Under the pieces are notes generated by a model. The model saw only the letters and a list, made by a program, of their open reading frames with translations, ran no database searches and was not told where the DNA came from. Below, one piece after another: positions 1 through 64,000 of a stretch of 64,000 bases of DNA. The stretch covers positions 1,674,001 through 1,738,000 of the forward strand of contig NZ_CP154879.1 of assembly GCF_039614765.1 (NCBI RefSeq). Reading direction: 5' to 3'. The position numbers were made by a program, and so were the translations under genes. The stretch is from Castellaniella sp. MT123. Lineage in GTDB: Bacteria; Pseudomonadota; Gammaproteobacteria; Burkholderiales; Burkholderiaceae_B. Numbering within the stretch: position 1 is the first letter of the stretch; every line of letters begins with the position of its first letter.

Positions 1-42
1 CCACTTCCACGTCAATCTCCAACATAATTATTTCTCAATATG

Positions 43-57
43 TGAGATTACATCTCA
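43..57. promoter_or_regulatory. Operator palindrome upstream of the TRAP operon
   Basis: This is a perfect inverted repeat, TGAGAT-TAC-ATCTCA. It lies just upstream of the -35 hexamer at 62. A second overlapping pair, TCTCA (33-37) and TGAGA (43-47), shares its left arm. The position suits an activator or repressor of the TRAP/aldolase operon. The family is not identifiable from the site; a GntR or IclR-type protein encoded left of the window is a guess. Confidence 0.5.
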
Positions 58-61
58 TCTA

Positions 62-90
62 TTGAAAAAATTTTATCACCAATCTAGAAT
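62..90 (+). promoter_or_regulatory. Sigma-70 promoter of the TRAP operon
   Basis: The -35 element is TTGAAA (62-67), the spacer is 17 bases, and the -10 element is TAGAAT (85-90). The start point would be near 97, leaving a leader of about 130 bases before the chosen ATG at 229. The surrounding DNA is AT-rich compared with the rest of the window. Confidence 0.6.
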
Positions 91-191
91 TACTCCGTGC
101 CCAAACGGGACACTCAAGCCAGCTCTGCCTGGGCTGATCACAATGAATCAACAGTCCGGCTCCGGATGACACAACCGGACCGGACACTAGA

Positions 192-211
192 CCCTGATCG
201 ATGGATCAGGG
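192..211 (+). other. Leader stem-loop before dctP
   Basis: CCCTGATC (192-199) and GATCAGGG (204-211) form a perfect 8-bp stem with a GATG loop. It lies 8 bases upstream of the GGAG ribosome-binding site at 220. There is no U tract, so it is more likely to affect translation or mRNA stability than to terminate transcription. Confidence 0.45.
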
Positions 212-228
212 CAGTTCTCGGAGAAGAC

Positions 229-1248
229 ATGAACACACTCAAGACGTATGCCGGACACTTCGCGCGCAAGACCTTCCTGATGCCAGGACTGGTCGCGCTG
301 GCGCTCGGGCTGAGTGCGCAGGCGCCAGCCGCAGCGCAGACCGTCCTGAAAGCCGCTCACTCGTCGGCCACGTCCAGCACGGGTCACCAGGCATTCGAAT
401 ACATGGCCCAGCAGCTGAAGCAAAAAACCGACGGCCGCATCACCATGCAGATCTTCCCCAGCTCGCAGCTGGGCAGCGAACGCGAACAGATCGAAAGCAT
501 TCAGCTGGGCAACCTGGACATGTCCTTCGTGTCTTCAGCGGTCCTGGGTGCCTTCAACCCGCAGTTCTTCGCCCTGGACATCCCCTTCATGTTCAAGGAC
601 CGCGCCGGCGTCTATCGCGTCCTGGACGGAAAAATCGGCACCCAGCTGATGGCCAGCCTGGACAAGGTCGGCATCAAGGGCCTGGCGTACTGGGAAAACG
701 GCTTTCGCCAGCTGACCAACAACGTGCGCCCGATCCGCAGTCCGAAGGACCTCGAAGGCATGAAGATGCGCACCATGGAAAACGAAGTGCACATCGCCGC
801 CTGGAAAGCCGAAGGCGCCAACCCCGCGCCGCTGGCATTCGGCGAACTGTTTACGGCGCTTCAGCAGGGCACGTTCGACGCCCAGGAAGGCCCGATCAAC
901 CTGTTCTACGACATGAAGTTCTACGAGGTGCAGAAATACATCACGCGCACGAACCACGTGTATTCGCCCTGGCCCCTGCTGATCAATCCTGACGTCTACA
1001 ACAGCTTCAGCGCCAAGGACCGCGAAATTTTCGACCAGGTCGTCAAAGACACCACCCAATACCAGCGCACGCTGGCACAAAAGGCGGATGACAAGGCGGC
1101 CGCCGCCATGCCTCAGGTCCAGATCATCGACCTGACGCCGGAAGAGCACACCGCTTTTGCCAGCCGCATGGGCCCCATCCGGGAAATGGTCAAGAAAAAG
1201 GTCGGCGCCCAGATCGTGGACGCGATCGACGCCGAGGTCAACCGCTAA
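229..1248 (+). CDS. dctP: TRAP transporter substrate-binding protein (DctP family)
   Basis: This is the periplasmic solute receptor of a tripartite ATP-independent transporter and normally binds organic acids. The frame is open from 97, but the ATG at 229 is preceded by GGAG and gives a typical signal peptide: a basic start, a hydrophobic stretch at about residues 15-31 and cleavage near residue 36. The mature protein shows the family pattern, including GMKMRTMEN, whose arginine normally contacts the ligand carboxylate, and it ends with the usual helical C-terminus. Length is 339 residues, normal for DctP. It is the first gene of a unit with both membrane subunits and two meta-cleavage enzymes, so an aromatic acid or 2-oxo acid is a plausible substrate. 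That is inference. Confidence 0.93.
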   Translation: MNTLKTYAGHFARKTFLMPGLVALALGLSAQAPAAAQTVLKAAHSSATSSTGHQAFEYMAQQLKQKTDGRITMQIFPSSQLGSEREQIESIQLGNLDMSFVSSAVLGAFNPQFFALDIPFMFKDRAGVYRVLDGKIGTQLMASLDKVGIKGLAYWENGFRQLTNNVRPIRSPKDLEGMKMRTMENEVHIAAWKAEGANPAPLAFGELFTALQQGTFDAQEGPINLFYDMKFYEVQKYITRTNHVYSPWPLLINPDVYNSFSAKDREIFDQVVKDTTQYQRTLAQKADDKAAAAMPQVQIIDLTPEEHTAFASRMGPIREMVKKKVGAQIVDAIDAEVNR

Positions 1249-1338
1249 CAGCCCCTCAGGCTCGGGTGCCGGACGCCGGCACCCGTTTTCCATCCCGGGC
1301 CGCCGCCATCCCGCGCATGCCGGCGCGGCTCCGAATCC

Positions 1339-1833
1339 ATGCTCCGGAACACTACGATGCTCAAGTGGATCGATGATCACTTCGAGGAAGCCCTGCTCGT
1401 CTTCCTGCTTTCCGCCATGTCCCTCCTGATCGGCGGCCAGGTCTTCATGCGGTATGTCATGATGAACTCGCTGGCCTGGTCCGAGGAACTGGCCCGCTAC
1501 TGTTTCATCTGGGCCACCTATCTTGGCGTCAGCTACGGCGTCAAACGCAAAGCCCACATTTGCGTCACCGCCGTCAGCGAACGCCTGTCGGGCAACCCGC
1601 AGCGCTATCTGCATATTTTCGCCTACCTGATCTTCGGCCTGTTCGCCTTCCTGGTCATGAAAGAAGGCTGGGCGCTGGCGATGAAGATCTTCCGCTTCGG
1701 ACAGAAATCGTCTTCCCTGGGGATCTACATGGGCTGGATCTACCTGGCACCGACCATCAGTTTCGGGTTGGTCGTCCTGCGTCTGCTGCAGGCGATCGGC
1801 CACGAAGTCCGCGCCATCCGTCAGGGAGCCTGA
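1339..1833 (+). CDS. dctQ: TRAP transporter small permease (DctQ family)
   Basis: This is the small membrane subunit of the TRAP transporter, which associates with the large permease encoded just downstream (3 bases between the genes). Four hydrophobic segments are visible at about residues 17-36, 52-70, 90-112 and 130-152, as expected for DctQ. Length is 164 residues. An in-frame ATG at 1357 (MLKWIDDHFEEAL) is an equally possible start because neither has a strong ribosome-binding site. A 90-base gap separates it from the receptor gene. Confidence 0.9.
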   Translation: MLRNTTMLKWIDDHFEEALLVFLLSAMSLLIGGQVFMRYVMMNSLAWSEELARYCFIWATYLGVSYGVKRKAHICVTAVSERLSGNPQRYLHIFAYLIFGLFAFLVMKEGWALAMKIFRFGQKSSSLGIYMGWIYLAPTISFGLVVLRLLQAIGHEVRAIRQGA

Positions 1834-1836
1834 ACC

Positions 1837-3120
1837 ATGGTCTCGCTTCTTCTTTTCGGCACCTTCGTCCTCCTGCTCATTGCCGCCGTCCCGGTGGCGA
1901 TTTCCCTGGGCCTGGCCTCCGCGTTCGCGCTGCTCTACAGCGGCAAGGTCAGCAGCAGCTTCATCGCTCAGGGACTGGTGACCTCGATCGACTCGTTCCC
2001 CTTGATGGCCGTGCCCTTCTTCATCCTGGCCGGCGATCTGATGGGACACGGAGGTCTGTCCCGCCGCCTGCTGAACGTCGGCGCGGTCTTCTTTGGCCGC
2101 TACACGGGCGGGCTGGCCATCATCGCCGTGGTCACCTGCATGTTCTTCGCGGCCATTTCCGGATCGGGTCCGGCCACCGTCGCCGCCATCGGCGGCATCA
2201 TGCTGCCAGCCATGAGCAAGGCCGGCTATGACAAAGGCTGGTCGGTCGGACTGATCGCCTCGGCGGGCAGTATCGGCATCATCATTCCGCCGAGCATCCC
2301 CATGATCATCTACGCGGTATCGGCCAACGTGTCGATCACGCAGATGTTCATCGCCGGCATCATCCCGGGGCTGATGATCGGCATCGGCCTGATCGTGGTG
2401 GCCTGGTTCAGCGCGCGCAAGCGTGGCTACACGGGGGATGAGCGCCGCTACACCGGCCGCGAGATCATCGCCACGATCTGGGATGCCAAATGGGCCTTGC
2501 TGGTCCCGATCATCATCCTGGGCGGCATCTATGGCGGCGTGTTCACCCCCACCGAAGCCGCCGCCGTCGGTGTCATCTACGGGTTCATCATCGGCGTCTT
2601 CGTCCACCGTGAACTCAGCTGGAAGGACATCTACCGGGTCATTGCGGAATCCGCCTTGACCTCCGCTACCGTGATCCTGATCGTGGGCACTGCAACGATC
2701 TTCGGGCGCGTCCTGACGATCGAGCAGATTCCCGTGATGATTGCCCAGGCCATGGTCAGCCTGACCGACAGCCATATCCTGATCCTGCTGCTGATCAACA
2801 TTCTGTTGCTGTTTGTCGGCATGTTCATGGAGACCCTGGCAGCCATCATCATCCTGACGCCGATCCTGCTGCCCGTCGTCCTGGCCGTGGGCGTCGATCC
2901 GGTGCACTTCGGCATCGTCGTGATCGTCAATCTGGCCATCGGCATGGTGACACCGCCTGTCGGGGTCAACCTGTTCGTCGGCGCCCGCATCGGCAACACC
3001 AGCCTGGAGAAAGCCTCGGCCGGTGCCCTGATCTTCATCGCCTCGATGCTCATCATCCTGATGCTCATCACCTATGTGCCGTCGCTGTCGCTGGCACCCC
3101 TGAGTCTCATGGGAAAGTGA
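1837..3120 (+). CDS. dctM: TRAP transporter large permease (DctM family)
   Basis: This is the large multi-spanning subunit that carries out sodium-coupled solute import. It has 427 residues, the family norm, and about a dozen hydrophobic segments. Typical sequences are [16 protein letters not shown] near residue 107, [14 protein letters not shown] near residue 150, [14 protein letters not shown] near residue 236 and [18 protein letters not shown] in the C-terminal half. It follows dctQ with a 3-base gap, so the two are probably translationally coupled. Confidence 0.95.
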
Positions 3121-3170
3121 GCGCACCACCCATGACCCTATTTTCACGCTCAGACAAAGAGGAGTTCGCC

Positions 3171-4085
3171 ATGACAAACAAGTTTCGCGCGGCCATCATC
3201 GGCCCCGGCAATATCGGCACCGACCTGCTGGCCAAACTGATGCGCAGCGACTGGATCGAGCCGGTCTGGATGGTGGGTATTGACCCGGATTCCGACGGCC
3301 TCAAACGCGCCCGCGAGCTGGGTCTGAAAACCACGGACCAAGGTGTCGACGGCCTCCTGCCGCATGTGATCGAAGACGGCATCCGCTTTGCGTTCGATGC
3401 CACCAGCGCCTATGTGCACAAATCCAATTCGGACAAGCTGACGGCGCTGGGCGTGCGCATGATCGACCTGACGCCAGCGGCCATCGGCCCGTTCTGCGTC
3501 CCGCCGGTCAACCTGGCCAGCCTGGTGGAGCAGGACCAGCAGAACGTCAACATGGTCACCTGCGGCGGCCAGGCCACTATTCCGATGGTCAATGCCATAT
3601 CCCGCGTGCAGCCGGTGGAATACGGTGAAATCATCGCCACGGTGTCGTCACGATCGGCGGGCCCCGGCACGCGCAAGAACATCGACGAGTTCACCCGCAC
3701 CACGGCGGGTGCCGTCGAGAAGGTCGGTGGTGCCAGGAAAGGCAAGGCCATCATCATCCTGAATCCCGCCGATCCCCCGATGATCATGCGCGACACGGTG
3801 CACTGCCTGACCGAGACCGATCCCGACCAGGCCGCGATCACCGAATCGATCCACCAGATGCTGGAACAGGTCCGCAAATACGTGCCCGGCTACCGCCTGG
3901 TGAATGGCCCGGTGTTCGACGGAAAACGTGTCTCTGTGTACCTGGAAATCGAGGGTCTGGGAGACTACCTGCCGAAATATTCGGGCAATCTGGACATCAT
4001 GACCGCCGCAGCGGCGCGCACCGCCGAACTGATGGCCGAGCACATGCTGCACGGCACCCCCCAAGCCGCCCCGGCTGCCCTCTAA
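3171..4085 (+). CDS. mhpF: Acetaldehyde dehydrogenase (acylating)
   Basis: It converts acetaldehyde, CoA and NAD+ to acetyl-CoA, the last step of the meta-cleavage pathway, and is normally complexed with the aldolase encoded next. The ATG at 3171 is preceded by GAGGAG and gives [18 protein letters not shown], the family's Rossmann start (GPGNIG at residues 11-16). Upstream in-frame codons to 3117 lack this support. The acyl-enzyme cysteine is C131 in VTCGGQAT. Length is 304 residues, normal for MhpF/BphJ/DmpF. The neighbouring aldolase confirms the assignment. Confidence 0.95.
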
Positions 4086-4095
4086 GGAGTCCATC

Positions 4096-5142
4096 ATGAC
4101 CTCGACTCAAAACAAGATCACCCTGCATGACATGACGCTGCGCGATGGCATGCACCCCAAGCAGCACCGGATCACGCTCGACCAGATGCGCACGATCGCC
4201 CAGGGGCTGGACGACGCAGGCATGCCGCTCATCGAAGTCACCCACGGTGACGGGCTGGGTGGTGCCTCCGTCAATTATGGCTTCCCGGCACATTCCGACG
4301 AGGAATACCTGCAGGCCGTGCTGCCTGTGGTCAAGCACAGCAAGGTATCCGCGCTGCTGCTGCCCGGGATCGGTACCACCGACCACCTGCGCATGGCGCA
4401 TGATCTGGGGGTGCACACCATCCGGGTCGCCACCCACTGCACCGAGGCCGATGTCTCCGAACAGCACATCACCGAAGCGCGCCGCCTGGGGATGGACACC
4501 GTCGGCTTTCTGATGATGAGTCACATGAACAGCCCCGAGGGGCTGGTCAAACAAGCCCGGCTCATGGAAGGTTACGGCGCCAACTGCATCTACATCACGG
4601 ACTCGGCCGGCCATCTGCTGCCCCACACGGTACGGGAACGGCTGCTGGCTGTGCGCGACGCGCTCAAACCCGACACGGAGCTGGGCTTTCATGGCCACCA
4701 CAACCTGGCCATGGGTGTCGCCAACACCATTGCCGCCATCGAGGCCGGCGCAACCCGCGTCGATGCGGCCTGCGCCGGGCTGGGCGCGGGCGCGGGCAAC
4801 ACACCGATGGAGGTCCTGGTCGCGGTACTGGATCTGATGGGCATCCAGACGGGGGTGGACGTCTTCAAGATCCAGGACGTGGCCGAGGACCTGGTCGTGC
4901 CGATGATGGATTTCCCGATCCGCATCGACCGCGATGCGCTGACGTTGGGCTATGCCGGCGTCTATGGTTCGTTCCTGCTGTTCGCCAAGCGCGCCGAAAA
5001 GAAATACGGCGTGCCTGCCCGCGAGATCCTGGTCGAAATGGGGCGTCGCGGCATGGTGGGGGGTCAGGAAGACATGATCGAGGACACCGCCTTGTCCTTG
5101 CTCAACCAGCGCAGCGCCCGGAAACAGGCCGTCACGGCCTGA
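4096..5142 (+). CDS. mhpE: 4-hydroxy-2-oxovalerate aldolase
   Basis: It cleaves 4-hydroxy-2-oxovalerate to pyruvate and acetaldehyde and passes acetaldehyde to the dehydrogenase encoded just upstream. It is a DRE-TIM metallolyase: TLRDGMHP near residues 14-21 carries the catalytic arginine and metal aspartate, and H199 and H201 in GFHGHHN are the metal ligands. Length is 348 residues, normal for MhpE/DmpG. AAGGAG overlaps the upstream stop codon and supports the ATG at 4096. No 2-oxopent-4-enoate hydratase gene is in the window; it may lie to the left. Confidence 0.95.
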
Positions 5143-5154
5143 GCCCGGATGCAT

Positions 5155-5196
5155 CCCCGTCCGGCAGGCTCAGGGCCCTGAGCCTGCCGGACGGGG
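5155..5196. terminator. 42-bp perfect palindrome after the aldolase gene
   Basis: Bases 5155-5175 are the exact reverse complement of 5176-5196, with GGGCCC at the centre. The transcript would form a very stable hairpin 13 bases after the aldolase stop. There is no T run downstream, so it may act as a transcription pause, a 3' stabiliser or a Rho-assisted terminator. It could also be a repeated element of the genome, which cannot be tested here. Confidence 0.6.
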
Positions 5197-5398
5197 CAGT
5201 GTCGGGACCGGCATCAGGGTTTACCTCTAGTTTCGGCCTCCTCCTGATACAACGGCGTTACACTCAAACACGTATTCGTCTTGCGTGACGTGCCCTCCGG
5301 GCCCACGACCGCTACGCAGCTGCATTTCCATCTGTTCGGGGTAGTGCCGCCAGCCAGCCCGGCCTGACGACTTCCCCCTTCGCTAGAGGAGGCAGGTC

Positions 5399-6865
5399 AT
5401 GTCGTACACACGCTTCAATCCCCCCCGCCGTTCACTTCCCCCATCTTCCCCCGGCCGACGCCGCATCCTGCAGGCTGGCGGCCTGGCGGGGCTGGCCGCC
5501 ATCGGCGCCCCGCTATTCCCGCTACGCGCGCTGGCGGCCGACAAAACCCTGAAGATCCTGCAATGGAGCCACTTCGTTCCCAGCTATGACAAATGGTTCG
5601 ACGCCTTCGCAAAGGCCTGGGGCGAGGCCAACGGGGTTCAGGTCACGGTCGACCACATCAACATCGGCGACCTGGTCACCGCGACGACGTCCGAGCTGTC
5701 CGCCAATTCCGGTCACGACATCATCGAACTGGGGCCCGAAGCCGCCCAGTTCACCCCCAACGTCCTGGACATGGCCGACATCAACCAGGAAGCGGCCAAG
5801 CAGTTCGGCGCGATTTTCCCGATCACGAAACGCGTCTCCTATAACCCGGTCGTAAAAACCTGGTATGCGTTCTGCCACGGATGGACGGTGGACTGCGGCG
5901 ACTACCGAAAATCCCTGTGGGAAAAGGCAGGCATGCCCGATGGGCCCGCCACCTGGATGCAGCTGCTGGAAATCGGCGAAAAAATCCGCAAGGAACAGGG
6001 CGTCCAGGTCGGGATCGGCATGTCCCAGGAACTGGACTCGAACATGGTGGCCAGATCCGTGCTGTGGTCCTGGGGCGCTTCCGTACAAGACGCGGAGGAC
6101 AACGTGATCCTGGGCAAGGGCGAAAACCGCAAGCTGGCCATCGAAGCCGTCAAGTACATGGCGGATCTCTACCACCGCACGATGACGCCCGCCATTTTTT
6201 CCTGGAATCCCGCGTCCAACAACCAGGACCTCATCGCGGGCAAGGCGTCCTATATCGTGAACTCGATCTCGGCTTATCGCTCGGCCCAGGAAGCCAAACC
6301 CGACATCGCCAAGGACGTCTTCTTCACCGGCCCGCTGGCGGGCCCCAAGGGCGATGCCTGGGCCAATGTGCACGTGCTCTATAACTACATCATCCCCAAA
6401 TTCGCCAAGGCACGAGAGGATCTCGCCAAACGGTTCATCCTGCATCTGACCGCCAACTACGACCAGGCGATGTACCAGAGCAAGCTCTACAACTCGCCCA
6501 GCTTCTTTGGCACTCCGATCCTCAGCGGCGATCGGGGCTACGCGGCGGTCACAGGCGCCAAGACCCTGCAAAACCTGAACGACGCCTGGTTTTCCCATGA
6601 CCCGTTCAAACTACCCGGAGAAGCCGACGGAAAACTCGCACCGCTGATCCCCTCCCCGAAATGGACCACCAACCTGGGGCACCCCGGGTACTCGAATCCG
6701 GCTGTGGGCGAGGTCTTCAACACGTTCGTCCTGCCCAACATGATGGCCAAGGCCGCGCGTGGAGATCTGACCCCGGAAAAAGCCGTGGATGAGGCTGCGA
6801 GACAGTGCGAAGCCATCTACGCGCAGTGGCGTGGCCGCGGCCTGATCGGCGGCAAGAAAACCTGA
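5399..6865 (+). CDS. ABC transporter substrate-binding protein (family 1)
   Basis: This is a periplasmic receptor of the MalE/UgpB type for a sugar, polyol or glycerol-phosphate-like solute. The start is fixed by a very strong ribosome-binding site (AGAGGAGG). The N-terminus has a twin-arginine-like signal, RRRILQ at residues 20-25, a hydrophobic stretch and a likely cut after ALA at residue 46, so export through Tat is probable. At 488 residues it is somewhat longer than the usual 420-440. Three importer genes follow on the same strand. The exact substrate cannot be read from the sequence. Confidence 0.9.
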   Translation: MSYTRFNPPRRSLPPSSPGRRRILQAGGLAGLAAIGAPLFPLRALAADKTLKILQWSHFVPSYDKWFDAFAKAWGEANGVQVTVDHINIGDLVTATTSELSANSGHDIIELGPEAAQFTPNVLDMADINQEAAKQFGAIFPITKRVSYNPVVKTWYAFCHGWTVDCGDYRKSLWEKAGMPDGPATWMQLLEIGEKIRKEQGVQVGIGMSQELDSNMVARSVLWSWGASVQDAEDNVILGKGENRKLAIEAVKYMADLYHRTMTPAIFSWNPASNNQDLIAGKASYIVNSISAYRSAQEAKPDIAKDVFFTGPLAGPKGDAWANVHVLYNYIIPKFAKAREDLAKRFILHLTANYDQAMYQSKLYNSPSFFGTPILSGDRGYAAVTGAKTLQNLNDAWFSHDPFKLPGEADGKLAPLIPSPKWTTNLGHPGYSNPAVGEVFNTFVLPNMMAKAARGDLTPEKAVDEAARQCEAIYAQWRGRGLIGGKKT

Positions 6866-6887
6866 TCCACCCCACGGAGGAGCCTTC

Positions 6888-7907
6888 ATGGCCAGCCTGA
6901 GCATCGAGCACCTAAGCACCACCTACGACCATGGCCGCGTCAAGGCCGTGGACGATGTCAGCCTGGACGTCCCCGACGGGGAATTCCTGGTGCTGCTGGG
7001 CGCCTCGGGCTCAGGGAAATCCACACTGATGCGGACGATTGCGGGGCTGGAACACCCCAGCAGCGGCACGATCCATATCGATGGACGACTGGCCAATGAA
7101 GAACCTCCACGCCAGCGCAACATCGCCATGGTTTTCCAGAGCTACGCGCTCTACCCCCACAAGACCGTGGCACGCAATATTTCCTTTCCGCTGGAAGCGG
7201 TGAAGATGCCGGCCGCGCAGATCCACGACAAGGTCCAATGGGCGGCCGACCTGTTTGGCATCGGCCACCTGCTGGCGCGCAAGCCCCGCGCACTGTCCGG
7301 TGGCGAACGCCAGCGCGTGGCGCTGGCCCGCGCTCTGGTCCGCACACCCAGCCTGTTCCTGATGGACGAGCCCCTGTCCAATCTGGACGCCAAGCTGCGC
7401 CATTCGGCACGCCGCGAATTCAAGCGACTGCACCAGCAGACCGGCATCACCACACTGTACGTCACGCACGACCAGGTCGAGGCCATGGGCCTGGGGCAAC
7501 GCATCGCCGTGATGAACCACGGCAAGATCCAGCAGATCGGCACCCCCTACGAGATCTACCATGAACCGGCCAATACCTTCGTCGCCCAGTTCATGGGCTC
7601 GCCGCCGATGAATCTGATCCCGGTGGGCGACTGGCTGCTGGGGTTCCACCCGGAAGATGCACGAATCACCGAACAGACCAGCCTGCCGCAGCACCTGATG
7701 CTGCCCGTCGAAATCCAGCAGGTCGAGAACCTCGGCGCCGATTCCCTGGTCTACGGGACATTCGTTCCAAACCGGACCGACATCATCCTCAAATTGCCGG
7801 AACGCATGGCCGAAGGTCTGGCCGCCGGCCAATCCTGCACATTCTCGGTCCCCGATCCACTGATCCGGCGCTTCGACCCGCGATCGGGGCTGCAGGCCAA
7901 GGACTGA
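6888..7907 (+). CDS. ABC transporter ATP-binding protein (MalK/UgpC type)
   Basis: This is the cytoplasmic ATPase of the importer. It has Walker A GASGSGKST near residue 38, signature LSGGERQR near residue 136, Walker B LFLMDEPLSNLDAKLR near residues 156-170 and the switch histidine in YVTHDQVEAM. The C-terminal region resembles the regulatory/TOBE part of MalK-type ATPases but is short (339 residues against about 360). GGAGG precedes the ATG, and the first permease starts 4 bases after its stop. Confidence 0.95.
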   Translation: MASLSIEHLSTTYDHGRVKAVDDVSLDVPDGEFLVLLGASGSGKSTLMRTIAGLEHPSSGTIHIDGRLANEEPPRQRNIAMVFQSYALYPHKTVARNISFPLEAVKMPAAQIHDKVQWAADLFGIGHLLARKPRALSGGERQRVALARALVRTPSLFLMDEPLSNLDAKLRHSARREFKRLHQQTGITTLYVTHDQVEAMGLGQRIAVMNHGKIQQIGTPYEIYHEPANTFVAQFMGSPPMNLIPVGDWLLGFHPEDARITEQTSLPQHLMLPVEIQQVENLGADSLVYGTFVPNRTDIILKLPERMAEGLAAGQSCTFSVPDPLIRRFDPRSGLQAKD

Positions 7908-7911
7908 CACC

Positions 7912-8838
7912 ATGGCCGCCACCCGTTCGTCCATGACACTTTCCCAGCGCGACACGCTGCTGGCCATGGGCATGGTGCTGCCCGCCATCCTGTACATCAC
8001 CCTGCTACTGGGCATCCCGATCGTCCTGGCGGTGATCTACAGTCTGAACGACGTCACCACCGGCAGTCCGGTGATGCGTTACATCGGCCTGGAAAACTTT
8101 CGCGCTCTGCTCGAAATGCCAGACTTTCTGCAGGCGGTCGGCAATACCTTCGTCATCACCGTCAGCACCCTGATCGGCGTCCTGATCCTGGGCACGATTC
8201 AGGCCGAACTGCTGGTGCGGCCCACCCGGGGAAAATGGATCATCCGCTTCCTGATCCTGCTGCCCTGGACGGCGCCGGCATCGCTCAGTTCCATCGCCTG
8301 GCTGTGGATGTTCGATTCGACTTTCAGTCCACTGGACTGGGTATTCCGAGGCGTCGGGTTTCTGGGCCACCCCGGAGCGCTCTTCGGCGATTTCGACAAC
8401 ACCTTCTGGCTGGGCCGCAGCGGCCTGGCCCTGTTTTCCATCATCCTGGTCAACGTCTGGCGCCTGCTGCCGCTGGCCACCGTCATCATCCTGGCTGGTC
8501 TGAATGGGGTCCCGCGCGACATCCTGGAACAATCCGAGATCGACGGCGCGGGCTACTTCCGCCGCCTGTTCCAAATCATCCTGCCCATGCTGATTCCGGT
8601 CTTCGGGGTGACGATCCTGTTTACGTTCGTCTTCGTCTTCACGGACATCGTGACGGTCTTCATCCTGACGCGCGGCGGGCCGGCCAACGCCACCCAGGTG
8701 CTGCCGACCCTGGCGTTCTTCACGGGCGTGCAGGGCGGCTCGCTGGGCCGGGGGGCGGCCATCGCGCTATTCCTGCTACCCGTGCTGGCCGCCGTGTCCA
8801 TCGTGATCCTGTCCATCATTCGCCGCCGGGAGATCTGA
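7912..8838 (+). CDS. ABC transporter permease (MalF/UgpA type)
   Basis: This is one of two inner-membrane channel subunits of the carbohydrate-type importer. It has 308 residues with six clear hydrophobic segments. The EAA loop that docks on the ATPase is DILEQSEIDGAGYFRRLFQ, followed by IILPMLIP. It sits between the ATPase and the second permease with gaps of 4 bases on each side, consistent with one operon. Confidence 0.94.
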   Translation: MAATRSSMTLSQRDTLLAMGMVLPAILYITLLLGIPIVLAVIYSLNDVTTGSPVMRYIGLENFRALLEMPDFLQAVGNTFVITVSTLIGVLILGTIQAELLVRPTRGKWIIRFLILLPWTAPASLSSIAWLWMFDSTFSPLDWVFRGVGFLGHPGALFGDFDNTFWLGRSGLALFSIILVNVWRLLPLATVIILAGLNGVPRDILEQSEIDGAGYFRRLFQIILPMLIPVFGVTILFTFVFVFTDIVTVFILTRGGPANATQVLPTLAFFTGVQGGSLGRGAAIALFLLPVLAAVSIVILSIIRRREI

Positions 8839-8842
8839 TGTC

Positions 8843-9688
8843 ATGAAAACCGCGACCCCTTCACCCGCACGGACCACCGGCCTGTACGTCGCCACGCTGC
8901 TATTTGTGGTCTTCGCGGCGCTGCCGTTCTACGTCATGCTGATCACCAGCTTCAAGACCCAGGGCGATATCTTTACCCCGGCGAACAATCCCTTCTGGTT
9001 CACCGAATCTCCCACACTGGACAACGTCAAGCTGCTGTTCCTGCACACCGAGTTCGTGCGGTGGCTGCTGAATACCGTCTGGGTCGGCCTGGCCGTGGTG
9101 GCCATCACGCTGGTATTGTCGATCCCCGCCGCCTACGGGCTGGCACGCATCGCCGGCGGGTGGGGCGAGACCCTGGGCATCGGGATTTTCCTCAGCTACC
9201 TGGTGCCGCCCACCCTGCTGTTCATCCCCTTTTCCAAGGTCATCGCCTACCTGGGGCTGCAGAATTCACTCTGGGCGCTGATCGTGGCCTACCCCACATT
9301 CACCATCCCGTTTTGCACCTGGCTGCTGATGGGATTCTTCAAAGGCATCCCGCGCGACATCGAAGAACAGGCCATGATCGACGGGCACACCCGCTTCAGC
9401 GCCTTCATCCATGTCATCCTGCCCCTGGCGGTGCCCGGGCTGATGACGGTTATCGTCTTCGCCTTCACCCTGTCCACCAGCGAATTTATCTACGCACTGG
9501 CCTTCGTTACCCATACGGCCGACAAGACCATCAGCATCGCGGTGCCGACGGAACTGATCCGGGGCGACGTCTACCACTGGGGCCCCCTGCTGGCCGGCGC
9601 GCTGATCGCCAGCATCCCGATCGCCGTGCTGTATACGTTCTTCATCGATCAACTGGTGGCGGGCCTGACGTCGGTGGCCCGCCGTTAG
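8843..9688 (+). CDS. ABC transporter permease (MalG/UgpE type)
   Basis: This is the second channel subunit of the importer. It has 281 residues and six hydrophobic segments. The EAA loop is present as DIEEQAMIDGHTRFSAFIH, then VILPLAVPG. It is the last gene of the operon. The RND pump gene converges on it with only 8 bases between the two stop codons and no visible terminator hairpin. Confidence 0.94.
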   Translation: MKTATPSPARTTGLYVATLLFVVFAALPFYVMLITSFKTQGDIFTPANNPFWFTESPTLDNVKLLFLHTEFVRWLLNTVWVGLAVVAITLVLSIPAAYGLARIAGGWGETLGIGIFLSYLVPPTLLFIPFSKVIAYLGLQNSLWALIVAYPTFTIPFCTWLLMGFFKGIPRDIEEQAMIDGHTRFSAFIHVILPLAVPGLMTVIVFAFTLSTSEFIYALAFVTHTADKTISIAVPTELIRGDVYHWGPLLAGALIASIPIAVLYTFFIDQLVAGLTSVARR

Positions 9689-9696
9689 AGTGATCG

Positions 9697-12600
9697 TCAA
9701 TCGGCGGCTCGCGCCGCCAGCCGCTTCGCCCGCAGCCGCCGGGCCTGTTTCATCGCCCTCCCGCGCACGTAGTGGTGATGCAGGCGATCCAGGTACAGAT
9801 AGACCACCGGGGTCGTGAACAGCGTCAGGGCCTGCGACAGGATCAGGCCGCCGACCATGGAATAGCCCAGAGGCTGGCGCAGTTCCGATCCCGCGCCGCT
9901 GCCCAGCATCAGCGGCAGCCCGGCAAACAGCGCGCAAAGCGTCGTCATCAGGATCGGCCGGAAACGCAGCAGACAGGCCTGGTAAATGGCATCGCGCGGC
10001 GACAGGCCCTGTTCGCGCTCGGCCACGATCGCAAAGTCCACCAGCAGGATGCCGTTTTTTTTCACGATCCCGATCAGCAGCAGGATCCCGATCAGCGCGA
10101 TCACGCTGAAATCGAAGCCGCTGGCCATCAGGATCAGCAGCGCCCCCACCCCGGCGGACGGCAAGGTCGACAGGATGGTCAGCGGGTGGATATAGCTTTC
10201 GTACAGCAGCCCCAGCACGATGTAGACGGCCACCAGCGCCGCCGTGATCAGGTACGGCTGAGTCGCCAGGGACTGCTCGAAGGCCTGCGCCGTCCCCTGG
10301 AATGACCCCTGGACCGACAACGGCACCGCCATCGACGTCTGGGCCTGGCGGATCACGTCCACCGCCTGCCCCAAGGAATAGCCAGCCGCCAGGTTGAAGG
10401 AAATCGTCACAGCCGGGAACTGGCCCTGGTGGTTGATCGACAGATAGCCGGTCTTCGAGGTGTCCACCTTGACCATGGCGGACAGCGGCACCTGCCGCCC
10501 CGTCAGCGGCGAGGTGATGTACAGGTGCGAAAACACGTCCGGGTCCCGCTGCCATTCGGGGGTGATCTCCAGCACGACGTTGTAGCTGTTGATCTGTGTG
10601 AAGTACTGCGCCACCTGGCGCTGGCCCAGCGCATCGTAGATGGTGCTGTCGATCAGGGCCGGACTGATGCCGAACATCGCCGCCCGTGCCCGGTCGATCG
10701 TCACCACCGCCGTATTGGCGCCGTTCTGCTGGTCGGTCGCCAGATCCGTCAGGGGCGCCAGGGTGCGGAATCGTTCCAGCAGCCGGGGCGCCCAGACATT
10801 CAACTCATCCAGGTTGGCGCTGGTCAGCGTGTACTGGTACTGGGTGCGCGACAGGCGGCCACCCACATTGATATCCTGCCCGGCCTGCATGAACAGCCGC
10901 ACGCCAGGCACCTTGGCCAGTTCCGGATTCAGCCGGCGGATGATTTGGTCGGCGCTGGCGGTGCGCCCCTGGCTGCGGGGCTTGAGGCTGATGAAATAAC
11001 GGCCGGTATTGAAGGTCGGCGCATTGCTGGTCATGCCGAACGCCGCGATGTCGGGGTCGCGCCGCAGCACGTCGGCCAGCGCCATCATGCGCTCGTTCAT
11101 GGCCTCGAAGGAACTGTCCTGGGACGTTTCGGCCAGCCCGAAGATGGACCCCGTATCCTGCTGCGGAAAGAACCCCTTCGGGATGACCACCAGCAGCGCC
11201 ACCGAGGCGGCCACAGTCGCCAGAAACACGCACAGGGTGATGAACGAGTGGCGCAGAACCGCGTCCAGGGCGCGGCGATAGGCATCCAGCAGTACATCGA
11301 AACCCCGTTCGAAGGCCTGATAGACGCGGCCATGCCGCGTATGCTGCAAGTCGCGCAGAAAGCGCGAGCACAGCATCGGGGTCAGGGTCAACGTCACCAC
11401 GACGGAAATCACGATGGTCATGATGACCGTCACGGCAAACTCGCGAAACAGCCGCCCCACGATCCCACCCATCAACAGCAACGGAATGAACACAGCCATG
11501 AGCGACACCGAAATGGACACAATCGTGAAGCCGATCTCGCTGGCCCCGCGCAAGGCGGCCTCCATGGGCTTCATGCCCTCCTCGACGTGGCGCCAGATGT
11601 TTTCCAGCATAACCACCGCGTCATCCACGATGAAACCGACAGAAATCGTCAACGCCATCAGGGACAGGTTGTCCAGGCTGTAGCCCGCCAGATACATGAG
11701 CGCGAACGTGCCCATCAGGGCCAGCGGCACCGCGACGCTGGCGATCAGGGTGCCCGCGATGCTGCGCAGGAACATGAAGATCACCAGGATCACCAGCGCA
11801 ATGGACAGCAGCAGGGTGAACTCGACCTCGTGGACCGAGGCCTGGATGTTCTGCGTGCGATCGAGCAAGGTGCTGACGTGGATGCTGGCCGGCATCGACG
11901 CCATCAGCGCCGGCAGTTCGGCCCGGATCCGCGCCACCGTGTCGATGACGTTGGCCCCGGGCTGCTTGGTGATCCCCACGACCAGCGAGCGGCCGTTCAG
12001 CGCCACATCGCCCTGCCCCGCCCCCTTGCCGGCAAAGGCCCAGGCGGCCTGTTTGGCGTCTTCCGGCCCGGGGACCGCCTGGCCGATATCGCGCACCCGC
12101 ACGGGCGCCCCGTTGCGCCAGGCAATGATGGTGTTGTTCCACGGATCGGCATCCACGATCTGATCATTGGTATACACCGTGAAGCTCTGGCGGGAACCGT
12201 CGATTGTGCCCTTGGGCTGGCTGACCGTGGTGGTGGCGATCACCCCGCGGATCGATTCCAGATCCAGTCCCAGCGAGGCGATCTTGCGCGGATCGACCTG
12301 GATGCGGACGGCGGGCTTCTGCTGGCCGAAGATATTGACCTGACCGACCCCTTCGACCCGGGACAGCTGCTGGGCCAGGATGTTGTCCGTATAGTCGTTG
12401 ACGACGGTGATCGGCAGGACGTCGGACTGCACCGACAGGATCAGGATGGAAAAATCCGCCGGGTTGACCTTGCGGAAGGTCGGCGGACTGGGCATGTTCG
12501 AGGGCAGCTGGCGCGCCGCGGAGGCGATCGCCGTCTGCACGTCCAGGGCCGCGCCATCGATGTCCCGGCCCAGATCGAACTGCAGCGTGATGCTGGATTG

Positions 12601-12861
12601 GCCCAGCGCATTCTGCGAGCTCATCTGCACCAGGCCGGGAATGGTGGAGAACTGCCGTTCCAGGGGCTGGGCCACGCTGGTGGCCATGGTCTCGGGGCTG
12701 CCGCCCGGCAGTTTGGCCGTGACCTGGATCGTCGGGAAATCCACCTGTGGCAATGGAGCGACCGGCAACAGGGGAAAAACGGCCAGACCCAGCAGGAACA
12801 GGGCCAGGGCCAGCAGCGATGTCCCGATGGGACGCTGGATGAAGGGGGTGGAAATATTCAA
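9697..12861 (-). CDS. RND multidrug efflux pump, MdtB/MdtC (MuxB) type
   Basis: This is an inner-membrane proton/drug antiporter. Its N-terminus, ISTPFIQRPIGTSLL, matches the MdtB/MdtC family. The open frame runs to 12993, but the extension overlaps the adaptor gene and is unrelated to RND proteins. TTG at 12861 with GGGGAG upstream gives 1054 residues and a start 19 bases after the adaptor stop. The proton-relay aspartates are in VGFIVDDAVVMLENIWRH, and the later VYIVLGLLYESYIHP is a family hallmark. E. coli mdtBC encodes two different RND proteins; here there is only one, so it may form a homotrimer. No outer-membrane channel gene is adjacent. Confidence 0.93.
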   Translation of the reverse strand: MNISTPFIQRPIGTSLLALALFLLGLAVFPLLPVAPLPQVDFPTIQVTAKLPGGSPETMATSVAQPLERQFSTIPGLVQMSSQNALGQSSITLQFDLGRDIDGAALDVQTAIASAARQLPSNMPSPPTFRKVNPADFSILILSVQSDVLPITVVNDYTDNILAQQLSRVEGVGQVNIFGQQKPAVRIQVDPRKIASLGLDLESIRGVIATTTVSQPKGTIDGSRQSFTVYTNDQIVDADPWNNTIIAWRNGAPVRVRDIGQAVPGPEDAKQAAWAFAGKGAGQGDVALNGRSLVVGITKQPGANVIDTVARIRAELPALMASMPASIHVSTLLDRTQNIQASVHEVEFTLLLSIALVILVIFMFLRSIAGTLIASVAVPLALMGTFALMYLAGYSLDNLSLMALTISVGFIVDDAVVMLENIWRHVEEGMKPMEAALRGASEIGFTIVSISVSLMAVFIPLLLMGGIVGRLFREFAVTVIMTIVISVVVTLTLTPMLCSRFLRDLQHTRHGRVYQAFERGFDVLLDAYRRALDAVLRHSFITLCVFLATVAASVALLVVIPKGFFPQQDTGSIFGLAETSQDSSFEAMNERMMALADVLRRDPDIAAFGMTSNAPTFNTGRYFISLKPRSQGRTASADQIIRRLNPELAKVPGVRLFMQAGQDINVGGRLSRTQYQYTLTSANLDELNVWAPRLLERFRTLAPLTDLATDQQNGANTAVVTIDRARAAMFGISPALIDSTIYDALGQRQVAQYFTQINSYNVVLEITPEWQRDPDVFSHLYITSPLTGRQVPLSAMVKVDTSKTGYLSINHQGQFPAVTISFNLAAGYSLGQAVDVIRQAQTSMAVPLSVQGSFQGTAQAFEQSLATQPYLITAALVAVYIVLGLLYESYIHPLTILSTLPSAGVGALLILMASGFDFSVIALIGILLLIGIVKKNGILLVDFAIVAEREQGLSPRDAIYQACLLRFRPILMTTLCALFAGLPLMLGSGAGSELRQPLGYSMVGGLILSQALTLFTTPVVYLYLDRLHHHYVRGRAMKQARRLRAKRLAARAAD

Positions 12862-12880
12862 GACGCCGCTCCCCTGGCCA

Positions 12881-14125
12881 TCAGGATGCGGAACCGGCTG
12901 ACGATGTCTTCGCGCCGGCAGCATCATCCTGGATCTCGGCGATCTTCGCGCCCGGTCGCAGTTTGTACTGCCCGTCCACGACGACCCGTTCACCCGCCTT
13001 CAGCCCCTGGGACACGACGCTGAGCCCGTCCTGGGACACCAGCACCCGCACCGGCTGCACACGGACCTGATCGTGGGCATCCGCCGCATAGACATACAGA
13101 CCATCCGCGCCGCGTTGCACAGCTGAATCCGGGATGGTCAGGGCATCGCGTCGGGTGCCCAGGATGAGCCGCACATCGACGGTCTGGCCCGGCCACAACT
13201 GCTGATCCGGATTGACCAGCCTGGCCTTCAAGCGCAGGGTGCCACTGGTAGTGTCGATCTGATTGTCGACCAGCACCAGGTCGCCCTGCCCCAGGACCTG
13301 GGGTTTGCCCTGCGCCAGGACCTCGACCTGAATCGGATTTTCGTGGGGCCCCGCTGTCGCGTTCCCGGCCGCGGATCCTGTCGCCCGACCTGCGGCATTC
13401 CGCCCCGCCTGGTCCTGCAAGGCTGCCTGGATCTGGCTGTAGGCCGTGTCGGGCACGGTGAAGCTGACGGCGATCGGATCGATCTGATTGATGACGACCA
13501 GCCCCTGGGCATCGGTCGCCCGGACCAGGTTACCGACATCGACCAGCAACGCGCCGGTGCGCCCGGACAGCGGCGCCACGATCCGCGTGTAATCGATCTG
13601 CACCTGGGCCGACTGGATCTGTGCCTCGTCGGACTGCAGGGTAGCCTGCAGGGCCGCCACCTGGGCGCGCTGCGTATCCAGCGTCTGGCGGTTGACGGCG
13701 GACTGGCGGGCCAGTTCGACGTAGCGTTTCAGATCCTGGCGGGCGTTGTCCAACTGCGCCTGGTCACGTGCGCGCTGCGCTATCGCCTGGGCCAGCTGCG
13801 CCTTTTGCATGCGGTCGTCCAGCTGGGCAATCAACTGCCCACGCTGAACGGTGTCGCCCTCGCGGAAACCCACCTTTTGCAGCTGGCCGTCGATCCGCGA
13901 ACGGACGGTGACGGTTTCCCAGGCCTGGACCGCACCGATCCCGTGCAGCTGGATGGGCATGTCCTGGGTGCGTACCTGGGCGGTATGCACGAGGACCGGA
14001 CCTGTCGCCTGTTTTGGGGCGGGTGCCGCCGCTGTTCGACTGACCCACCAGATGACGACCCCGAGAACCAGCAGAACCGGCAGGCCCGACAGCAACAAGG
14101 AACGGCGCACAGAGGACATGGTCAA
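12881..14125 (-). CDS. RND efflux periplasmic adaptor (MdtA/HlyD family)
   Basis: This is the periplasmic adaptor that joins the RND pump to an outer-membrane channel. It has 414 residues: an N-terminal membrane anchor at about residues 9-28, the lipoyl halves around GIGAVQAWETVTVRSRIDGQL and IVAPLSGRTGALLVDVG, and between them a helical hairpin rich in Gln and Ala. The second in-frame ATG (14119, MSSV) is another possible start. It is the first gene of the operon; the pump gene follows after 19 bases. Confidence 0.94.
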   Translation of the reverse strand: MTMSSVRRSLLLSGLPVLLVLGVVIWWVSRTAAAPAPKQATGPVLVHTAQVRTQDMPIQLHGIGAVQAWETVTVRSRIDGQLQKVGFREGDTVQRGQLIAQLDDRMQKAQLAQAIAQRARDQAQLDNARQDLKRYVELARQSAVNRQTLDTQRAQVAALQATLQSDEAQIQSAQVQIDYTRIVAPLSGRTGALLVDVGNLVRATDAQGLVVINQIDPIAVSFTVPDTAYSQIQAALQDQAGRNAAGRATGSAAGNATAGPHENPIQVEVLAQGKPQVLGQGDLVLVDNQIDTTSGTLRLKARLVNPDQQLWPGQTVDVRLILGTRRDALTIPDSAVQRGADGLYVYAADAHDQVRVQPVRVLVSQDGLSVVSQGLKAGERVVVDGQYKLRPGAKIAEIQDDAAGAKTSSAGSAS

Positions 14126-14170
14126 GGGATGTTCGCTTCAATCGCCGCTCCCGAGGCGGCGCCCTGTGCG

Positions 14171-14191
14171 AGTATACGAGGAAGATCCTCG
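14171..14191 (-). promoter_or_regulatory. Efflux operon -10 element and adjoining operator palindrome
   Basis: On the minus strand a perfect -10 match, TATACT (14176-14171), follows directly on the inverted repeat CGAGGA-TCT-TCCTCG (14191-14177), which fills the spacer where a repressor or MerR-type activator would bind. The -35 element is poor (ACTTTC/CTTTCG region). Transcription would start about 40 bases before the adaptor ATG at 14125. No regulator gene is adjacent. Confidence 0.5.
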
Positions 14192-14220
14192 CGAAAGTTG
14201 GAGAAATCGTGGAAATTAAA

Positions 14221-14249
14221 AAGGGCCGGACTCGATGAGTCTGGCCCTT
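14221..14249 (-). terminator. Rho-independent terminator of the phasin gene
   Basis: A 13-bp stem with one G-T pair (14221-14233 with 14237-14249) and a 3-base loop is followed on the minus strand by TTTTTAATTT. It lies about 50 bases after the phasin stop and separates that gene from the efflux promoter. Confidence 0.85.
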
Positions 14250-14298
14250 GAAGCGGACATCCGCCGGTTACGGACCCGGCGAATGTCGGCGATGCCGA

Positions 14299-14871
14299 TC
14301 AGTTTGCGGCGCGATGGGCGCGCGGTGCGGCCTTGGTGGCCTTGGTCACGTCGGCGGCGGCCTTCAGGGTCGCGTTCGTGGCGGCGGCGAAGTTCGATTC
14401 GGCGGCGCTGGCAGCCTGGCGGGCAGCCTTGGCGGCCGATTCATAGGCGTTCGTGGCTGTGGCCAGGGAAGACTTCAGCAACGCCACTGCACCTTCGGAA
14501 CCGGTGGGGGCATTACGGGCGAACTGCTCGACGGCTTCGGACACGCGTTCCTGGCTTTCCGACAGATGGGTCTCGGCCAGCTTGCTCAATTGGCCCTGGA
14601 CGTCGGCCAGGATCTCGTAGAAGTCCTTGCCGTAGGACACAGCCTGTTCAGGGCGCACCAGCCCGGACGTGAAGGCCAGCAGTTCCTGCGCGTCCTTCAG
14701 TTCAACGGCTTCCTGGGACTTTTGCGCCACGTCTTCCAGGGCGGCCTTGGTGGCCTTCAGGTTCAGGTCGACCAGCTTTTCGAAGCCACTGAAGAACGTG
14801 CCCTGGACGGCCAGGAAGTTGTCGATAACGGCTTTTTGCGAGGCCAGCAGGGTTTGGGAATTTGCGCTCAT
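14299..14871 (-). CDS. phaP: Phasin family protein
   Basis: Phasins are small amphipathic proteins that coat polyhydroxyalkanoate granules. The 190-residue protein is helical, rich in Ala, Lys and Glu, with an N-terminal region of the Phasin_2 type (LVDLNLKATKAALEDVAQKS at about residues 31-51) and an Ala/Lys-rich C-terminal tail. AAGGAG precedes the ATG. The gene has its own promoter with TGC-rich palindromes and its own terminator, so it is monocistronic. No polymer synthase gene is in the window. Confidence 0.9.
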   Translation of the reverse strand: MSANSQTLLASQKAVIDNFLAVQGTFFSGFEKLVDLNLKATKAALEDVAQKSQEAVELKDAQELLAFTSGLVRPEQAVSYGKDFYEILADVQGQLSKLAETHLSESQERVSEAVEQFARNAPTGSEGAVALLKSSLATATNAYESAAKAARQAASAAESNFAAATNATLKAAADVTKATKAAPRAHRAAN

Positions 14872-14944
14872 GATGACTCCTTGTCAGTAAGTAGAAGGCT
14901 TCCTCGGAGGCACGATGCCAGGCACCTTCTTAACCACAACCGTT

Positions 14945-14960
14945 TTGTTGCAGTGCACAA
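14945..14960. promoter_or_regulatory. TGC palindrome A at the phasin start point
   Basis: TTGTTGCAGTGCACAA covers the predicted transcription start of the phasin gene. It resembles the TGC-rich sites bound by PhaR, the repressor released by polyhydroxyalkanoate granules. The assignment to PhaR is by resemblance only. Confidence 0.5.
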
Positions 14961-14965
14961 ATGCA

Positions 14966-14993
14966 ATTCTAGACGAACCACAACCAAAGTCAA
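14966..14993 (-). promoter_or_regulatory. Sigma-70 promoter of the phasin gene
   Basis: On the minus strand the -35 element is TTGACT (14993-14988), the spacer 16 bases and the -10 element TAGAAT (14971-14966). The start point would be near 14959, giving a leader of about 88 bases. Palindromes lie on both sides. Confidence 0.7.
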
Positions 14994-15000
14994 GGAATTT

Positions 15001-15017
15001 TTGTTGCGGCGCAACAA
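15001..15017. promoter_or_regulatory. TGC palindrome B upstream of the phasin -35
   Basis: TTGTTGCG-G-CGCAACAA is a perfect 17-base inverted repeat ending 8 bases before the -35 element. With palindrome A it brackets the phasin promoter, the arrangement expected for a strongly repressed promoter. It also lies just behind the IclR gene stop. Confidence 0.55.
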
Positions 15018-15025
15018 AAGCGAGA

Positions 15026-15859
15026 TCAGTGCTGCGCCTCGTAGCCCAAAGTCTCGGAAATGCGGGTCGTCGCCGCCAGCAGCAGCGGAATCCAGTCGTC
15101 GCGCATGCGCTCGGCCGGCGCCGACAGCGACAGGCCCGCCAGCAGCGCCCCTGTGTCGTCATGAACCCCCGCCGCGATGCAGCGCACACCCAGTTCCAGT
15201 TCCTCGTTGTCGCGCGAATAGCCATGCCGGCGAACCAGCGCCAGATCGCGCTCCAGCTGATCGAGTTCGGTGATGCTGTTGCGCGTGTTCCCGGCCAGGC
15301 CGGTGCGCATGGCGTAGCTGCGTACGCTGCGAGCATCCCAGGTGGACAGGAAAAGTTTGCCGGTGGAGGTCAGGTGCAGGGGCGCCCGGCCGCCAATGGC
15401 CCGCACGACCTGCATGCCGGAGCGTTCGCTCCAGGCCCGCTCAATGTAGACGATCTCGTCGCCCTGCGCGAGCGACAGGTTCACAGTCTGCCCCGTCTGG
15501 CGGTGCAGTTCGCGCATTGGCCCAATCGCGGCAGCGCGGACATCCAGCCGACCCTTGACCAGCGACCCCAGTTCCAGCAGTCGCATCCCCAGCCGATACA
15601 GGCCGCTGTCCACCCGCTCGACGTAACGCCCGACCGCCAGATCGGCCAGAATCCGATGCGTGGTGGACGCATGCAGACCCGTGGCCGCCGCGAGATCCTT
15701 CAGGGCGACCGGATCACGCTGCCCGGCCAGAACGTCCAGGATGCGCATGGCACGATCCAGGACCTGGATCGTCACGGAGCCGTGATCACCCGAGAGCTGA
15801 TCCCGCGCGGGGTGCGCGCCGGGGGACAGAAGAGGACTGATGCTGGAAGAACGAGCCAT
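15026..15859 (-). CDS. IclR family transcriptional regulator
   Basis: This is a DNA-binding regulator of catabolic genes. The winged helix begins at IQVLDRAMRILDVLAG and includes LKDLAAATGLHASTTHRIL; the C-terminal effector domain follows and includes GDEIVYIERAWS and STGKLFLSTW. An ATG at 15881-15883 is in frame, but the predicted -10 (15895-15890) would start transcription at about 15883, so ATG 15859 (MARSSS) is preferred. Length is then 277 residues. Its target is not evident; neighbours are a phasin gene and a CinA-like gene. Confidence 0.9.
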   Translation of the reverse strand: MARSSSISPLLSPGAHPARDQLSGDHGSVTIQVLDRAMRILDVLAGQRDPVALKDLAAATGLHASTTHRILADLAVGRYVERVDSGLYRLGMRLLELGSLVKGRLDVRAAAIGPMRELHRQTGQTVNLSLAQGDEIVYIERAWSERSGMQVVRAIGGRAPLHLTSTGKLFLSTWDARSVRSYAMRTGLAGNTRNSITELDQLERDLALVRRHGYSRDNEELELGVRCIAAGVHDDTGALLAGLSLSAPAERMRDDWIPLLLAATTRISETLGYEAQH

Positions 15860-15868
15860 AGAATGAAT

Positions 15869-15885
15869 TTGTTGCATTGCCACAA
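15869..15885. promoter_or_regulatory. TGC palindrome C at the IclR gene start
   Basis: TTGTTGC-ATT-GCCACAA has the same pattern as sites A and B with one mismatch (TTGTTGC, three bases, GCNACAA). It covers the predicted start point of the IclR gene, so the same protein may control both genes, or the IclR protein may bind all three sites. Confidence 0.4.
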
Positions 15886-15889
15886 TTCC

Positions 15890-15918
15890 ATATTATGAAA
15901 GATCATCCCATCTTGCAA
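15890..15918 (-). promoter_or_regulatory. Candidate promoter of the IclR gene
   Basis: On the minus strand TTGCAA (15918-15913), a 17-base spacer and TAATAT (15895-15890). Its start point would be at or inside the first in-frame ATG, which argues for the downstream start codon at 15859. Confidence 0.45.
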
Positions 15919-15993
15919 GCACTAATGCACACCGATGCGCGACATCGTGGATGCTGATGGCTGCACCCCGCGGTGATCGACCGGAATGACGGA

Positions 15994-16806
15994 TCAGCTC
16001 GGTGGATTGAGCCGCCCGCCCAGGGACTGGACCTCGGCCCGCAGCCACGCCAGCGCTTCGGCCGTGGGTTCCGGGGCGCCTTTGACCCCCAGTTCGATGT
16101 GCGGATGACCGCCCGAGTCGCCCACATTGGGCAGGCTGAAGGCGCGCACGCCCACCCAGCGGCGCTCCAGCGCTTCCAGGGCCGGTGTGATGCGCGATTC
16201 CGGCAGCCCGAAGACCAGAAAGGAATGTTCGACCCGGGATTCCCGATGGTGCCACTGGGCATAGCGGGTATCCAGGGTCCAGGCCATCATGGCATGCGCC
16301 ATGACGGGAAAGCCCGGCATGAAGCTGTGATTGCGGATGTAGAACCCGGGAATGCGGTTGTAGGCGTTGGGGATGATTTCGGCTCCGACCGGGAACACCC
16401 CCATCCGCAAGCGCTGCTGGTTTTCCGGCGTAGTCATGTCGGCGCTGCCCTGACCCTTCGCCGCCATTTCGGCGCAACGCTCGCCGATCAGGCGGGCTGC
16501 CTCGGGATGCAGGGCCAGGTCCACCCCCAGGGCGCGGGCGGCAGCCTGCCGGGTGCGGTCGTCGGGCGTGGCGCCGATACCGCCGCAACAGAACACGATA
16601 TCGTCCGTCGCAAAGCTGCGTAGCAGGCAGGCTGTGATGTCGTCTTCATCGTCCGAGATGAATTCGGCCGCCCGCAGCCGCATGCCGCGTTCCTGCAGCA
16701 ACTCGATCAGCCGGGAAAAGTGCTTGTCCTGCCGGCGACCCGACAGGATCTCGTCGCCAATGGCAATCAGGCGGACACGGGGCGGCACAGTGGATATCGG
16801 GTTCAT
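15994..16806 (-). CDS. CinA-like competence/damage-inducible protein (molybdopterin-binding fold)
   Basis: The protein has the MoCF/MogA-type fold: AIGDEILSGRRQDKH near residues 14-28 and CCGGIGATPDDRTRQA near residues 72-88 are the signature loops. It lacks the C-terminal amidohydrolase domain of full CinA, so it matches the single-domain family found in many betaproteobacteria. The exact reaction is unknown. The frame is open to 16965, but ATG 16806 gives the right N-terminus; the extension overlaps the next gene. The EI24 gene ends 14 bases upstream, so they may be co-transcribed. Confidence 0.85.
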   Translation of the reverse strand: MNPISTVPPRVRLIAIGDEILSGRRQDKHFSRLIELLQERGMRLRAAEFISDDEDDITACLLRSFATDDIVFCCGGIGATPDDRTRQAAARALGVDLALHPEAARLIGERCAEMAAKGQGSADMTTPENQQRLRMGVFPVGAEIIPNAYNRIPGFYIRNHSFMPGFPVMAHAMMAWTLDTRYAQWHHRESRVEHSFLVFGLPESRITPALEALERRWVGVRAFSLPNVGDSGGHPHIELGVKGAPEPTAEALAWLRAEVQSLGGRLNPPS

Positions 16807-16820
16807 CGGGACAGTTCCAT

Positions 16821-17612
16821 TCACACATCGATCACGGTTTCCGCCCGCAGGCGGCCAATGGCGTCCAGGCAGAAATGCGCATACACCAGCGACGAGAACA
16901 CCGGCATCACCAGCCAGAACAAGGGGACGAGATTGACGATGGCCAGGCAAGCCGCGAGCAGCCAAAGTTGCCGGTTATGGCGGCGCCACAGCAGGCGCCG
17001 CTCGGCCGGGCTGGCATGTTCGATCATGGCGTCCACCCGCAACATGCGGTTCAGTGCGAACGCCCACCAGAACACCGGCAGAATCAGTGCCATGGGCGGC
17101 ACCAGCCACAAAGGCATGGTGAAGAACCAGCCCAGGCAGAACAGGACACCCACCCAGATCGCGTTCCACGTACCCAGCGCCGTCGCGTGGCGGCCCTGGC
17201 GGCCGAGCCCCTGGTAGTCGCGGGTTTCCAGATGCCGCAGCACGATCGGCATGACGAACACCGCGGCGATCCCCAGCCCAAGGATCCCCGCCAGAGGCAG
17301 GAGCAGCCCTGCCGCCATCAGGGGCACCAGCCAGAGCTTGAGGGAGAACAGCCCGATGGCGATGAGCCAGCCGTCCACGGTATTGAACAAACCCCATGAC
17401 GAGGCCTGCTGATCCAGCCAGCCGGTCAGCGGCGTCCAGAAGAACCACAGCAGGACGATGGCCCCCAGCGCGGCGATCACGAAGGGCAGGAACAACGCCG
17501 CGAGCATACGCGGATGCAACTGGCTGATCACGGCACGGCGAAAGGCCTGACCGACCAGCGACAGGCCGCTTGGGGAATGAGACGATCTGAGTGCAAGTTC
17601 CTGGTGCGTCAT
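16821..17612 (-). CDS. EI24 domain (CysZ-like) membrane protein
   Basis: This is an integral membrane protein of 263 residues with several long hydrophobic segments (about 40-62, 90-130, 155-185 and 205-245) and the EI24-domain pattern also seen in sulfate permease CysZ. There is no cys gene nearby, so a sulfate role is not supported. It is divergent from the thioredoxin-like gene, with 151 bases between the starts. Confidence 0.78.
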   Translation of the reverse strand: MTHQELALRSSHSPSGLSLVGQAFRRAVISQLHPRMLAALFLPFVIAALGAIVLLWFFWTPLTGWLDQQASSWGLFNTVDGWLIAIGLFSLKLWLVPLMAAGLLLPLAGILGLGIAAVFVMPIVLRHLETRDYQGLGRQGRHATALGTWNAIWVGVLFCLGWFFTMPLWLVPPMALILPVFWWAFALNRMLRVDAMIEHASPAERRLLWRRHNRQLWLLAACLAIVNLVPLFWLVMPVFSSLVYAHFCLDAIGRLRAETVIDV

Positions 17613-17763
17613 GCTGTACCACGTCCTGTGGGATTGTTTTTCATACTATAGCTGCTTGGCGGAACCCGGTGATGCCGGCCGCCCCGAAGCGCCATGCTAT
17701 GCTTTTGTCTACCCCGAAAGATTTTCGTTCCCCGCCGCCTCCACCAGGCCGCCACGTCTCCGC

Positions 17764-18141
17764 ATGGAACTCTTCAATCCCCACACCGATCCGTCCGCCC
17801 TGCGGGCCCGCCTGTCCCAGGACGCCGGGTGCCGGGTGGTGTGCTACTGCGCCGCCTGGTGCCGCACCTGCGACGCGTACCGCCCCGCCCTGGAGACGCT
17901 GGCGGACAGCATGCCGCAGTGGACCTTTATCTGGGTGGACGTCGAAGACAGCCCCGACTGGCTGGGGGACGAGGACATCGAGAATTTCCCCACGATCCTG
18001 GTGCAGGACCGTGAAGGGACGCGATTCTGGGGGGTTCAGCTGCCCTACGTCGAACATCTGCGGCGGCTGCTGGAAGGCGCCGGGGATCTGCCCGTGCTGG
18101 ACGCCGGCCCCGGTAGTCTGGACACGCTGGCCAGGGGCTGA
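17764..18141 (+). CDS. Thioredoxin-like protein
   Basis: This is a small cytoplasmic protein with the thioredoxin fold. WCRTC at residues 32-36 is a CXXC redox site, and NFPTILVQD carries the conserved cis-proline. The ATG at 17764 gives 125 residues; in-frame codons from 17611 to 17763 are non-homologous and lie in the divergent promoter region. Partners are unknown. Its TGA stop abuts the stop of the convergent helicase gene. Confidence 0.86.
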   Translation: MELFNPHTDPSALRARLSQDAGCRVVCYCAAWCRTCDAYRPALETLADSMPQWTFIWVDVEDSPDWLGDEDIENFPTILVQDREGTRFWGVQLPYVEHLRRLLEGAGDLPVLDAGPGSLDTLARG

Positions 18142-19527
18142 TCAGGCGGGCTTGCGCACGCCACCCAGCAATACGCCCACCGGCTGGCGGGCCGGCGTCA
18201 CCGCAGGACGCATTTCGAGGGCCGGAACCTGTTCGAGGGGCGTGGCTGGCTCGTAGGGTTTGGTGAAGAAATCGTCCAGGGGCTGTTCCGGTGTATGCCG
18301 GCCGTATCCGCCTTCCCGGTGCGCACCGACCGGACGGCGTCGCGGCAAGCGTGGCAGGTCGAGCTCGCCGCGCGGGATTTTTGTCCTGATGAGTTTTTCG
18401 ATGTCCAGCAGATAGCGCTCTTCTTCCGGGGCGAACAGGGCGATGGCCTCGCCCTGGGCGCCGGCGCGCCCGGTGCGCCCGATGCGGTGGACGTAGTCTT
18501 CGGGATTGCGCGGCAGATCGTAATTGATCACGCAGGGAATCCCCGCCACGTCCAGGCCGCGCGCGGCGACGTCGGTCGCCACCAGCACTTCCAGCGTGCC
18601 GGCCTTGAAGGCGTCCAGCGCCTTCATGCGCTCGATCTGGGATTTGTTGCCATGGATGGATTCGGCCCGCACGCCATCCTGTTCGAGCTGGCGCGCCAGG
18701 CGGCTGCAGCCGATCTTGGTGTTGGAAAACACGATGACCTGGCTGAGCTGGCGGGATTTCACCAGATGCACCACAGCGCGGCGCTTGGCCTCGCCTTCCA
18801 GGGGATAGGCGATCTGCGTCACGGTGTCGGCCGTGGCATTGGGCCGGGCGACCTCGATTTCGACCGGGGTGCGCAGAAAGGTGCGGCCGAGCTTGCGGAT
18901 TTCCGGGCTGAACGTGGCGGAAAACAGCAGGCCCTGGCGACCCGGCGGCAACAACCGCATGATGCGGTCCAGATCCGGCAGGAACCCCATGTCCAGCATA
19001 CGGTCGGCCTCGTCGAGCACCAGGATGCCGACCTGCCCCAGATTGACGTTGCGCTGTTCGACGTGGTCCAGCAGCCGGCCGGGCGTGGCGATCAGGATCT
19101 CGCACCCCTGGCGCAACTGGTCGCGCTGCGGCCGGATATCCACCCCGCCGAACACTACCGCCGTGCGCAGAGGCACATATTGGCTGTAGCGATGGACGTT
19201 TTCGTGGACCTGATCGGCGAGTTCGCGCGTCGGCGTGAGGATCAGCGCCCGCACCGGATGCCGCGCGGGCGATGCGCTGGTATTGGCATACGGCATCAGG
19301 CGATGCAGGATCGGCAGGGAAAACGCCGCGGTCTTGCCGGTGCCGGTCTGGGCTGCCCCCATGACGTCGCGCCCGGTCAGGGCGATGGGAATGGCCTTGG
19401 CCTGGATCGGCGTGGCCGAGACGTAGCCGGTGGCTTCGATGGCCCGCATGATGCCGGGGTGCAGGCCAAACTGGCCAAACGTCACGGGCTGTTCGGCAAT
19501 GGGATCTGTAGGGGAGGTTTCGGTCAT
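18142..19527 (-). CDS. rhlE: DEAD-box RNA helicase (RhlE type)
   Basis: This is an ATP-dependent RNA unwinding protein. The motifs are in order: Q-motif region FGQFGLHPGIMRAI, Walker A AQTGTGKT at residues 59-66, PTRELA, DEAD in LVLDEADRMLDMGF, SAT in LFSATF, and HRIGRTGR. The C-terminal tail is short and basic (461 residues in all), which fits RhlE-type helicases. Its role in ribosome assembly or RNA decay is inferred from the family. Confidence 0.9.
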   Translation of the reverse strand: MTETSPTDPIAEQPVTFGQFGLHPGIMRAIEATGYVSATPIQAKAIPIALTGRDVMGAAQTGTGKTAAFSLPILHRLMPYANTSASPARHPVRALILTPTRELADQVHENVHRYSQYVPLRTAVVFGGVDIRPQRDQLRQGCEILIATPGRLLDHVEQRNVNLGQVGILVLDEADRMLDMGFLPDLDRIMRLLPPGRQGLLFSATFSPEIRKLGRTFLRTPVEIEVARPNATADTVTQIAYPLEGEAKRRAVVHLVKSRQLSQVIVFSNTKIGCSRLARQLEQDGVRAESIHGNKSQIERMKALDAFKAGTLEVLVATDVAARGLDVAGIPCVINYDLPRNPEDYVHRIGRTGRAGAQGEAIALFAPEEERYLLDIEKLIRTKIPRGELDLPRLPRRRPVGAHREGGYGRHTPEQPLDDFFTKPYEPATPLEQVPALEMRPAVTPARQPVGVLLGGVRKPA

Positions 19528-19613
19528 TCGCAGTCGGGGGCGCGGGCGCCGGGATGGGCCTCACGCGTTCATGAACGGCATATTTTACCGTGCATCGCCC
19601 GAGGGCGGGCAAT

Positions 19614-19622
19614 TGGTACAAT
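19614..19622 (+). promoter_or_regulatory. Extended -10 promoter of ilvE
   Basis: TGGTACAAT is an extended -10 element with no good -35. It would start transcription near 19629, about 20 bases before the ATG at 19650. Confidence 0.5.
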
Positions 19623-19649
19623 GGAGCCTCATTATTCGGGGAGAAGGCA

Positions 19650-20570
19650 ATGTCCATGTCCGACCGTGACGGGGTGATCTGGTATGACGGCAAACTCGTG
19701 CCCTGGCGCGAGGCAACCACCCACGTCCTGACGCACTCACTGCATTACGGCCTGTCCGTCTTCGAGGGCGTCCGGGCCTACAAGACCGACCATGGCACGG
19801 CCATCTTCCGCCTGGAAGACCACACCCGGCGCTTGTTCAATTCCGCGCACATCTACCAGATGAAGATCCCCTTCACGCGCGAGGCGATCTCCGAGGCCCA
19901 GGTCGAGGTCGTGCGCCGCAACGAACTCGAATCCTGCTACATCCGCCCGATCGTGTTCTACGGTTCCGAAAAAATGGGGGTCTCGCCCAAGGGCGCTCAG
20001 GTGCACGTGGCCATCGCCGCCTGGGCCTGGGGCGCCTATCTGGGTGAAGACGCCCTGAAACAAGGCATCCGGGTCAAGATCTCGTCCTACGCCCGCCAGC
20101 ACGTCAACGTCACCATGCCGCGCGCGAAGATCGCCAGCACCTATGCCAACTCCATCCTGGCCAACACAGAAGCCCTGGAACACGGCTACGACGAAGCCAT
20201 CCTGCTGGACACTGAAGGCTTCGTGGCCGAAGGCTCCGGAGAAAACCTGTTCATCGTGCGCGACGGCGTCCTGTACGAACCGGACATCGCCTGCGCCCTG
20301 ACCGGCATCACCCGCGCCTCGATCCACCAGATCGCGGCCGATCTCGACCTGCGGATCGTCTCCCGCCGTCTCACCCGCGACGATCTCTACATCGCGGACG
20401 AAGCCTTCTTCACCGGCACCGCCGCCGAAGTCACCCCCATCCGCGAAATCGACGGCCGCCAGATCGGCGCCGGCGAGCGCGGCCCCATCACCGCCCAATT
20501 GCAGAAAGCCTTCTTCGATGCCGTTTCGGGCAAAACCCCGAAATACCATCACTGGCTCTCGAAGGTCTGA
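19650..20570 (+). CDS. ilvE: Branched-chain amino-acid aminotransferase
   Basis: This PLP enzyme interconverts branched-chain amino acids and 2-oxo acids. MPRAKIASTYANSILANTEA carries the lysine that binds PLP; GLSVFEGVRAYKTD near the N-terminus and GSGENLFIVRDG in the C-terminal half are typical class IV motifs. ATG 19650 follows GGGAGAAGG and gives 306 residues; ATG 19656 is a near alternative. The zinc-finger gene starts 12 bases after the stop. Confidence 0.95.
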   Translation: MSMSDRDGVIWYDGKLVPWREATTHVLTHSLHYGLSVFEGVRAYKTDHGTAIFRLEDHTRRLFNSAHIYQMKIPFTREAISEAQVEVVRRNELESCYIRPIVFYGSEKMGVSPKGAQVHVAIAAWAWGAYLGEDALKQGIRVKISSYARQHVNVTMPRAKIASTYANSILANTEALEHGYDEAILLDTEGFVAEGSGENLFIVRDGVLYEPDIACALTGITRASIHQIAADLDLRIVSRRLTRDDLYIADEAFFTGTAAEVTPIREIDGRQIGAGERGPITAQLQKAFFDAVSGKTPKYHHWLSKV

Positions 20571-20582
20571 CCAGGAAACACC

Positions 20583-20816
20583 ATGAGCAGCGTGTCCGAA
20601 TCCGCACAGCAACACCAGGATCCCATCGTCGTCGGCGCCGAAGACCTGCCGGTCTTCTGCCCCGGCCCGAAATCGCCCCTCTGGAGCATGCATCCCCGCA
20701 CCTACATCGAAGTCGTGAAGAACGGCGTCGCAAAATGCCAGTACTGCGGCGCCGAATACGTTCTGCGCGACGGCGACCACCCGCATGGCCACGAACAGGC
20801 CGGCATCCGTCTCTGA
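20583..20816 (+). CDS. CHCC-type zinc-finger protein
   Basis: A 77-residue protein with the zf-CHCC pattern: an early cysteine in FCPGPKSPLW, then HPRTYIEV and CQYCGAEYVL. The family is related to a zinc-binding accessory subunit of respiratory complex I (NDUFS6), but the bacterial role is not defined. It overlaps the next gene by 32 bases in another frame and probably shares a transcript with ilvE. Confidence 0.85.
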   Translation: MSSVSESAQQHQDPIVVGAEDLPVFCPGPKSPLWSMHPRTYIEVVKNGVAKCQYCGAEYVLRDGDHPHGHEQAGIRL

Positions 20817-21903
20817 CCCGTCAGCCCGCGTCGACACCAGCCACTGCCCGGTTCCGGTCTGGCTGCCGGGCGGGCATGCCCAGACGCTGTACGGCGCCTT
20901 CTGCGCGCAGCATCCGGCGATCTGGTTCGTCCGCGAGCGTGTGGACACCCCCGACGGCGACTTCGTGGACCTGGACTGGTGCGGCCCGGGGCTCAACCCC
21001 AACGAACAGCCGGACGGCCAACCGACCCCGCACGAATCCGGGCTGGTGGGCACCGCAGCGCGGCGCTGGCTCGATATCGCCGACTGGCCGCGACTGCCTG
21101 CCGACAGTCCGGCGCTGATCCTGTTTCACGGGCTCGAAGGCAACAGCCTGAGCCCATACATGCAGGCCATTGCCCATGCCTTTCGCAGCCAGGGCTGGAT
21201 CGTGGTGGCCGCGCATTTCCGTGGTTGCTCGGGGGTGCCCAACCGAATGGCGCGCGCCTACTACAGCGGCGACTCGGCCGAAATCGCCTTCATGCTGGAC
21301 CACGTCCGCAGCCGACTGCCACAGGCCCGATGGCATGCCGTCGGCGTCTCGCTGGGCGGCAACGCCCTGCTCAAGCATCTGGGCGAGGCCGGTCGCAGTA
21401 TCCAGGGGCTTGAGGCCGCGGCCGCAGTGTCCGTCCCCATGAATCTGCCGGCCTGCGGCCAGCGCCTCTCGGACACTTTCCTGGGGCGACAGCTGTATTC
21501 ACGGTATTTCCTGCACAGCATCCGCCGCAAGATCTTCGAAAAGGCCCAGGAATTTCCCGGTTCCATCGACGTCATGCGCACCCAGCACATGCGCAGCCTG
21601 CGCGAATTCGACGACCTGTACACCGCCCCCATGCATGGCTATCGCAACGCGCTGGATTACTGGACCCGCGCGGCCAGCCTGCCGCTGCTGCCCGGCATCC
21701 GCGTCCCGACGCTGATCCTGAACGCCCGCAATGATCCATTCGTCCCCGAGGCATCCCTGCCCGGCAGCCGGGATACGTCCGGCGACGTGCTGCTGCACCA
21801 GCCAGGCCAGGGGGGGCATGCCGCCTTCGTGACCGGCATGTTCCCCGGCAATCTACGCTGGCTGCCGACGCGGCTGCTGCATTTCTTCCGGACGGGCGGG
21901 TGA
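20785..21903 (+). CDS. Alpha/beta hydrolase (YheT type)
   Basis: This is a serine hydrolase of the YheT/AB-hydrolase-1 group, 372 residues. The oxyanion region is LFHGLEGNSLSPYMQ, the nucleophile S189 lies in GVSLGGNALLKHLGE, and the late acid and base are in NARNDPFVP and GQGGHAAFV. The natural ester is unknown. The N-terminus overlaps the zinc-finger gene; the ATG at 20785 is retained because WLPGGHAQTLYG follows at the usual distance. The stop is one base from the stop of the convergent protease gene. Confidence 0.88.
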   Translation: MATNRPASVSDPSARVDTSHCPVPVWLPGGHAQTLYGAFCAQHPAIWFVRERVDTPDGDFVDLDWCGPGLNPNEQPDGQPTPHESGLVGTAARRWLDIADWPRLPADSPALILFHGLEGNSLSPYMQAIAHAFRSQGWIVVAAHFRGCSGVPNRMARAYYSGDSAEIAFMLDHVRSRLPQARWHAVGVSLGGNALLKHLGEAGRSIQGLEAAAAVSVPMNLPACGQRLSDTFLGRQLYSRYFLHSIRRKIFEKAQEFPGSIDVMRTQHMRSLREFDDLYTAPMHGYRNALDYWTRAASLPLLPGIRVPTLILNARNDPFVPEASLPGSRDTSGDVLLHQPGQGGHAAFVTGMFPGNLRWLPTRLLHFFRTGG

Positions 21904-21904
21904 T

Positions 21905-23389
21905 TTATTTCTTGTATGGCGCCAGCAAGGCACGCTGCGTATCCAGCTGTTCGCGCAAAGCGCGGATGCGCATGTCCAGCCGCGACTGGACGTAGAAATC
22001 CTTCGACAGGCTGCGCGCCTGCTGCAGGTGTTCCACGGCGGTGGGCAAGGCGCCCGTCTGTTCGAAATAGGACGCCATGGCCTCGTGCGCCTCGATATGG
22101 TCGCCCAAACGCTCCAGGCCGTTGGCGAGCAACTGCTGGAATTCCGGAATCCGGGGCCACTGCTTGACGGCGGCTCGCAAAAAGGCGACCGCGGCCTGAT
22201 CCTGACCCGCGGACTGCAGGGCGCGGGCACGTTCCTGGGCCACGGCCTGGCTGTCCGGCCATCGCTTCCAGGCTTGCGCCGCCGCATCCACCGCAGCCGT
22301 GGATCCCCGGGATTGCGCCAACTGGATCGCCAGGATGTCCACCTGCGGTGCAGGCTGGATTTCCCGTGCCGCCGCCAGTTGCCGTTCGGCATCCGCCGCA
22401 TGACCCGCCTTCCAGTCCAGCCAAGCCAGCCCGTAGAGCGCAGCCGCCTTGCGGGCGCCTTGCCGATCACGAACGTCGCTTCTCAGGATCTCGACAAGCC
22501 GTTGACGGTCCTCGTTGCCACGGGACTGGATCAGCGCGAGACGCGTGCGCACGAACCAGAACTCGGGATCGACACGCACAGTCGCGGGCGGCAATTCCGC
22601 CAAGCGGTTCTCGATGTCGGACAGCCGCTGAATGGACAACGGGTGTGTCGATGCATAGCCGCCGCCATGGCCTTCATTCAGGCGCGAGGCATTCATCAGG
22701 CGCCGGAACATGTCGAGCATGCCGTGCGGATCGAAACCCGCCTGGCGCATCATCTGGAACCCGGCCCGGTCCGCCTCTTGTTCGGCGCCCCGGGAAAAGC
22801 CCAGTTGGCGGTCGATGGTCGCGGCCTGACCGAACGCGGCCACCCCCATGGCCAGATTACCCTGACCCGCCAGCCCGGCCAGCAAGGCACCAATCAGGCT
22901 GGCGACCATGAGGCCGGTACCCTCGGATTGCTGGGCGATGCCGCGCGCAATGTGGCGCTGCATGACGTGGCCGATCTCGTGCGCCAGCACACCGGCCAGT
23001 TCGGATTCGCTCTGCGCCCCCACGACGAGGCCGCTGTTGACCCCGATGAAGCCACCGGGCAAGGCGAAGGCGTTGATGGACGGATCGCGCACCGCGAACA
23101 CGGTGATGGTCTGGCTGAGAGGCTGCGGGGCATGGGCAGCCAGCCGGCGGCCCATGCCGGTCAGGTACTGGTTGACGTCCAGATCGGCGATGTAGGTGGG
23201 ATCGTGGCGGCCTTCTTCCATGATGGCCTGGCCCAATGTCCGTTCGACGACGGGAGACAATTCGGCCGAGGAGACCGCCCCTAGCGACGGCAGGCCCATC
23301 GGCTGTCCCCAGGCCGGCAGCGCGCACGCCAGCGCGCCCACCAGACACAGTGCCCGCCCTGCTTGCCGCACCCGAATTCCACCCTTCAT
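21905..23389 (-). CDS. bepA: M48 metalloprotease, BepA-like
   Basis: This is a periplasmic zinc protease and chaperone that looks after outer-membrane protein assembly. It has a signal peptide (residues 1-28), zinc motif HEIGH at residues 137-141 and the third ligand region in EQEADRAGFQMM. The C-terminal half is built of TPR-like repeats. Length is 494 residues, the BepA norm. It lies 12 bases after the ctaG-like gene on the same strand. Confidence 0.92.
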   Translation of the reverse strand: MKGGIRVRQAGRALCLVGALACALPAWGQPMGLPSLGAVSSAELSPVVERTLGQAIMEEGRHDPTYIADLDVNQYLTGMGRRLAAHAPQPLSQTITVFAVRDPSINAFALPGGFIGVNSGLVVGAQSESELAGVLAHEIGHVMQRHIARGIAQQSEGTGLMVASLIGALLAGLAGQGNLAMGVAAFGQAATIDRQLGFSRGAEQEADRAGFQMMRQAGFDPHGMLDMFRRLMNASRLNEGHGGGYASTHPLSIQRLSDIENRLAELPPATVRVDPEFWFVRTRLALIQSRGNEDRQRLVEILRSDVRDRQGARKAAALYGLAWLDWKAGHAADAERQLAAAREIQPAPQVDILAIQLAQSRGSTAAVDAAAQAWKRWPDSQAVAQERARALQSAGQDQAAVAFLRAAVKQWPRIPEFQQLLANGLERLGDHIEAHEAMASYFEQTGALPTAVEHLQQARSLSKDFYVQSRLDMRIRALREQLDTQRALLAPYKK

Positions 23390-23401
23390 GGGACCCCTCG
23401 T

Positions 23402-24253
23402 TCAGGCGCCGACCGGCTGGCGCGCCACGCGCCGCCTGGATGGCGGCAGACGCCCACGCGACGACAGGCGCATCAACGTCCCCAGGGCATAAAGAAGCCC
23501 GAAGGACTCGATCAGCCCGGCGGGCACCCACATGATCAGCCCGCCGATCACCTGATCGTCGAGCGCCCCGAAACTGGGAAGCGCGCGCCCGCACAATTCG
23601 AATACGGGGTAAAGGTCGTGGGTGGTGAAGGCGATCGCGGCGCCGGCCACCATCTGCGGCACCATGGTGAATACCGGGGAAAACACCCGGCCACCCGCCG
23701 ACATGACCGCTGGCGGATGGGGTCGCCGGTCGAGGATTAGGTTCCAGTAGAGCAGCCCGCTGATGACGACCGACCAGTTCATGAACCGGTAGATACGCCA
23801 GTCCAGCATGGAGTAGAACTGGACGGTGGGCTCCAGCCAGACCAGCACCAGCACCACAAACAGAAAAGGAATCAGGAAACGATGCGTGGCGAGAGTTTCG
23901 AGGCCGCGCAACAGCGGGCGACGACGAGCGGCGGCCAGGCCAGTACGCCAGGCCGGCGGCAGCCCCGCGCGCATCACCTGCCCCGGATACGCCCCCATGA
24001 CGAGCAACGGCCCGAGGTGGTGCAGCACCAGATGCTGCAGGCGGTGAATGAAGAACATGCGTTCGGCGTAATAATCGACGCGGGTGTGCAGGGACAAGTA
24101 CAGCAATACCCAGCCGATCCAGAACAGGGCCTGACGCGCGCGCCCCACCCGATGCACCTGCCGCCCGCGCACGAACAGCCATGCCGAGGCCAGAAAGGCC
24201 ATGACCAGGACGGGAGAGAATTCCCAGGGCTGCAGCCAGGCAAGCGGGTCCAT
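23402..24253 (-). CDS. ctaG: Cytochrome c oxidase assembly protein (Caa3-type CtaG)
   Basis: A multi-spanning membrane protein of 283 residues with the histidine-rich FFIHRLQHLVLHHLGP and a late FTTHDLYPV, typical of the Caa3_CtaG family linked to copper-site assembly of heme-copper oxidases. No cytochrome oxidase gene is adjacent, so its partner is elsewhere. It is divergent from the ubiH-like gene (82 bases apart). Confidence 0.85.
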   Translation of the reverse strand: MDPLAWLQPWEFSPVLVMAFLASAWLFVRGRQVHRVGRARQALFWIGWVLLYLSLHTRVDYYAERMFFIHRLQHLVLHHLGPLLVMGAYPGQVMRAGLPPAWRTGLAAARRRPLLRGLETLATHRFLIPFLFVVLVLVWLEPTVQFYSMLDWRIYRFMNWSVVISGLLYWNLILDRRPHPPAVMSAGGRVFSPVFTMVPQMVAGAAIAFTTHDLYPVFELCGRALPSFGALDDQVIGGLIMWVPAGLIESFGLLYALGTLMRLSSRGRLPPSRRRVARQPVGA

Positions 24254-24335
24254 GAGGGGCCGACAGATCGGAAAAACGCAATCCGCTTAGTTTAAAGCAT
24301 TCTAAAATGGGCGTTTTCCCTGATCGTCCACTGCC

Positions 24336-25487
24336 ATGTCAGCCCCGACCTATGACCTCGTGATTCTCGGTTCCGGCCCGGTGGGCTGTGTGCTGGCCCT
24401 CGGCCTGGCACGCGCCGCACCGCATCCGGACCGCATCGCGCTGATGGGTCCGGCCCCGGCGGCCCGCGCACCCGGACAATCGATCGATCCGCGCGCCCTG
24501 GCCCTGAACCACGGCAGCCGCCAGCTGCTGCGGCATCTGGACGCCTGGCCGGCTCGGGCGGCCGACATTCTCACCGTTCACGTCTCGCAGGCCGGGCACC
24601 TGGGGCGCACGTTGATCGACCAAGCGGAACTCGCCGTCCCCCGCCTGGGCAGCGTAGTGGCCTACGATGATCTGCTCGAATCCCTGCATGCCGCCGTCGC
24701 GCGCAGCGGTGTGCGACACATCGCCGAGCGCCCCCCCCGCCCGCAAGCCGGGCAGCCAGTCACCTTGCGGCTGGCCGACGGCCCGGCCACCAGCCGCCTG
24801 GTCCTGATATCGGACGGCGCACAGCCCCAGGGGCTGCGCCGCGACTACGACCAGCAGGCGGTACTGGCCACGGTGCGGGCCGCCAGCCCGATCCCGGGGC
24901 GCGCCTTCGAACGCTTCACCCGCACCGGGCCACTGGCCCTGTTGCCGCATCCGGCCGGCCATGATCTGTACAGCCTGGTCTGGTGCGCCCGCCCCGCACA
25001 GGCCCAGGCGCTGTCCACCCTGCCGGAAGCCGCCTTCGACCACGCCCTGCAGGCCGCATTCGGCCAGCGCCTGGGCCGGCTATGCCGGGTCGGCGCCGCC
25101 AGCACGTTCCCCTTGTCCCTGCATGCGGGGCCCAGTCTGCAGGGCGCGGGCATCGTGGCTGTCGGCAATGCCGCCCAGACTCTGCACCCGGTGGCCGGCC
25201 AGGGGCTGAACCTGGGGCTGCGCGACGCGGCCCAGCTGGCGCACATCCTGCAGCCCTGGCTGGCCACGCCAGAACAGCCAGTCCAGCCCCTGCTGGAACA
25301 CTATGCCCGGCAGCGCCGCCTGGATCGCGGGCTGACCCTCGGGATCACCGATACCCTGCCGCGCCTGTTCGCCACGGGCAACCCGCTGGTGCGCCATGCC
25401 TGCGGCCTGGGGTTGGCCGCGATGGACCTGCTGCCGATGCTGCGCAAGCCACTGGCCCGCCATCTGCTGCAGGGCCAGCGCCTGTAA
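24336..25487 (+). CDS. FAD-dependent ubiquinone-biosynthesis hydroxylase (UbiH/VisC family)
   Basis: This flavoprotein monooxygenase group hydroxylates the ubiquinone ring. The FAD dinucleotide motif GSGPVGCVLALGLA is near residues 12-25, and GNAAQTLHPVAGQGLNLGLRDA is the second FAD/ring motif of the family. Length is 383 residues. UbiH, UbiF and UbiI cannot be told apart by eye. Its place before dusB and fis is common in Burkholderiales. A -10-like TAAAAT is at 24303-24308 but no clear -35 is seen. Confidence 0.88.
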   Translation: MSAPTYDLVILGSGPVGCVLALGLARAAPHPDRIALMGPAPAARAPGQSIDPRALALNHGSRQLLRHLDAWPARAADILTVHVSQAGHLGRTLIDQAELAVPRLGSVVAYDDLLESLHAAVARSGVRHIAERPPRPQAGQPVTLRLADGPATSRLVLISDGAQPQGLRRDYDQQAVLATVRAASPIPGRAFERFTRTGPLALLPHPAGHDLYSLVWCARPAQAQALSTLPEAAFDHALQAAFGQRLGRLCRVGAASTFPLSLHAGPSLQGAGIVAVGNAAQTLHPVAGQGLNLGLRDAAQLAHILQPWLATPEQPVQPLLEHYARQRRLDRGLTLGITDTLPRLFATGNPLVRHACGLGLAAMDLLPMLRKPLARHLLQGQRL

Positions 25488-25507
25488 CCCAGGCCGCAGC
25501 TTCTACA

Positions 25508-26521
25508 ATGTCGGTCATGCGCATCGGAACCTGGACCCTGCCCCACCCGGTCTGCGTGGCCCCCATGGCGGGGGTCACCGACCGCCCCTATCGACGCCTG
25601 TGCAAGGCGTTGGGGGCTGCCTATGCCGTCTCGGAAATGGCCGCCAGCAATCCGCGTCTGTGGGACAGCGTGAAGACATCCCGGCGGCTGGACCACACCG
25701 GCGAGCCGGATCCAGTCGCCGTGCAGATCGCCGGGGCCGACCCGGACATGCTGGCCGAGGCCGCCCTGTTCAACGTCCGCAAAGGCGCGCGCATCATCGA
25801 CATCAACATGGGCTGTCCGGCCAAGAAAGTCTGCAACGTCGCTTCCGGGTCCGCCCTGCTGCGCGACGAGGCGCTTGTTGCCCGCATCCTTCAGCGCGTC
25901 GTGGCCGCCTGCGCACCCCTGGGCATCCCGGTCACATTGAAGACCCGCACCGGCTGGGACCGCGACAGCCGCAATGCCGTCCGGGTCGCCCGGCTGGCGG
26001 AAGACTGCGGCATCGCCGCCCTGACCCTGCACGGGCGCACCCGCTGCGACCTGTACACCGGCGAGGCGGAATACGACACCATCCGCGACGTCCGGCAAGC
26101 CATCCGCATCCCCCTGATCGCCAATGGCGATATCGACAGCCCCGAAAAAGCCCGGCGGGTTCTAGACTACACTGGGGCCGACGCAATCATGGTCGGTCGC
26201 GCCGCCCAGGGCCGTCCCTGGATCTTCCGTGAAATCGCTCACTATCTGGCGCACGGCACGCATCTGCCGCCACCCACGTATGGCGAATTGCGCGAGCATC
26301 TGCTCAGCCACCTCGAAGACCACTACACGTTCTACGGCGAATACACCGGGGTGCGCACGGCCCGCAAGCACATCGGCTGGTATCTGGCGGATCTGCCCGG
26401 CACCGATGCGCTGCTGCCCGCGATCATGACACTAGGCAGCACCGAACAACAATCCCGCGCGCTGCGCCGCTGGCTGGAAGATCAATCCGCTGACGCACCC
26501 GCAATCCCTGTCTTACACTGA
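25508..26521 (+). CDS. dusB: tRNA-dihydrouridine synthase B
   Basis: It reduces uridine to dihydrouridine in tRNA using FMN and NADPH. VAPMAGVTDRPYRRL near residues 18-32, NMGCPAKKVCN with the catalytic cysteine, and LHGRTR and GRAAQGRPWIF are the DusB signatures. The long open frame upstream to 24983 is a shadow of the ubiH-like gene; ATG 25508 or 25517 is the start (338 or 335 residues). A dusB-fis pair is conserved widely. Confidence 0.95.
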   Translation: MSVMRIGTWTLPHPVCVAPMAGVTDRPYRRLCKALGAAYAVSEMAASNPRLWDSVKTSRRLDHTGEPDPVAVQIAGADPDMLAEAALFNVRKGARIIDINMGCPAKKVCNVASGSALLRDEALVARILQRVVAACAPLGIPVTLKTRTGWDRDSRNAVRVARLAEDCGIAALTLHGRTRCDLYTGEAEYDTIRDVRQAIRIPLIANGDIDSPEKARRVLDYTGADAIMVGRAAQGRPWIFREIAHYLAHGTHLPPPTYGELREHLLSHLEDHYTFYGEYTGVRTARKHIGWYLADLPGTDALLPAIMTLGSTEQQSRALRRWLEDQSADAPAIPVLH

Positions 26522-26558
26522 AATCCTTCATCCTGACATTTCTCTGAATTTGTTACCC

Positions 26559-26798
26559 ATGCCTACCACCACGCCCCTGGAACAAGCCGTTCGCGACCAG
26601 CTCGACCGCTACTTCGAAGACCTCGGGGAATCCGCGCCCAACGACATGCTGGCCATGGTCAACCTCTGCGTCGAACGCACCGTCCTGCTGGTCGCGATGG
26701 AACGCACTGAAGGCAACCAGACGCGCGCCGCCGACATGCTCGGCATCACCCGCGGCACTTTGCGCAAGAAACTCCAGGTTCATCAGCTGACGGCCTGA
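26559..26798 (+). CDS. fis: Fis nucleoid-associated protein
   Basis: This is a small DNA-bending regulator of rRNA genes, recombination and growth-phase expression. The 79-residue protein ends with the helix-turn-helix [21 protein letters not shown]. It starts 37 bases after dusB, as in the well-known dusB-fis operons. An in-frame TTG at 26550 is less likely than the ATG. Confidence 0.93.
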
Positions 26799-26845
26799 TC
26801 CCTGGCCGACGGCCGGCCACCCTTTTCCTTTTTTCTCTCGCTGCC

Positions 26846-28438
26846 ATGACCATCCAGACTGCTTTGATCTCCGTGTCCGACAAATCGGGCGTCCTCGAAT
26901 TCGCCCAGGCGCTGGCCCAGCGCGGGGTATCCCTGCTGTCGACCGGCGGCACCGCCCGCCTGCTGCGCGACGCGGGCCTGCAGGTGACCGAAGTCGCCAC
27001 CCACACCGGCTCGCCGGAAATCCTGGACGGCCGGGTCAAGACCCTGCACCCCCGCATCCATGGGGGGCTGCTCGCGCGCCGCGACGATCCGGAACACATG
27101 CGCACCCTGAAGGAACAGAACATCCCCCCGATCGATCTGCTGGTGGTCAACCTGTACCCGTTCCTGCAGACGATCGCCAACCCGGACTGCATCCTGGCCG
27201 ATGCCATCGAGAACATCGACATCGGCGGGCCGGCCATGCTGCGCTCGGCCGCGAAAAATCATGGCTCCGAACAGGGCGGCGTGACCGTCGTGATCGACCC
27301 GGCAGACTATCCGCGCGTACTGGCCGACATGGACGGTCCGGCCCATCAGCCGTCCTACGGCCTGCGACTGGAACTCGCCGCCAAGGTCTATGCCCATACC
27401 GCTGCCTACGACGGCGCGATCGCAGCCTATCTCAGCAGCCTGGCCACCCGCGAACCGGCCCCCGCCAAAGTTCCCGAACGCGAGCCCTGGCCGCGCGTGC
27501 TGACCGTCCAGATGCGACGCCAGCAAGCCCTGCGCTACGGCGAGAACCCGCATCAGGGCGCCGCCTTCTATCATGACCTCCAGGTCGGCGAGGGCCTGCT
27601 GGCCGGCTATCGCCAGATCCAGGGCAAGGAACTGTCCTACAACAACATCGCCGACGCGGATGCCGCCCTGGAATGCGTACGCAGCTTCCCGACGACGGCC
27701 TGCGTCATCGTCAAACACGCCAACCCCTGCGGCGTCGCTCTGGGCGCCGATGCGCTCGCCGCCTATCGCCAGGCATTCAAGACCGACCCGACCTCGGCCT
27801 TCGGCGGCATCATCGCCTTCAACACGCCGGTCGACGAAGCCACCGCCCACGCGGTCAGCGAACAATTCCTGGAAGTCCTGATCGCCCCGGCTTACACCGG
27901 CGCGGCGCTGGCGGTGCTGTCAGCGAAGAAAAATGTCCGTGTGCTGGAAGTCCGTGCCGGTGCCGCCCGCAACCCCTTCGATGTCAAACGGGTCGGCGGC
28001 GGCTGGCTGGTGCAGGACCCGGACGGCCACACCGCCACCGAAGCCGACGTCAAGGTCGTCACGCGTCTGGCCCCGACCGCGGCCCAGATGCAGGACCTGC
28101 TGTTCGCCTGGAACGTCGCCCAGTACGTCAAATCCAACGCGATCGTGTTCTGCGGGCAGAGCATGACCCTGGGCGTGGGCGCGGGCCAGATGAGCCGCAT
28201 CGATTCGGCGCGCATTGCCTCCATCAAGGCGGAAAAGGCCGGCCTGTCCCTGCAAGGCTCGGCGGTCGCGTCGGATGCCTTCTTCCCGTTTCGCGACGGC
28301 CTGGATGTGGTGGCTGACGCAGGCGCAACCTGCGTGATCCAGCCCGGTGGCAGCATCCGCGACGACGAGGTCATCGCGGCCGCCGACGAACGCGGCATCG
28401 CCATGGTCTTCACCGGCACCCGCCACTTCCGCCACTGA
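26846..28438 (+). CDS. purH: Bifunctional AICAR transformylase / IMP cyclohydrolase
   Basis: It performs the last two steps of IMP synthesis. The N-terminal IMP cyclohydrolase domain (about residues 1-195) begins [18 protein letters not shown] and contains [11 protein letters not shown]; the transformylase domain carries [14 protein letters not shown] and KHANPCGVA. Length is 530 residues, normal. Its stop codon shares one base with the ruvC start codon, so the two are coupled. Confidence 0.97.
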
Positions 28439-28986
28439 TGCGCATCCTGGGGGTCGATCCGGGCTTGCGACGCACGGGCTTCGGGGTCATCGAGGCCCAG
28501 GGGTCCCGGCTGCGGTATGTGGCCAGCGGCACCATTGTCGTGCCGCCCACCCTGCCGCTGCACGCCCGGCTGAAGATCATCCTGGACAATCTGCGCGAAG
28601 TCGCGCGCGACGCCCGGGCGGATCAAGCCGCGGTGGAAAAGGTGTTCCTGAACGCCAACCCCGCCTCGACCTTGCTGCTGGGCCAGGCGCGCGGCGCGGC
28701 ACTCTGCGCCCTGGCCGACAGTGGCCTGGCCGTGCAGGAATACACCGCCCTGCAGATCAAGAAAGCCGTGGTCGGCACGGGCCGTGCCACCAAGGAACAG
28801 ATCCAGACCATGGTGCGCCACCTGCTGACCCTGGATGGCGAGCCGGCCCCCGACGCGGCCGATGCGCTGGCCTGCGCCATCTGCCATGCCCACTGCGCAC
28901 CCCTGGCCGGGCGGCTGCAGGCGCTGGCGCCCGACACGCTATCGCACCGGACAAGACGCCTGCGCACCGGGCGGTTGATCTCCTGA
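28438..28986 (+). CDS. ruvC: Holliday junction resolvase RuvC
   Basis: This endonuclease cuts Holliday junctions in recombinational repair. Catalytic D7 is in [14 protein letters not shown], the glutamate in AAVEKVF, and the C-terminal acidic pair in [15 protein letters not shown]. The protein has 182 residues. It overlaps purH by one base and precedes ruvA by 58 bases. Confidence 0.96.
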
Positions 28987-29044
28987 ACGCCGCCCAAGCC
29001 ATGTCCCGGATCATCCCCCCACCCTTTCATTCACGGAGCCTGCC

Positions 29045-29629
29045 ATGATCGGCCGCATCACCGGTACCCTGGTCGAACTGACCCCGCCCACCGTCTGCAT
29101 CCAGACCGGCGGCCTGGGCTACGAGATCGACGTGCCCATGAGCACGCTCTATAAGCTGCCGGCGGTCGGGCAGACCGTCAGCCTGCACACCCATCTGGCG
29201 ATCCGCGAAGACGCCCATGTGCTCTACGGTTTTGCCTCTGCCCCCGAACGCAGCGCCTTCCGGGCACTGATCAAGGTCACGGGCATCGGTGCGCGCACGG
29301 CCCTGGCCGTGCTGTCCGGCCTGAGCGTCGAGGACCTGGCCGACGCCGTCGATCGTCAGGAATCCGGCCGCCTGGTCAAGGTACCCGGCATCGGCAAGAA
29401 GACCGCCGAACGCCTGCTGCTGGAACTGCGCGACAAGCTCACCCCGCTGGCCGGCGCGTCACGCGCCGATGGTGCCCCGATCGCGGGCGGCGACAGCGAT
29501 GTGCTCAATGCCCTGCAGGCCCTGGGCTATTCCGCCGCCGAAGCACGGCGCGCCACGGCAACTCTGCCCGAAGGCTTGAACGTATCCGAAAGCATCCGCC
29601 AGGCGCTGAAGGCGCTTTCCCGGGGCTAG
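29045..29629 (+). CDS. ruvA: Holliday junction branch-migration protein RuvA
   Basis: RuvA binds the four-way junction and loads the RuvB motor. It starts [12 protein letters not shown], has two helix-hairpin-helix motifs ([19 protein letters not shown] and [16 protein letters not shown]) and the small C-terminal RuvB-binding domain ([12 protein letters not shown]). It has 194 residues. Normally ruvB follows; here recQ starts 12 bases later and ruvB lies beyond it on the other strand. Confidence 0.96.
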
Positions 29630-29641
29630 GACAGGATCGGC

Positions 29642-31545
29642 ATGCACGACGACACGATCCCGTTCTGGGACGAGGATGGCACCCCTGTCGCGGCACAAGC
29701 CGCTCCCGGCATCCCTGCCTCCAGACGGTACGGCTCGGCACTGGACGCCTTGCGCGAAGTCTTCGGCTACGACTCGTTCCGAGGCGAACAGCAGGCAATC
29801 ATCGAGCACATCATCGCGGGTGGCGACGCCCTGGTGCTCATGCCGACCGGCGGCGGCAAGTCCCTGTGCTATCAGATCCCGGCACTGGTGCGCGCCGGCA
29901 CCGGCGTGGTGATTTCGCCGCTGATCGCGCTGATGCAGGATCAGGTCGATGCACTGCAGGAACTGGGTGTGCGGGCCGCGTTCCTGAATTCCACCCAGTC
30001 ATCCGGCCAGGCGCGCGAGGTCGAACGCGCCTTCCTGCGCGGCGAGCTGGACCTGCTGTATGTCGCCCCCGAACGGCTGCTGAGCCCACGCTGCCTGGAT
30101 CTGCTGGACGGCGGGCGCATTGCCTTGTTCGCCATCGACGAGGCCCATTGCGTATCCCAGTGGGGTCACGACTTTCGTCCGGAATATCAGGAACTGAAAC
30201 TGCTGGCCGAGCGCTGGCCCGGCGTGCCACGCGTGGCCCTGACGGCCACCGCCACCGCCGCCACGCGCACCGACATCGTCGCCTGCCTGTCGCTGGACGA
30301 GGCTCCCCAGTTCGTCGCCAGCTTCGACCGGCCCAACATCCGCTACAGCATCATCGAAAAACACGAAGTCCGCCGCCAACTGCTGGATTTCATCCGCGCC
30401 CAGCACGCCGGGGAATGCGGCATCGTCTACGCCCTGTCGCGCGCGCGCGTCGAGCAGACGGCGGAATTCCTGTCGCGCAGCGGCATCGCCGCCCTGCCCT
30501 ACCACGCCGGGCTGGACGCCCGGACCCGCGCCGACAACCAGGCACGGTTCCTGCGCGAGGACGGCATCGTGATGGTCGCCACCATCGCCTTCGGCATGGG
30601 GGTCAACAAGCCCGACGTGCGTTTCGTCGCCCACATCGACCTGCCCAAGTCCGTCGAAGGCTACTACCAGGAGACCGGACGCGCGGGGCGCGACGGCTTG
30701 CCCGCCGACGCCTGGCTGGCCTACGGCCTGCAGGACGTGGTGCAACAACGCCGCATGATCGACGACTCGGATGGCGATTCCCTGCACCAGCGTCGCCAGA
30801 TGCGACAACTGGACGCCATGCTGGCCCTGTGCGAAACCGTCACCTGCCGTCGCCAGGACCTGCTGGCCTATTTCGGCCAGACCATCGGCCCCTGCGGCAA
30901 CTGCGACACCTGTCTGGAACCGCCCGCCGCCTGGGACGGAACAGTGGCGGTGCAGAAGCTGCTGTCGGCCGTCTATCGCCTGTGGCGCGAACGCGGCCAG
31001 CGCTTCGGCGGCGGCCACCTGATCGATATCCTGCGCGGCCAGATGACCGACCGCGTGAAGCAGCAGGGGCACGACACGCTCAGTGTCTTCGGCGTGGGGG
31101 AAAACCTGTCGGTGGACGCCTGGCGCGGCATCCTGCGCCAGGCCCTGGCCCTGGGCCTGCTGACGGTCGACCTGGAAGGCTATGGCACCCTGGCGCTGAC
31201 CGAGGCCAGCCGCGCCGTGCTGAAAGGGGAACGCACCCTGATGCTGCGCCCGCTGGCCGTGAAACGCGCCAAAACCAGCCGCCAGCGCACCACCACGGCG
31301 GCCCAGCTGGACGCCCTGCCACCCGATGCGTTGGCGCGCTTCGAGCACCTGCGCGCCTGGCGCGCACGCACGGCCCGTGAGCACAATGTGCCGGCCTACG
31401 TGATCTTCCACGACGCCACGCTGCGCGAAATCGCCCTGCGCAATCCCGACAGCCTGGACGCCCTGGCCGGCATCAGCGGCGTGGGCGCGCGCAAGCTGGA
31501 AACCTACGGGCCGGATGTCGTGGCCTGCGTACGGGAAATCCGGGC

Positions 31546-31549
<4 letters not shown>
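29642..31549 (+). CDS. recQ: ATP-dependent DNA helicase RecQ
   Basis: This is a 3'-5' helicase of the RecF recombination pathway. Walker A MPTGGGKS is at residues 68-75, DEAH at residues 166-169 in [18 protein letters not shown], motif VI is [10 protein letters not shown], and the zinc cysteines lie around [13 protein letters not shown] and CGNCDTC. A C-terminal HRDC domain ends the 635-residue protein ([20 protein letters not shown]). It may be co-transcribed with ruvCA. Its stop overlaps the stop of the convergent ruvB. Confidence 0.95.
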
Positions 31550-32634
<1,085 letters not shown>

Positions 32635-32676
32635 GCCTACGACGTGGACCCTGGCTGTGGAAAATCACAGTATATC

Positions 32677-34425
32677 TTACGACCGGCGACGCGGCGACAG
32701 CACGAAGGCATCCTCGCTGTCCACCGCCCGCTTCAGCTGCGAATAGCGTTCCAGCAGATCCGATTTATAGACCACCCCCAGCAGGCGGGCCGGCTGGTCG
32801 CGGCTGATCACCGGCAGACGCTCGCCCTGAAAGGCGCTGAACAGCGCCTGCGCCTCGTCCAGGCTGAGGTCCGGATAGAGCGGCTTGACGAAATCCAGCC
32901 GCAGGACCTCACCACAGGTCTTGGACCCGACGTCGATCTCCCCCAGCATCATGCGCGTCAGATCCTGCTGGGCGATCACCCCCTGCCAGCCGCCTTCGGC
33001 ATCGACGACGTACAGGTATTTGACCGGATAATCCAGGAACATTTCCTGTGCCTGGCGCACGGGCGCATCGGTGCGCACCACCGTTTCCGCGGGACGCAAC
33101 AGGCTGTCCAGACGTGCCTCGCGCAGGCGCTGTCGCAGCGCCTGGTTATCCTCGTGGTGCAGGGTGACTTCATACATCACGGCCTGGGCCAACCCGCGCG
33201 AGACGTAATACGCCACCACGCAGGCCAGCACCAGCGGCAGCACCATCTGATAGCTGAGCGTCATCTCGAAAATCATCAAGATCGCCATGAAGGGCGCGCT
33301 GGTGGCAGCCGCCAGGAACGCCCCCATGCCGACCAGGGCGAACACGGCGCCATGCCCCGCCAACGCCGGCCAGGCATCGCCCAGCAACTGGCCAAACAGC
33401 ACCCCCAGGGCGCCGCCCACGAACAGCATCGGCGTGAACACCCCGCCCACCGCCCCGGAACCGGCCGTCAGCGCCGTGGCGAGGACCTTGCACAGCAGCA
33501 TCAGCAGCACTGTCTGCCAGGCCCAGTCGTCATGCAGCAGCGACAACACCACCCGATTGCCGTTACCCGCCATCTCGGGCAACTGGGTCAGCAATGCCCC
33601 CAGCAGCAGCCCCCCGAGTGCCAGCTGCAGCGGCAGCCAAAGGCCTGTGCGGCCGAACAGTGTTTTGACGCCATGAATCGCACGCAGGAACTGCGCCGCC
33701 CCGACGCCCGCCAGGACACCCAGGGCCAGGCAAGGCAGCAGCAGGTCGGCGGGCGCAGCCGCCAGATCCGGCAAGGGATAGCGGGCCTCGTAGTGTCCGG
33801 TCAGGTGCATGACCAGGCTGGAGACGGCCGCGGCCACCAGCAGAGGCCCGAAATTCTGGAAGGACATGGATCCCAGGATGATCTCGCCGACGAACACAGC
33901 CCCCGCCAGCGGCGCCCCGTAGGCCGCCGACACCCCGGCTGCCGCGCCACAGGCCGCCAGCAGCCGCAGATGCGCCGTATCGACCTTCAGAAACCGCCCC
34001 AGACCCGATGCCCACAAGGCGGCCAGATGCACCATGGCGCCCTCTCGGCCGATCGATCCGCCGCTGGCCACTGTGCACAACGAAGACAGAGATCGCAGGA
34101 GCCCCTGCCCGATGGACATGCGACCATCACCGATGGCCACCGCCTCCATGTAGCCGGAATGCGCGTCGCGCGACACGCGCCGCGCCGCCACCAGCAAAAT
34201 GCCCGCGCACAGACCGCCGATCGCCGGCACCAGCACGCGCAAGGTCCAGGGGAGACCGCCCATCACTTGCGTGATCAGACCGGGATGATCGGAAAAAAGG
34301 CGCTGGATCGCATGAATGCCCGCATGAAAGGCGATCGTCACCACCGCCCCACCCAGGCCGGCGAACGCCGCCCAGAAGAGCATGGCGATCACCCCGTCGG
34401 CCCTCAGGCGCGGATACCGTCCCAT
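32677..34425 (-). CDS. ClC-family chloride channel or H+/Cl- exchanger with CBS domains
   Basis: This membrane protein moves chloride across the inner membrane. GSIGREGAMVH near residues 123-133 contains the gating glutamate (E128) of the GREGP motif, here with Ala for Pro; YGAPLAGAVFVGEI and GAVGGVFTPMLFVGG are further ClC signatures. The C-terminal part (about 445-580) holds two CBS domains, which in other proteins sense adenosine nucleotides. The 582-residue gene starts 9 bases after the CydB-like gene, suggesting one operon and a shared function. Confidence 0.92.
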   Translation of the reverse strand: MGRYPRLRADGVIAMLFWAAFAGLGGAVVTIAFHAGIHAIQRLFSDHPGLITQVMGGLPWTLRVLVPAIGGLCAGILLVAARRVSRDAHSGYMEAVAIGDGRMSIGQGLLRSLSSLCTVASGGSIGREGAMVHLAALWASGLGRFLKVDTAHLRLLAACGAAAGVSAAYGAPLAGAVFVGEIILGSMSFQNFGPLLVAAAVSSLVMHLTGHYEARYPLPDLAAAPADLLLPCLALGVLAGVGAAQFLRAIHGVKTLFGRTGLWLPLQLALGGLLLGALLTQLPEMAGNGNRVVLSLLHDDWAWQTVLLMLLCKVLATALTAGSGAVGGVFTPMLFVGGALGVLFGQLLGDAWPALAGHGAVFALVGMGAFLAAATSAPFMAILMIFEMTLSYQMVLPLVLACVVAYYVSRGLAQAVMYEVTLHHEDNQALRQRLREARLDSLLRPAETVVRTDAPVRQAQEMFLDYPVKYLYVVDAEGGWQGVIAQQDLTRMMLGEIDVGSKTCGEVLRLDFVKPLYPDLSLDEAQALFSAFQGERLPVISRDQPARLLGVVYKSDLLERYSQLKRAVDSEDAFVLSPRRRS

Positions 34426-34434
34426 GATCAGGTC

Positions 34435-35484
34435 CTAGCCCCGGAAACGCGGCGGGCTGGGCGGACGCGACCGGCCCAGCATGCGCCAGTACACCCACAG
34501 GTTGAAGATGATCGCCACCGGAAACGCCACCACCGTGGCCGACAACGCCAGACGCAATGTCGCCACCGGCGCTGCCGCATCCCACAGGGTGACTTCGTCG
34601 AGCACCAGATAAGGGAAGAAACTGTAGGCCAGCCCGCCCAGCAGGAGCAGCAGGATCACCAGCACCAGCGCATACGGCAAGGCCGAGGCCCGGTAGCTGT
34701 GGGCGATCATGCGCTGCAGCGTCATTTCAGTGAGCACGAAACACAGCAGCAGCAGGCCCCAGACCATCCCGACCGCCAGCCAGTGGCGACCATCCCCCCA
34801 CTTCAGGAAGACACCAGCATTGGAAAAATCCAATACCACCGAAACACCCACCGCGCCCACCGCGCTCCAGCGCAGCGTGCGCCGCGCCCAGCCGACCGCC
34901 CGGACGCGAAGTTCGCCCGCCTCGCGCATCATCAGCCAGGCCGCACCCAGCAGGCTGTAGACCGCCACGGCGCATACCCCCATCAGGGTCGCAAAACCCA
35001 CATAACCGGCACCTGCCTGGTAGGCGACCGCCACCTGGGCCAGGAGGTACCCATGGGAAAATGCCACCAGGACGGCACCCGCGCCAAAACCGAACAGCCA
35101 GCGCCCCTGTTGTTCCGCCGGGGCACGCAGGCGCCACTCGAAGCAGACCGATCGCAACAACGTCCCCAGCCCCAGCAGGGACAGGGGCACGTACAGACGC
35201 CCCAGGGTCTGAGACCAGGCATAGGGAAACGCCACCGCAAACAGCCCCACGCCCAGGAACAACCAGAATTCGTTCGCATCGCGCCACGGGCTGAGCAGCG
35301 ACAGCATGCGCGGCCGCAACGCCGGCGGTGCCACCAGGGACACGCACCCCACGCCGATATCGAAGCCGTCGAGCAGCACCCCCGCGACCAGGATCGAGAA
35401 AAACACCAGCATCAGCGCCAGAGGCATCCAGAATGCGGGATCCTGCGCCCCCAGACCCAGCAGGGCCGCCAGCGAATCGATCAT
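34435..35484 (-). CDS. Cytochrome bd-like subunit II (CydB homologue)
   Basis: A membrane protein of 349 residues. VLLDGFDIGVGCVSL near residues 41-55, SPWRDANEFWLFLG and LLRSVCFEWRL correspond to conserved blocks of CydB (E. coli DGFDMGVG, WDGNQVW and FFRPVGFDYR). ATG 35484 overlaps the stop of the CydA-like gene as ATGA. The open frame to 35811 is a shadow of that gene. It should pair with the CydA-like subunit, whose heme ligands are missing, so oxidase activity is doubtful. Confidence 0.88.
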   Translation of the reverse strand: MIDSLAALLGLGAQDPAFWMPLALMLVFFSILVAGVLLDGFDIGVGCVSLVAPPALRPRMLSLLSPWRDANEFWLFLGVGLFAVAFPYAWSQTLGRLYVPLSLLGLGTLLRSVCFEWRLRAPAEQQGRWLFGFGAGAVLVAFSHGYLLAQVAVAYQAGAGYVGFATLMGVCAVAVYSLLGAAWLMMREAGELRVRAVGWARRTLRWSAVGAVGVSVVLDFSNAGVFLKWGDGRHWLAVGMVWGLLLLCFVLTEMTLQRMIAHSYRASALPYALVLVILLLLLGGLAYSFFPYLVLDEVTLWDAAAPVATLRLALSATVVAFPVAIIFNLWVYWRMLGRSRPPSPPRFRG

Positions 35485-36893
35485 GCCCGTCCCCGGTAGC
35501 GCGCCACGGGGACGACCCCATAGCGCATCGTGTGCCCCAGCAATTGGCGAAAGCCCAGCACCAGGGCGCCATACACCAGCACCTGTAGCCCCAGGACCAG
35601 CCACAGCCCGCCCTCGCCCTGAACCGTGCCGATCTCGCGCAACGTGACGGTTCCGTAGATCGCGTAGGGCAGGCTGCCGACCAGCAGATGCCCCCAGCCG
35701 ACCCCCTGCAGGATCAGGGCCAACCAGGCCGTGACCCGCAGGCCGATGCGCCCGGCCGGCGTCAGACTGTCGGGCTCGAACCCCAGCCGGCGCCCGGTCC
35801 ACAGCGCCCACACCGCCATCAGCCCCAGCAGCCCAGTCAGCAGAACGGCCAGGCGCGACGAGGCATAGGTCAGCCAGACAGGCGGACGCATGCCGATCAG
35901 GTCATTGAGCCCCTGAATTTCCGGGACGGCAGGGGGATTTTCGGCCGGTGATTTCGGCGCATCAGCGGCGGTTTCCTTCGGCCCGGAACGCGGCGCGCCA
36001 TCCAGTGCCGGTTTCGGCGGCAGCCAGTCTGGCGGGATACTGGGCCCCGGCAGCGCCCAGGTGTTGCGTCCGCCAGCCACATCCAGCCAGGCAAGCAGGG
36101 ATGCGTGTTCGGCCGGCCCGGTGACCCATTGCGGAATGACCGCCGCCGCCCGGGCCGGCTGCACGGGCAGCAGCTGGCGCCCCAGCCCGGCGACCAGCAC
36201 CGCCTGCGCCACCACTGCCACCAGCAACAACCATGCCCCGCCGGCGAAGACCGATCGGTCCCCCGCGTCGCTGGGCCGGGCTCGCGTACGCTGGGCCGTG
36301 AGCGACAGCATCAGGGTCGCAGCGAGGATGAGCGCGCCGCTGGCCAGCACCCCGAACAGCGCGGGGGCCGCGCCACCCAGCAGGGCGAACCAATCCTGGA
36401 TCTGGTAATGATTTTCCACCAGTCTCGCGCCAACCGGCCACTGCAGCCAGGCCAGCAGCACCACGACCCACCAGGCGGTCAGCGATGTCCCCAACGCCAC
36501 CATCCCGACCACCGCCGTGTGCGCCGATTCGGAAAGCCAGCGCTGACCATACAGCATGGCGCCCAGGAAACAGGATTTGAAGATAAAGGCGGTCAGGATG
36601 GCCATGCCCAGCAACGGCCCCGCGACCTCGCCCGCCCGATCCATGAAATCGGGCCAGAGCGTACCCAGTTGGAAGAGCAGCGGCAGACTGGCGGCAAAGC
36701 CGACGATCAGTGCCAGCGCATACACACGCACCCAGAAACGGTAGGCGAGCAGCGCCGCCGCGCCCCGGCGCGCACGCAGGCGCAGGACGAACAATACCCA
36801 GGCCAGCCCGAGTTCCAGCGCCAGAAAAAGCAGCATGAAACCCAGGCTGAGATAGAACTGGGTCAGCGACAGAACCCATGCGGTTTGAGTCAT
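35481..36893 (-). CDS. Cytochrome bd-like subunit I (CydA homologue) lacking canonical heme ligands
   Basis: It is recognisably CydA: LSLTQFYLSLGFMLLF matches E. coli CydA LSRLQFALTAMYHFLF, and VALGTSLTAWW matches VALGSNLSALW. Aligned by eye and numbered from ATG 36893 (470 residues), H19 is M20, E99 is A98, E107 is K106, H186 is about G181, M393 is A349 and E445 is L404. GRQPW is replaced by GSLPY. These are the known ligands of hemes b558, b595 and d and the proton-path acids. A Pro/Lys-rich loop lies at about residues 282-325. ATG 36917 is possible, but a -10-like TACAAT at 36926-36921 favours 36893. It is probably a quinone- or ion-linked homologue of unknown function. Confidence 0.85.
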   Translation of the reverse strand: MTQTAWVLSLTQFYLSLGFMLLFLALELGLAWVLFVLRLRARRGAAALLAYRFWVRVYALALIVGFAASLPLLFQLGTLWPDFMDRAGEVAGPLLGMAILTAFIFKSCFLGAMLYGQRWLSESAHTAVVGMVALGTSLTAWWVVVLLAWLQWPVGARLVENHYQIQDWFALLGGAAPALFGVLASGALILAATLMLSLTAQRTRARPSDAGDRSVFAGGAWLLLVAVVAQAVLVAGLGRQLLPVQPARAAAVIPQWVTGPAEHASLLAWLDVAGGRNTWALPGPSIPPDWLPPKPALDGAPRSGPKETAADAPKSPAENPPAVPEIQGLNDLIGMRPPVWLTYASSRLAVLLTGLLGLMAVWALWTGRRLGFEPDSLTPAGRIGLRVTAWLALILQGVGWGHLLVGSLPYAIYGTVTLREIGTVQGEGGLWLVLGLQVLVYGALVLGFRQLLGHTMRYGVVPVARYRGRA

Positions 36894-36913
36894 AATGTGC
36901 GCTAGTTTATTAT
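36885..36913 (+). promoter_or_regulatory. Candidate glnS promoter in the divergent gap
   Basis: TTGAGT (36885-36890), a 17-base spacer and TATTAT (36908-36913) face glnS. The start point would be near 36920, leaving only about 6 bases before the ATG at 36926, so translation would be almost leaderless. The hexamers overlap the start of the divergent CydA-like gene. Confidence 0.4.
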
Positions 36914-36925
36914 GCACCGGATTGT

Positions 36926-38677
36926 ATGACCACCGACTCCGCGCCCGTTTCGAATTTCCTGCGCACCATCATCGACAACGATCTGAAATCGGGTCGCTAC
37001 CAGGGCCGGCAGTGGGCGCCCCCGCCCAGCCCGGCGGCGGTCCGCCGCGCCGGCGCGATCGACCCCGCCCGCATCCGCACCCGTTTTCCGCCCGAACCCA
37101 ACGGCTATCTGCACATTGGCCACGCCAAGAGCATCTGTCTGAATTTCGGCCTGGCGCGCGACTACCAGGGCATCTGCCATCTGCGCTTCGACGATACCAA
37201 CCCCGAAAAGGAAGAAGACGAATACGTCCACGCCATCATCGACATGGTCCACTGGCTGGGCTTCGACTGGGTTCAGGACGGTACGGAACACTGCTATTTC
37301 GCCAGCGACTATTTCGACACGCTGTACCAGTTCGCCGAAGCCCTCGTGCAGGCGGGCCACGCCTATGTCGACGAGCAATCGGCCGACGAGATGCGCGCGA
37401 CACGCGGCACGCTGACCGAAGCCGGTACGAATTCACCCTGGCGCGACCGCCCAGCCACCGAATCGCTGACGCTGCTGCGCGAGATGCGGGCAGGCAAACA
37501 CCCCGACGGCAGCATGGCCCTGCGGGCCCGCATCGACATGGCCTCGCCCAATATCAACTTGCGTGATCCAGTGCTGTACCGCATCCGCCACGCCAGCCAT
37601 CACCGCACGGGAAATGACTGGTGCATCTATCCGATGTATGCCTGGGCGCATCCGGTCGAAGACGCCCTGGAAGGCATCACGCACAGCATCTGCACGCTCG
37701 AATTCGAGGACCAGCGCCCTTTCTACGACTGGATCCTGGAACACCTGGCCGAACTCGACCAGTTGGCCGCACCGCTGCCGCGCCAGTATGAATTCGCGCG
37801 CCTGAACCTCAGCTACGTGGTCACCAGCAAACGCAAATTACGCCAGCTGGTCACCGAAGGCCACGTGAACGGCTGGGACGACCCCCGGCTGCCCACCTTG
37901 GCGGGTCTGCGCCGCCGGGGCTATACGCCGGGCGCCATCCGCCTGTTCTGCGAACGGCTGGGTGTGTCAAAGGCCGATTCCCGCATCGACTACAGCGTGC
38001 TGGAACAGGCGCTGCGCGACGATCTGGACCCGGTCGCGGCCCGCACGGTCGCGGTCCTGGATCCGGTCAAACTCGTCCTGACGAACTTCCCGGCGGACCA
38101 TGCCGAACCTTGCTCGGCTCCGCTCAACCCCCACGATCCCGACGGCGCCCGGCGCAAATTCCCCTTGACGCGCGAACTCTGGATCGAACGCGACGACTTC
38201 CGCGAAGAACCGCCGAAGAAATACTTCCGTCTGTTCCCCGGCAATCTGGTGCGCCTGAAATACGGCTACGTCGTGCGCTGCACCGGCTGCGTCAAAAACG
38301 ACCAAGGCGAAGTCACCGAAGTTCATGCCGAATACCTGCCCGACACCCGCAGCGGCACACCCGGCGCCGACGCCATCAAGGTCAAGGGCGCCATCACCTG
38401 GGTCAGCGCGGCACACGCGATCGCGGCCGAGGTCCGGCTCTACGACCGGCTGTTTCGCGACGCACACCCCGACCGCGGCGACCAGGATTTCCTGCAGGCC
38501 ATCAATCCGGATTCCTGCCACGTGACGCAGGCCTGGCTGGAACCCGGCACCCAGGCTGAACCTGGCACGACCTGGCAATTCGAACGCCTCGGCTATTTCG
38601 TCGCCGACCGCGAAGAATCCACCACCAGCCATCCGGTGATCAACCGCGCCGTCACACTGCGCGACACCTGGGCCTGA
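36926..38677 (+). CDS. glnS: Glutaminyl-tRNA synthetase
   Basis: It charges tRNA-Gln. RFPPEPNGYLHIGHAKSI carries the HIGH motif at residues 63-66; the KMSKS-like motif is VTSKRKL. The beta-barrel anticodon-binding domain occupies the C-terminal third. It has 583 residues against 554 in E. coli, with a longer N-terminal linker at about residues 22-50. minC follows after 8 bases. Confidence 0.97.
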   Translation: MTTDSAPVSNFLRTIIDNDLKSGRYQGRQWAPPPSPAAVRRAGAIDPARIRTRFPPEPNGYLHIGHAKSICLNFGLARDYQGICHLRFDDTNPEKEEDEYVHAIIDMVHWLGFDWVQDGTEHCYFASDYFDTLYQFAEALVQAGHAYVDEQSADEMRATRGTLTEAGTNSPWRDRPATESLTLLREMRAGKHPDGSMALRARIDMASPNINLRDPVLYRIRHASHHRTGNDWCIYPMYAWAHPVEDALEGITHSICTLEFEDQRPFYDWILEHLAELDQLAAPLPRQYEFARLNLSYVVTSKRKLRQLVTEGHVNGWDDPRLPTLAGLRRRGYTPGAIRLFCERLGVSKADSRIDYSVLEQALRDDLDPVAARTVAVLDPVKLVLTNFPADHAEPCSAPLNPHDPDGARRKFPLTRELWIERDDFREEPPKKYFRLFPGNLVRLKYGYVVRCTGCVKNDQGEVTEVHAEYLPDTRSGTPGADAIKVKGAITWVSAAHAIAAEVRLYDRLFRDAHPDRGDQDFLQAINPDSCHVTQAWLEPGTQAEPGTTWQFERLGYFVADREESTTSHPVINRAVTLRDTWA

Positions 38678-38685
38678 TACACGCC

Positions 38686-39513
38686 ATGGCCACCACCTCC
38701 ACCACCCTGGATTTCAAGAGCGCCACACTCTACACACTGCGCGCGGTGCTGCACACGGACGATACCCCGGCCCTGTTGCAGGCGCTGGACCAGCGCATGC
38801 AGGAAGCCGGCGCCTTCTACGAGAACGAGCCCGTCATCCTCGACGCTCAGGGTCTGTCCCAGGCACCCGACTGGAAGGCCCTGGTCGCCGCGATGCGCAA
38901 GCATCACCTGCACCCGATCGGCGTGCAGGCCGATCCCGACCTGCTGGGGTCCGCCCTGAAGGCCGGTCTGGCGCCACTGGAAGCCGCCGCCGGCAGGGCA
39001 TCCGCGCCTCGTCCCGAACCCACCGTTAGCGCGGGCGCCGAATCCAGCACCGACATCGGCGCCGGCACAAGGTCGCGCCATGGTGCCACGCCCGCGCCCC
39101 AGGCCGCCAACGGTGCCCCGACATCCGTCCCCGACACCGCCACGGCATCCATTCCCGACAGCGTACCCGGCGACCAACCGGCGGGCCAGACCCTGGTCAT
39201 CCGTCATCCGCTGCGATCCGGCCAGCGCATCTATGCCAAAGGCGGCGACCTGATCATCATGGGCATGGTCAGCCAGGGCGCCGAAGTCATTGCCGACGGG
39301 CACATCCACATCTACGGCCCACTGCGCGGCAAGGCGATGGCGGGCGCCCAGGGACGCACCGACGCCATGATCTTCACGACCCAGCTGGACCCGGAACTGC
39401 TCGCCATCGCCGGCGTCTACCGCGTGGTCGAGACAAAGCTGCCGGACTCATTGCATAATCAGGCGGCCCAGGTGGTGCTGGACGGGGAAACACTGCACAT
39501 CCGGGCTTTATAA
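38686..39513 (+). CDS. minC: Septum-site determining protein MinC
   Basis: This is the FtsZ polymerisation inhibitor that works with MinD. The N-terminal domain (about residues 1-105) precedes a long Ala/Pro/Thr-rich linker (about 108-165), and the C-terminal beta-helix that binds MinD follows (HPLRSGQRIYAKGGDLI, GHIHIYGPLRGKAMAG). The protein has 275 residues. It ends before a strong terminator, so minDE may have a separate promoter. Confidence 0.96.
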   Translation: MATTSTTLDFKSATLYTLRAVLHTDDTPALLQALDQRMQEAGAFYENEPVILDAQGLSQAPDWKALVAAMRKHHLHPIGVQADPDLLGSALKAGLAPLEAAAGRASAPRPEPTVSAGAESSTDIGAGTRSRHGATPAPQAANGAPTSVPDTATASIPDSVPGDQPAGQTLVIRHPLRSGQRIYAKGGDLIIMGMVSQGAEVIADGHIHIYGPLRGKAMAGAQGRTDAMIFTTQLDPELLAIAGVYRVVETKLPDSLHNQAAQVVLDGETLHIRAL

Positions 39514-39525
39514 GAAACCCGTCAC

Positions 39526-39573
39526 ACCCGGATACGTACATCGTGCAGCAGTGCACGATTCCCGGGTCTTTTT
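39526..39573 (+). terminator. Rho-independent terminator after minC
   Basis: An inner perfect stem ATCGTGCA/TGCACGAT (39540-39547 and 39552-39559, GCAG loop) is enclosed by ACCCGG/CCGGGT (39526-39531 and 39562-39567), followed by CTTTTTG. It should reduce read-through from glnS-minC into minDE. Confidence 0.8.
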
Positions 39574-39600
39574 GCTTTACGATGTCATGAATTTTGAAAT
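39572..39600 (+). promoter_or_regulatory. Candidate minDE promoter
   Basis: TTGCTT (39572-39577), 17-base spacer and TGAAAT (39595-39600) lie directly after the minC terminator and 18 bases before the minD ATG. The hexamers are only moderate matches. Confidence 0.35.
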
Positions 39601-39618
39601 CAGGGGAATACGGACACC

Positions 39619-40434
39619 ATGGCGCGCATCGTTGTAGTCACCTCCGGCAAGGGCGGGGTCGGCAAAACCACCACCAGCGCGAGCTTTTCGGCCGGGCTGG
39701 CCCTGCATGGCCACAAGACAGTCGTGATCGACTTCGACGTCGGGCTGCGCAATCTGGACCTGATCATGGGCTGCGAACGCCGGGTCGTCTATGATTTCGT
39801 CAACGTGATCCAAGGCGAAGCCACCCTGAATCAGGCCCTGATCCGCGACAAGCAGCTGGAAAACCTGTACATCCTACCCGCCTCACAGACCCGCGACAAG
39901 GAAGCCCTGACCCGCGAAGGCGTGGAAAAGGTCCTGAACGACCTGGACACAATGGGCTTCGACTACATCGTCTGCGATTCGCCCGCCGGGATCGAAACCG
40001 GCGCCATCATGGCCTCGTACTTCGCCGACGACGCCCTGGTCGTCACCAACCCGGAAGTCTCCTCGGTGCGCGATTCCGACCGCATTCTGGGGATCCTGTC
40101 GGCCAAATCACGCCGCGCCGAAAAGGGCGACGATCCCATCAAGGAACACCTGCTGCTCACCCGCTACAACGCCAAACGCGTCGCCGATGGCGAGATGCTG
40201 TCGCTCAACGACATCGAGGACATCCTGCGCATCCGCCTCATCGGCGTGATCCCCGAATCCGAGATCGTGCTGCAGGCCTCCAACGAAGGCGTCCCCGCCA
40301 TTCACAAACGCGAATCCGACGTCGCCCAGGCCTACCAAGATGTGGTGGCGCGCTATCTGGGCGAGGAAAAGCCCCTGCGCTTCGTCGACTACGAAAAACC
40401 GGGCCTGTTCAAGCGCCTGTTCGGAGGCAAATGA
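39619..40434 (+). CDS. minD: Septum-site determining ATPase MinD
   Basis: This membrane-cycling ATPase recruits MinC and oscillates with MinE. The deviant Walker A KGGVGKTT is at residues 11-18; ends with an amphipathic membrane-targeting helix ([12 protein letters not shown]). Length is 271 residues. The stop overlaps the first possible minE ATG. Confidence 0.98.
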
Positions 40435-40706
40435 CCATGTCGTTCCCGTTCCTGGATTTCCTGCGCGGCGAAAAAAAGAAGTCGGCCAGCATCGCCAAGG
40501 ACCGCCTGCAACTCATTCTGATCAACGAGCGCAGCAGTGGGCGCAGCCCGGACTTCCTGCAGCAGATGCAGCAGGAACTGATCGCAGTGATCTCGAAATA
40601 CGTCCAGATCAACCCCGACGACATCAAGGTCAACCTGGACCGTCAGGATTCTTTGGAAGTCCTGGAAGTCAAGATCGAGATGCCGCCAGCCGAAGCGCGG
40701 GTCTGA
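40431..40706 (+). CDS. minE: Cell-division topological specificity factor MinE
   Basis: It stimulates MinD ATPase activity and sets the pole-to-pole oscillation. [21 protein letters not shown] is the N-terminal membrane/MinD-binding part; the dimer domain contains [20 protein letters not shown] 40431 overlaps the minD stop (ATGA); ATG 40437 gives 89 residues and is the more usual N-terminus. The convergent AEC transporter gene ends 4 bases away. Confidence 0.96.
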
Positions 40707-40710
40707 TTCC

Positions 40711-41595
40711 TCAGATCCACTCCAGCGTCGCCCAGACCACCAGCGGGATCGTGCCCACGGACAGCAGGTTGCCCAGCAGCACCACGCTGGCGACCGTCCT
40801 GGGCTCCACCTTGTACTGCTCGCACAGCAGATAATTCAGCACCGCCGGCGGCAGCATCACCGACAGCGCCACCAGGCGCGACCATTCCGGCGTCAGGGGC
40901 AGCAGCCACAGCACGAACGGCAGCGTCAGGGCACCGGCCAGCAGGTACAGGACGTTGATCCTCAGGGCCAGCCCCAGTTGCTCGATCCGGTCCTGCGACA
41001 GCCGCACCCCCAGTGCGAAGAGCATCAGCGGGATGGCGATCTGTCCGGTCAGATCGAACGAAGTGGTGACGAACGGCGGCAGCCAGTCCCGGTGCGGGGC
41101 CAGCGCGGCCCCAAGCACGGCCGCCCAGATATTCGGATTGCGCAGCCACAGCCAGCGATTGCTGCCGCGCGACAACAGAAACAGGCCCAGGGAGAACTGC
41201 AGCAGGTTCGAGATCACGAACAGCACGACAATGTCGCCTAGCAGATCCTTGCCATAGGCCAGCATCATCAGGGGAATACCGATATTGCCCGTGTTGCGGA
41301 ACATCCCCGGCACCAGAAACGCCGGCCGGATCACCCCGGGACGGCGGATCAGCGACAACAGCAGGCCTGGAATCACGATGATCAGCACCCCGGCCACCAC
41401 CAGCGGCCAGCCCTGCGCCAGGTTCACCGGATTGTCCAGCAGGGCGGAAAACACCAGTGCCGGGCAGAACACCATCACATTGGCATGATTGATGAACTCC
41501 ATATCCGGTGCACGCGCCTGGCGCCTCCCGAAGGCGAATCCCAGGGCCGCGACGACGAAAACCGGCAGGACGATGTTCAGCAGTGTGAAGAGCAT
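40711..41595 (-). CDS. AEC family transporter
   Basis: A permease of the auxin efflux carrier family, 294 residues with about ten hydrophobic segments in two halves (GFAFGRRQARA near residue 20, MFRNTGNIGIPLMMLAYG near residue 102). Bacterial members move small organic acids; the substrate is unknown. It is monocistronic and lies just downstream of the hydantoin genes on the same strand, with a terminator between. Confidence 0.85.
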   Translation of the reverse strand: MLFTLLNIVLPVFVVAALGFAFGRRQARAPDMEFINHANVMVFCPALVFSALLDNPVNLAQGWPLVVAGVLIIVIPGLLLSLIRRPGVIRPAFLVPGMFRNTGNIGIPLMMLAYGKDLLGDIVVLFVISNLLQFSLGLFLLSRGSNRWLWLRNPNIWAAVLGAALAPHRDWLPPFVTTSFDLTGQIAIPLMLFALGVRLSQDRIEQLGLALRINVLYLLAGALTLPFVLWLLPLTPEWSRLVALSVMLPPAVLNYLLCEQYKVEPRTVASVVLLGNLLSVGTIPLVVWATLEWI

Positions 41596-41640
41596 GGGGG
41601 ATGACCGTCGGACGCAAAGGCGACCAGTGTATAAATAAAC

Positions 41641-41660
41641 AGGGCTGCCTGCGCAGCCCT
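41641..41660 (-). terminator. Terminator after the carbamoylase gene
   Basis: AGGGCTGC (41641-41648) and GCAGCCCT (41653-41660) form a perfect stem with a 4-base loop, 26 bases after the carbamoylase stop. On the minus strand TGTTTATTTAT follows. A T run also follows on the plus strand, so it may work both ways. Confidence 0.75.
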
Positions 41661-41686
41661 TTTACCTTGTCGACGGCATGCTCGCC

Positions 41687-42628
41687 TTACAGCGAATCAC
41701 CAGCCCCCACTCGATCGACGATCAACTGGTAGTGCTCCGGCCGTCGATGCCGATCAAAATCGAATATGTTCTTCCTGAAGTTCTCACCCATGGTCAGATC
41801 GATCGACGCCGTGATGACCTCATCGTCCTCCGTTGCTGCCTGGGCAACGATTTCACCTGCGGGAGAGACGATGACGGACCCACCAATCAGATGAAAGCCA
41901 TCCTCATAACCAGTCTTGCCCGCGGCAGCGGCCCAGACGCAATTCTGATAGGCGCCCGACTGCATGGACAGCAGGTGGGACTGCATGCGCAGATGCACGG
42001 GTTCATGCCAGTGAATGTTGTGCGCCGGGGTGTTGTAGCCCAGAACGACCAGCTCGGCGCTCTGCAGCCCCATCACGCGCCAGGTCTCGGGCCAGCGACG
42101 GTCATTGCACAGACACATCCCGGTACGGACACCATCCAGGTTCCACACGCGCCAGGTTTCTTCGCCCACGTCGAAGTATTTTTTCTCGAGATGCTGAAAG
42201 GGCGCTTCAGGCTTGTAATCCACATGACCAGGCAGGTGAATCTTGCGGTATTTACCCACGATGCTGCCCGATTTATCCACCAGGATGGACGTATTGAAGC
42301 GCCTTCCTTCGGGGGTCAGTTCGGCATACCCCAGATAAAACCCGATTCCCAATCGCTTCGCATCATCAAACAGAGGCTGCACTACCGCATTGGGCATGCT
42401 TTTCTCGAAATAGCGAGCCTCCACTTCCTCTATCGGATTCCAATAGCGCGGGAAAAACGTGGTCAAGGTCAATTCCGGGAATACCACGAAATCAGACTTT
42501 CGCGCGTGCGCTTCGCGCAGCATTTCCAATAATCGCTTGACGACGCTTTCCCTACTATCGGCCAGATCGATCCCTCCCACCTGGGCGACAGCCAGACCAA
42601 ATTTACGGGAGAAATTCCGTGTATGCAT
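41687..42628 (-). CDS. N-carbamoyl-D-amino-acid hydrolase
   Basis: A nitrilase-superfamily amidase that releases D-amino acids, ammonia and CO2 from N-carbamoyl-D-amino acids, the final step of D-hydantoin breakdown. The Glu-Lys-Cys triad is visible: E52 in VVFPELTL, K129 in GKYRKIHLPGH and C174 in CLCNDRRWPE. The last motif is characteristic of D-carbamoylases. ATG 42628 (MHTRNFSRKFGLAVAQ) gives 313 residues; the open frame to 42853 overlaps the racemase gene. Hydantoin racemase and hydantoinase genes in the same cluster support the assignment. Confidence 0.9.
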   Translation of the reverse strand: MHTRNFSRKFGLAVAQVGGIDLADSRESVVKRLLEMLREAHARKSDFVVFPELTLTTFFPRYWNPIEEVEARYFEKSMPNAVVQPLFDDAKRLGIGFYLGYAELTPEGRRFNTSILVDKSGSIVGKYRKIHLPGHVDYKPEAPFQHLEKKYFDVGEETWRVWNLDGVRTGMCLCNDRRWPETWRVMGLQSAELVVLGYNTPAHNIHWHEPVHLRMQSHLLSMQSGAYQNCVWAAAAGKTGYEDGFHLIGGSVIVSPAGEIVAQAATEDDEVITASIDLTMGENFRKNIFDFDRHRRPEHYQLIVDRVGAGDSL

Positions 42629-42653
42629 ACTTGCTCCTGATTCAAGAATCGAT

Positions 42654-43325
42654 TCAGCCCGCGTCCAGCACGCGGCCCAATGCCATGGCGACCGCAGCCA
42701 TGGTGGGGTCGACAACGGGTACGGCCAACTGGTCTTCCAGCCAGGCCCGATACTGCGGCATGCCCGCGCATCCCAGTACCAGAACCTCCGATCCATACTC
42801 ATCGCGCAACCGCCTTCCGACCTCCAGAAGACGCGCGCGAGTCGTCCCTTCATCCTGCAGTTCAGCCACGCCCAAGCTCAGTGGCAGTTCACCAGCGATG
42901 CGCGACGCAATTCCTGCAGCGGCATAGGCACGCGCATGCCGATTCATCAGCGTTTTCAGGATCGCGATGACCCCAACACGCTGCCCCAGACTCATGGCAG
43001 TCAGCAGACCGCACTCCTGGATACCCAACACAGGCTTACGGGTCTGGTCACGTGCAAGGTAGAGCCCAGGGTCACTGAAGCAAGCAATCACGTATGCACC
43101 GACCTGATCCCCCCGCGTCTGCTCGAGATCGGCAACCAACCTGCCGACGAGCAACGCTGCGGATTCAACATGCTGCTCCGTCTGGATGCCAGGGGGCCCA
43201 TCACGCAGCGTCATACACTCGATCCGAGGCCCGGCATTCCATTCGAAAGGCGCCAGGCTGGCTTTCAAGCCTCGTGTAACCTCGACCAGACAGTTCGGAT
43301 TGATGACGTATATAGTCTTGTCCAT
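42654..43325 (-). CDS. hyuE: Hydantoin racemase (Asp/Glu racemase family)
   Basis: It racemises 5-substituted hydantoins so that both enantiomers can be consumed. The two catalytic cysteines are C82 in IACFSDPGL and C186 in LGCAGMP, spaced as in hydantoin racemases. Length is 223 residues. The carbamoylase gene follows after 25 bases, and the LysR gene diverges 104 bases upstream. Confidence 0.87.
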   Translation of the reverse strand: MDKTIYVINPNCLVEVTRGLKASLAPFEWNAGPRIECMTLRDGPPGIQTEQHVESAALLVGRLVADLEQTRGDQVGAYVIACFSDPGLYLARDQTRKPVLGIQECGLLTAMSLGQRVGVIAILKTLMNRHARAYAAAGIASRIAGELPLSLGVAELQDEGTTRARLLEVGRRLRDEYGSEVLVLGCAGMPQYRAWLEDQLAVPVVDPTMAAVAMALGRVLDAG

Positions 43326-43401
43326 AGCGATCTCTTGCAGCGGTATTTCATTCTATCGTCGGGCAGGATCATTGCCGATATACTGATTTGTCCTTGAGTA
43401 T

Positions 43402-43414
43402 TAACCTCGTGTTA
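43402..43414. promoter_or_regulatory. Candidate LysR box between the regulator and hydantoin racemase genes
   Basis: TAAC-CTCGT-GTTA is a T-N11-A inverted repeat in the 104-base divergent gap, 15 bases before the GTG start of the LysR gene. The spacing suits autoregulation and control of the racemase-carbamoylase pair. Confidence 0.4.
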
Positions 43415-43429
43415 TGGGGCTAAAAAGCA

Positions 43430-44314
43430 GTGAACCTGAAACAGATCAATACGTTCCGTGCAATCATGGTGACCGGCTCCATCAGCTCGGCGGCCAAACT
43501 TCTGTTCGTCTCACAGCCCGCGGTCAGCCGCCTGCTGGCCCACACCGAGCAACAACTCGGCTACCCGCTATTCGAGCGGATCAAAGGCAGACTTTATCCA
43601 ACAACAGAAGCCCGGATTCTTTTCAACGAGGTCCAGACCGTTTATCACGGCATCACACGCGTCACCAGCCTCGCCACGCAACTCGGCGAAAAAAAACAGG
43701 GTTTGCTCGGGATCGTCAGTAGTCCCAGCATCGGTCATGGCCTAATCCCCCGGTGCATTCATCGCTTCACCCTGTCTCACCCCGGTGTGCGCATCCGGTT
43801 CCGGACACTCACTTACGACTCGCTGGTCCGCAGCGTTCTGGATGGCGAAAGCGAACTCGGCGTGCTCTTCGTTCCCACGAATCACCCCAACCTTCAATCC
43901 ACTCATGTCGGGACCATCCCCATGGTCTGCATACTGCCCGTGGACCACCCTCTGGCAGTCCAGGATGCGATCGACGTCTCAACACTCACGGATGAAAACA
44001 TCGTGTCCTACCGAAGCGGGTCCCCTCTGGCCAAGGTGATCGACGGCATCTTCGAAGGCCAGGAAAAACAGCCGAACGTCTCCATCGAGGTGGACGCCCA
44101 GCAAAACGTCTGCGACCTGGTTTCGCAAGGCCTCGGATTCGGCATCGTCGACCAGACCATCGCAGCCAGCCAGAGCGGAGAAACACTGGTGGCCCGCCCC
44201 TTGAACCCGAGCCATTCCCTGGAACTCTATCTCGCGCACTCCCGCTACGAACCCCTGTCGCTGCTGGGCCGCGCCTTCGGAAACATTGTGGAGCAGGAAG
44301 CGGCCCTTCTCTGA
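43430..44314 (+). CDS. LysR family regulator of the hydantoin cluster
   Basis: A LysR-type activator with the N-terminal helix-turn-helix SISSAAKLLFVSQPAVSRLLAH and a periplasmic-binding-protein-like effector domain. It starts at GTG and has 294 residues. It separates the racemase-carbamoylase pair from the hydantoinase-transporter operon; both are on the other strand. The effector is probably a hydantoin or a carbamoyl amino acid, by position only. Confidence 0.9.
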   Translation: MNLKQINTFRAIMVTGSISSAAKLLFVSQPAVSRLLAHTEQQLGYPLFERIKGRLYPTTEARILFNEVQTVYHGITRVTSLATQLGEKKQGLLGIVSSPSIGHGLIPRCIHRFTLSHPGVRIRFRTLTYDSLVRSVLDGESELGVLFVPTNHPNLQSTHVGTIPMVCILPVDHPLAVQDAIDVSTLTDENIVSYRSGSPLAKVIDGIFEGQEKQPNVSIEVDAQQNVCDLVSQGLGFGIVDQTIAASQSGETLVARPLNPSHSLELYLAHSRYEPLSLLGRAFGNIVEQEAALL

Positions 44315-44360
44315 AACCCGAGGCCACGGGCATGCCGTCCATACCGCTAATCCCGGTTTC

Positions 44361-45041
44361 TTAGTGACTCATCCTGGCAAGTTTGCGTTTTTCCAGCTTG
44401 CTCAGATAGCGCACGATCGGCAGCAGAATGATCAGATACAGGATGGCAGCCAGAACCAGCGGCGACGGGTTGTAGAGTAGCGCCTGGGCATTGCGGGCCA
44501 GATACAGCAGCTCAGGCAAGGACACGGCGCTGGCCAGCGTCGTCAGCTTGACGACCTCCAGCATGTTGCTGATCAGATCCGGCATCACGGCCCGGGTTGC
44601 CTGCGGGATCTGTACGTGGATCAGGGCCTGCAGGCGCGATAATCCGGTCGATCTGGCCGCTTCCATTTGCCCCTTGGGCACGCTCTCGAACCCTGCCCGG
44701 AACACTTCACCAAAATAGGAACTGGTATTCAGGGTAAAGCACAAGGCGACCGCCGCGAGCTTCGGAATGCCGATGTTCAAAAAAGGCAGACCAAAATAGA
44801 TGAAAATCAGCAATACCAACGGTGGCAAGGCCCGGAACACGTCGATATATACGACCAGCAGGGCGCGCAACACGCGGTTATGCATTTCCTGCGACAGGAC
44901 GGCTGCCAACAGACCAAAGGCGAGCCCCAGGGGTATCACCAGGGCGGACAACCACACCGTGGTCAGCAGGCCTTCCAGCAAATAGGGCGTGACACTGCGG
45001 TAAATGTCAAGATTGAAGAAATTTTGCAGTAATTCTTGCAT
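44361..45041 (-). CDS. Polar amino-acid type ABC permease 2
   Basis: An inner-membrane subunit of a PAAT (HisMQ-like) importer, 226 residues with several hydrophobic segments and the EAA region PKGQMEAARSTGLSRLQALI then VQIPQATRAVMPDL. It is the last gene of the hydantoinase operon and follows permease 1 by 13 bases. Confidence 0.92.
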   Translation of the reverse strand: MQELLQNFFNLDIYRSVTPYLLEGLLTTVWLSALVIPLGLAFGLLAAVLSQEMHNRVLRALLVVYIDVFRALPPLVLLIFIYFGLPFLNIGIPKLAAVALCFTLNTSSYFGEVFRAGFESVPKGQMEAARSTGLSRLQALIHVQIPQATRAVMPDLISNMLEVVKLTTLASAVSLPELLYLARNAQALLYNPSPLVLAAILYLIILLPIVRYLSKLEKRKLARMSH

Positions 45042-45054
45042 CTGGATGTCTCGC

Positions 45055-45732
45055 CTAATTCTTCCACTGGAACCGGCGCTCCAGCATGCGGCTGGCCAGC
45101 ACGATCGGTACGAAAATCACCAGACACCCCAGTGCACCCAAGGTCAACGGTGTAGCGTTTCCCAGCGTGCTGCTGGCGGTTTGTGAGTTGTTGAGCACTT
45201 CACTCAGGCCGACGATCGCCCCAAGCGCTGTCGACTTGGTAATGGCGATGACCCGATTGGTCAGAGGCGGCACCGCCAGCTTGCAGGCCTGTGGCACGAT
45301 GACCCAGACCATGGACTGAAACCAGCTCATGCCGGTGGAGCGGGCAGCCTCGCCTTGTCCTTTGGGAATAGACTGGATGCCGGCCCAGAAGATTTCTTCC
45401 GCAAACGCGCTGAGCACGAGCGACAGAGCCAGCCAGGTCGCGAAGAAGGCGGTCATAGAAATGCCGATGTATGGAAAGGCGAAGAACAGGACCATCAGCA
45501 ACACCAGCGGCGGCATGGCGCGCATGACATCGGCAAAGGCAATGATGAAGAAATTGACCGCGGGAACACGCATGGCACGGACGAACGCCAGCACGAGTCC
45601 GACCACCAGCCCGGTCAGCGTGATCAACACCCCGAGCTGCACGGTCACCGCCATGCCCTGCAGCACGGGGGTCACCGCCTGCCGGGCGATGTCCAGATTG
45701 AAGAATGCGGCGTGCAAGGCATCCAGATTCAT
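45055..45732 (-). CDS. Polar amino-acid type ABC permease 1
   Basis: The other membrane subunit of the importer, 225 residues with the EAA region PKGQGEAARSTGMSWFQSMV then VIVPQACKLAVPPL. It is paralogous to permease 2. The ATPase gene precedes it by 14 bases. The pair presumably forms a heterodimeric channel. Confidence 0.92.
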   Translation of the reverse strand: MNLDALHAAFFNLDIARQAVTPVLQGMAVTVQLGVLITLTGLVVGLVLAFVRAMRVPAVNFFIIAFADVMRAMPPLVLLMVLFFAFPYIGISMTAFFATWLALSLVLSAFAEEIFWAGIQSIPKGQGEAARSTGMSWFQSMVWVIVPQACKLAVPPLTNRVIAITKSTALGAIVGLSEVLNNSQTASSTLGNATPLTLGALGCLVIFVPIVLASRMLERRFQWKN

Positions 45733-45746
45733 ACTGAAATCCCCCT

Positions 45747-46529
45747 TCAGTAGTGATGCGATACGCTGGCCAGAAAGGCCTTCGTGCGCTCGTGGCGGGG
45801 GTTGCCGAAGATTTCCTGCGGTGTGCCCTGTTCCACGATGTTGCCGCCATCCATGAAAACCACACGGTCGGCCGCAGCCATCGCGAAGCTCATTTCGTGG
45901 GAAACCACGACCATGGTCATGCCGCCGGCCTTGAGATCCTTCATCACCTTCAACACACTACCGACCAGTTCCGGGTCCAGCGCGCTGGTCGGTTCATCGA
46001 ACAGTACGATCTTCGGGTTCAGCGCCAGGGCCCGTGCAATCCCCACCCGTTGCTGCTGGCCACCCGATAGTTGATCCGGATAATAGTCGGCCCGATGCTC
46101 CATCCCGACCCGCTGCAGTGCCTCGCTCGCCCGTGCCTCAGCCTCCGTGCGTGGCAACTTCTGCACCTTGCGCAAGGCCAGCGCCACATTGGACAGGACG
46201 GTCATGTGCCGGTACAGGTTGAAGTGCTGGAACACCATGCCGATCTTTTGCCGGATGCGATTCAGGTCGGCCTTGGGCGCGGTGATTTCCTCGCTGTCCA
46301 CGAGAATGGCGCCGGACGTCGTTTCCTCGAGCCGGTTGCAGCACCGCAGCAGGCTGCTCTTGCCCGACCCGGATGGGCCGATGATGAAGACCATCTCGCC
46401 CGCCTGCACGTCCAGATCGACGCCCTTGAGCACCTCGGTGGTTCCATACATCTTATGCAAGTTCCGAAGCTGAAGGATGGGTGCCTCGCCCCCGGTCCGT
46501 CCCACGCGCATTTCGTCCACCATCATCAT
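45747..46529 (-). CDS. Polar amino-acid type ABC ATPase
   Basis: The importer's ATPase, of the GlnQ/HisP type. Walker A is GPSGSGKSS, signature [15 protein letters not shown], Walker [24 protein letters not shown] stands 5 bases before ATG 46529, 10 bases after the receptor gene stop, so the upstream in-frame codons to 46577 are not used. Length is then 260 residues. Confidence 0.94.
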
Positions 46530-46539
46530 TGATCTTCCA

Positions 46540-47385
46540 TCAAGGCTTGCAGGTGTATTCGACCGGCGTGGGGTCATACCCAGGCAACCCCGGCACCCCC
46601 TCGCCCGGCTCTATCTTCACGGATGCCGCGTCGGGCCCCGGCTTGGTGCCCAGCCATTTCTCGACAAGCCCGGCCACGACCCCTTTCTTCTTCAGGCACT
46701 TGAGGGCATTGGACAACCGGTCCCGGCCCTTGACGTCGTTTTTGCGGAAAACCAGGGCGAACACCTTGCCCGACCGGATCGTGTAGCTTGTTTGCAGCAG
46801 CGGATTCTTCTTGGCCGCCCACGGGCCGGAAATATTGTCGATCAAAGCCGCATCCGCCAGCCCGGACAGGACGGCCTGAATCGCATCCGCCGTCGTGCTG
46901 AACACCTGATACTGGAAACCGTACTGTGACTGGTTGGCCTTGGCCCAGGCCTCGTAGGCCGACCCGCTGTTGACGGTGATCTTCTTGCCCTTCAGCTCAT
47001 CCAGCGAAGTAAAAGGCTTCGCGCTTTTCTTCTGAACGAAGGTGTAGTCGGTATTGAAATAACCCTCAGAAAAAAGCAGGGACTGAGCCCGTTCCGGGGT
47101 GGCTGTCGTCGGCGCCAGCACGAAATCGTACTTCCCGGCATTCAGCGCTGGAATGATGGCCGAGAACTGGGACGGCTCGATCTTGATCATGCCCCCCAAT
47201 TCCTTGGCCAGCGCATTTCCCAGGTCGATGTTGAAGCCTTCCAGCGTGCCGTTCAGATTCTGCATCGCCATGGGCGCAAAGGTCGGATCCACACCCGTGG
47301 TCAGGGTTTCCGCTGCCACCCCCTGAAACGCCATCGCACACCCAATGACCCCCAGAACCACCAATTTCTTCTTCCAGATCTCCAT
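46540..47385 (-). CDS. ABC substrate-binding protein (family 3)
   Basis: The periplasmic receptor of the importer, 281 residues with a signal peptide (cut near AA-E at residue 26). [29 protein letters not shown] and [13 protein letters not shown] are typical of polar amino-acid receptors. It follows the hydantoinase gene by 24 bases. The ligand is likely a hydantoin, a carbamoyl amino acid or a D-amino acid; which one is inference. Confidence 0.92.
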
Positions 47386-47409
47386 GACCCGTCTCCTGTA
47401 GATCGCAGT

Positions 47410-48861
47410 TCAGACTGCAAAGATTTTTTTGACAATGACGCCTTGCTGAATTTCTTTCTTGTTCCGTGCGATCGGCGCCGGTTCTCCGCAAGGCAGGAAC
47501 TGGCCATCGCCCGGCTGGGCGTGCAATACACCGCCTTCAACAACCAGCCGCCCCCGGCTGAACACCGCGATCGGCCAACCGGTCACCTCACGCCCCTCGT
47601 AGGGCGTATAGCCAACCGCGTCATGCAGCATTTCCCAACGAACCGTCTTTTTCAATGCGGGATCCCAGAGGGCGAGATCCGCATCGCTACCGATCCGGAT
47701 GACACCCTTGCGCGGATACAGGCCGTACATGACCGCATGGTTGGTCGCCGTCAGCGCGACGAATTTTTCAATGCTCATCCGCCCGGTATTCACACCTTCG
47801 GAAAACAGCAACGGCATCCGCAGTTCGATGCCCGGCAGCCCGTTGGCCATCTGCTTGAAGGTCGTCGCCTCGCCATGCGGCAGCTTTCCGGTCTCATCGA
47901 AACGATACGGCGCATGGTCCGAGGAAAACACCTGCAGGGTATCACCCAGCAACCCGTCCCAAACCGCCTGCTGGGAAGCGGAATCACGCGGCGGCGGACT
48001 GCAGCAGAATTTGGCCCCTTCCACGCCCGGTTGATCGATGTCATCGGCTGTCAGAAAGAGATACTGCGGGCAGCTCTCGCCGTAAATGTGCGCGCCCATA
48101 GTCTGCGCGGCATGGATGACCCTGACCGCTTCGAGGCCGGCCACGTGAACCACCAAGATCGGCACACTCAGCAGGCGGGACAAAGCGACTGCCCGGTAGG
48201 TCGCCTCGCTTTCGGCCAGCGGGTCATGCGCCACCGCGTGGTACTTTGGATGGGTGTATCCATCGTTCAACAGACGGCGGGTCACCCAGCGGATGATGTC
48301 ATTGTTCTCGCAATGCACCATGACCATGGCCCCGTGCCTGCCTGCGGCATGCAGCACATCCAGCAACTGGAAATCGTCCAGCTTCCAGGACTCATATGTC
48401 ATGTAGACCTTGAAGGATGTAATCCCATCCTTGATCACGCGAGGCAGATGCTCCGCCAGCGTCTGCTCGGTCGGGTCGGACAGGATCAGGTGGAACCCGT
48501 AATCGATCACCGCCTTTTCCCGGGCCAGGCGCGAATAGTCCTCCACCACCTGCAACAGGTTTTCCCCACGGCGTTGGGCCGCAAACGGAATCACGGTCGT
48601 CGTCCCGCCAAACGCCGCGGACCGGGTCGCTGTCTGGAAATCATCGGCGGTCATCACGCCCATGCCGGATAACTGCTCGATATGACAATGGCTGTCGATC
48701 CCGCCAGGCAGGACGATCAGTCCGGAGGCGTCCACATCCTTGTGCCCCGCAGGCAAACCCGTGCCCAGTGCCACGATGACGCCGTCGGTCACCCCGATAT
48801 CGGTCTGTACCACACCTTCTTCGGTGCATACTTTTCCATTCCGTATCGTCAGATCAAACAT
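47410..48861 (-). CDS. hyuA: D-hydantoinase (dihydropyrimidinase)
   Basis: A cyclic amidohydrolase that opens D-5-substituted hydantoins to N-carbamoyl-D-amino acids. The binuclear metal site is intact: H58 and H60 in GIDSHCHIEQ, the carboxylated lysine K151 in SFKVYMTYE, a histidine in VMVHCEN, one in ILVVHVAG and the aspartate in FSSDHAPYRFDE. Length is 483 residues. AGGAG precedes the ATG. It opens the operon with the ABC importer. A dihydropyrimidinase of pyrimidine breakdown is the alternative, but the D-carbamoylase and racemase favour hydantoins. Confidence 0.92.
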   Translation of the reverse strand: MFDLTIRNGKVCTEEGVVQTDIGVTDGVIVALGTGLPAGHKDVDASGLIVLPGGIDSHCHIEQLSGMGVMTADDFQTATRSAAFGGTTTVIPFAAQRRGENLLQVVEDYSRLAREKAVIDYGFHLILSDPTEQTLAEHLPRVIKDGITSFKVYMTYESWKLDDFQLLDVLHAAGRHGAMVMVHCENNDIIRWVTRRLLNDGYTHPKYHAVAHDPLAESEATYRAVALSRLLSVPILVVHVAGLEAVRVIHAAQTMGAHIYGESCPQYLFLTADDIDQPGVEGAKFCCSPPPRDSASQQAVWDGLLGDTLQVFSSDHAPYRFDETGKLPHGEATTFKQMANGLPGIELRMPLLFSEGVNTGRMSIEKFVALTATNHAVMYGLYPRKGVIRIGSDADLALWDPALKKTVRWEMLHDAVGYTPYEGREVTGWPIAVFSRGRLVVEGGVLHAQPGDGQFLPCGEPAPIARNKKEIQQGVIVKKIFAV

Positions 48862-48985
48862 GGTGTTCCCGTCTCCTGTTTATCTACCCGAAAACCGCAT
48901 GAAGTCGGATAGTTGCCACTGGTCAAAATACTAAGCGCAATCCCTGGCACCGACGAGTGCCTTTTCATGAGTCCACCATAAGGCG

Positions 48986-49016
48986 CCGTTATATCAGAGA
49001 AAACCCTGATTAACGG
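48986..49016. promoter_or_regulatory. Inverted repeat upstream of the hydantoinase operon
   Basis: CCGTTATATCAG (48986-48997) faces CTGATTAACGG (49006-49016) across 8 bases; ATCAG-N8-CTGAT is exact, and the outer arms match with one extra base. It lies about 125-155 bases before the hydantoinase ATG. It may be the site of the cluster's LysR regulator. Confidence 0.4.
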
Positions 49017-49090
49017 ACTATCCCGCCGGCGCGTCGACGCTGGAACCTGTGCAACTTCGAGATATTTTCTCAAGAGCGAGAAAGCACAAA

Positions 49091-49128
49091 GGGCGGGCCG
49101 CGCCCCCTTTGGGAAGCGCGGCCCGCCC
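49091..49128 (-). terminator. Terminator of the acyl-CoA dehydrogenase gene
   Basis: A perfect 13-bp GC-rich stem (49091-49103 with 49116-49128) and a 12-base loop lies 28 bases after the stop. On the minus strand TTTGTGCTTTCT follows, a modest U tract. Confidence 0.7.
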
Positions 49129-49155
49129 TGCAGAATATGAAGCGGATCGAACCGA

Positions 49156-50961
49156 TCAATACCCCAGCGCGAAATCCTCGGCGGGCATGTCCATCAGCAC
49201 GCCCGGCCCCGACGACATGGCTTCAACGTGTGCGCGGGTACGCGGCAGGATCCGCGCGAAATAGAAGCGCGCGGTGTGCAGCTTGGCCTGATAGAAGGCT
49301 TTATCGCCCTCGCCCGCCTTGAGTTTTTCGGCCGCAACCCGGGCCATGTCGGCCCAGAAATAGGCCAGCGTCACATACCCGGAATACATCAGGTAATCGA
49401 CGGATGCCGCCCCCACCGCTTCTCGGTTGGTCATGGCCGACATGCCGATCTTCATGGTCAGGCTGCCCCATTCCTTGTTCAGCTCAGCCAAGGGTTTGAC
49501 GAATTCGGAGATCGCGCGGTTGCCGCCTTGCGCCTTGCAGAACTGGTGCACGACCTTGGTAAAAGCGCGCAGGGTCTCGCCCTGGGTCAGCAGGACTTTG
49601 CGGCCCAGCAGATCCAGCGCCTGCACGCCAGTGGTGCCCTCGTAGAGCATGGAAATCCGGCTGTCACGCACGTTCTGTTCCATGCCGTGCTCGGCAATGT
49701 AGCCATGCCCACCAAACACCTGAACCCCCAGGTTGGCGGCCTCGAAGCCGGTTTCCGTCATGAAGGCCTTGGCGATCGGCGTCAGGAAACTGAGCAGCTT
49801 TTCCGCCAGTTCGCGCTGCTCGGCAGACTGGCTGTAGTGAGCGATGTCCACCTGCTGGGCAGCGTAGTACAACAGTGCGCGGTTGCCCTCGGCGAATGCC
49901 TTGATCGTCAGCAGCATGCGGCGCACGTCGGGGTGGACGATGATCGGATCGGCCGGCTGGTCCGGGAATTTGGGGCCGTTCAGGGCGCGCATCTGCAGGC
50001 GTTCATGCGCATAGCGGCTGGCGCCCTGGAAGGCGACCTCGGCATGGGCCAGGCCCTGAATCGCCGTCCCCAAACGGGCCATGTTCATGAAGGTGAACAT
50101 GCAGTTCAGGCCCTTGTTGACCGGCCCGATCAGATAGCCCACGGCACCGTCGAAATTCATGACGCAGGTGGCATTGCCGTGGATGCCCATCTTGTGCTCG
50201 ATGGAACCGCAACTGACGGCATTGCGCACACCCAGCCCGCCCTGCGCGCCAGGCAGGAACTTCGGGACGATGAAGAGCGAAATGCCCTTGGTGCCGGCCG
50301 GCGCGTCCGGCAGGCGGGCCAGCACGATATGAACGATGTTTTCCGCCATGTCGTGTTCGCCGGCGGAAATGAAGATCTTGGTCCCGCTGATCTTATAGCT
50401 GCCGTCGGCCTGGGGCTCGGCCTTGGTGCGCAGCATGCCCAGATCAGTCCCGCAGTGGGGTTCCGTCAGGCACATCGTCCCAGTCCATTTCCCGGCGACC
50501 AAGGGTTCCAAATACGTCTTTTGCTGTTCGGGCGTGCCGTGGGCCTGCAGGGTGTTCATCGCGCCATGCGACAGGCCGGGGTACATGCCCCAGGCCCAGT
50601 TGGCTTCGCCCATCAATTCGCTGATGGCCATGCCCAGCGATTCGGGCAGCCCCTGCCCGCCGTGCGCCGGGTCGTGCGACAACGCCGGCCAGCCGCCTTC
50701 CACATACCGGGCATAGGCTTCCTTGAAGCCCTTCGGCGTGGTCACGCCTTCAGCCGACCAGGTGCAGCCCTCGCGGTCGCCCACCTGGTTCAAGGGCGCC
50801 AGGACCTCCTGGCAAAATTTCGCGCCTTCTTCCAGGATGGAATCGACCGTATCCGGCGTGGCGTCCGCGCAACCCGGCAGGGACCGATAGTGGGCGGGAT
50901 AATCCAGGACCTCATCGCGCACGAAACGGATCTCGCGCAGGGGGGCTTTGTAGTCGGGCAT
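49156..50961 (-). CDS. Acyl-CoA dehydrogenase (FadE5/DmdC-like)
   Basis: An FAD enzyme that oxidises acyl-CoA to enoyl-CoA. It has the long form (601 residues) with an N-terminal extension (MPDYKAPLREIRFVRDEVL) and a C-terminal extra domain. The catalytic base is the glutamate of MLYEGTTGVQALDLLGRK, and MCLTEPHCGTDLGML and GTKIFISAGEHDM are the FAD-side motifs. The substrate chain length is unknown; DmdC-like enzymes act on 3-methylthiopropionyl-CoA, others on fatty acyl-CoA. It is monocistronic under a palindromic operator. Confidence 0.92.
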   Translation of the reverse strand: MPDYKAPLREIRFVRDEVLDYPAHYRSLPGCADATPDTVDSILEEGAKFCQEVLAPLNQVGDREGCTWSAEGVTTPKGFKEAYARYVEGGWPALSHDPAHGGQGLPESLGMAISELMGEANWAWGMYPGLSHGAMNTLQAHGTPEQQKTYLEPLVAGKWTGTMCLTEPHCGTDLGMLRTKAEPQADGSYKISGTKIFISAGEHDMAENIVHIVLARLPDAPAGTKGISLFIVPKFLPGAQGGLGVRNAVSCGSIEHKMGIHGNATCVMNFDGAVGYLIGPVNKGLNCMFTFMNMARLGTAIQGLAHAEVAFQGASRYAHERLQMRALNGPKFPDQPADPIIVHPDVRRMLLTIKAFAEGNRALLYYAAQQVDIAHYSQSAEQRELAEKLLSFLTPIAKAFMTETGFEAANLGVQVFGGHGYIAEHGMEQNVRDSRISMLYEGTTGVQALDLLGRKVLLTQGETLRAFTKVVHQFCKAQGGNRAISEFVKPLAELNKEWGSLTMKIGMSAMTNREAVGAASVDYLMYSGYVTLAYFWADMARVAAEKLKAGEGDKAFYQAKLHTARFYFARILPRTRAHVEAMSSGPGVLMDMPAEDFALGY

Positions 50962-51032
50962 CTCCAGTTCTCCGGGTGTATGACTGTCCGTCCGGCAGAT
51001 GGCCGGAGCCTGGACAACCTGTTGTGATATAG

Positions 51033-51052
51033 ATTCAAACGATCGTTTGAAT
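51033..51052. promoter_or_regulatory. 20-bp perfect operator palindrome of the acyl-CoA dehydrogenase gene
   Basis: ATTCAAACGATCGTTTGAAT is fully self-complementary. On the minus strand it is followed at once by CTATAT, a likely -10, so a bound repressor would block the promoter about 90 bases before the ATG. The CAAACG/CGTTTG core looks like sites of TetR-type fatty-acid regulators (PsrA/FadP group); the identity is not proved. Confidence 0.6.
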
Positions 51053-51131
51053 TTAAGACCAGATGCGGCGGAAAGTCAAGACGACGTCCTGCATGCCCAG
51101 GCCAAGGCACCTCGAAGGTATAAAAATGCAC

Positions 51132-51164
51132 GAGGACCCCGGCGGCTGCGCTGCGGTGGTCCTC
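51132..51164 (-). terminator. Terminator at the end of the Tad operon
   Basis: GAGGACC (51132-51138) and GGTCCTC (51158-51164) pair, with further GC pairing inside. On the minus strand TTTTT follows 5 bases after the stem. It lies 25 bases after the tadG stop. Confidence 0.55.
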
Positions 51165-51188
51165 CTGAAGGCACAGGAATGGAGAAAC

Positions 51189-53228
51189 TCACTGCGTCAG
51201 CCGCAATTCCGTCAGAGCACCAGCGATCTGGGCAAAGACGTCGGGCAGTTCAGCGGCATTGCTGACGTCGAAATAGTGGTTGGCGTCGGTGGCGCAGCCG
51301 CTCATAAGGTTTTTGGCTGTCGACGATACGTCCTGACCTAAAGTCAGAGTGTAGATCTGGATGTCACTGCTGGTATCCGCCTTGACGTTCGAACAGAGTT
51401 TGGCCATATAGGTGTTCAGTGCCGCAGTGCCTAAGCCGTCCGCGCCGCTCGTCGAATATCCAGTCTGATTCGAATGAGGAGAACCAGCGGTTGTTGAGCA
51501 GTTCGCTCTGTAATAGCCAGGCGTCAAGCTGTCAGGCGTCATCGCGGTAAGATCCACCATCAGCAATCCATCGAGGGGACACTGCCTGAAACTGGACAGA
51601 GACAGGGTTGCAGGATTCTTGCTCTTATCTTCGAGCACCGTACCCACCTTGACGGTATCGGTCTTCGAAGTAGTCGACCAACCGGATTGGTCGTTACAAA
51701 CGCCAGTTTTGTCGTTGGGCGATGTGCAAGAAGCAAAGGCGTACTTAACCGTGAACGCAATATCCTTGTTGCCCCCAGCAATGCTGGATTTCGCAGGTGC
51801 CGGCTGGTTGTCTCCATCACTCAAAAGCACAACTACTTTTCTGAGTTTGGATGCTGCCGCGCGTGGCAACTGCGAGCCATCCCAGGAGCCTTGCCATACT
51901 GGACTTAGCATCCGCCATGCCCACAATAGGCCCGTCGATACATTCGTATTTCCCGACGCGGCCATAGTATCTACAGCGCTATTAAGCGCGGTCCCATCCT
52001 GACTCAGGAACATCGCCATCGATTTTGTGCAAGGACCGGTTTCCATAGCTAGATTGACCTGAAACCGTCTAGGCAGACTAGTCAATGTTTGGCCAACTGG
52101 CCATTTATCCAGCCAATCCAGCTTCTGATCTGGCACGACGGTCGCGCTACTGCCATTATCAACCAGCACGGAGAGGAAGCGGCGGTCAAGATAGGGGATA
52201 GTGGGCGGTTGGAAATTGTAATAGCCCGCTCCCGATTCCACCTTGTTAAGGCTGATTAGATAATTATTCGCGCTACCGCCGTTTGTCGAATTCAGTGCAA
52301 CCGGCGTATAGAAAATGCTGTATGTGGAAATCATCGGCATGAATCCGGCCGTCGGCGACAGCACCAACGCGGGAAGCGGATTACTCGCCGTCCACCCAAT
52401 CGCGGACGGCCTGGGTTCCACGATGCAGCCGCCCCACACCTGATCGATGACGTTTTGCAGATTCACAGGGTGTGTCAGGTTGCCGCCCTTGTTCAGCCAG
52501 CCCTTCGCCCCACTGATATTCTTCACATTTACAGAGTCCGTAAACGGCACCAACCCGATATAGGCGCCACTGACCCCATCCGTCTGCCCCCCGGCTGCGG
52601 CGGCGGACATGACGGTATCGATCAGCCCCTTGGCCGATTTTTTCAGGATATCCATCCGAGTGGCTTCTCCCGGCAGCGTGCTGCCGGAAGACTGTCCCAT
52701 CGACCCCGTGTTATCCAGCGCGAGCACCAGTTCCAGGTCGTTGCGCACCCGGCGGATGGCCGAATTGACCGCATAGACGTTCATGGGCGCCAAGTTGTTG
52801 AAGCCCGTGCTCAACAAGGGCATCTTCCCGCTGACCGTCATACTGACGACTTGACCGGACAGATACTGACCGCTGCTCCCGACCCGCTCTTCGCTATAGA
52901 CAATATTTAGCGTGTCCAGCGGAATGTCCGACCCCAGGTACCGGGCCGGCATGTTGGCTTTGAAAAACGCATAGGCATCGTCCTTCCATGCCTGGCTGGG
53001 CTCACCTCCCTGCGTAGGTTTGTAGTCGGCCAGTTTGCGGCCTGCCGAAATCACCGCCGCATCCAGGGAATTCTGCAGACGGCTCTGGGTGGCGCTATAG
53101 CGCACCATATCCACGGCAAACAGGGTGCCGCCCAGCATGCTCGCAAAAGTCAGGGCAAACGTGATCGCGATGGCACCGCGCTGATCATGAACCAGGCGAT
53201 GCAAACAGTTTTGCCGCGTCGTCTTCAT
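51189..53228 (-). CDS. tadG: Tad pilus assembly protein with von Willebrand A domain
   Basis: A membrane-anchored minor component of the Flp pilus machine. The N-terminus RGAIAITFALTFASMLGGTLF (about residues 18-38) is a pilin-like hydrophobic helix; the vWA domain begins LELVLALDNTGSMGQSS, with a metal-site motif DNTGS. A second acidic patch is VVLLSDGDNQPAP. Length is 679 residues. Base composition appears less GC-rich than in the ATPase genes of the same operon. It is the last gene of the Tad operon. Confidence 0.88.
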   Translation of the reverse strand: MKTTRQNCLHRLVHDQRGAIAITFALTFASMLGGTLFAVDMVRYSATQSRLQNSLDAAVISAGRKLADYKPTQGGEPSQAWKDDAYAFFKANMPARYLGSDIPLDTLNIVYSEERVGSSGQYLSGQVVSMTVSGKMPLLSTGFNNLAPMNVYAVNSAIRRVRNDLELVLALDNTGSMGQSSGSTLPGEATRMDILKKSAKGLIDTVMSAAAAGGQTDGVSGAYIGLVPFTDSVNVKNISGAKGWLNKGGNLTHPVNLQNVIDQVWGGCIVEPRPSAIGWTASNPLPALVLSPTAGFMPMISTYSIFYTPVALNSTNGGSANNYLISLNKVESGAGYYNFQPPTIPYLDRRFLSVLVDNGSSATVVPDQKLDWLDKWPVGQTLTSLPRRFQVNLAMETGPCTKSMAMFLSQDGTALNSAVDTMAASGNTNVSTGLLWAWRMLSPVWQGSWDGSQLPRAAASKLRKVVVLLSDGDNQPAPAKSSIAGGNKDIAFTVKYAFASCTSPNDKTGVCNDQSGWSTTSKTDTVKVGTVLEDKSKNPATLSLSSFRQCPLDGLLMVDLTAMTPDSLTPGYYRANCSTTAGSPHSNQTGYSTSGADGLGTAALNTYMAKLCSNVKADTSSDIQIYTLTLGQDVSSTAKNLMSGCATDANHYFDVSNAAELPDVFAQIAGALTELRLTQ

Positions 53229-53270
53229 GAAAGTCTCCTGGCAAGGATTCCGGCCCTGCAGAGGTTCGCA

Positions 53271-53864
53271 TCAATTCAGCGTTTTCAGATCCTCGAACCG
53301 CGGGCGATAGAACGCCGTGGTGGACAACTCCGTACTACCGCCCAGGCTGGACCATAATCTGGAGGTGATGAGGAATGGCTCGTAGATCTGAAACACCTGC
53401 ACAACCAACAAAGTGTCCTTGGGTGCCGGGGCGGGGATGCCTGATGGCAACGATCCGGCCGCCCCTGGTAAGCAGTTTCCATCCCCGGCGCACGTCCAGC
53501 CCCAGACTGAGCCGCTGGTCCACGAGGTCACCCCGCTGGCATCGGTATCAGTTCCAAACAGGCGGATCGTCATCCGGCCCTTGTTCTTGTAATCCACCGG
53601 GCGCATCAGGTCGCCGACCACCACGCCATAGGTACACAGATGGTCCGTCGCGTTGCAGGGACCATCTCCAACCAGTTTCGTCTGCATGGCAATCCCATCC
53701 GCCACCGAAAAGGCGGCACGGTCCAGAATGGCCGCCGCCCGGAAGTACTGATAGATTTCGATCGTGCCGAAGATGAAGAAAATCATGATCGGCAGGATCA
53801 TGGCCGCTTCGATGGCAGCAACCCCGCGATCAGATCGGATTAGGTGCTTGATGTGGCCAGGCAT
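53271..53864 (-). CDS. TadE/TadF-like minor pseudopilin
   Basis: The N-terminus SDRGVAAIEAAMILPIMIFF (residues 11-30) is the TadE-like signal with the conserved glutamate of pseudopilins. The rest is a soluble domain with four cysteines. Length is 197 residues. It lies between another TadE-like gene and tadG, the place where TadF is expected. Confidence 0.85.
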   Translation of the reverse strand: MPGHIKHLIRSDRGVAAIEAAMILPIMIFFIFGTIEIYQYFRAAAILDRAAFSVADGIAMQTKLVGDGPCNATDHLCTYGVVVGDLMRPVDYKNKGRMTIRLFGTDTDASGVTSWTSGSVWGWTCAGDGNCLPGAAGSLPSGIPAPAPKDTLLVVQVFQIYEPFLITSRLWSSLGGSTELSTTAFYRPRFEDLKTLN

Positions 53865-53875
53865 CGTCGTCTTCC

Positions 53876-54364
53876 TCAGGGTTCGTTCTGGATCACCACG
53901 ATCCGCTCAAAGCGGAATACATCCAGCCCGAGATAATGAATCACACCCGTCAGTCCCGGTTTATCAAAGCCCAGACGGAAAATCACCATATCACCTCGAT
54001 CCCCTGTATCGCAGACCGGGGTGTAGTTCTGATCCAGTGCCTGAAATGAATTGTTTTCTCCGGGTTTATAGATCTTGGCATCCGCATGCAGATTGGTAGT
54101 GTCCGCCCAGATCGACAATTCATTCCGCAATTGATCCATCACCTTGTTATGGCAATCCTGACCCTGAAATTGGCCGATCTTCCCCATGCGGGTAATCCTA
54201 CTGGCGGCGGTATCCAGCGTGGAATCGGCCAGAAGCATGAAGATCACCTCGATGCCCATGAACAGAACCAGGAAAAACAGCGGAGCCACCAGCGCGTATT
54301 CCAGCGCCGTCACCCCCCGCTGGTGGCGCCAAAGATCGCGGATGCGGCGTCTGGTGGATGCCAT
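53876..54364 (-). CDS. tadE: TadE-like minor pseudopilin
   Basis: HQRGVTALEYALVAPLFFLVLF (about residues 14-35) is the TadE-like leader and helix with the prepilin glutamate. ATG 54364 starts 4 bases after the tadD stop; the codons upstream to 54421 overlap tadD and are not needed. Length is 162 residues. The prepilin peptidase of the locus presumably processes it. Confidence 0.86.
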   Translation of the reverse strand: MASTRRRIRDLWRHQRGVTALEYALVAPLFFLVLFMGIEVIFMLLADSTLDTAASRITRMGKIGQFQGQDCHNKVMDQLRNELSIWADTTNLHADAKIYKPGENNSFQALDQNYTPVCDTGDRGDMVIFRLGFDKPGLTGVIHYLGLDVFRFERIVVIQNEP

Positions 54365-54368
54365 GAGA

Positions 54369-55190
54369 TCACCTCTTTGCCGTCTTGGCGGTCGGGGTGG
54401 GTTCCGGCCCCGGTTGCCCAAGCTGTTGGCGCAGATAGCGGTAGAACTCCAGGTTGTCCTGGACCAGACCGCGCGGCTGATAACTCAGCAGGATGTCTTC
54501 CGCCGCGTCCTCCCGACCCATGACGCCGTACGCCAGCGCCAGGTTGTCCCGCCGCTGCGGCAGGCTGCCCGCCACCCCGGCGTTGCCCAGCAGGACATTG
54601 ATGGCCTCGCGGGGTTTGCCAGTCAGGGCCAGGGACAGACCCAGATTGGTACGCAAGGCTTCGTCCCCCGGATGGGCCGTCAAGCCCTTGCGATAGGTCT
54701 GCTGGGCCAATTCGGGCTGTCCGGACAGGTCATACACCACCCCCAGCCCCGCCAGGGCGACAGGCTGATCCGGATCCTGCGCCAGGATCTCCTGGAACCG
54801 TGCACGGGCCTGATCCAGCTGACGCAGGCGCACCAGGACACGGGCCTGCGCCAACTGCGGTGCCAGCAGCGTGGGGGCGATCTCCTGCGCCTTGGCGTAA
54901 GTAGCCTGGGCGGCCTCGAACTCGCCCGCCAGGAAATAGGAATCCCCCAGACCCTGCCAGACCGCCGGAACATCGGGGTGCGACCGCGCCAGATCTTTGT
55001 ACAGAGATCGGGCGACTTGCACATCACCACTTTGCAAGGCACTGGCGGCAATCCGCAGGTCGCCCGCTTCCAGGGCGGCCTGATCGACCACGGTTTCCAG
55101 CGGGCGTACGGCTGTCTTCTGGGTCACACAGCCGGTCAGGACAGATCCCGCGGCCAGCCAGAAAACCAATCGGAACATGCGTGACTTCAT
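54369..55190 (-). CDS. tadD: TadD lipoprotein with TPR repeats
   Basis: An outer-membrane lipoprotein that helps assemble the Tad secretin. The lipobox is SVLTGC after a short hydrophobic stretch, and the mature part is a row of TPR repeats (VWQGLGDSYFLAGEFEAAQATY and similar). Length is 273 residues. The start may be the first or fifth codon (both ATG). Confidence 0.9.
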   Translation of the reverse strand: MKSRMFRLVFWLAAGSVLTGCVTQKTAVRPLETVVDQAALEAGDLRIAASALQSGDVQVARSLYKDLARSHPDVPAVWQGLGDSYFLAGEFEAAQATYAKAQEIAPTLLAPQLAQARVLVRLRQLDQARARFQEILAQDPDQPVALAGLGVVYDLSGQPELAQQTYRKGLTAHPGDEALRTNLGLSLALTGKPREAINVLLGNAGVAGSLPQRRDNLALAYGVMGREDAAEDILLSYQPRGLVQDNLEFYRYLRQQLGQPGPEPTPTAKTAKR

Positions 55191-55215
55191 GAGAACTCCC
55201 TACGGATGGCTGGCG

Positions 55216-56154
55216 TCACATGGACCCCAAAGTTTTCATCAAACTGAGAATTGCTGGCCCCGCGCCGACAATTACGACAGTAGGCAAGATGAACAGCATC
55301 ATGGGGACCGTCATCTTCACGGCCATCTTGGCTGCGCGTTCTTCCAAACGCATCATGCGGGCCGTGCGTTCGGTCTTGGCCAGGATGCGCAGCGACTGAG
55401 TGATTGCTGTCCCGTACTGGCGTGCCTGCAGAAACGTATTGACTAACGTCCGCATGCCCTCGATCCCGGTGCGCTCCGCCAGCGATGTCAGGACACTTTC
55501 GATTTCGCTGCTCAGCTTGAGTTCAGTGGCGGTCAGCTTCAGTTCATCGGCCAGGGCGGGTGCCACGACCTCCATCTCGTCGGCCACGCGTTCCAGTGCA
55601 GCGTTCAAGGCCAGACCGGCATTGGTGCAGATCACCAGCAGGTCCAGAGCGTCAGGCAGGCTCAGGCGGATGGCCTCCTGGCGGCGCCGGACCAGGCGGT
55701 CCAGGATCAGGCGAGGCAGCAGGCTGCCCAGGTAGCCACTCCCCAGGAAAGCCAGAAGCCAGACCAGGACACCCCGGCCCTCCAGATACGATGAGCCAAA
55801 CATCGACAAAAGCAGCACCGCCAGCAGGATTGTCAACAGGGTCAAGGCCATCAGCACGAAAAGCGCCTGATTCGAGCGATAGCCTGCCGCCACCAGCTTG
55901 GCCGATGCTTCTGTACGCTGCGCCGCATTCATCAGCGGCACCATGGTTCCGATCCGCCGCAATGCCCGCAACACACCATTGTCTGCGGTCCGGGATTCAC
56001 TGGGACCACCCCGGCTACCATGACGCTGAACCTCGCTGACCGCCCGAACCAGCAGACGTGCACGCTGACTGGCACGGGCATACAGGTACAGCCCAACACC
56101 CGCCAACAACAGCAGCAGGATCAGACCATCGAACCAGCCCAATGCGCGATCCAT
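55216..56154 (-). CDS. tadC: Tad inner-membrane platform protein TadC
   Basis: A GspF-domain protein that with TadB forms the inner-membrane platform. Hydrophobic segments lie at about residues 10-26, 103-140 and 281-305; LPDALDLLVICTNAGLALNAALERV is the conserved GspF-domain start. It has 312 residues and starts 3 bases after the tadB stop. Confidence 0.93.
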   Translation of the reverse strand: MDRALGWFDGLILLLLLAGVGLYLYARASQRARLLVRAVSEVQRHGSRGGPSESRTADNGVLRALRRIGTMVPLMNAAQRTEASAKLVAAGYRSNQALFVLMALTLLTILLAVLLLSMFGSSYLEGRGVLVWLLAFLGSGYLGSLLPRLILDRLVRRRQEAIRLSLPDALDLLVICTNAGLALNAALERVADEMEVVAPALADELKLTATELKLSSEIESVLTSLAERTGIEGMRTLVNTFLQARQYGTAITQSLRILAKTERTARMMRLEERAAKMAVKMTVPMMLFILPTVVIVGAGPAILSLMKTLGSM

Positions 56155-56157
56155 GAC

Positions 56158-57144
56158 TCACACCTCCAGGCGTGACAGATGACGTATCGCCAAAATGCCG
56201 ACAATCAACATGGAAATCGCCACCCAAAGCAGCCTCTGGCCGGATTCCGTCATGAACAGAACTTCGACATAGGATGGATTGGTGGCATACAAGCCGCCGA
56301 TAAGAATAAATGGCAGCAAGGACAGGATCAGACCCGACAGGCGGCCCTCAGCCGTCAGCGCCCTGGCCTTGAGCGCCAGGTCACGCCGCGCCCGGATGAT
56401 GCCGGACAGGTTCTCCAGTGCCTCGACGACGGACCCGCCCGATTCACGCTGAAGCAGGACACAGACGGCAAAGAACGTGAAATCCGGCAGCTCGACGCGC
56501 AGCACGGCATCATCCAGGACATCCTGCAGATCATTGCCCAGCAGCAGGCTGTCGCCCATACGGCGGAACTCCTGTCCCAAGGGGGCCGCAAACTGCAGGC
56601 CGACCGAACGGATCGACTGCGTCACCGGGATCCCGGCACGGCTGGCCCGCACGATCATGTCCATCGCATCAGGCAGCAGGTGCAGGAAACGCTTGCGAAA
56701 ACGCGCCACCAGCCAGCGATAGCTGACCACGCCCACCAGTACCGGCGCAACGATCAGCAACAGCAAGGCTGTCCACCAATGTGCGGGCACCAGCCCCAGA
56801 GCGATCACGACGCCATCCAGCAGCACCAGGCCCGCCATGACGTAGGCCAAACGACGCCCTCCGCCCTGCCCCATGACGGTATCCAGGCGGTTCAGCACAT
56901 AGCCCAGCGTTCCGAGCCTCTGCCGACGCCGACGGCGACGGGCTTCTGACTGGGCCCTCTCCAGATCCGCCATCACCCTGGCATGCAGCCAGGAGCTGGA
57001 CCCTCCCCCCGCCACTGAGCGCAACCGTTCCCGCACGCGATGACCAGGTCGTTCACGACGCAGATCTGCCAGGACAAAAAGCCCTAGTCCCAGCAAGATC
57101 GCCGCGCCAAAAACAGACACGGTGACAATATCGATCGACGTCAT
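56158..57144 (-). CDS. tadB: Tad inner-membrane platform protein TadB
   Basis: The second GspF-domain platform protein, 328 residues. LLPDAMDMIVRASRAGIPVTQSI and LQRESGGSVVEALENLSGIIR are the signature blocks. Its ATG overlaps the tadA stop by four bases, so the proteins are probably made in a fixed ratio. Confidence 0.94.
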   Translation of the reverse strand: MTSIDIVTVSVFGAAILLGLGLFVLADLRRERPGHRVRERLRSVAGGGSSSWLHARVMADLERAQSEARRRRRRQRLGTLGYVLNRLDTVMGQGGGRRLAYVMAGLVLLDGVVIALGLVPAHWWTALLLLIVAPVLVGVVSYRWLVARFRKRFLHLLPDAMDMIVRASRAGIPVTQSIRSVGLQFAAPLGQEFRRMGDSLLLGNDLQDVLDDAVLRVELPDFTFFAVCVLLQRESGGSVVEALENLSGIIRARRDLALKARALTAEGRLSGLILSLLPFILIGGLYATNPSYVEVLFMTESGQRLLWVAISMLIVGILAIRHLSRLEV

Positions 57145-58649
57145 GGGTGCATCGCCTCCACCAGCGCGGATTCCATCCCGAAATACCGTGCCCGGTCGGC
57201 AAACAGCGGACGCAGGCCCGTGCTGTCATAGGACCCGCGCACCTCGTCGTCGAAGGCGCTGGCATCGTAATTGAAACGGAACAGTTCCTGGGTGACGATG
57301 ACGTCGCCCTCCATGCCCGCGATCTCCATGATGCTGGTGACCTTGCGTGTGCCATCGCGCATACGCTCCACCTGTACCAGCAGATTCACCGCACTGGCCA
57401 TCTGGCGGCGAATGGTGAAAAGCGGCAGATTGCCATTGGCCATCATCACCATGCTTTCCAGCCGCGTCATGGCATCGCGCGGGCTGTTGGCGTGCAGTGT
57501 TGTCATGGAACCATCGTGGCCGGTGTTCATGGCCTGCAGCACGTCCAGCGCCTCGGCACCCCGGGTTTCACCCAGGATGATGCGGTCCGGCCGCATCCGC
57601 AGGGCATTGCGCACCAGGTCCCCCTGGGTGACCTGCCCCAGGCCTTCCAGATTGGGAGGGCGCGTTTCCAGGCGCACCACGTGGGGCTGCTGCAGCTGCA
57701 GTTCGGCAGCGTCTTCGATCGTGACCACACGTTCGGCGGGTGAAATGTAGCGCGACAGAGCATTCAGCAAGGTCGTCTTGCCAGACCCCGTCCCCCCTGA
57801 CACGATCATATTCATACGGCACGAAGCGGCAATTTCCAGCACCCGCGCCATCGCGGGAGACAGGCAACCTCGGGCCGCCAGGCGCGGCAGCGTCAGGTCC
57901 TTGCGGGAAAATTTCCGGATCGAGATCGAAGCCCCATCGATCGCCAGCGGCGGCAGTACGACGTTGACCCGGCTGCCATCGGGCAGGCGCGCATCGACCA
58001 TCGGGCTGCTTTCGTCCACCCGGCGCCCGATGGACGAAGCGATCCGCTGGGCGACGTTGACCACATGCGCATTGTCACGGAACTTCAAGGGGGTCAGTTC
58101 GAGCTTCCCATACCGTTCGACATAGACCTGATCCGGGCCATTGACCATGATGTCGTTGACGGACTCATCCTGCAGCAGCGGTTCGATCGGCCCGACCCCG
58201 AACATGTCGTGCAGGATCTCCTGCCCCATCAGTCGCTGTTCGGACAGGGTCACCGGCAGGTCCTCAGCCCGCACGGTTTCGGCGATGATGGCATCGACTT
58301 CGATTCGCACCCTGTCGCGGGACTGATCCACGGCCGAAGACACATCGATAGTGCTGAACACGGTCTGACGGATGCGACCGTAGTACTCGGATCGCACGAC
58401 TGTTTCCATCGGTCGCGCGGTCACCGTTAGGCCTGGCAATGAGGCCTGAGACTCTAGTGACGCGTCAGAGGGTGTCCCGGCAGACTGGCCTGAAAATCGA
58501 TTCTCGTCCGTCGGAACAACGGCAGAATCCGCAGCATGCCCGTCGCCGGCCATCAAACTGACGACCTGCGTCGATACCGCATCGGGCCCAGACCCACGGT
58601 CTGGCTCGGCTACCTGCGCGGCGGATGAAGGCTTGCGTCCGAAGTTCAT
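57141..58649 (-). CDS. tadA: Tad pilus ATPase (CpaF)
   Basis: The hexameric secretion ATPase that powers pilus extension and perhaps retraction. Walker A GGTGSGKT is at about residues 285-292 and [19 protein letters not shown] is the Walker B/His-box region. ATG 58649 overlaps the tadZ stop as ATGA and is preceded by GGAAG, giving 502 residues; the open frame to 58676 is an extension with no support. The N-terminal 80 residues are low-complexity. Confidence 0.95.
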
Positions 58650-59845
58650 GCCGTCTTCCTTGCCAGACGGCGCCACCAGGCCTGATCGGTCTGGTTGAAC
58701 CCCTCTCCGGTCACCAGATTGGCCAGTTCCTGAACGCCATGGGCAAACTCACTGCCGGCCGACAGTTCCTGCGCCAGATTCTCGGCCAGCGCCGGCGCCT
58801 TGGTGTCATAGGCGATCCGCACCTGAATGGACAGGTCGGTGGCCTTGATGAAATCCTGTGCCTGCACCCGATGCCGGGATGCCGGTTGCGGATGGTTCAG
58901 CAAGTTCATCACCGTCGGCGGATTCGGCCGTGAGCCGATATAGCGAGTCAGCCGCGTCAGTGTGCGTGCCGAATGCACAGAGGTATCCGTCACCAGGCAG
59001 ACCATCGCCGCGTATTGCAGGGCTTCAGAGGCCAGGGCGCCGCCCCGCTGGGGGATATCCAGAACCACATAATGGAAATGCCGGCACAGCGTATCCAGCA
59101 ACTTGCCGAGCACACCGGGACCCGGCCGGAAATCCTCGGAATAATCCAGCTCGGCGGCCAGTACGTACAGGCCATTGCCAGCATCGGCTAGGGTCCGTTC
59201 CAGATACTGCTGGTCCAGGCGGTCGATATTACCCAGCACATCCAGCAGGGCATTGCCACCTGGACGCCCCAGAATCCCAGCCCCGCAACCGTCGTGGACG
59301 TTCAGGTCCAGATAGACGACGCGACGGCGCGTGCCGCCCTGAGCCAGGGTACGCGCCAGATGTGCCGCCACCGTCGTCGCACCGACGCCACCGCGCGTGC
59401 CCAGTACAGTCACACATTTGCCGTGGCGCCCGCGCTGCCGATTAGGAGCGGCGTGCTCGGTGACCCGGCGGACCAGTTCAGGGCTGAGCGGCTTGACCAG
59501 ATAGTCCTGGATGCCGCGCGTCAGCAGATTCCGGTACAACCCGACATCATTGCGATCGCCCACGACATAGACTTCCACCGACGGCTCGCATGCATCGGCC
59601 AGCCGATCCAGATCATCGAGCGGCCGACTCGATCCGGAAATATCCACCAGCAGGCGCTGTGGAGACCTTCCATGTTTCCGCAGCCAGGTGATTGCCTCAT
59701 CAATACCGCCCCGGGCTACATGGGTATCGCTCAATGTATCCGTGCGAAAGGTCCGTTGGAGTTCCTCCTCGCTGGACTCATCCAGTACGAAAGCGGCGAA
59801 GGTATACAACCGGGATATTTCCTTGTCCTTGCTCACGATCGCCAT
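58646..59845 (-). CDS. tadZ: Tad pilus localisation protein TadZ (CpaE)
   Basis: A MinD/ParA-like protein that places the Tad machine at the pole. The N-terminal receiver-like domain (about residues 10-125) ends LVKPLSPELVRRV. The ATPase-like domain starts at LGTRGGVGATTVAAHLAR, where the Walker lysine of KGGVGKT is alanine, an oddity also seen in other TadZ proteins. Length is 399 residues. Confidence 0.92.
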   Translation of the reverse strand: MAIVSKDKEISRLYTFAAFVLDESSEEELQRTFRTDTLSDTHVARGGIDEAITWLRKHGRSPQRLLVDISGSSRPLDDLDRLADACEPSVEVYVVGDRNDVGLYRNLLTRGIQDYLVKPLSPELVRRVTEHAAPNRQRGRHGKCVTVLGTRGGVGATTVAAHLARTLAQGGTRRRVVYLDLNVHDGCGAGILGRPGGNALLDVLGNIDRLDQQYLERTLADAGNGLYVLAAELDYSEDFRPGPGVLGKLLDTLCRHFHYVVLDIPQRGGALASEALQYAAMVCLVTDTSVHSARTLTRLTRYIGSRPNPPTVMNLLNHPQPASRHRVQAQDFIKATDLSIQVRIAYDTKAPALAENLAQELSAGSEFAHGVQELANLVTGEGFNQTDQAWWRRLARKTA

Positions 59846-59854
59846 GGTGTCGTC

Positions 59855-60301
59855 CTAATTGCCGTAGCTGTTGCTGCTGCTGTTGCCGCTGCTGCTGGGC
59901 TTCTTCGTCGAATTGGTCTCCCGTAGCGGTGTCACCTTATTGTCGCGATACCGTTTCACGGCACCAGCGGCACTGTCTGCCTGCTGCCCCTCGTACGTGC
60001 CCGGCGCCACCAGATCCCTGGGGTTCGCCACACTGTTGGCCAGGTTGGTATAAGTCGCGCAGCCATAGGGCACCTGCGGCCGGCTGTCATACAGGGACCG
60101 CGGCGGTTCCGTGAACAGCTTGGCGCAATCCGGCGGCACCGCCACCCAGCGCCCGTCCTTCAGTTGCACCTGGATTACCGACGCATCCGGCACGAAGCTG
60201 TAGTCCCGTTTGGGAAAGGAACACCCTGCCAGCAGACCAATCGACCCGCACACGACCAGCCAACGCAAGGGGGAATGGAAATGAATGGGATATGAGGTCA
60301 T
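59855..60301 (-). CDS. CpaD-like pilus lipoprotein
   Basis: A 148-residue lipoprotein with lipobox GLLAGC (residue 27) and the CpaD signature YGCATYTNLANSVANPRDL. It probably assists the secretin in the outer membrane. The C-terminal tail is Ser/Asn-rich (SSSGNSSSNSYGN). It starts 12 bases after the secretin gene. Confidence 0.85.
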   Translation of the reverse strand: MTSYPIHFHSPLRWLVVCGSIGLLAGCSFPKRDYSFVPDASVIQVQLKDGRWVAVPPDCAKLFTEPPRSLYDSRPQVPYGCATYTNLANSVANPRDLVAPGTYEGQQADSAAGAVKRYRDNKVTPLRETNSTKKPSSSGNSSSNSYGN

Positions 60302-60313
60302 GACGCCCCCTGG

Positions 60314-61681
60314 TCAGTAGACGAAACCAGCCGAGCCGCTGAGGCGCGGCACATTGCCCTTCAGCGGGTCATAGCCGACGCTGTGCTGCAACACGAATTC
60401 GATATCCGAATTGGCCCGCATGCTGGCCATTGGCGTCGTCAGCTGATCCGGACTGGTCGGGCGCACCAGATACGGAGTGACGATGATCACCAGTTCGCTC
60501 TTGTTATTCTGATAATCGGACGATGAAAACAGTTTGCCCAGCACCGGGATCGACCCCAGGCCGGGGATCTTGCTGACCACGTCGGCAATATTGTTCTGCA
60601 GCAGACCACCGATCGCGAAGCTTTGACCACTGGCCATTTCCACCGTGGTTTCCACCCGCCGCACGCGGATGCCCGGAATCACCAGCCTGTCCATCACGAT
60701 GCTGGCATTAGGGTCGATCTCGCTGATTTCGGGGCGCACCTTCAGGCTGATCCGATCATCCCCCAGCACGGTGGGGGTGAAATCCAGCGCCACCCCGAAC
60801 GGCTTGAATTCGACCGTCATGGCATCGTTGTCCTGCTTGACCGGCACCGGAAATTCCCCCCCTGCAAGGAAACTAGCGGTCTGCCCTGAGACCGCCGTCA
60901 GGTTGGGTTCGGCCAGCACGCTGATCAGGCCTTCCTTGTCCAGGATGTCGATCATGGCCTGGGCCGGCGCACCCGTCTTGGAATACCCGCCCAAAAAGGA
61001 AAACCCTTCGGACGGCAGCATGTATGTGGATTGACCACCCACGGTACGCAGGAAATCACGTCCCCCGATCAGTCCAGTCACGAACTGGCCCGGGCTGGCG
61101 ACCACCTGCCAGTTGATACCCAGTTTCTGCGTGATGGCCTTGGACATTTCGGTCACTCGCACCCGCAGATAGACCTGAGTGGGGCTGGTGACGCTGACCC
61201 GATTGATCAGTTGATCCTTTTCCCCCAGATACGGGCGGATGGTGTTGGCCACAGCGTCGGTCGTTTCCGCGTCCGGGGCCGAGCCGCTGACCATCAACGA
61301 GCCCGGGGCGGATTCCAGCGCCAGGCGCAAGGCCGGAAAGCGTTGCCGCAGGATGGTCTGCAGTTCCGCCAGGTTGTGCCGCACGACGACCTGCTCGCGC
61401 AGCACCTGCTGGCCGGAAGCATCCAGCGCATACAAGGTTGTCGTGCCGGCACGGCGCCCCAGCACTAGGATGGCACCGGGGCTGGGCACCTGGATATCGG
61501 CGATTTCCGGATCTGCCACAAAAACCGTAGCCGCATCCGCCTGGGTGTGGACCAGTTGACCGGCACCAATGGACAGTGACAGGGCCTGGGCAGCCCAGGG
61601 ACTCAACATCAGGGATCCCGCAACCAGCGCCGACGCCATGGACACGCGGACCCGGGATAAGCACATCGGTTTACTGCGCAT
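60314..61681 (-). CDS. rcpA: Tad secretin RcpA (CpaC)
   Basis: The outer-membrane pore of the Flp pilus. An N-terminal pilus-assembly/BON region (about residues 40-150) contains LGRRAGTTTLYALDASGQQ, and the secretin domain (about 245-430) contains GGEFPVPVKQD and GLLQNNIADVVSKIPGLGSI. ATG 61681 overlaps the rcpC stop; AGGAG lies 10 bases upstream. ATG 61666 is the alternative. Length is 455 residues with a signal peptide. Confidence 0.92.
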   Translation of the reverse strand: MRSKPMCLSRVRVSMASALVAGSLMLSPWAAQALSLSIGAGQLVHTQADAATVFVADPEIADIQVPSPGAILVLGRRAGTTTLYALDASGQQVLREQVVVRHNLAELQTILRQRFPALRLALESAPGSLMVSGSAPDAETTDAVANTIRPYLGEKDQLINRVSVTSPTQVYLRVRVTEMSKAITQKLGINWQVVASPGQFVTGLIGGRDFLRTVGGQSTYMLPSEGFSFLGGYSKTGAPAQAMIDILDKEGLISVLAEPNLTAVSGQTASFLAGGEFPVPVKQDNDAMTVEFKPFGVALDFTPTVLGDDRISLKVRPEISEIDPNASIVMDRLVIPGIRVRRVETTVEMASGQSFAIGGLLQNNIADVVSKIPGLGSIPVLGKLFSSSDYQNNKSELVIIVTPYLVRPTSPDQLTTPMASMRANSDIEFVLQHSVGYDPLKGNVPRLSGSAGFVY

Positions 61682-62588
61682 AGAGGCCGAGCTCCTGTTC
61701 CTGCTTTGCATTTCCCCGCATGATGACAATGCGGCGCGGGGTCCCCTTGGATTCCTTCGTCTCTTCGACCGGACCGACCAGGCGGACGCGCGACACGTCG
61801 CTACCCCAGACCGGGCCGTCCTGCGATCCCTCCGTCTCCTTGTTCCAGGCCACCACGGACGCGCTGGGGTTCTGCACCCCCGTGCCCATGGCTACAGCCC
61901 GATCCGTCGTGGCAAAGCTGCGTAGGGACAGCGACAGAGTGCCCAGTTCGGCTGCGACGGTCACGGCTTCCGCCGTCCGCGGCTCGACCTCGATGGTCAC
62001 GGTACGGGCCCGGCCGGCTTTGGCGTTATCGGTTTCCCGCTGGAAACTGGAGCCGACCGCGATGACGCGGGTGCGTTCCAGCACGGTTTCGCTGACGACC
62101 TTATGTTTGTCCAGGCCGGTATCGCCCCGTCGCCCCATCTGCTGGGTCAGGATCATGTCCACGTAATCGCCGGGCTGAATCAGCCCGGCATTGCCGGACA
62201 CATCATTGATGGGCACGGATACGGCACGCATGCCCGGCTTCAGGGCCGCAGCCAGAAATCCAGGCGCATCAGGCAGAATCATGTCGCTGGGATGCAGGGT
62301 GCTGCCGGCCGTCATGGCGTGGCGCAGCAATGCGCCATGCACGGCGGGCTGCTGAGTGCCCTCCACCATTGCATCCTTAGGCACCTTGTTGCGCGGCACC
62401 GCCTGCCAGGTCAGGTCACCATCCCGCAACAACAGCCCGGCAGGCAGAGCAGCCGCCGTGACCCGGATCCTGACTTCGGGGTCTGGCGCCGCGGGCCTGT
62501 TCAGGCTGCTGATATACATGGCCCGCGCACCCATTGCCAGGATCGCAGCCGCAAACAGAATCAGGGCGAATTTCAGCACAGAGGTCAT
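61671..62588 (-). CDS. rcpC: Tad pilus assembly protein RcpC (CpaB)
   Basis: A periplasmic, membrane-anchored SAF-domain protein of the Tad machine. It has an N-terminal membrane segment (residues 3-25) and the SAF region VTAAALPAGLLLRDGDLTWQ; GMRAVSVPINDVSGNAGLI is typical of CpaB. Length is 305 residues. The stop overlaps the secretin start. Confidence 0.9.
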   Translation of the reverse strand: MTSVLKFALILFAAAILAMGARAMYISSLNRPAAPDPEVRIRVTAAALPAGLLLRDGDLTWQAVPRNKVPKDAMVEGTQQPAVHGALLRHAMTAGSTLHPSDMILPDAPGFLAAALKPGMRAVSVPINDVSGNAGLIQPGDYVDMILTQQMGRRGDTGLDKHKVVSETVLERTRVIAVGSSFQRETDNAKAGRARTVTIEVEPRTAEAVTVAAELGTLSLSLRSFATTDRAVAMGTGVQNPSASVVAWNKETEGSQDGPVWGSDVSRVRLVGPVEETKESKGTPRRIVIMRGNAKQEQELGLYAQ

Positions 62589-62695
62589 GGTTCAAGATTC
62601 CTACGTTTGCCTGGGTGAGACCCGTGAAGATCTGGATCCACACCCGTATGGGTTACGACTGCAACAGGCCACAACCGTCTTTCTGCATACAAGCG

Positions 62696-63193
62696 CTACA
62701 TTCGCTGCCACAACACATATAGTCCCCCCGCTGCCAGTGCCACCCCATAAGGCACCCCTCGACGAGCCGAAAGTGCTTGGCGCCATCGGTTCAGCGAACG
62801 GCTGGCACACGCCTCGCGCCGAGTCCAGCCGAGGTCAACCAACCAACCCAATACAGCCACCACCCCCCCGGACCAAGCGATGACAGCAACTGTCGGAATC
62901 ACAAAAGACGGTCCCGCCCATAACATCACTGCGGCCCCCAGCTTGACATCTCCTCCTGACATCGCACCGATCACGAAGAGGCCAAGGAACACCAGAAAAG
63001 CTAAACCCGCTATGACGAGATGCCCGCCTACTTGACCGAGCGTCAGCTCAACCAAGTAGGCATGGACGAGAAACAACAGCGCATAAATTCCCACCTTACG
63101 GTTCGCCAAGCGTCGCCGACTCAAATCCTCGCCCACCAACAGAACCAGCAGACAAGCGGGGAGAGCGGAAAATATGGTGCTCGGCGATATCAA
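62696..63193 (-). CDS. tadV: Tad prepilin peptidase (TadV/CpaA)
   Basis: An aspartic membrane peptidase that removes the Flp leader. The two catalytic aspartates are in GEDLSRRRLANRKV and GAMSGGDVKLG. The frame is open to 63325 and would overlap flp, but TTG at 63193 with GGGAAG 6 bases upstream starts at the right place and gives 165 residues, the family norm. It lies 43 bases after flp. Confidence 0.86.
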   Translation of the reverse strand: MISPSTIFSALPACLLVLLVGEDLSRRRLANRKVGIYALLFLVHAYLVELTLGQVGGHLVIAGLAFLVFLGLFVIGAMSGGDVKLGAAVMLWAGPSFVIPTVAVIAWSGGVVAVLGWLVDLGWTRREACASRSLNRWRQALSARRGVPYGVALAAGGLYVLWQRM

Positions 63194-63236
63194 AGCGGGC
63201 TTCCCGCCGCAATGTGATGGCTCAACTGACGGTGGA

Positions 63237-63434
63237 TTAAACAGGTGCCTTTGCGTTAAAGAGGTCTTGGATATGGGTAAAAAAGGGCGTAAAAAAGTCA
63301 GTCCCGATAGCTGTCGCGAGCGCAATAATGATCAGTGCCGCCAGTATCGAATATTCAATCGCCGCCACCCCACGCTCGTCGCGCTTCAAACCATCCATCG
63401 CAACCCACAGCTTCGTGCATAGTTGTGTGTACAT
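63237..63434 (-). CDS. flp: Flp pilin
   Basis: The major pilin of the Tad/Flp pilus, 65 residues. The prepilin site and helix are DERGVAAIEYSILAALIIIA; cleavage by TadV would occur after the glycine. GGAGAAG precedes the ATG. The glutamate-tyrosine pair of Flp pilins is present. It is the first gene of the operon. Confidence 0.95.
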   Translation of the reverse strand: MYTQLCTKLWVAMDGLKRDERGVAAIEYSILAALIIIALATAIGTDFFTPFFTHIQDLFNAKAPV

Positions 63435-63872
63435 GTTTGCTTCTCCAAATGTCGGTCAGAAAGGACCCGGCCCCGTATGCCCCAGAAAATGGAAAAGAAA
63501 CAGGACAAAATGGACACAGGCAAACACAGGCTACAACAAAATTATTCAAATGAAACACGGCCAAACTCCTGATGGGGAAAGCCCTAAGGAAAGTGTCGTT
63601 ATTTAACATATTATTATTTATCAATGGCTTAATGACATAAAAAATTTTTCTAACAGGAAAATTGATGTCTCGATTAGCAGTCTTCAGGTTTCATCCATGC
63701 AAAAATAAGATACATACTGCTTTTCAGTCCCCTGAAAGATTTCGGCCCTCGTGATGCCTGATTGCGCCACAAACAGGGCTTCGATATCCTGAGCCACAAA
63801 AACCGACATATCGGAACACACCGGGATGACGCCGTCCGAATGGCACGACAAACCCCGCACCAGGAGAAGCGG
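63435..63872. other. 438-base intergenic region upstream of flp
   Basis: No convincing gene is present. It becomes AT-rich from about 63590 to 63700. It contains two direct repeats, ACACAGGC at 63514-63521 and 63524-63531, spaced one helical turn apart and about 80 bases before the flp ATG. No clear -35/-10 pair for flp could be read. The promoter of the lipoprotein gene to the right must also lie here. Confidence 0.55.
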
Positions 63873-64000
63873 ATGATCAGGACCATCGTTGCGATTGCCT
63901 TTGCAGCAATTCTGGTCGGATGCGCCGGCCGGCTGACCTACACCGGTCCGGCCGTCCAGCAGGTCGGGGCCCATGACAAGACCCTGAACCAGCCATTCGA
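63873..64000 (+). CDS. Lipoprotein of unknown function (3' end outside the window)
   Basis: ATG 63873 with AGGAG 8 bases upstream begins a short signal peptide and lipobox, ending in AAILVGCAG with the lipid cysteine at residue 17. The mature part seen is only about 26 residues and matches no family I recognise. It is divergent from the Tad operon. The gene runs off the right edge. Confidence 0.7.
   Translation, partial: MIRTIVAIAFAAILVGCAGRLTYTGPAVQQVGAHDKTLNQPF

What the first reader, a model, noticed from the sequence alone, without database searches (positions are those of the whole stretch)
35481..36893. CydA homologue that has lost every canonical heme ligand
The homology to CydA is clear along the whole protein, yet manual alignment with E. 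coli CydA (recalled sequence) puts M, G, A and L at the positions of H19, H186, M393 and E445, and A and K at the proton-path residues E99 and E107. GRQPW is GSLPY. The reading frame is intact and in an operon with a CydB homologue that keeps its conserved blocks. So selection is holding the fold but not bd-type chemistry. It may be a quinol-linked ion-moving module, a redox-free transporter or use different ligands (M20 and H402 are candidates). Divergent CydA groups without normal ligands have been reported in surveys of the bd superfamily, but I know of no function for them.
Basis: partly seen in the sequence, partly recalled or inferred. Interest (0 to 1): 0.78.

Follow-up and report, generated by a model that had tools for sequence, protein, structure and literature searches.

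The report
Heme-less cousin of cytochrome bd oxidase
A gene pair that looks like an oxygen-consuming respiratory enzyme has lost the residues that hold its hemes, yet it is kept at the same place in many related bacteria, including a Bordetella gene pair that has been counted as a respiratory oxidase, so it probably does a different and still unknown job in the membrane.

Summary
Confirmed. The minus-strand gene 36893-35481 encodes a full-length CydA homologue with none of the four heme ligands, overlapping a CydB homologue by four bases. It is not a local oddity: at least 156 of 268 genomes searched in the window's family (33 genus codes) carry this pair, beside glnS in 43 of 44 loci tested. 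It forms one clade (SH-aLRT 100) next to short-Q-loop bd oxidases. H186 is absent in 152 of 152 genomes tabulated; H19, M393 and E445 survive in 8, 11 and 4, so loss was stepwise.

The change is specific. Proton donor E107 became Lys/Arg in 156 of 156; CydB Trp57, next to proton-channel Asp58, became Arg in 155 of 155 readable. Both genes are under purifying selection, and CydB' is better conserved than CydA', the reverse of ligand-bearing relatives. Three of 36 genomes have no other CydA. Published primers mark one genome as Bordetella pertussis-type; its copy is the "CydAB3" counted as a high-affinity oxidase.

Best reading: a heme-free, non-oxidase membrane complex (about 0.8). My committed mechanism, an ion or solute path through the new Lys/Arg interface, is about 0.3. 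Alternative ligands, decay and a sensor-kinase partnership are disfavoured.

The parts
35481..36893 (-). cydA' : ligandless CydA homologue, 470 aa, ATG start (an upstream in-frame GTG would give 478 aa)
34435..35484 (-). cydB' : CydB homologue, 349 aa, ATGA overlap with cydA'
36576..36578 (-). codon of CydA' K106 at the place of proton donor E107; Lys/Arg in 156 of 156 genomes
35281..35283 (-). codon of CydB' R68 at the place of E. coli CydB W57; Arg in 155 of 155 readable genomes
35278..35280 (-). codon of CydB' D69 (E. coli CydB D58, proton channel); Asp in 149 of 151 readable genomes and 2 of 4 of the short ones
36834..36836 (-). codon of M20 at the place of heme ligand H19
36348..36350 (-). 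codon of V182 at the place of heme b558 ligand H186
35847..35849 (-). codon of A349 at the place of heme b558 ligand M393
35682..35684 (-). codon of L404 at the place of heme ligand E445
36141..36161 (-). kept Q-loop motif QPARAAA (E. coli Q249, K252 kept as Q245, R248; E257 lost)
36926..38677 (+). glnS, divergent neighbour that marks the locus in 43 of 44 loci
32677..34425 (-). clcB-like chloride channel gene downstream in Castellaniella (next gene in 9 of 44 loci)

Best explanation
CydA'B' is a heme-free, non-oxidase membrane complex that descends from a short-Q-loop (CIO-like) cytochrome bd. Shown here: common descent, one origin, vertical upkeep at one chromosomal place, loss of the ligands, purifying selection, and fixed replacement of the proton donor CydA E107 by Lys/Arg and of CydB Trp57 by Arg. 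Inferred: it cannot hold b558, b595 and d in the normal way and cannot reduce oxygen. Inferred and weaker (about 0.3): its working part is the former proton channel at the CydA-CydB interface, now lined by R52, R56 and K106 of CydA' and R68, D69 and E116 of CydB', which conducts, gates or binds a proton, anion or other acidic solute without redox chemistry; the emptied heme space would be filled by side chains or form the pocket. The confidence given is for the heme-free non-oxidase part.
For: Ligands 0 of 4 in 133 of 152 genomes, 1 in 16, 2 in 2, 3 in 1; H186 and E99 kept in none; E107 to K 150, R 2, and K/R in 4 further genomes with short CydA'. CydB W57 to R in 151 of 151 plus 4 of 4, against W in 60 of 60 ligand-bearing relatives. 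CydB D105 place is Glu in 152 of 152. One clade, SH-aLRT 100, with the ligand columns left out; E99, E107 and H186 each change once, H19 3, M393 5 and E445 2 times at least (72 rows, quick tree). glnS beside it in 43 of 44 loci. Median dN/dS 0.13 for cydA' and 0.06 for cydB' over 861 pairs of 42 genomes. CydB' more conserved than CydA' in 1058 of 1275 pairs, against 81 of 1540 in ligand-bearing relatives. Three of 36 genomes, each 99% complete, have no other PF01654 protein. Channel residues as described in PMC13189123 section 9. Bordetella cydAB3: deletion without growth phenotype and no strain could be built with it as sole oxidase (PMC11257404 passages), as expected of a non-oxidase, though low transcript explains that as well.
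Against: No spectra, heme stain or structure exists for any member known to me. L093 (G365) keeps H19, M393, E445 and GRQPY and might still bind one or two hemes. The Q-loop residues Q249 (134 of 152) and K/R252 (144 of 152) and R391 (151 of 152) are kept in most members, which would fit a quinone site. K106 with D69 could simply seal a dead channel, with no transport at all. D69 is not universal. The structure model of CydA' is of modest confidence (mean pLDDT 64.1) and that of CydB' is unusable (44.5), so the pairing of K106 with R68 and D69 is taken from the E. coli description, not modelled.
Confidence: 0.8

Rival explanations
1. It is still a heme protein that uses other axial ligands.
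For: The fold is kept (ten best Foldseek hits all CydA chains); C108 is Cys in 142 of 152 and M113 Met in 149 of 152 genomes; L093 keeps three normal ligands.
Against: M20 and H402 are not conserved (48 and 34 of 152). The only His conserved through the family in the N-terminal membrane part, H125, is equally conserved in true oxidases (56 of 56). H454 (97 of 110 outside genus code g5) lies in the C-terminal tail of the model. The short members lose still more.
Confidence: 0.06
2. It is an accessory, assembly or regulatory partner of the cell's true bd oxidase.
For: The window's genome and 33 of 36 genomes tested also hold at least one other PF01654 protein; E. coli bd forms dimers (PMC13189123 passages).
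Against: G312, G323 and G352 (99% complete, fragmented assemblies) have CydA' as their only PF01654 match. It sits apart from the true cydAB in the window's genome.
Confidence: 0.08
3. It is a decaying relic with no function.
For: CydA' diverges fast; shortened forms occur (378-402 aa); B. pertussis-type G281 and G264 have an interrupted cydB'; some genomes lack the pair (G316, G386, G413).
Against: Open frames in 152 of 152 CydA' tabulated; dN/dS well below 1; invariant new residues in both subunits at a mean CydA' identity of 46%.
Confidence: 0.05
4. It is a quinone-binding sensor or input module for the neighbouring OmpR/EnvZ-like two-component system.
For: The kinase gene converges on cydB' in 24 of 44 loci.
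Against: No close response regulator (E 1e-70 or better) in five genomes of the window's genus code nor in G323, five of which keep CydA'B'; the system stays beside glnS when the pair is gone (G386, G413).
Confidence: 0.05
5. It is a quinone-linked ion translocator without hemes.
For: Q-loop motif and R391 kept in most members.
Against: E257 and D239 are lost in most; members in g110 and g112 have no Q-loop yet keep K/R107 and CydB R57; no redox centre is left to drive it.
Confidence: 0.12

Closest known systems
CIO-type (short Q-loop) cytochrome bd quinol oxidase
   Same: Both subunits, PF01654 and PF02322, fold, cydA-cydB operon order; L102 (4 of 4 ligands) is the sister row in the tree.
   Different: No H186, E99 or E107; other ligands mostly gone; CydB W57 to R; conservation of the two subunits reversed.
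Bordetella cydAB3 (BB4012-4011 in B. bronchiseptica RB50)
   Same: Same gene pair by inference: G281 holds all four published B. pertussis risK-deletion primers without mismatch, two of them flanking the end of risK inside or beside cydB'; its cydB' is interrupted as published for cydB3 in 7 of 14 B. pertussis strains; start-to-start distance 1337 against 1338 implied by the published deletion.
   Different: It is published as a high-affinity bd oxidase by homology (PMC11257404 section 6); its CydA' in G281 has 0 of 4 ligands.
OR-N type CydAA' complexes
   Same: Divergent branch of the bd superfamily without a full quinol site.
   Different: As described in PMC10839748 passages, putative cytochrome c-oxidising oxygen reductases built of two CydA-like proteins; here the partner is a CydB. 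No OR-N sequence was put in my trees.

Membership tests
Cytochrome bd oxygen reductase (qOR type) | CydA fold and sequence family with CydB partner | tested here: met
   Pfam over the curated cut-offs; Foldseek to bd chains
Cytochrome bd oxygen reductase (qOR type) | Heme b558 ligands H186 and M393 | tested here: not met
   V182 and A349; H186 in 0 of 152, M393 in 11 of 152 genomes
Cytochrome bd oxygen reductase (qOR type) | Ligands H19 and E445 of the b595/d site | tested here: not met
   M20 and L404; 8 and 4 of 152 genomes
Cytochrome bd oxygen reductase (qOR type) | Proton-path glutamates E99 and E107 | tested here: not met
   A98 and K106; E99 in 0 of 152, E107 in 0 of 156
Cytochrome bd oxygen reductase (qOR type) | Q-loop residues Q249, K252, E257 | tested here: inconclusive
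   Q245 and R248 kept, E257 lost (I253); Q-loop missing in short members
Cytochrome bd oxygen reductase (qOR type) | Quinol:oxygen oxidoreductase activity and b/d heme spectra | not testable with these tools
   needs protein
OR-N / OR-C branches of the bd superfamily | Grouping with known OR-N or OR-C CydA in a tree | not tested
   no such sequences were included; the clade does sit next to ligand-bearing short-Q-loop rows
Bordetella cydAB3 | Position beside risK, interrupted cydB in B. pertussis, gene length, only two CydA genes | tested here: met
   the BB4012 sequence itself was not available

The most novel reading that the evidence does not exclude
A respiratory oxidase was turned, once, into a heme-free membrane transporter or channel: the proton donor and its CydB neighbour were replaced by a buried Lys-Arg pair that forms an anion, acidic-solute or proton site, the hemes then decayed in parallel lineages, and CydB' became the more constrained half. 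This would be a non-redox function in the cytochrome bd superfamily, spread through Castellaniella, Bordetella and many relatives.
Probability: 0.3. Interest if true: 0.88.

Novelty: new variant of a known kind. Interest (0 to 1): 0.72.

Why it matters
Annotation calls these proteins cytochrome bd oxidase; that is how Bordetella came to be credited with an extra high-affinity oxidase (PMC11257404, PMC13367067). If they hold no heme, oxidase counts in this bacterial family are wrong by one, and a widely kept membrane complex of unknown function lies in plain sight. The surviving intermediates (three, two, one, no ligands) also give an unusual record of how a three-heme enzyme loses its chemistry while the complex is kept, and the K107/R57 signature gives a sequence test to tell the two apart.

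Tried and rejected
Alternative ligands: tested by column conservation over 152 genomes and rejected for M20 and H402.

Two-component partner: the convergent OmpR/EnvZ-like system looked like a functional neighbour (24 of 44 loci) but is missing where the pair is kept and kept where the pair is gone. I first guessed that it was RisAS; risA-type sequence lies elsewhere in those genomes, and the primers point to BP3222/risK instead. The 36-base risA pattern did not single out G281: G291, G293, G296 and G298 also matched with one mismatch. One of the four risK primers (in the response regulator) also matched L085 exactly; the other three matched exactly only in L075 among the 42 loci scanned.

clcB as partner: next to cydB' in only 9 of 44 loci.

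Gene fusions: stop-to-stop frames of 994-1101 aa (L071, L095, L096, L107) were not examined for fusion; I take them as antisense extension into glnS.

Spread outside the family: the 36 distinct loci outside it that I read all had 4 of 4 ligands (27, 9 new). The score gap is clear (577 bits or more for the family's rows, at most 430 outside), but weaker outside hits were not read one by one, and some ligandless members inside the family score under 360 bits (L111, L118, L129), so rare outside members are not excluded.

Structure: CydB' model unusable; no residue-level structural overlay was available. Plasmid search gave only hits under 60% identity and was not pursued. A relative split in two frames away from glnS in G263 (L136, L248) keeps normal ligand residues and was not counted.

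Rows left out of counts: L092, L102; duplicates and most g5 rows before the trees; G406 (two fragments), L126 and L136 (partial).

Literature: searches found no report of a ligandless CydA in the held library; that library lacks most subscription papers, and the superfamily survey I sought by a recalled DOI is not held, so an earlier mention there cannot be ruled out.

Full report
What is there. The gene is on the minus strand at 36893..35481 (470 aa), followed with an ATGA overlap by a CydB homologue at 35484..34435. Pfam assigns both above the curated cut-offs. The window's genome (G000, 3.37 Mb, one contig) has one more CydA with all ligands (L001). Six named Castellaniella loci hold orthologues at 68-97% identity.

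Ligands. Against E. coli CydA the four ligands and both proton-path glutamates are replaced, and an independent profile alignment to solved bd structures agrees at H19, E107, M393 and E445. The AlphaFold2 model, of modest quality (mean pLDDT 64.1), has as its ten best PDB matches CydA chains of bd oxidases. That H186 and M393 hold heme b558 is stated in passages of PMC5322542; the roles of H19 and E445 are recalled.

How widespread. In the window's GTDB-type family, 268 genomes were searched; 138 had a hit of 435 bits or more (my hand count of the list). I read all 138 plus 14 lower-scoring ones, and four more with short CydA': 156 genomes, 33 genus codes, a lower bound. In the window's own genus code G316 (92% complete, 340 contigs) lacks it. 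In 43 of 44 loci the gene lies divergently beside glnS; the exception ends at a contig edge. By contrast the 22 further family hits with 4 of 4 ligands read show no glnS on the stretch held. Outside the family all 36 distinct loci read have 4 of 4 ligands.

How it arose. With the ligand columns removed, 51 ligandless rows form one clade (SH-aLRT 100) beside 21 ligand-bearing rows, with L102 (4 of 4) as sister (quick tree; FastTree agrees). E99, E107 and H186 change once each, at the base; H19, M393 and E445 change at least 3, 5 and 2 times. L093 keeps H19, M393, E445 and GRQPY but already has CydA K107, no H186, and CydB R57. So the b558 ligand and the proton chemistry went first, in both subunits, and the rest decayed in parallel.

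What is selected. E107 is K in 150 and R in 2 of 152, and K/R in the four short ones. CydB W57 is R in 151 of 151 readable and in 4 of 4 short ones, against W in 60 of 60 ligand-bearing relatives. CydB D58 is Asp in 149 of 151 and in 2 of the 4 short ones; the D105 place is Glu in 152 of 152; CydA K57 is Arg in 51 of 51 rows. PMC13189123 section 9 (read) places K53 and K57 of CydA, D105 and D58 of CydB and E107 of CydA along the proton channel at the subunit interface; it does not discuss W57, whose role I infer only from its place next to D58. Q249 and K/R252 are kept in 134 and 144 of 152, but E257 and D239 are lost in most and the short members have no Q-loop. Thus the Lys/Arg interface is the one feature kept everywhere I could read it.

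Constraint. Median dN/dS (Nei-Gojobori, own script) is 0.131 for cydA' and 0.063 for cydB' over all 861 pairs of 42 genomes of genus code g5, and 0.053 and 0.013 over 36 pairs of g111. CydB' is more conserved than CydA' in 1058 of 1275 pairs; in ligand-bearing short-Q-loop relatives this holds in 81 of 1540. The weight of function has moved to CydB'.

Independence. Of 36 genomes searched with PF01654, G312, G323 and G352 have CydA' alone, so it does not need a true bd oxidase. The convergent OmpR/EnvZ-like system (24 of 44 loci) is not needed either.

Link to Bordetella. Locus L075 (G281) carries the four published primers for the B. pertussis risK deletion (PMC5020355 section 14) without mismatch; the outer downstream primer lies in cydB'. 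G281 has two PF01654 matches: one canonical in score, and this one with 0 of 4 ligands. Its cydB' is interrupted about a quarter of the way in, as PMC11257404 section 7 (read) reports for cydB3 in 7 of 14 B. pertussis strains; that paper gives B. pertussis only cydAB1 and cydAB3 as bd-type loci. The start-to-start distance is 1337, against 1338 implied by the published cydAB3 deletion (passages). So cydAB3 is this pair, by inference; BB4012 itself was not available. In that paper the cydAB3 deletion grew like wild type, no single oxidase locus was required in mice, transcript was low, and no strain could be made with cyd3 as the only oxidase. This fits a non-oxidase but is also explained by low expression.

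Mechanism. Shown: descent, loss order, new invariant residues, selection, independence. Inferred: no b558/b595/d and no oxygen reduction. Speculative (0.3): the re-charged interface channel conducts, gates or binds an ion or acidic solute. The main alternative within the heme-free reading is that K106-D69 and R68 seal a dead channel and the complex serves as a scaffold.

Novelty. Searches showed no report of such a family in the held library; the bd superfamily survey is not held. I file it as a heme-free branch of a known superfamily: a new variant, not a member of the oxidase class, since tested defining features are not met.

Noticed in passing
window 35900-36040 (CydA' about residues 285-330): A proline- and alanine-rich stretch in the Q-loop region, long in the window, L004 and L008 and absent in the other Castellaniella loci aligned.
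   Followed up: no
L075 4838-5856: cydB' of the B. pertussis-type genome G281 is split between two reading frames; intact copies exist in other genomes.
   Followed up: partly
L240-L244: CydA' shortened to 378-402 aa without a Q-loop in genus codes g110 and g112, still beside glnS and with K/R107; cydB' of G264 (L243) is also broken.
   Followed up: partly
L136, L248 (G263): A CydA with normal ligand residues split into two frames, away from glnS, with a CydB that keeps W57.
   Followed up: no
L070-L106 (24 loci): An OmpR/EnvZ-like two-component system converging on cydB'; by primers it matches BP3222/risK of B. pertussis.
   Followed up: yes
window 41687-43325 (-): Two ORFs that look by eye like a carbon-nitrogen hydrolase and an Asp/Glu racemase-type protein, beside a LysR-like gene; labels are recalled, not searched.
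   Followed up: no
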